Shown here piece after piece: positions 1 through 23,929 of a stretch of 23,929 bases of DNA. The stretch covers positions 1-23,929 of the forward strand of contig JAADJD010000060.1 of NCBI GenBank assembly GCA_013150955.1, written 5' to 3'. This stretch comes from Calditrichota bacterium. GTDB lineage: Bacteria > Calditrichota > Calditrichia > RBG-13-44-9 > J042. Position 1 is the first letter of the stretch. Every line of letters starts with the position of its first letter. The notes under the pieces were generated by a model. It worked only from the letters and a program-made list of their open reading frames with translations, made no database searches and was not told the origin of the DNA. The translations under genes were made by a program, and so were the position numbers.

Positions 1-1790
1 TCTGGCCCAGACTGTTGTATATCACCAGCGTCACATCCCCTGCCCGGGGCAACGCATAACGAATCGTCGTTGTGGGGTTGAAGGGATTGGGATAATTAGG
101 ATGCAACGCGTAAGCCGCGATGGTTGCTTCCAAACCGGTTTCCATACCGGTGTAGGGATCGTTCCAATCCAGCACATTGGCCCAGATGTCGTAGCCGGTG
201 CCGCCCACATGGTTGGTCGTCCATGTCGTATAAATCCGCTGGTTCCACAATTTTACCTGCGCACTGAATTGACTTTTACGGGTATACTTGGTCACCCGAA
301 AATTGGAACCTATTGGTGACCCGTTCGAATCGAAACGCTGACCATAGATATCCCAATTCCCATGACGATAATCTTGCCACACAACCACAAAATTGCCATC
401 CACACCAAGCGATATGGAGGGTCTCCATTGGAATGCATTGCCGTTGTCATCATTCACCCTGAAATTTGATCCTATAGGTGTGCCGTCCGAAGCATAGCGC
501 TGGGCGTAAATATCTGAAACTTCATTACGATAATCTTGCCACACAACCACAAAATTGCCATCCGCACCAAGCGATATGGAGGGTCTCCACTGTGATGCAC
601 TGCCGCTATCATCGTTGACCTTGAAATTTGATCCTAATGGAGTCCCATCTGAAGCATAGCGCTGGGCATAGATATCCCACTCCCCATTACGCTCGTCTGA
701 CCACACAACCACAAAATTGCCATCTTTATCCAACGATATGGAGGGAGTATACTGATCCGCACTGCCGCTATCATTATTGACCTTGAAATTTGATCCTAAA
801 GGGCTGCCGTCCGAAGCATAGCGCTGGGCATAGATATCCCACTCCCCATTACGCTTGTCTGACCACACAACCACAAAATTGCCATCTTTATCCAACGATA
901 TCGAGGGACTATACTGACCTGCACTGCCGCTGTCATCGTTGACCTTGAAATTTGATCCTAATGGAGTCCCATCTGAAGCTGAAGCATAGCGCTGGGCGTA
1001 GATATCCGGAACCCAATTACGCCCGTCTTCCCACACAACCACAAAATTGCCACTTTCGTCAAGCGATATGGCGGGTTCCATCTGCCTCCAACTTCCGTTG
1101 TCATCATTGACCTTGAAATTTGATCCTAACGGAGTCCCATCTGAAGCATGACGCTGGGCGTAGATATCTGAACCATTACGAAAATCTTCCCACACAACCA
1201 CAAAATTGCCATCGTTATCCAACGATATCGAGGAAGCATACTGACTTGCACTGCCGCTGTCATCGTTGACCTTGAAATTTGATCCTAACGGAGTCCCATC
1301 TGAAGCATAACGCTGGGCGTAGATATCCCGATCCCAATTACGCCGGTCTGACCACACAACCACAAAATTGCCACTTTCGTCCAGCGATATGGCGGGTTCC
1401 ATCTGCCTCCAACTTCCGTTGTCATCATTGACCTTGAAATTTGATCCTAATGGAGTCCCATCTGAAGCATAGCGCTGGGCGTAGATATCCCAATCTCCAT
1501 TACGATAATCTTCCCATACAACCACAAAATTGCCGATTACGTCCATAGATATAGAAGGATATTCCTGCCACGCATTCCCAATGTCATCGTTAATTCTAAA
1601 ATTTGGCCCCAAAGAAGTACCGTCTGAAGTATAGCGCTGAGCGTAGATATCTGAATCTCCATTGCGATAATCTTCCCATACAACCACAAAATTGCCATCG
1701 TTATCCAACGATATCGAGGGACTATACTGACCTGCACTGCCGCTGTCATCGTTGACCTTGAAATTTGATCCTAATGGAGTCCCATCTGAA
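1..1790 (-). CDS. Secreted repeat protein with T9SS-type sorting domain, downstream part (3' partial, out of frame with its start)
   Basis: Read on the minus strand with codon first bases at positions equal to 1 mod 3, this stretch is open to the window edge. It encodes nine clear copies of a ~54-residue repeat (core FVVVWxDxRNG, then DIYAQRYASDGTPLGxNF) and one degenerate copy near 200-300. The end of the window encodes NYPNPFNPTTTIRYALP, the classic start of a type A sorting domain of type IX secretion (family knowledge), so the product is probably exported and surface-anchored or released. The repeats resemble beta-propeller blades, but no catalytic residues are visible. The C-terminus lies before position 1. 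The frame differs from the 5' part of the gene, so this segment is translated only if the frameshift at 1784-1802 is a sequence error or is bypassed. Function is unknown; extracellular binding or adhesion is a guess. Confidence 0.78.
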
Positions 1791-2430
1791 GTGAAGCATA
1801 GCGCTGGGCATAGATATCCCAATCTCCATTACGATAAACTTCCCATACAACCACAAAATTGCCATCGTTATCCAGAGATATTGAAGGAGGGCTAAAATAA
1901 AATACCCTGCTGCTGTCCTCGTTCACCTTAAAATTTGGTCCTATTGGGCTGCCATCCACAGCATACCGCTGGGCGTAAATAACATATTTATTATTTCGAC
2001 GTTCCAACCACACAATTACAAAATTCCCATTTGCATCCATCGATACGGCTGGAGGCACTATCCATGCATTACCATTTTCATCGTTAACTTTAAAATTAGC
2101 CCCTAATGGAGTACCGTCCGAGGTGTAACGCTGCGCATAAATATTTCTACGATTACGCCAATCTAACCAAACAATCACAAAATTACCATTTGCGTCCATT
2201 GATATGGTAGGATACCACTGCGATGCACTCCCATTGTCATCGTTAACTCTAAAATTTGGCCCCAGAGGAGCGCCGTCTGAAGCATAGCGCTGGGCGTAGA
2301 TATCTGAATCTCCATTGCGATAATCATACCATACAACCACAAAATGACCTTTTCCATTCACCGCAATTTTAGGGTCGTATTGGGAAGCATCACCAGCATT
2401 CTCGTTCACCTGAAAGTCTTCAATAATTGC
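318..2430 (-). repeat. Coding tandem array of ~162 bp units, 13 clear copies
   Basis: The word ACAAAATT or a close variant recurs at 387, 549, 711, 873, 1041, 1200, 1362, 1524, 1686, 1853, 2018, 2177 and 2339. Spacings are 162, 162, 162, 168, 159, 162, 162, 162, 167, 165, 159 and 162. All are multiples of three except 167, which marks the frameshift. Some non-adjacent copies are almost identical: 887-997 matches 1692-1809 closely, and the 1041 and 1362 copies share the CCACTTTCGTC variant and its downstream sequence. That is a sign of recent recombination or gene conversion within the array. Units near the 5' end (2018-2339) are the most diverged. Confidence 0.93.
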
Positions 2431-2699
2431 CTGCGGGGACCATGGTTCCTCCACCGTTAATGCGTGGTTGCCCGGCGTAGCCAGGGGAAACCCATAAACG
2501 GCTGGCATTACCTGCCCGCCATGGCGCCATTCCCTTAACCAATACTCCCTGTAAGGGAGTTCCCCTGCTATCGCTTCCCTCCCATGCCAAATTTCCTGCT
2601 CAGTGCTGGAAAGCCACTGAAAATTGGGAGGAAACGGGAACTGCGCCCAAACCGGGGCAAAAAAAATACCGAAAAGATGATACCATGCATGAATCTCAA
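1771..2699 (-). CDS. Secreted repeat protein, 5' part ending at a frameshift
   Basis: This is the N-terminal part of the gene that continues in another frame below 1790. It has four copies of the repeat (core motifs near 1853, 2018, 2177 and 2339), preceded by a non-repeat segment that includes QFPFPPNFQWLSSTEQ. The open frame extends upstream to an ATG at 2880, but that leader has no signal peptide or ribosome site. An AAGGAGGAG on the minus strand near 2722 suggests a TTG start at 2699 or ATG at 2690. From there the peptide reads MRFMHGIIFSVFF and enters the main frame (FAPVWAQFPF) only if the run of eight T at 2666-2659 had nine, or six. It would then be a normal signal peptide ending VWA/Q. 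The frame stops after RYASLQMGLH at 1771. The gene is either a pseudogene or carries two sequence errors. Confidence 0.7.
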
Positions 2700-3068
2700 A
2701 AAAATAGCACTCCTCCTTATATTGGATGGATGTAAGAAATTTGCAAAGTGAACGCGATTGACTGTTTCTACATTCTATCAAAAAAATCAACCGTACTGAA
2801 ACATAATTCTTATTTGCATATCGGCGCCTATCCTGTAATACCGGCCAATCAAGAGTGAATCCGAACAAAGGTAAATCCACAATTAATATGCCAAAATTAA
2901 AATTATTGTATGTATTGGATTTCTTAACCGTAATATTGCATGAATTGCAACTTATTCATATCACCAATGTTGCAAATTGTGCCACAGCTGATCCATCAGG
3001 TAAATAAAACAATGGCTTCAGGCGGATGAAGGTTGATTGTTTGTGTGGTTCGTTTTGGAGGCGGGATT
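2700..3068. other. AT-rich intergenic stretch upstream of the repeat protein gene
   Basis: No convincing gene. It holds the presumed promoter and ribosome site (AAGGAGGAG, minus strand, ~2714-2722) of the repeat protein. A 20-codon plus-strand frame beginning at 2691 (MNLKKIALLL at its start) overlaps the 5' end of the repeat gene and is probably chance. No strong terminator was seen. Confidence 0.5.
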
Positions 3069-3235
3069 AAACTCAGATTATGGAATAGCCTACGAATGAC
3101 ACGAATTAACACAAATAAAACCAATAAAATACATTGGATTGTGCCAGGATGAAAAATGCGTTCGCTGGTTTACTCGCGATTTTTAAGATATTTTTTAGAT
3201 ACATTCGCGTGATTCGCGGTTTATTGCAGTAAAGC
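3069..3235 (-). repeat. Dispersed palindrome-armed intergenic repeat, copy A
   Basis: A 167 bp copy of a family found five times in this window. On the minus strand it reads AATAAACCGCGAATCACGCG at the left arm, then a conserved core (AATCGCGAGTAAACC, then TTTTCATCC, then CAATCCAATG), then ATTCGTGTCATTCGTAGG and AATCTGAGTTTA at the right end. The two arms are imperfect inverted repeats. It starts about 25 bp after the stop codon of the MBL-fold gene and is in the same orientation as that gene. No reading frame is evident. Confidence 0.9.
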
Positions 3236-3260
3236 ATGCAGGTCGAATCGATTAGCGGGA

Positions 3261-4073
3261 TTAAGTGCCTGTACCGCCGCTGTCTTCTGTGGTGTTTACC
3301 GGAGATGCTTCCAGGGGCAATTCGATCTGAAATCCATCGTAAGCCAGGTGAATCTCCCCGCTAAAATATTTCCGCGCCACCGATTCGAGATCGCTCTCCA
3401 ACGCATCGGGATAAAAATGGGTGAGCACCAGTTGCTTAACGCCCGCTTCTTCGGCAATTTTTGCCGCCAGGCTTGGGGACAGATGCCCTTCCACCGCGTA
3501 TTCATCCGCGTGGGAACACTCCAGCACCGCAATGTCCGCATCCCGGCTCAGACGAATCAGCTCGGTACAATAGCCGCTATCCCCGGAAAATGCGATCACC
3601 TTCCCACCAATCTCGAACCGAAATCCCACACTTTCATTCTTATGAATCACCCGGTTCCAGATCAGGCGAAATCCCGGAAAATCCAGTAACCGGCGTTTCA
3701 ATTCGTAATATTTGATATTCTCCATGGGATTCTGCACCCAGCGGCCGTAAGCACTCTCCAGTCCTCGAATAAAATTTAAAAATCCCCGCGGCCCCCAGAT
3801 GCGCAACATGCGTTCCTCTTCCCGCGAATTACGGAGGGCAAACAAGAAGGGGATGAGGTCGCCCACATGGTCGGGGTGAAAATGGGTGATGAAAATATAC
3901 GTGATGGAGTGGATGTCGATCTGCTCCGTGGCCATGCGCCGCAACGTTCCCGCACCGATATCGATTAAGATGCGCTCCTTTGGGGTCTCCAGCAAAATGC
4001 TGCTGCAGGAACGATCGGGATGGGGGATGATGCTACCTGTACCTAAAAAATGGAGTCGCAATGCATTGGACAT
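3261..4073 (-). CDS. MBL-fold metallo-hydrolase, RNase Z-like
   Basis: A 270-residue cytoplasmic protein of the metallo-beta-lactamase superfamily. The zinc motif THFHPDHVGD gives His64, His66, Asp68 and His69. Further likely ligands are His144 (RVIHKNES), Asp165 (FSGDSGY) and His219 (VLTHFYP), and GHLSP at 196-200 is typical of the RNase Z/ElaC branch. The protein is shorter than typical RNase Z (about 300 or more residues) and I do not see the exosite arm, so tRNA 3' processing is possible but not established. A related phosphodiesterase or other hydrolase is equally possible. The ATG at 4073 is preceded by AAAGGAGAG at good spacing. A promoter fits at 4138-4110 (minus), and the gene diverges from the TPR lipoprotein gene. 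No signal peptide. A dispersed repeat follows the stop codon. Confidence 0.88.
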   Translation of the reverse strand: MSNALRLHFLGTGSIIPHPDRSCSSILLETPKERILIDIGAGTLRRMATEQIDIHSITYIFITHFHPDHVGDLIPFLFALRNSREEERMLRIWGPRGFLNFIRGLESAYGRWVQNPMENIKYYELKRRLLDFPGFRLIWNRVIHKNESVGFRFEIGGKVIAFSGDSGYCTELIRLSRDADIAVLECSHADEYAVEGHLSPSLAAKIAEEAGVKQLVLTHFYPDALESDLESVARKYFSGEIHLAYDGFQIELPLEASPVNTTEDSGGTGT

Positions 4074-4109
4074 AGGACTCTCCTTTCTGGCATTATGCGG
4101 ATTTGCAAC

Positions 4110-4138
4110 AATTTAATGCGAATTCCCCTCCAATTCAA
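4110..4138 (-). promoter_or_regulatory. Candidate sigma70-type promoter of the MBL-fold gene
   Basis: On the minus strand TTGAAT (4138-4133) and TAAATT (4115-4110) are 17 nt apart, about 37 nt upstream of the start codon. Its -35 box lies 10 bp from the -35 box of the opposing promoter, so one regulator could act on both genes. Confidence 0.45.
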
Positions 4139-4147
4139 AAATTTACC

Positions 4148-4175
4148 TTGCTAATTGTGATTTAACTTATATAGT
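4148..4175 (+). promoter_or_regulatory. Candidate sigma70-type promoter of the TPR lipoprotein gene
   Basis: TTGCTA (4148-4153) and TATAGT (4170-4175) are separated by 16 nt, about 35 nt upstream of the chosen ATG at 4210. A strong ribosome site AAAGGAGG lies at 4193-4200. Confidence 0.5.
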
Positions 4176-4209
4176 TTCCGAAAGTTCAATTTAAAGGAGG
4201 GCATTGGTC

Positions 4210-5187
4210 ATGTTGGCTACCTGGACGAAACGGTTGGTTTTGGGCGTATTATTGATTTTCCTGGCCTGTGGTGGCGACCCGATTCAACAGGGTGACCAGG
4301 CGTTTCAACAGGGCAAATACTCCGAGGCCATGAAGTTCTACAACGAAGCCCTGAAAGCCCAACCGGATAATCCCGAAATTAAAAAGAAGATTGCATTTAC
4401 GTACTTTAAGATTGGTGAGCACTTCTTTAAAACCCGACGGGTAATCCGCGCCTTTGAGGGACAGGTGGAAAAGGGCATTCAGATAGCACCCGACCCCGAT
4501 GACCCCGAATATCGCCGCACCCTCAGCCAGACCTATCTGGCGCTGGCGCAGGCTTACCAGCAGGTCAAACCGGAAAATCCGGTACAAAAGGAACAGTTCT
4601 TCAAGAAAACCCTGTATTATCTGGAAAAGGCCATTGAAACAGACAGCAGCAACACCGAAGCCCAGGAAGCCCTGCGAGTGTTCTCGGAGAAAAACTTCCA
4701 GGAAATGCTGGATCGGGGTCTCACTGCATATAAAAAGGGGCCTAAAGATCCGCTGGAATACCTGGTCGCCGAATATTACCTGGAACGGGCACTGAAGTTC
4801 AACCCCGATCACAAAGAGGCCAAACGCTATTTGCGCCTGGCTCGCAAAAAAGGCCTGGACGTGCTGAACATCAATCAGGACATGCCCATTGCCATTTCGT
4901 CCCAATTGAAAAAAGGACGTTTGCTGGCATACTACATCGTAATCCGCAACAACACCGATGAGCCCCGTCGGGTGAGCAGCCAGAATTTTTACCTGATCAC
5001 TGCAGATGGCGACGAGGTTCAGGGAGGTACCTCCAGGGAATTTGCCGAACCGTTTCAGGACGTTACCTTGCAACCCGGCCAGGAAACCGGTGGCGTGGTG
5101 ACCTTCCAGATCAATCCGCGAGTGAAATATGTACGGGTGGAATACTGGCACGAAAACGATGTGGCGGGCTATAAAAACCTGCCCTGA
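4210..5187 (+). CDS. TPR-repeat lipoprotein with C-terminal beta-sandwich-like domain
   Basis: A 325-residue predicted lipoprotein. The N-terminus is a short basic region, a hydrophobic stretch and a lipobox LIFLAC with the lipidated Cys at residue 20. Residues ~25-200 are helical TPR-like repeats (QQGDQAFQQGKYSEAMKFY; YLEKAIETDSSNTEA; YYLERALKFNPDHKEAKRYL). Residues ~205-325 read as beta strands (LLAYYIVIRNNTDEP, QNFYLITADGDEVQGG, LQPGQETGGVVTFQI), resembling the Ig-like DUF4352 type of domain. It is probably a periplasmic-facing scaffold or assembly protein; the partner is unknown. ATG at 4210 was preferred over the in-frame TTG at 4204 because AAAGGAGG (4193-4200) is 9 nt from the ATG but only 3 nt from the TTG. 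It appears monocistronic; a hairpin and a dispersed repeat follow it. Confidence 0.87.
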   Translation: MLATWTKRLVLGVLLIFLACGGDPIQQGDQAFQQGKYSEAMKFYNEALKAQPDNPEIKKKIAFTYFKIGEHFFKTRRVIRAFEGQVEKGIQIAPDPDDPEYRRTLSQTYLALAQAYQQVKPENPVQKEQFFKKTLYYLEKAIETDSSNTEAQEALRVFSEKNFQEMLDRGLTAYKKGPKDPLEYLVAEYYLERALKFNPDHKEAKRYLRLARKKGLDVLNINQDMPIAISSQLKKGRLLAYYIVIRNNTDEPRRVSSQNFYLITADGDEVQGGTSREFAEPFQDVTLQPGQETGGVVTFQINPRVKYVRVEYWHENDVAGYKNLP

Positions 5188-5242
5188 ATCGGCAAATTCC
5201 AAAAAATAGCGGATGAGGCTTCATCCAGAAGGAACCCCATAA

Positions 5243-5267
5243 ATCCGCAGGCTCCATGCCTGCGGAT
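5243..5267. terminator. Perfect 10-bp GC-rich hairpin downstream of the lipoprotein gene
   Basis: ATCCGCAGGC (5243-5252) pairs with GCCTGCGGAT (5258-5267) around a 5-nt loop, 55 nt after the stop codon and between convergent genes. There is no T tract on either side, so it may be a transcript-end stabiliser or a factor-dependent terminator, not a classical intrinsic terminator. Confidence 0.5.
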
Positions 5268-5317
5268 ACCACTCCGGTTTCCTAAATACGCCACATGCAG
5301 CCGTAGTCGAACGGTTC

Positions 5318-5489
5318 AACCCAAATTATGCCCTAAACCACGAATCACACGAATGAATTCGAAAAAAAATCAACAAAATAGCGAATATATCCGGGAAAAC
5401 ATTTTCATCCAGATAGAATCCAGTGCATTTTATTATTTTTATTGGTGTTCATTCGTGTAATTCGAAGGCGATTTTTAATCTGAGTTCAA
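5318..5489 (+). repeat. Dispersed palindrome-armed intergenic repeat, copy B
   Basis: A 172 bp copy. The left end is CCCAAATTATGC with arm AAACCACGAATCACACGAAT, the core includes ATTTTCATCCAGATAGAATC, the right arm is GTTCATTCGTGTAATTCG, and the outer end TAATCTGAGTTCAA matches the outer end of copy A. It lies between the convergent lipoprotein and S9 peptidase genes, in the orientation of the lipoprotein gene. With the hairpin at 5243 it accounts for most of this 403-bp gap. Confidence 0.9.
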
Positions 5490-5590
5490 TACAAATCGGG
5501 TGAAAACGCTTCGTTATCTTCACACCAGGCCTCTGGTTTCCTGCAATGTTTTCCGAAGCTCACCTCAGGACAGTTCCTCCTTTTTGAGAC

Positions 5591-8383
5591 TTACTTCCCC
5601 CGATACGGCACCCCCTTTTCCAGCCATTTCGGGGCCGGAGCCCCTTTCAGGTAATGATCCAGAAATTGCTTCATCTTCATGGCATAATCCAGTTTATTGG
5701 CATATTGCTTCAGGTGATGGCCTTCTCCGCGGTACTGTAAAAAGACGCAGGTTTTCCCCAACCTTCGCATGGCCAGGTACAGTTCAATTCCCTGATACCA
5801 GGGCACGGCTTCATCTTCATCCCCAAACATGATCAACAGCGGGGTCTGGATGCGGTCGGCAAAGAAAACCGGCGAATTCAGGTAGTAGCGTTCGGGATAT
5901 TCCCACAGGCTGCCCCCGATACGGCTCTGGGATATTTCGTACTGGAATTGTCGGGCCAGTCCACTTCCCCAGCGGATGCCGCTGTAAGCGCTGGTCATGT
6001 TGGAAACCGGCGCCCCTGCGATGGCACATTTAAACAGGTTGGTTTGCGTTACCACAAAGGCCGTCTGATATCCACTCCAGGAATGGCCATGCAGGGCAAT
6101 GGCATCGGGATCGGCAATGCCCATGTCGATGAGCTTCTGCACCCCCGGCACCAGGCACTTTACGGCAGAATAGCCGGGTCGTCCAACCTCAAATCGAATA
6201 TCCGGTAAAAAGATGGCATATCCGTTACTGGTATATAGCGGAAAACAGGGCCGATGGTTAATGACCGGCTGATTGAATTCATACAATCGCTGGGAGAAAA
6301 AGCGGTAAAAATACACCAGCACGGGGTATCGCTTTCCGGGTTGATAATCCTCCGGCAGCAATAACACCCCCTGCAGGGGAATCCCATCCTCGCTGCGCCA
6401 TTCTACCAGTCGGGCTGTCCCCCAGAGGAATTCTTTCATCTGCGGATTGACCCGGGTGACCTTGCGGCGCTTTTTAAATTGCAAATCGCTCACCCAGATA
6501 TCCGGAAATTCCTGGTAACTTTCCCGGGTGTAAATCACCCGATCCGCCTCCCTGGCTTTGGCCAGAAAGGTAAACCGCTTCCTTTCCTGCAGCCGTTTTT
6601 GCACGCCAACCGCTCCCACCTGCGCCTCGTAAAATCCGCGATATTTTTCTCGATCGTGATAACCATACAGCAGCAACCGTTCTCCCGGTTTAAAAAACGT
6701 CCGCTCCTTGTCCAGGCGAATGACCCGATAAATCATTGTTTGCTCACGTCCCTGCCCACCGGTTAAACAGATGGGCGAATCCCCGTTCGTAGGGAACTGC
6801 CAGATGTCGTATTTATCGTAAATCAATACCGCCTGATCTCCTTTCACCCATCCAGCAACGCCATAACCCGGTGGTGGCGAGGGATAATCATGGTCTTCAT
6901 TCGCAAAGGGCACGTCCAGCCCGGCGGTTAAATTGCGATGAGCATTTTGCTGCACATCGAACAAATACCAGTGCCCATCGCGATAATACACCACAAACCG
7001 GCCTTCTGGAGAAAGCTCGACGCCATGGGAAATTTTTTGAACCACCTGCGTTCGCTGACCGGTTCGTAAATCCACCACATACACATCAAAAAACCAGCCA
7101 GCCCAGGTGATTTCCTTCCGGTAGGGAATACTGGAAATACCCAGAGCCACACTGGCATTTTCCGGGACTTCCACTTTCGGCATCAGGGAATCTGCCAGCA
7201 ACACCACTTCTCGCGAATCGCGGTGATACACCGCCAGGTAGCGCCGCTGGCTTTCTTTTTTCCATTCCTTTTTTTGATTGGGGATGATAAGGGGATCGTT
7301 CCAGTGCCACACATCCACCTTTCGTTGCTCCAGAATGGTTGACAGATCGAACAGGCGCTTTTGTTTTTCTGCTTCGGTCAGAGAATCTTCTTCGGCATCC
7401 GATTTTTTCAATTTCAGATTCCACTGAAACAGCCACTGCGGTTGGAAGCCAAAGAACAGTCGCTGTCCATCCCGACTCCATTTCAAGGTGTTTTGCGGGG
7501 GTAGCACCATCGCCTCCGGATAACCGGCACTGTCCAATACGGTCTCGACGGTCATGGTTTCTGGCGACCAGATCATCATTCGTGCAGGGCCGGGTAATCC
7601 ATCCGCATCCAGGCGGCTCATCAGGAAGGCCAACTGCCCGGTTCGGGCATTCCAGGTCAACTGACTGAAGAATCCATTCTCCCGGGACAGAATCGTATCC
7701 CGCACCACCGAATCCGCCGTCAATCGGAACAGATACAGGCCATTGGCCTGGCCGCTGGTGTCGGATACGGAAAATGCCAGAAACTGCGCCAGACTATCGA
7801 ACGCAAATTCCGTGACGAACGGAACCGAATAAGATTTCCCGGAATCCAGTTCGCGCAGTACCAGCTGACTGCCCACGGGTCGATGGGACTTCTTTTTATT
7901 GGCATTTTCAGCATAATGGCGATAGGCAATCCAGCGGGAATTGTTCGAAAACACAAATCGTTCCACCGCACGGGCCGCAAAGGTCTCACCAGTGGCGGTA
8001 TTCAACAGCTGTAAATCCGGTCGCAAAGGCTTATCTTTTTTGGATCGACTCACCTTCTCTGCGGCCGGGGGTTCCTGTTTTACCCCCACCCAGCGGGCAT
8101 TCCGGGTGAACACGGGTTTCCGCCCCCGTTCAATTCGATAGCGCTGTTTTCCAGTCAGCGATTGAACCACCACCTCTCCATCCCCGCGATCGGGGCGGGC
8201 CTCAAACGCCAGCCAGCGCCCATCTTCCGAAATTACCGGATCGTGAATGGCCCGGAATTTCATCACATCTTCAAACCGCAACGGACGCTTTTTGTCCGCA
8301 TGCGCCGGCGGAACAACCATCAACACCAGCAAAACGACCAGAAATCGGATAAATACCCGATCCCGTAAACGAAACCTACCCAT
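5591..8383 (-). CDS. Secreted prolyl-oligopeptidase-family (S9) serine peptidase
   Basis: A 930-residue protein with a signal peptide (MGRFRLRDRVFIRF, then VVLLVLMVVPPAHA). Residues ~30-680 contain beta-propeller-type repeats (SEDGRWLAF, SPEGRFVVYY, WSRDGQRLFF). Residues ~680-920 form an alpha/beta-hydrolase domain. The visible triad is Ser768 in GHSWSGY, Asp857 in GDEDEAVPW and His889 in GEGHHLK. The family cleaves small peptides, often after proline, and the likely role is peptide digestion in the periplasm or outside the cell. The middle segment (VEWRSEDGIPLQGVLLLPED) is the usual entry into the hydrolase domain. The start at 8383 was chosen over the ATG at 8413 because TAGGAG lies 7 nt upstream and the signal peptide begins there. 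A 204-bp gap separates it from the sorting-domain protein gene upstream. The nucleophile motif has Ser where most S9 enzymes have Gly (GxSxS). Confidence 0.92.
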   Translation of the reverse strand: MGRFRLRDRVFIRFLVVLLVLMVVPPAHADKKRPLRFEDVMKFRAIHDPVISEDGRWLAFEARPDRGDGEVVVQSLTGKQRYRIERGRKPVFTRNARWVGVKQEPPAAEKVSRSKKDKPLRPDLQLLNTATGETFAARAVERFVFSNNSRWIAYRHYAENANKKKSHRPVGSQLVLRELDSGKSYSVPFVTEFAFDSLAQFLAFSVSDTSGQANGLYLFRLTADSVVRDTILSRENGFFSQLTWNARTGQLAFLMSRLDADGLPGPARMMIWSPETMTVETVLDSAGYPEAMVLPPQNTLKWSRDGQRLFFGFQPQWLFQWNLKLKKSDAEEDSLTEAEKQKRLFDLSTILEQRKVDVWHWNDPLIIPNQKKEWKKESQRRYLAVYHRDSREVVLLADSLMPKVEVPENASVALGISSIPYRKEITWAGWFFDVYVVDLRTGQRTQVVQKISHGVELSPEGRFVVYYRDGHWYLFDVQQNAHRNLTAGLDVPFANEDHDYPSPPPGYGVAGWVKGDQAVLIYDKYDIWQFPTNGDSPICLTGGQGREQTMIYRVIRLDKERTFFKPGERLLLYGYHDREKYRGFYEAQVGAVGVQKRLQERKRFTFLAKAREADRVIYTRESYQEFPDIWVSDLQFKKRRKVTRVNPQMKEFLWGTARLVEWRSEDGIPLQGVLLLPEDYQPGKRYPVLVYFYRFFSQRLYEFNQPVINHRPCFPLYTSNGYAIFLPDIRFEVGRPGYSAVKCLVPGVQKLIDMGIADPDAIALHGHSWSGYQTAFVVTQTNLFKCAIAGAPVSNMTSAYSGIRWGSGLARQFQYEISQSRIGGSLWEYPERYYLNSPVFFADRIQTPLLIMFGDEDEAVPWYQGIELYLAMRRLGKTCVFLQYRGEGHHLKQYANKLDYAMKMKQFLDHYLKGAPAPKWLEKGVPYRGK

Positions 8384-8587
8384 CGCATCACTCCTACACT
8401 TACGGTTCAACATATGACCTGGACTCCATTTACCGGGTCAACATTTTCATCAAGTTGTAAGGATAACCGGAAAGTAATAAAAAATGGGACAAAAAAACAA
8501 AACCCTGAAAAATTTTTCGCAGAAGGCGTGTCTGGGGAACACCTACACGTGGCAGGCAACGGGGAGACCTTCAGAGTAAAGTGGAAA

Positions 8588-9088
8588 TTATTTCAGTACC
8601 AGCAACTTCCGGGTAAAGGTGGTTTCGCGGGTTTGCAGGCGGTAAATATAAATTCCCGGTGGCAATCGCGAAGCATCCAGTTCCAGTTGATGCCAGCCCG
8701 CCGCCAGCGCCAGCCGTACATTCGGGCCATACGGCTTACCGGCCGCATCAAACATCTGCAGGGTCACTTCCGCCTGGCGGGACAAACAAAACTGGATGGG
8801 GGTAAACGGATAGGCCGATACTTCCGGAACACCGGCGGAGATGATCCGGACGGGCAGGCGGATCGGCGCTTCCTGGCCAATTGCAGCTGACGTACCCTGT
8901 CGCCCTGCATGCCTCTCCCCCTGATCCAGGGAAAATCCCGCTGAAGGGAAAGGCCGGTAAACCGGCTTCAGGGCATTCCTCTGGACGGTGATTTTATTTT
9001 CTGGCTGCCCAAAATAGGTGGCCACCTGCTGGAAGGCTTCCAGAATGAGCAGGGCAAGGGCCAATCCCACTGAAATGAGCAACTTCAT
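8588..9088 (-). CDS. Small secreted protein ending in a sorting-domain-like module
   Basis: A 166-residue protein. Residues 1-22 are a signal peptide (MKLLISVGLALALLILEAF). Residues ~25-85 are low-complexity and probably disordered. Residues ~90-166 resemble a type IX secretion C-terminal domain: beta strands VTLQMFDAAGK and WHQLELDASRLPPGIYIYRL, ending in KLLVLK. The usual YPNPFNP box is shortened to SAYPFTPIQFCL, so recognition by the secretion system is uncertain. Nothing visible acts as an effector, so it could be a very small cargo, a surface structural piece or a decayed remnant of a larger cargo. The ATG follows AGGGGGAT at acceptable spacing. It lies head to head with the amidohydrolase gene and upstream of the S9 peptidase gene on the same strand. 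Confidence 0.72.
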   Translation of the reverse strand: MKLLISVGLALALLILEAFQQVATYFGQPENKITVQRNALKPVYRPFPSAGFSLDQGERHAGRQGTSAAIGQEAPIRLPVRIISAGVPEVSAYPFTPIQFCLSRQAEVTLQMFDAAGKPYGPNVRLALAAGWHQLELDASRLPPGIYIYRLQTRETTFTRKLLVLK

Positions 9089-9520
9089 ACCGATCCCCCT
9101 GAATCACATCGATTGATATTCTTGGGAATGCATTCCTTTGTCTTAAATCATAACGGATTCGAATATCTGCCCCATCCCTGAGGTATGCTTAAAGAATCGA
9201 CCGTTTACGGGGCAAGTTGAGTGGGTTACCGGATGGAATGGTCACCATTTCGTATTTTCAAACACATTTTCACACCCGAAGACAACATCCGAAGAAATTC
9301 TCACCGACTACCCGGGGGCGCACAAAACATATTTGAATTTTTCCAAAAGTTAACTAACTTATGCTCTTATTTTTTCAATTTATCTGAATAGCAAAATGGC
9401 AGGTCAGTGGTGGGGGTTCCTGATTCCATGAATTCGTGCAAGAAAATGCGGATGGGAGGGAGTGGGCATGCCTCGAATCCTGCCTGCCCATCCCGATGAA
9501 TACTAAACCCTGGAGGTTTT
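9089..9520. other. Divergent intergenic region with a palindrome and a leader hairpin
   Basis: No gene is seen. GGAATGCATTCC (9125-9136) is a perfect 12-bp palindrome near the start of the small secreted protein gene. In front of the amidohydrolase gene, GGATGGG (9450-9456) can pair with CCCATCC (9487-9493), enclosing the self-complementary GGCATGCC, about 30 nt before its start. These could be a regulator site and a leader structure. Promoters are not clear. Confidence 0.4.
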
Positions 9521-12500
9521 ATGCGGTTTGTCTGGCGCCAATCGTTTGGATTATTTTTTGTTTTGTGGATTGTCCTCTTTGCCGGTGAGAAATCAACCGA
9601 CTCCGAGAAAAAATCCTGGGATGTAACCCAACCTCGCGGCGTGGTGGACACGGTGACGTTTACGGTGGAAGAAGGCACCTGGATGAACCTGGACGTCAGT
9701 CCCGATGGCAAGGAGATTGTTTTTGATTTACTGGGCGATATCTACATCATGCCCATCGAAGGCGGCGAGGCCCGTCTGTTACAGGGTGGGTTATCCTACG
9801 ACGTCCAGCCACGGTTCAGTCCCGATGGAAAATATATCAGCTTTACCAGCGATCGTTCGGGCGGGGACAATATCTGGATCATGAATCGCGACGGCTCCAA
9901 TCCCCGGCAGGTAACCAACGAAACCTTTCGGCTGCTGAACAATGCCGTCTGGACGCCCGACGGCCAGTATTTAATTGCACGCAAGCATTTCACCAGTCGG
10001 CGCTCGCTGGGTGCCGGAGAAATGTGGATGTACCATTTTACCGGGGGCAAAGGATTGCGCCTGACCAAACGCAAAAACGATCAGCAGGATGCCGGAGAGC
10101 CCTGGGTTTCCCCCGACGGCCGCTATCTGTACTGGAGCGAAGATATGAGCCCCGGGGGCGTCTTCCGTTACAATAAAGACCCAAATGGCCAGATATACGT
10201 CATCCGCCGATTAAATCTGGAAACTGGCGAAATCGAAAACTACATTCAGATCCAGGGCGGTGCCGTACGGCCGCAAATTTCCCGCAATGGCCGTTATCTG
10301 GCTTTTGTGCGTCGGGTGCGGGCGAAAAGTGTGCTATACCTCCACGACTTTCGCACCGGGGAACAATGGCCCATTTTCGATCGGTTGAGTAAGGATCAAC
10401 AGGAAACCTGGGCCATTTTTGGGGTATATCCCAATTACAACTGGACACCCGACAATCGCCACATCATCATCTGGGCACAGGGGAAAATCTGGAAAATCGA
10501 TGTTCAAACCCGGGAGGCACGCATCATCCCGTTTAAAGCGCAGGTCACCCAGTACATTTCGCGGGCATTGCATTTCCCCCAACAGGCACATCCAGATCGC
10601 TTTCAGGTCAAAATGATTCGGCATGCCCGCACCTCCCCTGATGGGAAATGGCTGGTGTTTAATGCGGTGGGCTATTTGTGGAAAAAGCGCCTTCCCGATG
10701 GTATTCCCCGTCGCCTGACCAAAGACGAACATTTTGAATTTGAACCCGCCTTCAGCCCCGATGGCAAATGGGTGGTTTATACCACCTGGGACGATGAAGA
10801 GAAAGGGGCTATTTACAAAATTCCTCTCAAAGGCGGCTGGTCGCGCAAATTGACCCGCGAAAAAGGTTATTACCATTCTCCCACCTTCTCACCCGACGGA
10901 TCGAAAATCGTCTTCCGTAAAGGGAAAGGAAATCGGGTTCTGGGCTACGCGTACGGTGTTCAGCCGGGCCTGTACTGGATGTCCTCCGATGGGGGCGAAA
11001 TGCACTTTATCCGCAAGGAGGGCACCAGGCCTGTTTTCAGCGGGGATGGAAAACGCATTTACTTCATGAGTCGCCAGGAGGGGAAAAAAGCACTGAAGAG
11101 CGTAAGGCTGGATGGCGGGGACGAACGCACCCACTTTGTTTCCAAATATGCGGTTACCATTCTGCCCAGCCCGGACGAGAAATGGGTCGCCTGGCAGGAA
11201 CTGTTCAACATTTACATCGCTCCCTTTCCAAAGACCGGTGGGGTCATTGAACTCAGTGCAGAAACCAAGGCCATTCCCATTCAGAAAGTGACCCGGGATG
11301 CCGGAAACTATCTCCACTGGTCGAACGACAGTCAGAAACTGCACTGGGTCATTGGGCCTCAATATTTTACCCGCGATCTGAAAGAAACCTTTGCGTTTGT
11401 GGAAGGGGCACCGCAGGAAATTCCTCCGCCAGACAGTGTGGGAATCGACATCGGACTCTATTTAGATGCCGATAAACCCGAGGGTACCATGGCGCTGGTA
11501 GGTGCCCGGATCATCACCATGAGAGGGGATGAGGTCATTGAGAACGGCACCGTGCTGGTGAAAGAAAACCGGATACTGGAAATTGGCCCGGTAGACCAGG
11601 TCTCCATTCCCCCGAAAACGTTTGTGGTGGACGTGAAAGGCAAAACCATCATTCCGGGCCTGATTGATGTCCACGCCCATTTGCCGAACAGTGGCAATGG
11701 CATTTCCCCGCAACAAAGCTGGCCATATTTCGCGAACCTGGCCTATGGGGTCACCACCGCCCACGATCCTTCGGCCAATACGGAAATGGTGTTCAGCCAG
11801 GCGGAGATGGTGAAGGCCGGGATCATGGTGGGGCCGCGGATCTATTCCACGGGTACCATTCTCTACGGTGCCGAAGGGGACTTTAAAGCGGTGGTGAACA
11901 GCCTGGAGGATGCCCGCAGTCACCTGCGCCGCATGAAGGCGGTGGGGGCCTTTACCGTCAAAAGCTACAACCAGCCCCGGCGCAATCAGCGGCAGCAGAT
12001 TATCCAGGCTGCCCGGGAACTGGGCATCATGGTTCTGCCGGAAGGGGGATCCACCTTCTTCCATAACATGAACATGATCCTGGATGGCCACACCGGCATT
12101 GAACATTCCATCCCTATCGCGCCGGTGTATCAGGATGTCATTCGCCTGTGGGCAGCCAGCCAGACGGCTTACACCCCCACCCTGATCGTGGCCTACGGTG
12201 GCCTGTGGGGAGAAAATTACTGGTACATGGTCACGAACGTGTGGGAGAAAAAACGGCTGTTGACCTATGTGCCACGTAGCCTGGTGGATGCCCGATCGCG
12301 TCGGCGCATGAAGGCACCGGAAGATGAATTCGGGCACATCCAGAATGCGCGGGCAGCAAAGGCACTGGCCGATGCCGGCGTGCGGGTGAATCTGGGCGCC
12401 CACGGCCAGTTGCAGGGACTGGGCGTTCACTGGGAACTCTGGATGCTGGTGCAGGGGGGAATGTCTCCCCTGGAAGCCCTGCGCTGCGCAACCCTCAACG

Positions 12501-12790
12501 GTGCCCATTATCTGGGCCTGGAGGCGGATCTGGGAAGCCTGGAACCCGGTAAGCTGGCCGATCTGGTGGTGCTGGACAGGAATCCTCTGGAAAACATTCA
12601 GCATACCGAGCAGGTGGTTTACGTTATGAAAAACGGCCGCCTGTACGATGCCGCGACCATGAACGAACTTGGCCGCAAGCCCAGGAAACGCAAGCCGTTT
12701 TACTGGGAGATGGATCCAGGCAGCGACCGATGGGTGTGGGACGAAATCCTGGAATCCCCGGTCTGTGGGTGCCAACAGGGAATTTTTTAG
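9521..12790 (+). CDS. PD40 beta-propeller / amidohydrolase fusion protein
   Basis: A 1089-residue protein. Residues 1-22 look like a signal peptide (basic start, then LFFVLWIVLFAG), so it is probably periplasmic or outer. Residues ~45-640 hold repeated TolB/PD40-type motifs (RFSPDGKYISFTS, AFSPDGKWVVY, TFSPDGSKIVF). Residues ~655-1045 are a metal-dependent amidohydrolase domain: GKTIIPGLIDVHAH with His718 and His720, Lys814 in TVKSYN, His857 and His862 in GHTGIEHS, His961 in LGAHGQLQG, and the closing strand GKLADLVVLDRNPL. Such fusions are widespread as imidazolonepropionase-like or prolidase-like hydrolases; the substrate is unknown. GGAGG lies directly upstream of the ATG. The tail ends VCGCQQGIF. 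Together with the S9 enzyme it suggests processing of exported peptides or cyclic amides. Confidence 0.92.
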   Translation: MRFVWRQSFGLFFVLWIVLFAGEKSTDSEKKSWDVTQPRGVVDTVTFTVEEGTWMNLDVSPDGKEIVFDLLGDIYIMPIEGGEARLLQGGLSYDVQPRFSPDGKYISFTSDRSGGDNIWIMNRDGSNPRQVTNETFRLLNNAVWTPDGQYLIARKHFTSRRSLGAGEMWMYHFTGGKGLRLTKRKNDQQDAGEPWVSPDGRYLYWSEDMSPGGVFRYNKDPNGQIYVIRRLNLETGEIENYIQIQGGAVRPQISRNGRYLAFVRRVRAKSVLYLHDFRTGEQWPIFDRLSKDQQETWAIFGVYPNYNWTPDNRHIIIWAQGKIWKIDVQTREARIIPFKAQVTQYISRALHFPQQAHPDRFQVKMIRHARTSPDGKWLVFNAVGYLWKKRLPDGIPRRLTKDEHFEFEPAFSPDGKWVVYTTWDDEEKGAIYKIPLKGGWSRKLTREKGYYHSPTFSPDGSKIVFRKGKGNRVLGYAYGVQPGLYWMSSDGGEMHFIRKEGTRPVFSGDGKRIYFMSRQEGKKALKSVRLDGGDERTHFVSKYAVTILPSPDEKWVAWQELFNIYIAPFPKTGGVIELSAETKAIPIQKVTRDAGNYLHWSNDSQKLHWVIGPQYFTRDLKETFAFVEGAPQEIPPPDSVGIDIGLYLDADKPEGTMALVGARIITMRGDEVIENGTVLVKENRILEIGPVDQVSIPPKTFVVDVKGKTIIPGLIDVHAHLPNSGNGISPQQSWPYFANLAYGVTTAHDPSANTEMVFSQAEMVKAGIMVGPRIYSTGTILYGAEGDFKAVVNSLEDARSHLRRMKAVGAFTVKSYNQPRRNQRQQIIQAARELGIMVLPEGGSTFFHNMNMILDGHTGIEHSIPIAPVYQDVIRLWAASQTAYTPTLIVAYGGLWGENYWYMVTNVWEKKRLLTYVPRSLVDARSRRRMKAPEDEFGHIQNARAAKALADAGVRVNLGAHGQLQGLGVHWELWMLVQGGMSPLEALRCATLNGAHYLGLEADLGSLEPGKLADLVVLDRNPLENIQHTEQVVYVMKNGRLYDAATMNELGRKPRKRKPFYWEMDPGSDRWVWDEILESPVCGCQQGIF

Positions 12791-12945
12791 GGCGGTCGAT
12801 GGACTGCCGGGCTTTTCTAAATGGGATGGGACAACCGGGCGCAGGAACAAAGCGGATGCTGGAAGACTCTGCCCCGCAGTAAAAATCGGAGGCTTCCAGG
12901 AATCGGGAAAGGCCGGAAATATCCCGGACGGGCTTAAATTTTAGT

Positions 12946-12964
12946 AAAAAATCGCCGATTTTTT
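12946..12964 (+). terminator. Possible terminator after the amidohydrolase gene
   Basis: AAAAAATC (12946-12953) pairs with GATTTTTT (12957-12964) around a 3-nt loop and is followed by T, about 155 nt after the stop codon. The stem is AT-rich and therefore weak. Confidence 0.35.
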
Positions 12965-13006
12965 TGGTGGATAAGGGAGTCCATAAAACGGTTACAGGAG
13001 GTTGAC

Positions 13007-13036
13007 ATGTGTGGCTGTTTCCCAGGGTTTGGTTAG
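13007..13036 (+). CDS. Putative 9-codon leader peptide MCGCFPGFG
   Basis: ATG at 13007 is preceded by AGGAGG (12996-13001) with 5-nt spacing, a nearly ideal ribosome site, and the frame ends with TAG nine codons later. The peptide is rich in Cys and Gly. No family is recognised. It could be a leader peptide, a signalling peptide or chance; the only support is the strength of the ribosome site and a second short frame behind it. Confidence 0.3.
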   Translation: MCGCFPGFG

Positions 13037-13105
13037 ATCACACCGTTAAAATGCATGTTTCAAGCCAATTCCAATCCGGAACCATAAAAACTGGAGGAAC
13101 GGATC

Positions 13106-13198
13106 ATGGCAGGGGAAGGCGTTGTGCGGCCCAAAATTTTGACAATTTTAAAAATTACAAAAATCTCAAAAATTGATTTTTTAGGGTTTGAAATTTGA
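13106..13198 (+). CDS. Putative 30-residue small protein
   Basis: ATG at 13106 is preceded by TGGAGGA (13092-13098) with 7-nt spacing. The peptide begins MAGEGVVRPKIL and continues in a Lys/Ile-rich segment, ending DFLGFEI. The second half comes from an AT-rich stretch with a 9-nt period (AATTTTAAA-like units), so its composition may reflect low-complexity DNA. It sits 18 bp before a hairpin that could end its transcript. No homologue is recognised. Confidence 0.35.
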   Translation: MAGEGVVRPKILTILKITKISKIDFLGFEI

Positions 13199-13215
13199 AT
13201 TTAATTTCTTAAAAT

Positions 13216-13251
13216 GAAAGTCGGGCGTATAAGGCGGGGCACCCGACTTTC
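13216..13251 (+). terminator. 10-bp GC-rich hairpin behind the short frames
   Basis: GAAAGTCGGG (13216-13225) pairs perfectly with CCCGACTTTC (13242-13251), loop 16 nt. The sequence after it (TTATGTG) is only moderately T-rich. It would separate a transcript of the two short frames from the promoter of the regulator gene. Confidence 0.5.
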
Positions 13252-13329
13252 TTATGTGTGGTTGTAAAGCGTTTCTTAATTTATATAAATCTATTAAAAC
13301 CTGAACGTTTCGCCCGCCTCGCCAAACGC

Positions 13330-13358
13330 TTCACTCTTTTCAGGGTCTAAATTATAAT
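13330..13358 (+). promoter_or_regulatory. Candidate promoter of the first XRE regulator
   Basis: TTCACT (13330-13335) and a perfect TATAAT (13353-13358) are 17 nt apart. Transcription would start near 13365, leaving a leader of about 45 nt that contains ATTCGGTA at 13393-13400. That site is well placed for self-repression by the encoded protein. Confidence 0.55.
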
Positions 13359-13408
13359 TCATTTTTTCGTAAAAATCAAACACAAATTTAATATTCGGTA
13401 AAGCATCT

Positions 13409-13807
13409 ATGGAGACATTAGGAGAGAGGATTCAGTTTTTACTCAAGAAGAATGGCCTGCGGGCACGCGATCTGGCAAAAGGGGTGAATTTGCCGGAAAC
13501 CACCATCTCGAACATCATCAACAACAAGTTCGAACCCGGCGTCAATAAAATTAAGAAAATCGCTGAATTTTTTGATGTCGACCTTCACTGGTTAATCACC
13601 GGTCACATTTACCTGGGAAAAACCAAACGCTTGTTCGATCCCGGGGAACCCACCGAATCCGGAGCAGAGGACGATCCCCTGCAGGATCTGCTCCCCTACT
13701 CCGATCGGTTCCTGGAAATGGTGAAAAAATTAGATCATGAGTATCAGGAGATCATTTTCAATATTTTGCGTTCATTGAATGAATTGATTTATCGGTTTCA
13801 TCGATAA
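13409..13807 (+). CDS. XRE-family helix-turn-helix regulator 1
   Basis: A 132-residue DNA-binding protein. Residues ~5-65 form a Cro/C1-type HTH, with ARDLAKGVNLPETTISNII as the helix-turn-helix and the typical closing EPGVNKIKKIAEFFDVDLHW. Residues ~66-100 are a polar linker and ~105-130 an amphipathic helix (LDHEYQEIIFNILRSLNEL), perhaps for dimerisation. It is a paralogue of the protein at 19917-20303: the HTH parts are about half identical by eye and the lengths agree (132 and 128). There is no peptidase or sensor domain. The ATG at 13409 has only a weak ribosome site. It is convergent with the chemoreceptor-like gene, 56 bp away. A CCGGC-AAA-GCCGG hairpin follows the stop (13812-13824). 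Probably controls itself and the adjoining signalling genes. Confidence 0.9.
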   Translation: METLGERIQFLLKKNGLRARDLAKGVNLPETTISNIINNKFEPGVNKIKKIAEFFDVDLHWLITGHIYLGKTKRLFDPGEPTESGAEDDPLQDLLPYSDRFLEMVKKLDHEYQEIIFNILRSLNELIYRFHR

Positions 13808-13863
13808 GTCCCCGGCAAAGCCGGAACTCGCCCGCTGGAGCCATGCGGATCGGCATTCTGGAT

Positions 13864-16482
13864 TCAGGCATCGAGCACGGTGCGTTGGTGAGGGGCATTC
13901 CCTTCGGGACGGTCTTTAGAACGGGCGTTTACCTCAAAGGTATGAATGGCCTGTTGTAATTGATGTACCTTATTGAGAATGTCCGCTGCAGCCTGATCCA
14001 TGTCGTTTAATCCCTCGCTATTGGAAGCCATGAGTCGGGAGATATTTTCCACATTTCGGGTAATGATGGAACTGGTTTCCGCCTGTTCCCGGGTGGCAAT
14101 GGCAATTTGCGCCACCACTTTCTCCATGTTGTCGGCACTGGCAACAATTTCGTCCAGTGCCCCCACCGCTTTTTCCGCCGAGACAATGCCCTGATCGATC
14201 TCCCGATCGCCGGTGCGGATTTCCTGCACGGCGGTTTGACTGTCCCGCTGAATGTGCTCGATCATCTCCCCAATCTCTGTGGTGGCGCCGGCGGTTTTTT
14301 CGGCCAATTTTTTAACCTCCGCGGCCACCACCGCAAAGCCCCGTCCGTGTTCACCGGCCCGGGCCGCCTCGATGGCCGCATTCAGTGCCAGCAGATTGGT
14401 CTGCTCGGCAATCTCCTCGATGACGCGGACAATTTCACCAATCTGGCCAGTGGAATGACTGAGTCGTTCCACAATGTGAATGGCATTTCGGGCCACGCTG
14501 GCAATCTGCCGCATGCGATCGATGGCTTCCCTGACCACGTCGCCGCCCTGTTTGGCCACCTCACCATTTTTCCGTGCCATTTCCGACGCCAGCGCCGAAT
14601 TTTCCGAATTCTGCTCGATCGTTTGTGCCAGCTCCTCCAGCGCCACCGCCAGCTCGTTGGCACGGGAGGACTGTTCCTGCGCCCGGGAGGCGATATCCTC
14701 TATGGAACGGCTGATCCGGGAGGTGGCTGCGGCCAATTGACCGCTGGAGTGCTGAACCTGCGCGACCAATTGCTGAAATTGCCGCACCATTCGCTGCAAC
14801 TCCGCCTTCATCCGCACAATGTCCGGATGATCCCCCGTTGGTTCGAAGGTAATGGCCAGATTCCCATCGGCAAGCTGGCGGATGATGTGCAAAATTTCCC
14901 CGGCACCCTGGCAAAAGGCCTGATCGGAATGCTCCAGCATCTGGTGCGCCATCTTCCCGGTAATGACCACCGGCATGACGCGGGCAAATCGTTCCACCAG
15001 AGCCTGATCGGTATCGGAAAATCCTTCCGTACCCAACTTCTCGGTCAACAGCAATACGCCAATAAGCTTCCCTTCATACCGGATGGGCACCACCAGCCAT
15101 TCCTGAAGATTATCCGATGCCTCTCCCCCGATGGTTCGCAATCGCAGGGTCTGCCCTTGCTCCAGCGACTGCCAGCGCTCGCTCTGGCCCTGATTGTCCA
15201 GTCTCAACGGCAGGGACGCTTCGGTAATGCCCTGAAAGATGGCGACCGGTTGCTGCATCGGGCCATCGAACAAAATCAGCGCCGCCTTCTGTGCACCACA
15301 AATTTGCCGTGCCGTGTCCACCAATCGCCGCAGGCCCTCTTCCAGCATGGGGGTTTCGGCGACCGTCATCAGTGTTTCCAGCATCCGATAAAGATGTTGC
15401 ATCTCATCGGTCAAATCTGTCCGCAACGAAACCATGCGCCGGTACATGGCGTCCAGCTCGCTGCCCTCACGGGTAACTGAACGGGATTCTTCGGTGGACG
15501 CGGGGGCCATGTCGTCCAGCCCATGCTTAAACCGCTGCACCACCTGGCGGTACCAGTGCCGATGCACGTATCCCATCACGCTTAACACCACCAGCATGAT
15601 CAGTGCGGTGGCCCAGCGCATTTTTTGGGATATGGCAAACAGACCGGCCAGCTGAGGAGTAATCTCCTGAACCACCACAAATTGTCCAGAGATCGCCTGG
15701 GCATCACCGGGCAGCTCCACCCGATGGTGAATGTAATATTTTCCCTGTTTTTCGATGACACCCTGATGGGATGGCTTCCGGTGGGACAATCCCAATCCCG
15801 ACCAATCCAGCAATTCCGAGTACTGCCCGATGGGGATGATTCCTGCTGTTGGCATCTCCTGGTCACCCCCTTTTGCAAGCAAAAATCCCAGATAGAAATG
15901 GTCGCGTGCCAGCAGCGATTGCAACAAACGATTGGCAGGTATGGAAACCACCAACCGCATATCGGTGGTCTCCATACCCTGTGCATCCGTGGAAACCACG
16001 AAATGCAAGTCCCCGTCCCGGATCATCCAGCCAGAGGGGAGCGTCCTGGCCGTTCGGGAGGGGAAACCAATCGGTGGGGCAATTTTCTGGATTCCGGAGC
16101 CATTCCACTCCAGAATCCCAGAACTATGGGGGTGCCAGGCATAAACGGATATCCTGTCCATTAGCGGAAACCGATGCTGTGGGGACAATCGCGCGGAAGC
16201 CTGTTGATCACCGCTTTCATTTTGTGAACGGAATGTCTGGATCCACTGCGGATCGGCAGCCAGTCCCCGGGCATATTGCAGAAAAAAGGCGGTGTGGGTT
16301 TGCATTTCCCGCTGCACCTGTTCTTTCAAACGATCGGCCTGATGCCGGGCATACGCATTTATCTGTTGCCTTTCCAGAACCGCCAGCACACCCAATACCG
16401 CCAGCACGCCCGCCAATAATAATATCAGGAATAATCCCAGGTGGCGGGCAGAAAACGAAAACCATGCAGAGCGACTCATCAT
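13864..16482 (-). CDS. Methyl-accepting chemoreceptor-like protein with GAF domain
   Basis: 872 residues from the ATG at 16482, chosen because AAGGA lies 6 nt upstream; a TTG at 16488 is less likely. A transmembrane helix (~15-36, [22 protein letters not shown]) precedes an extracytoplasmic sensor region (~40-288), a second helix (~290-308), a GAF-like domain (~365-505; [31 protein letters not shown]), a HAMP-like segment (~530-575; [19 protein letters not shown]) and a methyl-accepting signalling domain (~585-850). The signalling tip includes [20 protein letters not shown] and [17 protein letters not shown], the conserved CheA/CheW contact region. The sensor domain is cache-like at best, ligand unknown. 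No che or flagellar genes are in the window. It follows the histidine kinase gene on the same strand by 127 bp; the gap holds a GGTAAATATTTACC palindrome. Confidence 0.92.
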
Positions 16483-16532
16483 TCTCAATCCTTATCTATA
16501 AACGTCCCGTCCCCGGCAGGGGATGTTTTAGT

Positions 16533-16550
16533 ATTCGGTAAATATTTACC
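16533..16550. promoter_or_regulatory. ATTCGGTA site overlapping a 14-bp palindrome
   Basis: ATTCGGTA (16533-16540) overlaps the perfect palindrome GGTAAATATTTACC (16537-16550). It lies ~55 bp upstream of the chemoreceptor-like gene, between it and the histidine kinase gene. ATTCGGTA also occurs at 13393-13400 and 19516-19523, each in an intergenic gap of the same block. Candidate operator for one or both XRE regulators. Confidence 0.45.
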
Positions 16551-16615
16551 AAACCTTTAATATTCTGAAATTTCCAGGGATTCAATCGTCAAAGATCCGG
16601 ATGATGCGGTGGGTT

Positions 16616-19273
16616 TTACGATTTTTTGCGGGCTTTGTCCAGCAGCGATCGTACCCGGGCAACCAGATCCACCGGGTTAAACGGTTTGCTTAAAAATTCG
16701 CTTTCCTGCTGGGACAACAGCTGATCCTGCTCCTCCTTCCCCAGATATCCGCTGATTAACAAAAAGGGAATTTCGGGATGGACGTTGCTGATGCGTTCCC
16801 TCAGCCACTGACCTCCCTGCAGCGGCATGACCGTATCCGCAATGATGAGATCCACCTTGAGATCCTTTTCCTCCTGAAACATGTTCCAGGCGGCTTCCCC
16901 GTTGGGGGCTTCAATGACCCGGTATCCATACATGCGCAACATTTCCACCATCAGCTCCCGCACCAGATCATCGTCTTCCACCACCAGAATGGTTTCGCTA
17001 CCGGCAATGCCTTCCGGGGGGAGGCCTTCGTCCAGCGGCTGTGGAGTTTTATCCACCCGCGGAAAATAAATGCGAAAAGTCGTACCCTTGCCCGGTTCGC
17101 TGTACACGTGAATGACCCCCTGTTGCTGCTTGATGAGGCCGTACACCATGGACAACCCCAGGCCGGTACCCTTCCCCACTTCCTTGGTGGTAAAGAAGGG
17201 TTCAAAAATTCGTTGCTGCACCTCTTTGGTCATGCCCACGCCGGTGTCGGTCACGGTGATCATGACGTAATTTCCTGGCTTAATCCACTGATGCACCCGG
17301 CTGTAATCCTCATTAATCTGCACACAGGAGGTGGTAATAATCAACTTGCCGCCCTCTGGCATGGCATCGCGGGCATTGATGGTCAGGTTGGTTAAGATTT
17401 GATCGATGGCCACCGGATCGGCCTTGATGGTGGTTTTGTCTTCGGTCAGATTGACCAGCAATTCAATCTGTTCTCCAATCACCCGGCGGATAAAGTGGAT
17501 GTGCTCCTGGACAATCTCGTTAAGATCCACAACTTTCATGTTCAGCGGTTGTTGCCGGCTAAAAGCCAGCAGGCGTTTCGTCAGTTCAGTGGCTCGATCG
17601 GCAGCAATGTTGATCTTCTGGAAAAACAGATATTCCTTACTATCCGGCGGCACCTTCATCATCCCAAACTCGCAGAACCCTTTAATACCGGTCAGCAGAT
17701 TGTTAAAATCGTGTGCAATACCGCCGGCCAGCTGTCCCACAATCTCCATCTTCTGTGCCTGCCGGAGCTGTTCCTGAAGCTCCTGCCGTTCCTTCTCATG
17801 CACTTTGCGCTGGGTAATGTCGTAAATCAAAATGAGGTAATTTTTATCCTTGCGATCGGGATAGCGGAAGGCCTGTCCCCGGATGAAGGCCACAAATTTC
17901 TCTCCACTGGCACGGACAAATTCCAGTTCGGCCTCCACGGGATGGCGTTTGCGCCGCAGTTGACTGGCGAAGGCCTCCCAGGCGTCCGCATCGGCCACAA
18001 ATTCCCCAATGGTCTTGCCCAGGATCTTTTTCCGCCGGCTCCCGTCCAGCAACTGGGTGCCCGCTGGATTGGAATGAATAATCCGAAAATACTTGTCCAG
18101 AATTAAAATACCATCTTTAATGGATTCAAACAGAATGCGATAGCGCGTTTCCGATTCCTTCTTCTCCACCACCTGCTTCATCAAAGACTTTTCCAGTTGA
18201 ATCTGATAATCCAGATTGCGGTGGATGATGCTTTCCTGCTCGGTCATGTCCACCACATTGGCCACGATCATGGGTTCCGGGCCACTGCTTTCCAGATAAA
18301 TAAAATCAAAAACCAGCAGCCGCTTACGTCCGTTGCGGGTGGTCACCGGAATACGCTGATTCTTCAAAAACTTCTGGGTACGAATGGTATTGACCATATT
18401 TTGCAATAAGGGACGGAAGGATTCCTCCACAAATGTATCCACCCGCATGCCTTTAATCTGTTGAAAGTCCTGTACGCCGGCCATGGTCAGTGCGGCCGGA
18501 TTGGCATCCAGTACCTCCAGGCGGGAATTCAGCAAAATGATGCCATTGGGAAACATGGAAAAAATCGTGCGGTAGCGGGACTCGGCCTCATCCAGGCGCC
18601 GATAGGTTTGCACAATGGGGCGCACGGTAATCCGGTAGAACAACGGAATCAGTATCAGCGCCAGGAGTACGCTGAACAATGCGGTGGTGTGGATTTTTTT
18701 CAGATGGGCGTTCAAACTGCGGGATAAAATGCTATTAATGGTGGTTAGCCGATCGTGAATGAACTGAAAACTTTGTTGAAAGACCCGCTCATTCACTTCC
18801 GGTAATTGATCCACCCGCACCCAATTCCCGACCAGTTTGTCATGCAGTGTTTCCCAGCTGGTTTCCAGCAGGTGGACATCGTCGTGCAACTCCTGAAATT
18901 CTTGCTCCAGCTGACCGGAAATTGAAACGAACCCTTTGCGCTGCCCGGTACTCCGCAATGCCTGGCGAATCTCCAGAACAATGGCGTCGAACTCATCAAT
19001 CCGCCGACGAAAGTCCTGCAATGCCTGCGCCGGTTCCGGGGTCACATCCAGGCGCAACTGATAATAATTCAATTCAATTTCATGCAACAAATCGATTGCC
19101 TCTCCCAGTCGATCCATGGTCTGAGACAGCGCCCGATTAAACCGCACCTGATTTTCCACATACAAACCGATTCCGGTAATGCCCACCAATATCAGAATAA
19201 GAAATACAACAATGCGAATGGAAACAAAGCGTTTATTTGAATGCTCCATCATATTCAACAGCCCTTTTAACAT
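16616..19273 (-). CDS. Hybrid sensor histidine kinase with two PAS domains and a receiver
   Basis: An 885-residue membrane kinase. TM helix 1 spans ~19-38 (SIRIVVFLILILVGITGIGL), an extracytoplasmic helical region ~40-195, and TM helix 2 ~197-213. Two PAS domains follow (~228-345, ~375-490). The dimerisation/phosphoacceptor domain has His521 in GGIAHDFNNLL. The ATPase domain carries the N box (NLTINARDAMPEGG), DTGVGM and GKGTGLGLSMVYG. A C-terminal receiver (~760-880) has the acidic pocket VEDDD, phospho-acceptor Asp813 in IADTVMP and Lys863 in SKPF. The signal could pass within the protein from His521 to Asp813; no separate response regulator is nearby. The ATG at 19273 has no clear ribosome site; ATG at 19252, with AAAAGGG upstream, is an alternative. 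Likely co-transcribed with the chemoreceptor-like gene. Confidence 0.94.
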   Translation of the reverse strand: MLKGLLNMMEHSNKRFVSIRIVVFLILILVGITGIGLYVENQVRFNRALSQTMDRLGEAIDLLHEIELNYYQLRLDVTPEPAQALQDFRRRIDEFDAIVLEIRQALRSTGQRKGFVSISGQLEQEFQELHDDVHLLETSWETLHDKLVGNWVRVDQLPEVNERVFQQSFQFIHDRLTTINSILSRSLNAHLKKIHTTALFSVLLALILIPLFYRITVRPIVQTYRRLDEAESRYRTIFSMFPNGIILLNSRLEVLDANPAALTMAGVQDFQQIKGMRVDTFVEESFRPLLQNMVNTIRTQKFLKNQRIPVTTRNGRKRLLVFDFIYLESSGPEPMIVANVVDMTEQESIIHRNLDYQIQLEKSLMKQVVEKKESETRYRILFESIKDGILILDKYFRIIHSNPAGTQLLDGSRRKKILGKTIGEFVADADAWEAFASQLRRKRHPVEAELEFVRASGEKFVAFIRGQAFRYPDRKDKNYLILIYDITQRKVHEKERQELQEQLRQAQKMEIVGQLAGGIAHDFNNLLTGIKGFCEFGMMKVPPDSKEYLFFQKINIAADRATELTKRLLAFSRQQPLNMKVVDLNEIVQEHIHFIRRVIGEQIELLVNLTEDKTTIKADPVAIDQILTNLTINARDAMPEGGKLIITTSCVQINEDYSRVHQWIKPGNYVMITVTDTGVGMTKEVQQRIFEPFFTTKEVGKGTGLGLSMVYGLIKQQQGVIHVYSEPGKGTTFRIYFPRVDKTPQPLDEGLPPEGIAGSETILVVEDDDLVRELMVEMLRMYGYRVIEAPNGEAAWNMFQEEKDLKVDLIIADTVMPLQGGQWLRERISNVHPEIPFLLISGYLGKEEQDQLLSQQESEFLSKPFNPVDLVARVRSLLDKARKKS

Positions 19274-19637
19274 CTAACCAGAAACAGTTATCCACTGAAT
19301 GGAACGAACAATGGCTCATTTCAACCTTCCGCAAAAGGTCTACCCACTCTCATCAACAAAAGGAGCACCACAGGAGATTCAAACCGCTGGAGCTTCAGTA
19401 TCAGAAGTGTATGATGATTATTGGGTGAGTCTTTCGATAAAAATCCTTACGCTATTTATGTCAATTTTAAACAACCATTTCAAGATTCAACAACTTAAAA
19501 CCCCTTTATTTCAAAATTCGGTATAAAATAAGTTCTCTTTAATGAAATTAAAAACATTTTTTCTGAAATTATGCAATTTTTAACAATTCCTCCCATAAGT
19601 TGGATGTATTTTACCTGCAGACAATGGAACGGATCAC
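19274..19637. other. AT-rich divergent intergenic region, kinase side
   Basis: No supported gene. The plus-strand frames here lack coding character. One ATTCGGTA lies at 19516-19523. The rest is AT-rich sequence expected of promoter regions; no single promoter could be chosen with confidence. Confidence 0.45.
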
Positions 19638-19741
19638 AAAGGAGGTGACGCCATTTTAAACAAGGAGGTGTCCAAATTCAAAAAATGAAAGTTTTTTGTT
19701 TTGAATTTGGCATTTCGTCTGTATATTACATTCGTATTTAA
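19638..19741 (+). other. Structured leader with two extended Shine-Dalgarno sequences, two tiny frames and a 12-bp hairpin
   Basis: AAAGGAGGTGA (19638-19648) and AAGGAGGTG (19662-19670) are long matches to the usual 16S rRNA 3' end. Seven nt after the first GGAGG is an ATT codon (19653) opening an 11-codon frame ((M)LNKEVSKFKK). Its TGA overlaps the ATG (19685) of an 18-codon frame starting MKVFCFEFG and ending at 19741: an ATGA arrangement typical of coupled translation. CCAAATTCAAAA (19672-19683) and TTTTGAATTTGG (19699-19710) form a perfect 12-bp inverted repeat whose loop holds that ATG. No family is recognised. It may be a translational leader of the XRE gene or a structured RNA; true translation is uncertain. 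Confidence 0.35.
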
Positions 19742-19903
19742 TTTGGAAGGTGTTTAAGTTGTTTGCCTGTAAGCAGTACGCAATTTGCAACATGGTGTAG
19801 TTGTTCGTCTTACCTTAGCCGCTTCCTCTACACTTCCTAATCCGATACAGACATCTCCTGTGCAGTAAAAACCCTTCCGGATCAGAACAAGGAGAAACAA
19901 AAC
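19742..19903 (+). other. Non-coding stretch before the second XRE regulator
   Basis: No gene is seen. A promoter-like TATATTAC at 19722-19729 with TTTTG near 19699 (the Bacteroidota-like pattern) could drive the regulator from about 19735, giving a ~180-nt untranslated leader. AAAGGA at 19904-19909 is the ribosome site of the regulator. Confidence 0.35.
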
Positions 19904-19916
19904 AAAGGATTTTTCC

Positions 19917-20303
19917 ATGAAAACCATCGGCAATCGATTACGGTATCTTTTAAATAAACACAACATGCGGGCCGTCGACTTGTCCCGCCAGATCCGTCTC
20001 CCCCTGTCGACCATCAGCAATATTTTGAATGATCGCTATGAACCGGGGGTATACAAGATCCAGCAACTGGCTCGATTTTTTAATGTGGATCTGAACTGGC
20101 TGATCACCGGGGAAACCACGGTCGAAAAACCCCGCACGGAACCCACTTACATTATTGAGGATCGGGATCGCATCATTAGCTCCTTCGAGGAGCTGGGGCA
20201 GGCCATTGCCAGCGAAATCAAAAAGCTGCCCACCGAATTGCAATCGCATTACTGGAACCTGTTGATTCATTTTTATCAGATTTTGATTAAAATCAATCAA
20301 TAG
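19917..20303 (+). CDS. XRE-family helix-turn-helix regulator 2
   Basis: A 128-residue paralogue of the regulator at 13409-13807. The HTH domain spans ~5-65, with the recognition region SRQIRLPLSTISNILNDRYE and the shared closing VDLNWLITGE. A polar linker follows, then a C-terminal amphipathic helix (LQSHYWNLLIHFYQILIKI). The residues most different from the paralogue inside the HTH (QIRLPLS against GVNLPET) suggest related but not identical sites. The ATG at 19917 has AAAGGA at 7-nt spacing. It is divergent from the histidine kinase gene, from which 643 bp of AT-rich, structured DNA separates it. Likely a local regulator of the signalling block. A dispersed repeat (20426) follows. Confidence 0.9.
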   Translation: MKTIGNRLRYLLNKHNMRAVDLSRQIRLPLSTISNILNDRYEPGVYKIQQLARFFNVDLNWLITGETTVEKPRTEPTYIIEDRDRIISSFEELGQAIASEIKKLPTELQSHYWNLLIHFYQILIKINQ

Positions 20304-20425
20304 ATCCATTAAAATCGAGTGGAATTTCTCGTGGCCGCCACAACCGGGGAAATCCGGCAGGTTCGATTATCCAGACCGTGCGAACCGTTCCCGGACAGGT
20401 CGATCTTCCAGTGATCAGCGGTTTT

Positions 20426-20594
20426 AATCCAGATTATGCATTCGCCTACGAATGACACGAATGAACACTAATAAAACCAATAAAATACTTTGGATTGTGC
20501 CTGGATGAAAATGTGTTCCGGGGTTTATTCGCGATTTTGTAGATATTTTTTGGTTTCATTCGTGTGATTCGCGGTTTAATGCATTATTTGGGTT
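20426..20594 (-). repeat. Dispersed palindrome-armed intergenic repeat, copy C
   Basis: A 169 bp copy, reading on the minus strand from AATGCATTAAACCGCGAATC through ATCGCGAATAAACCCC, CACATTTTCATCCAGG and CAATCC to ATTCGTGTCATTCGTAGGCG and TGCATAATCTGGATT. It is one of the cleanest copies. It sits between the second XRE gene and the homoserine dehydrogenase gene, both on the plus strand, so this copy is opposite in orientation to its neighbours. Confidence 0.92.
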
Positions 20595-20674
20595 ATTTGG
20601 GTTTAAAGAGCCAGAATGCAATTCGTTTGCCCTATTCCCGTTCAGGGGGACCCTCCCATTCCCACAATGGACTA

Positions 20675-20703
20675 TTGACATCCTGCCGTCCGGGGGATAA
20701 ATT
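20675..20703 (+). promoter_or_regulatory. Candidate promoter of the homoserine dehydrogenase gene
   Basis: A perfect TTGACA (20675-20680) is 17 nt from TAAATT (20698-20703), about 55 nt upstream of the start codon. Confidence 0.5.
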
Positions 20704-20757
20704 CTTTCGATCCGTAACCGCAGGAAAACGATCGCAACAAACATAATCGGATGCACC

Positions 20758-21804
20758 ATGACCACCAGGCTTCTGATTGTTGGATTTGGGAATGTGGGAC
20801 GGGGATTGGCGCGTTTGCTGATTTCGCGCTCGCAGTGGTTGAAAACCGCGGAACAGCTGGACTGTCGAGTCATTAGTATTACCGATCTGCGCTACGGCAC
20901 CATTGTTCAGCCGGAGGGGATTTCACTGGAACCCGTACTTCAGCATATTGAACAGGGCACGCCCTTCTCCACCCAACCTCAACCGACCGAAAACCTGATT
21001 CGCCAGCTGGACTACGACGTCCTGATCGAGCTGACCCCCACCCGGCTGGAGACGGGCGAACCGGCCCACAGCTACATCCGGATGGCCCTGGAGCGCGGAC
21101 GTCACGTGATTACTACCAACAAAGGCCCGGTGGCCCATCATCTTCTGGAACTGGAGCGACTGGCCCGGGAAAAAGGCGTGCACTTCCGTTATGAGGGAAC
21201 GGTTCTGGCGGGCACTCCGTTGATCAACCTGATCCGCAATCACCTGGCGGGAGCAACCATTCATAAAATCGAAGGCATTGTGAATGGCACCTGTAATTAC
21301 ATTTTAACCCGCATGGCCGCAGGAATGGATTACACTGCTGCGCTGAAGGACGCCCAGGAAAAAGGCTATGCCGAGGCCGATCCCACTGCCGATGTGGAAG
21401 CCTGGGATGCCGTGGCCAAAGTGATGATCCTGGCACAGGTGGCTTTTGGACAAAAACTTCCCCTGCATTCCATATCCCGTCAGGGAATTTCCGGATTGAC
21501 GGTGGCTGACATTCAGCAGGCTCTTCGGGAAGGTCACCACTGGCGCCTGATTGCCACCCTGCAACAGCAAGACGGAATCCTGGAGGCGTCTGTAGCCCCC
21601 CAGAAAATTCCTCAGGATCATCCTTTTGCCTCTGTTACCGGTGCAACCAATGCCATCGCCATTTACACCGACTGTCTGTCACGGATCACCATTACCGGCC
21701 CGGGAGCCGGTCCCGTGGAGACGGGATTTGCGGTATTGAACGATCTCATCCACATCCACCGGAAGATCACGCGAACCCCCAATGGCAATCATAATCCCAG
21801 ATAA
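20758..21804 (+). CDS. hom: Homoserine dehydrogenase
   Basis: A 348-residue cytoplasmic enzyme reducing aspartate semialdehyde to homoserine, the branch towards threonine and methionine. The nucleotide-binding motif is GFGNVG (9-14). TTNKGP (Lys122) and the family signature NGTCNYILTRM (176-186) are present, as is the catalytic-region pattern GYAEADPTADVEAWDAVAK (203-221; Glu205, Asp212 and Lys221 are likely functional residues). It lacks a C-terminal ACT domain, as in short archaeal-type homoserine dehydrogenases, so allosteric control by threonine is not expected through ACT. The ribosome site is weak (CGGAT). No other threonine pathway gene is adjacent. The last codons and stop (Asn-Pro-Arg-stop) are provided by the left end of dispersed repeat copy D. 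Confidence 0.93.
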   Translation: MTTRLLIVGFGNVGRGLARLLISRSQWLKTAEQLDCRVISITDLRYGTIVQPEGISLEPVLQHIEQGTPFSTQPQPTENLIRQLDYDVLIELTPTRLETGEPAHSYIRMALERGRHVITTNKGPVAHHLLELERLAREKGVHFRYEGTVLAGTPLINLIRNHLAGATIHKIEGIVNGTCNYILTRMAAGMDYTAALKDAQEKGYAEADPTADVEAWDAVAKVMILAQVAFGQKLPLHSISRQGISGLTVADIQQALREGHHWRLIATLQQQDGILEASVAPQKIPQDHPFASVTGATNAIAIYTDCLSRITITGPGAGPVETGFAVLNDLIHIHRKITRTPNGNHNPR

Positions 21805-21983
21805 TGCATTAAACCGCGAATCACGCGAATGGACACAAAAAATATCAATAAAATCACGAATAAACCTCGAAGCGAATTTTCATACAGATCTAAATCAATG
21901 GATTTTATTGTTTTTATTTGTGTTAATATTGTTTTTATTTGTGTTAATTCGTGCAATTTGTGGTCTAAAGCATAATTTGGGAT
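21794..21983 (+). repeat. Dispersed palindrome-armed intergenic repeat, copy D
   Basis: A 190 bp copy starting AATCCCAGATAATGCATT, arm AAACCGCGAATCACGCGAAT, core AAATCACGAATAAACC and TTTTCATACAGAT, right arm TTAATTCGTGCAATTTG, end CATAATTTGGGAT. It is longer than its siblings because of a perfect 21-bp tandem duplication (21907-21927 and 21928-21948). The first bases overlap the 3' end of the homoserine dehydrogenase gene, and its TAA is that gene's stop codon. Confidence 0.9.
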
Positions 21984-22065
21984 AATGCACGCAATCGTGT
22001 ATGTACCGTTCATACCCTGTAAGCGATTGTTTTTAACGCTGAGTATAATCCGCCAGGCGGGCAAA

Positions 22066-22229
22066 AACCCAGATGATGCGTGAAACCGCGAATCAGGTGA
22101 ATTCTTCAAAAAATGTTCATAAAATCGCGAGTAAACTCTGGAACACATTTTCATCCAGATATAATCCAATGGATTATTTTCATTAGTGTTAATTCGTGTC
22201 ATTCGTAGGTTAATGTAAAATCCGGGATT
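22066..22229 (+). repeat. Dispersed palindrome-armed intergenic repeat, copy E
   Basis: A 164 bp copy in the same orientation as copy D, 82 bp downstream of it: AACCCAGATGATGCG, then GAAACCGCGAATCAGG, core AATCGCGAGTAAACTC and ACATTTTCATCCAGATATAA, right arm TTAATTCGTGTCATTCGTAG, end AAATCCGGGATT. Confidence 0.9.
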
Positions 22230-22286
22230 ACTATTTTTGTTCGTGTGAATTTGTGTCATTCGCAGGCAAATGCACAAATTGGGATT
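22230..22286 (+). repeat. Half copy of the dispersed repeat, directly after copy E
   Basis: 57 bp repeating only the right arm of the element (TTCGTGTGAATTTGTGTCAT, then TTCGCAGGCAAATGCA, then AAATTGGGATT). It abuts copy E with no spacer and suggests tandem growth or a deletion within a second element. Confidence 0.8.
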
Positions 22287-22371
22287 AGCCGGGCCGGACG
22301 GATTGGGCATTTTTTCCGTTCAAATTTACAGGGTATGAATCAAAATAACCTCAGTCAAAGGGAGGACACTC

Positions 22372-23823
22372 ATGGACATGCTGATCGGTGATCGCTGGGT
22401 AAGCAAACCTGAAAAAATAGAGGTACGCGATCCATACAATAATCACATCATCGATACCGTACCCCGCGCCACGGTGGAAGATGTACAGGCAGCCATAGCC
22501 GCTGCCGAGAAGGGCTTTGCCGTTAGCCGTCGTCTACCGGTACACCAGCGGATTGCCATTCTGTACCGAACGGCGGAGATTGTAAAGGAGCAGCAGGAGG
22601 CGTTTGCCCGCACCATTGCCCGAGAAGGGAGCAAAACCATTCGTGAGGCCCGCAAGGAAGTGGCCCGCTGCATCAACACCCTGCAAATTTCTGCCGAAGA
22701 AGCCCGTCGCATCGTCGGGGAAACCCTGCCTTTCGACAACATGCCCGGTTCCGAAAATCGCGTGGGGTATTACTATCGGGTGCCTATTGGCATTATTGTG
22801 GCCATCACCCCGTTTAATGATCCCCTGAATCTGGTCGCCCACAAACTGGGGCCTGCCATTGCCGGAGGAAACGCAGTAGTACTTAAACCGGCAACTGCCA
22901 CCCCCTTATCGGCCCTGAAGCTGGGACAGGCATTTCTGAACGCCGGTCTGCCACCGGGAATTCTAAATATTGTAACCGGATACGGTCACGAGATTGGAGA
23001 TGCCCTGGTCACCGATGAACGGGTGCGCATGATCACCTTTACCGGCGGGTACGAAGCCGGACTGGACATTACCCGCAAGGCGGGGCTGAAGAAAATCGCC
23101 ATGGAACTGGGCTCAAACTCTCCGGTGATTGTTTTAAAAGATGCGCCATTGGAGAAAGCCGTTGAGCAGACGGTTTCGGGTGCTTTCTGGGCGGCGGGAC
23201 AAAACTGCCTGGGGGTGCAGCGGGTGTTCGTCGAATCTCCGATTTTTGATAAATTTACCCGGCGATTTGTTGAACGCACCCGGCAATTGCGGGTGGGCGA
23301 TAAACTGGACGAACGCACCGACATGGGGCCGATGATTTCCGAAAAGGAGGCGCGTCGAATCGAGCAGTGGGTTCAACGGGCCATCGAGAAAGGCGCCCGA
23401 CTGCTAACCGGGGGAAAGCGTCGCGGCGCCATCTACGAACCCACCGTGCTTACCGACGTTCCTCCCGGTGTGGAAGTGGACTGCCAGGAAGTATTTGCCC
23501 CGGTGGTGAGCCTGTATCGGGTAGCGAATCTGGAGGAAGCCATTCAACGCGCCAACCAGGTGCCGTACGGTCTACAGGCGGGCATTTTTACCCGGAACAT
23601 CGAGCTGGCATTTAAAGCCATCCGCGAGCTGGAAGTTGGCGGGGTGATGATTAATGATTCATCGGATTACCGGGTCGATTTAATGCCCTTTGGTGGCGTA
23701 AAACGCAGTGGCCTGGGACGGGAAGGCATCAAATTCGCCCTGCAGGAAATGACCGAACCCAAGGTGGTGTGTTTTCAGCTGGATGAAAACTGGAGCCAAC
23801 CCTTCCCGTTTCAACCAATTTGA
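22372..23823 (+). CDS. Aldehyde dehydrogenase family protein
   Basis: A 483-residue NAD(P)-dependent aldehyde dehydrogenase, the usual length for the family. It has the oxyanion Asn149 in ITPFND, Lys172 in VLKPATATP, the general base Glu245 in MELGSNSP, nucleophile Cys279 in GQNCLG and the late motifs EVFAPVV and FGGVKRSGLGREG. The resemblance is to the lactaldehyde / non-phosphorylating glyceraldehyde-3-phosphate / succinate semialdehyde group; the substrate cannot be told from the sequence. The dinucleotide loop reads FTGGYEAG where many members have FTGS. No signal peptide. GGGAGGA lies just upstream of the ATG at 22372. It appears to be a single-gene unit; a fragment of the dispersed repeat and a terminator follow. 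Confidence 0.92.
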   Translation: MDMLIGDRWVSKPEKIEVRDPYNNHIIDTVPRATVEDVQAAIAAAEKGFAVSRRLPVHQRIAILYRTAEIVKEQQEAFARTIAREGSKTIREARKEVARCINTLQISAEEARRIVGETLPFDNMPGSENRVGYYYRVPIGIIVAITPFNDPLNLVAHKLGPAIAGGNAVVLKPATATPLSALKLGQAFLNAGLPPGILNIVTGYGHEIGDALVTDERVRMITFTGGYEAGLDITRKAGLKKIAMELGSNSPVIVLKDAPLEKAVEQTVSGAFWAAGQNCLGVQRVFVESPIFDKFTRRFVERTRQLRVGDKLDERTDMGPMISEKEARRIEQWVQRAIEKGARLLTGGKRRGAIYEPTVLTDVPPGVEVDCQEVFAPVVSLYRVANLEEAIQRANQVPYGLQAGIFTRNIELAFKAIRELEVGGVMINDSSDYRVDLMPFGGVKRSGLGREGIKFALQEMTEPKVVCFQLDENWSQPFPFQPI

Positions 23824-23830
23824 CCTTTTG

Positions 23831-23852
23831 ACCCGGATTATGCATTAGACCA
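23831..23852 (+). repeat. End fragment of the dispersed repeat
   Basis: ACCCGGATTATGCATTAGAC, 8 bp after the aldehyde dehydrogenase stop codon, matches the left end of copies D and E (CCCAGATAATGCATTAAACC) and then diverges. A truncated copy, in the same orientation as the gene before it. Confidence 0.6.
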
Positions 23853-23871
23853 TTTATAAAAAGTTTCAAAG

Positions 23872-23914
23872 AAAAGAACGTTTTTACCCGTTGCTGGCGC
23901 CGGTTCTTTTTTTT
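23872..23914 (+). terminator. Intrinsic terminator of the aldehyde dehydrogenase gene
   Basis: AAAAGAAC (23872-23879) pairs with GTTCTTTT (23903-23910), with further pairing possible in the GC-rich interior (GGCGCC). The T run continues to 23914, about 50 nt after the stop codon. Confidence 0.75.
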
Positions 23915-23929
23915 GAAGAATCTCCTGGC

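Follow-up and report, generated by a model that had tools for sequence, protein, structure and literature searches.

A palindrome-armed intergenic repeat recurs within the window (the whole 23,929-nt stretch of Calditrichota bacterium DNA that was analysed, contig JAADJD010000060.1), and its design raises the question of whether it is a mobile element, an RNA or a protein-bound site. The repeat belongs to a known kind, the MITEs, of which it is a heavily amplified example; it is not a new RNA. It is very probably a 165-bp gene-less element that was moved in trans by an IS1380-family transposase of its own genome and amplified here.

The family profile, built from the window copies and refined on 92 aligned matches, defined a unit of 165 bp (CCCAAATAATGCATTAAACCGCGAATCACGCGAATGAAACC...GTGTTAATTCGTGTAATTCGTAGGCTAATGCATAATCTGGG), a size too small for a transposase gene. 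The consensus terminal inverted repeats were CCCAAATAATGCATTA and CCCAGATTATGCATTA, and the consensus 3′ end was ATTCGTGTNATTCGTAGGCTAATGCATAATCTGGG-3′. Inside the inverted ends, the left arm carries two CGAAT pentamers 9 nt apart and the right arm two ATTCG pentamers 9 nt apart, as the first-pass annotation had described; a fifth CGAAT pentamer lies within the core. The five copies listed by that annotation were all recovered with the profile, together with a solo right arm. Copy 1 (3073-3230, minus strand; nhmmer, E = 1.5e-42) covers model positions 8-164, with one end eroded. Copy 2 (5320-5484, plus strand; nhmmer, E = 6.7e-43) was matched by the profile at 5320-5482, the last two bases coming from extension, and the sequence TTCAA is found on both sides of it (5315-5319 and 5485-5489). 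Copy 3 (20429-20592, minus strand; nhmmer, E = 3e-52) is the nearest to the consensus among the five. Its end, TTATTTGGG, is duplicated in tandem (9 nt at 20593-20601; both units, 20584-20601), with TTTAA on the left and TTTAA again past the 9-nt end duplication on the right. Copy 4 (21796-21981, plus strand; nhmmer, two joined pieces, E = 4.7e-32 and 2.6e-8) contains a short internal direct duplication and is flanked by ATAAT in the sequence at 21791-21795 and 21982-21986. Copy 5 (22068-22226, plus strand; nhmmer, E = 2.9e-38) has flanking 5-mers that do not match, and the solo right arm (22229-22283, plus strand; model 111-165; nhmmer, E = 2.7e-7) abuts it. A target duplication is visible in two of the window copies (copies 2 and 4), and a third (copy 3) shows one if the 9-nt end duplication is allowed. 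The stop codon of the homoserine dehydrogenase reading frame (20758-21804) lies inside copy 4 (21796-21804), so that the insertion supplies the last residues and the stop; the homoserine dehydrogenase gene of the genus-mate G001 has a different end. The start of another element, which shares the terminus (CCCGGATTATGCATTAGACC...; CCCRGATTATGCAWTARACC) but lacks CGAAT arms, was read from the sequence at 23832-23929 (plus strand); it continues past the contig end. It showed a 92.6% match to contig C8, where its start reads TTAAA followed by CCCAGATTATGCAATAAACC, and it probably represents a further mobile element that relies on these ends.

The repeat was also found far beyond the window. A BLAST search with one copy against its own genome gave E values down to 1e-76 off the query and 739 first-look candidates, and the arm pattern CGAATNACACGAATNAACAC gave 421 matches (reversed control, 0). 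In an unbiased sample of 368 kb (twenty further stretches, each of at most 20 kb, picked regardless of matches), 48 full copies and 114 pieces in total were counted after removal of overlaps, representing approximately 1.3 full copies per 10 kb and 3.4% of all bases. Extrapolated from this sample to the 4.07-Mb genome, there would be approximately 530 full copies and 1,260 pieces. Stretches picked around strong matches had 2.1 full copies per 10 kb, a higher density, as expected from that choice. By a crude gene call that took the longest ORF, 121 of the 135 full copies lay clear of every ORF of at least 100 aa (such ORFs represent 82% of the sample); convergent intergenic gaps were favoured, and divergent gaps (the promoter side) were under-used. 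The median divergence of copies from the consensus was 13%.

Both signs of transposition that had been proposed as a check, target-site duplications and empty sites, were found. Of the 129 full copies, 58 were flanked by an exact 5-bp repeat, whereas 10 would be expected and none of 200 shuffles gave more than 19; flanking repeats of other lengths showed no excess in these copies. The duplicated 5-mers read WTNAW and were mostly TTNAA (TTAAA, TTTAT, ATAAA, TTTAA and others). Nested insertion was frequent, with 31 of 128 inserts lying inside another copy. In 20 nested cases, deletion of the insert and one 5-mer restored an uninterrupted host copy scoring more than 100 bits, and 15 of these 20 had exact duplications; the flanks of nested inserts were joined solely to display the empty site. 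Against the reading of the repeat as a MITE, approximately half of all copies lack an exact duplication, which fits old copies but also recombination.

The presumed mover was found in the same genome. A search returned a single transposase of the IS1380 family, located where contig C18 ends (NCBIfam transpos_IS1380, NF033539, E = 6.5e-65, 219 bits against a cut-off of 180; PF13701, DDE_Tnp_1_4, E = 1e-40). Five left ends and five right ends of the insertion sequence were identified, most of them at contig breaks and most next to TTTAA, TTAAA or ATAAT; this recurrence at contig breaks is a sign of a collapsed multicopy repeat. Left ends read TTTAA followed by CCCAGATTACGCAATAGAACG, and right ends read CTAATGCGTAATCTGGG followed by TTAAA, TTTAA or ATAAT. 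When overlapping pieces from contigs C18 and C12 were joined, the insertion sequence was approximately 1.46 kb long, and the assembled transposase gene was read in two frames (83 aa, then at least 361 aa). Of the 17 outer bases of the insertion sequence, 16 were identical to those at the right end of the MITE (CCCAGATTACGCATTAG against CCCAGATTATGCATTAG), and the target was the same. Among the PF01609 transposase loci of the genome, a family terminus lies at the border of a single one, the IS1380-type locus, which matches PF01609 too. The match is, however, confined to the outer 17 nt, and the arms and core of the MITE are unrelated to the insertion sequence. Judged from the matching ends and target, the C18 transposase is most likely the enzyme that moves the MITE. 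The first-pass annotation, which could not assign the repeat to a named family, had given a match to a catalogued transposon end as grounds for refutation; this was borne out by half, in that the ends match an IS1380-family element of the same genome. On contig C18, the terminus CCCAGATT of the insertion sequence occurs twice in tandem (stretch L074, around 1393-1409). On contig C4, a run of N lies inside a PF01609 transposase gene (stretch L075, about 2742-2827).

The repeat therefore has the features by which a MITE is recognised: it is short (<500 bp), multicopy and gene-less, with inverted ends, target duplications, empty sites and a matching autonomous element. In the mechanism that we propose, a DDE transposase of the IS1380 family, encoded at another place in the genome, would recognise the terminus of approximately 17 nt (CCCARATWATGCATTA) and mobilise the element, which, being gene-less, would rely on enzyme supplied in trans. 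Insertion would take place at 5-bp AT-rich WTNAW sites (mostly TTNAA), with duplication of the 5 bp. Long-lasting spread in the species, mostly intergenic and often into the element itself, would have given rise to the nested and truncated copies, and the CGAAT pentamers may be cis sites helping amplification.

The amplification was absent from the genus-mate. In genome G001 the order of the genes is conserved (HTH gene, homoserine dehydrogenase, aldehyde dehydrogenase; 68-75% identity), and no MITE copies were found in its orthologous gaps, which are shorter than in the genome studied here. Those gaps do not align base by base, the genes being 68-75% identical, and hence they demonstrate absence and not a precise empty site. 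G001 did contain one 307-bp relative, which shares the ends and arms but not the core and is flanked by an exact duplication of ATAAT. Among 385 genomes, the arm motif was found only in the genome studied here (G000, 421) and in G016 (4), G367 (2) and G348 (1). This distribution and the absence from G001 indicate that the amplification belongs to this species or to very close kin. The 33-base core pattern had no match in any other genome, no viral contig matched a shorter core pattern, and a literature search with the motif letters returned nothing.

Related termini were observed in more distant genomes. In G304, from another family of the domain, WTNAW plus CCCAGATTATGCATTAG occurs twice. The one of these sites that was read (L192) lies next to coding sequence that gave IS1380 matches (E = 1e-18 and 2e-17); this IS1380-type coding sequence was 47% identical to the transposase described above over 126 aa. 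Apparent right ends in G304 were rejected, being the left end on the opposite strand. Related elements in G385 had exact 5-bp duplications (TTTAC, 167 bp; ATTAA, 239 bp), and so did a 173-bp element of a Gallionellaceae genome (TTAAA), which has CCCAGATTATCCATTAGG ends but is otherwise quite different. Together, the G304 and Gallionellaceae elements indicate that the terminus goes with the IS1380 type and that the interior varies.

The alternative that survives best retains the MITE as proposed and takes the CGAAT arms for an independent cross-phylum repeat, with a spread of its own, that was captured between IS1380-type ends. When a named collection of genomes was searched with the host's own records left out, CNACGAATNACACGAATNAACACNAATAAAA was found in Aminicenantes, Acidobacteriota, Deltaproteobacteria, Gallionellaceae, Latescibacterota and Zetaproteobacteria, and the shorter motif CGAATNACACGAATNAACAC occurred without IS1380-type termini in Aminicenantes (56, in one genome), Acidobacteriota (23, in one genome), Zetaproteobacteria (5) and others (reversed-pattern control, 0 everywhere). 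These arms were mostly single and had other flanks, their neighbours being similar phased motifs (CCGCGAAG..., CCACAGATTACACTGATT..., CACGGAC...). The motif also lies inside IS1380-type termini with different cores in G000, G001 and G385. The likeness could also come from selection on a protein-binding motif instead of descent, and we consider this alternative possible, although doubtful. A further step, that the arms form a cis module in their own right, bound by a dedicated recognition protein and common to Aminicenantes, Acidobacteriota, Zetaproteobacteria, Gallionellaceae, Latescibacterota and the host's class, and that their capture between IS1380-type ends drove the amplification, is less likely still and is offered as speculation.

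Conservation within the family did not single out the core. The core (85.5%), the arms (89%) and the 17-nt ends (87-89%) were about equally conserved, which contradicts the special conservation of an off-palindrome core from which the first-pass annotation had argued; the conservation of the core is family resemblance. The five CGAAT pentamers, in turn, were 96.7% conserved, as compared with 85.6% elsewhere. A variant present in more than 10 copies was found at 0 of 25 pentamer positions versus 55 of 140 positions elsewhere (Fisher, P = 1.7e-5), in a test in which the aligned copies are related and the positions within a pentamer are not independent. Private changes (in at most three copies) were about equally frequent in pentamers (1.6%) and elsewhere (1.8-1.9%). 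We read the scarcity of shared variants, at an ordinary private rate, as a constraint that would act on the amplifying lineages and not on each resident copy; on these substitution counts, a cis role of the pentamers in amplification is probable.

A rival reading takes the repeat for a conserved RNA, either a structured non-coding RNA or a regulatory hairpin, placed at many loci. Its long inverted repeat and the stable folds of the consensus on both strands (-41 and -51 kcal/mol) speak for such an RNA. Across 49 arm pairs, however, pairing was kept at 0.868 versus 0.866 with shuffled columns, so no covariation was seen, and double changes were coupled as much in off-register columns as in paired ones. 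No Rfam family was matched at the gathering score, and the insertion-site duplications are a further point against an RNA, which is highly improbable. Sub-threshold Rfam matches (plant microRNA models, E = 0.045) were set aside as chance hairpin matches. Of the earlier suggestion of an RNA or a protein-bound site, the RNA part fails, and the protein-bound part holds only in the sense of cis sites for transposition, a likely role for the termini and a possible one for the CGAAT pentamers.

A REP/BIME-type palindrome spread by a RAYT (Y1 transposase), in which a single-strand hairpin is recognised and no target duplication is made, is very unlikely, because the clear 5-bp target duplications, the full-length, double-ended 165-bp unit and the clean nested insertions outweigh the palindromic, intergenic and clustered character of the repeat, its many partial arms and the two Y1_Tnp genes of the genome, which are not flanked by copies (one locus has a partial arm approximately 1.2 kb away, the other none). 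Of the two classes named earlier, MITE or REP/BIME, the former is upheld by the duplications, the nested empty sites and the matching insertion sequence, and the latter is contradicted by the duplications.

The MITE resembles several known systems. IS1380 elements (e.g., ISEcp1/ISEc9) generate 4-5 bp duplications (PMC12116815), and a DDE_Tnp_1_4 transposase of this family is present in the same genome; the MITE differs in being gene-less and in its target, which is strongly WTNAW here versus AGGCA for the cited ISEc9 insertion. Chunjie (Geobacter uraniireducens), Correia, ERIC and TIMEs are likewise short, gene-less, multicopy, mostly intergenic and mobilised in trans, with inverted ends, but have other termini and another presumed mover. 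The copy numbers quoted in a review of bacterial MITEs are 38 full copies for Chunjie and up to 711 for ERIC (PMC10969869), as compared with extrapolated numbers of approximately 530 full copies and 1,260 pieces for the present element. That review does not mention IS1380, and it gives a MITE load of 8-10% in plants, with nothing comparable seen in prokaryotes (PMC10969869). At approximately 3.4% of sampled bases, the load is very heavy for a bacterium and thus allows the spread of a gene-less element in a compact genome to be tested in a natural case. Eukaryotic piggyBac-type elements share a TTAA-like target and termini starting with CCC, and piggyBac trees take IS1380 as outgroup (PMC10813416); their target is the 4-bp TTAA, whereas that of the bacterial element is the 5-bp WTNAW. 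A MITE with a defined target, WTNAW, is in this way linked to the IS1380 family, which is related to piggyBac. The separation of private from shared substitutions is a simple way to tell cis-required from host-selected sites, and the cross-phylum CGAAT arms can now be searched for by others.

Two other features of the window were observed. A long repeat protein with units of approximately 160 bp is encoded on the minus strand at 1-2880; near 980 and 1791 its repeats contain small insertions, of which the one near 1791 appears to be frame-breaking. The contig also encodes two similar small HTH regulators (13409-13807 and 19917-20303; Pfam HTH_19/HTH_3).
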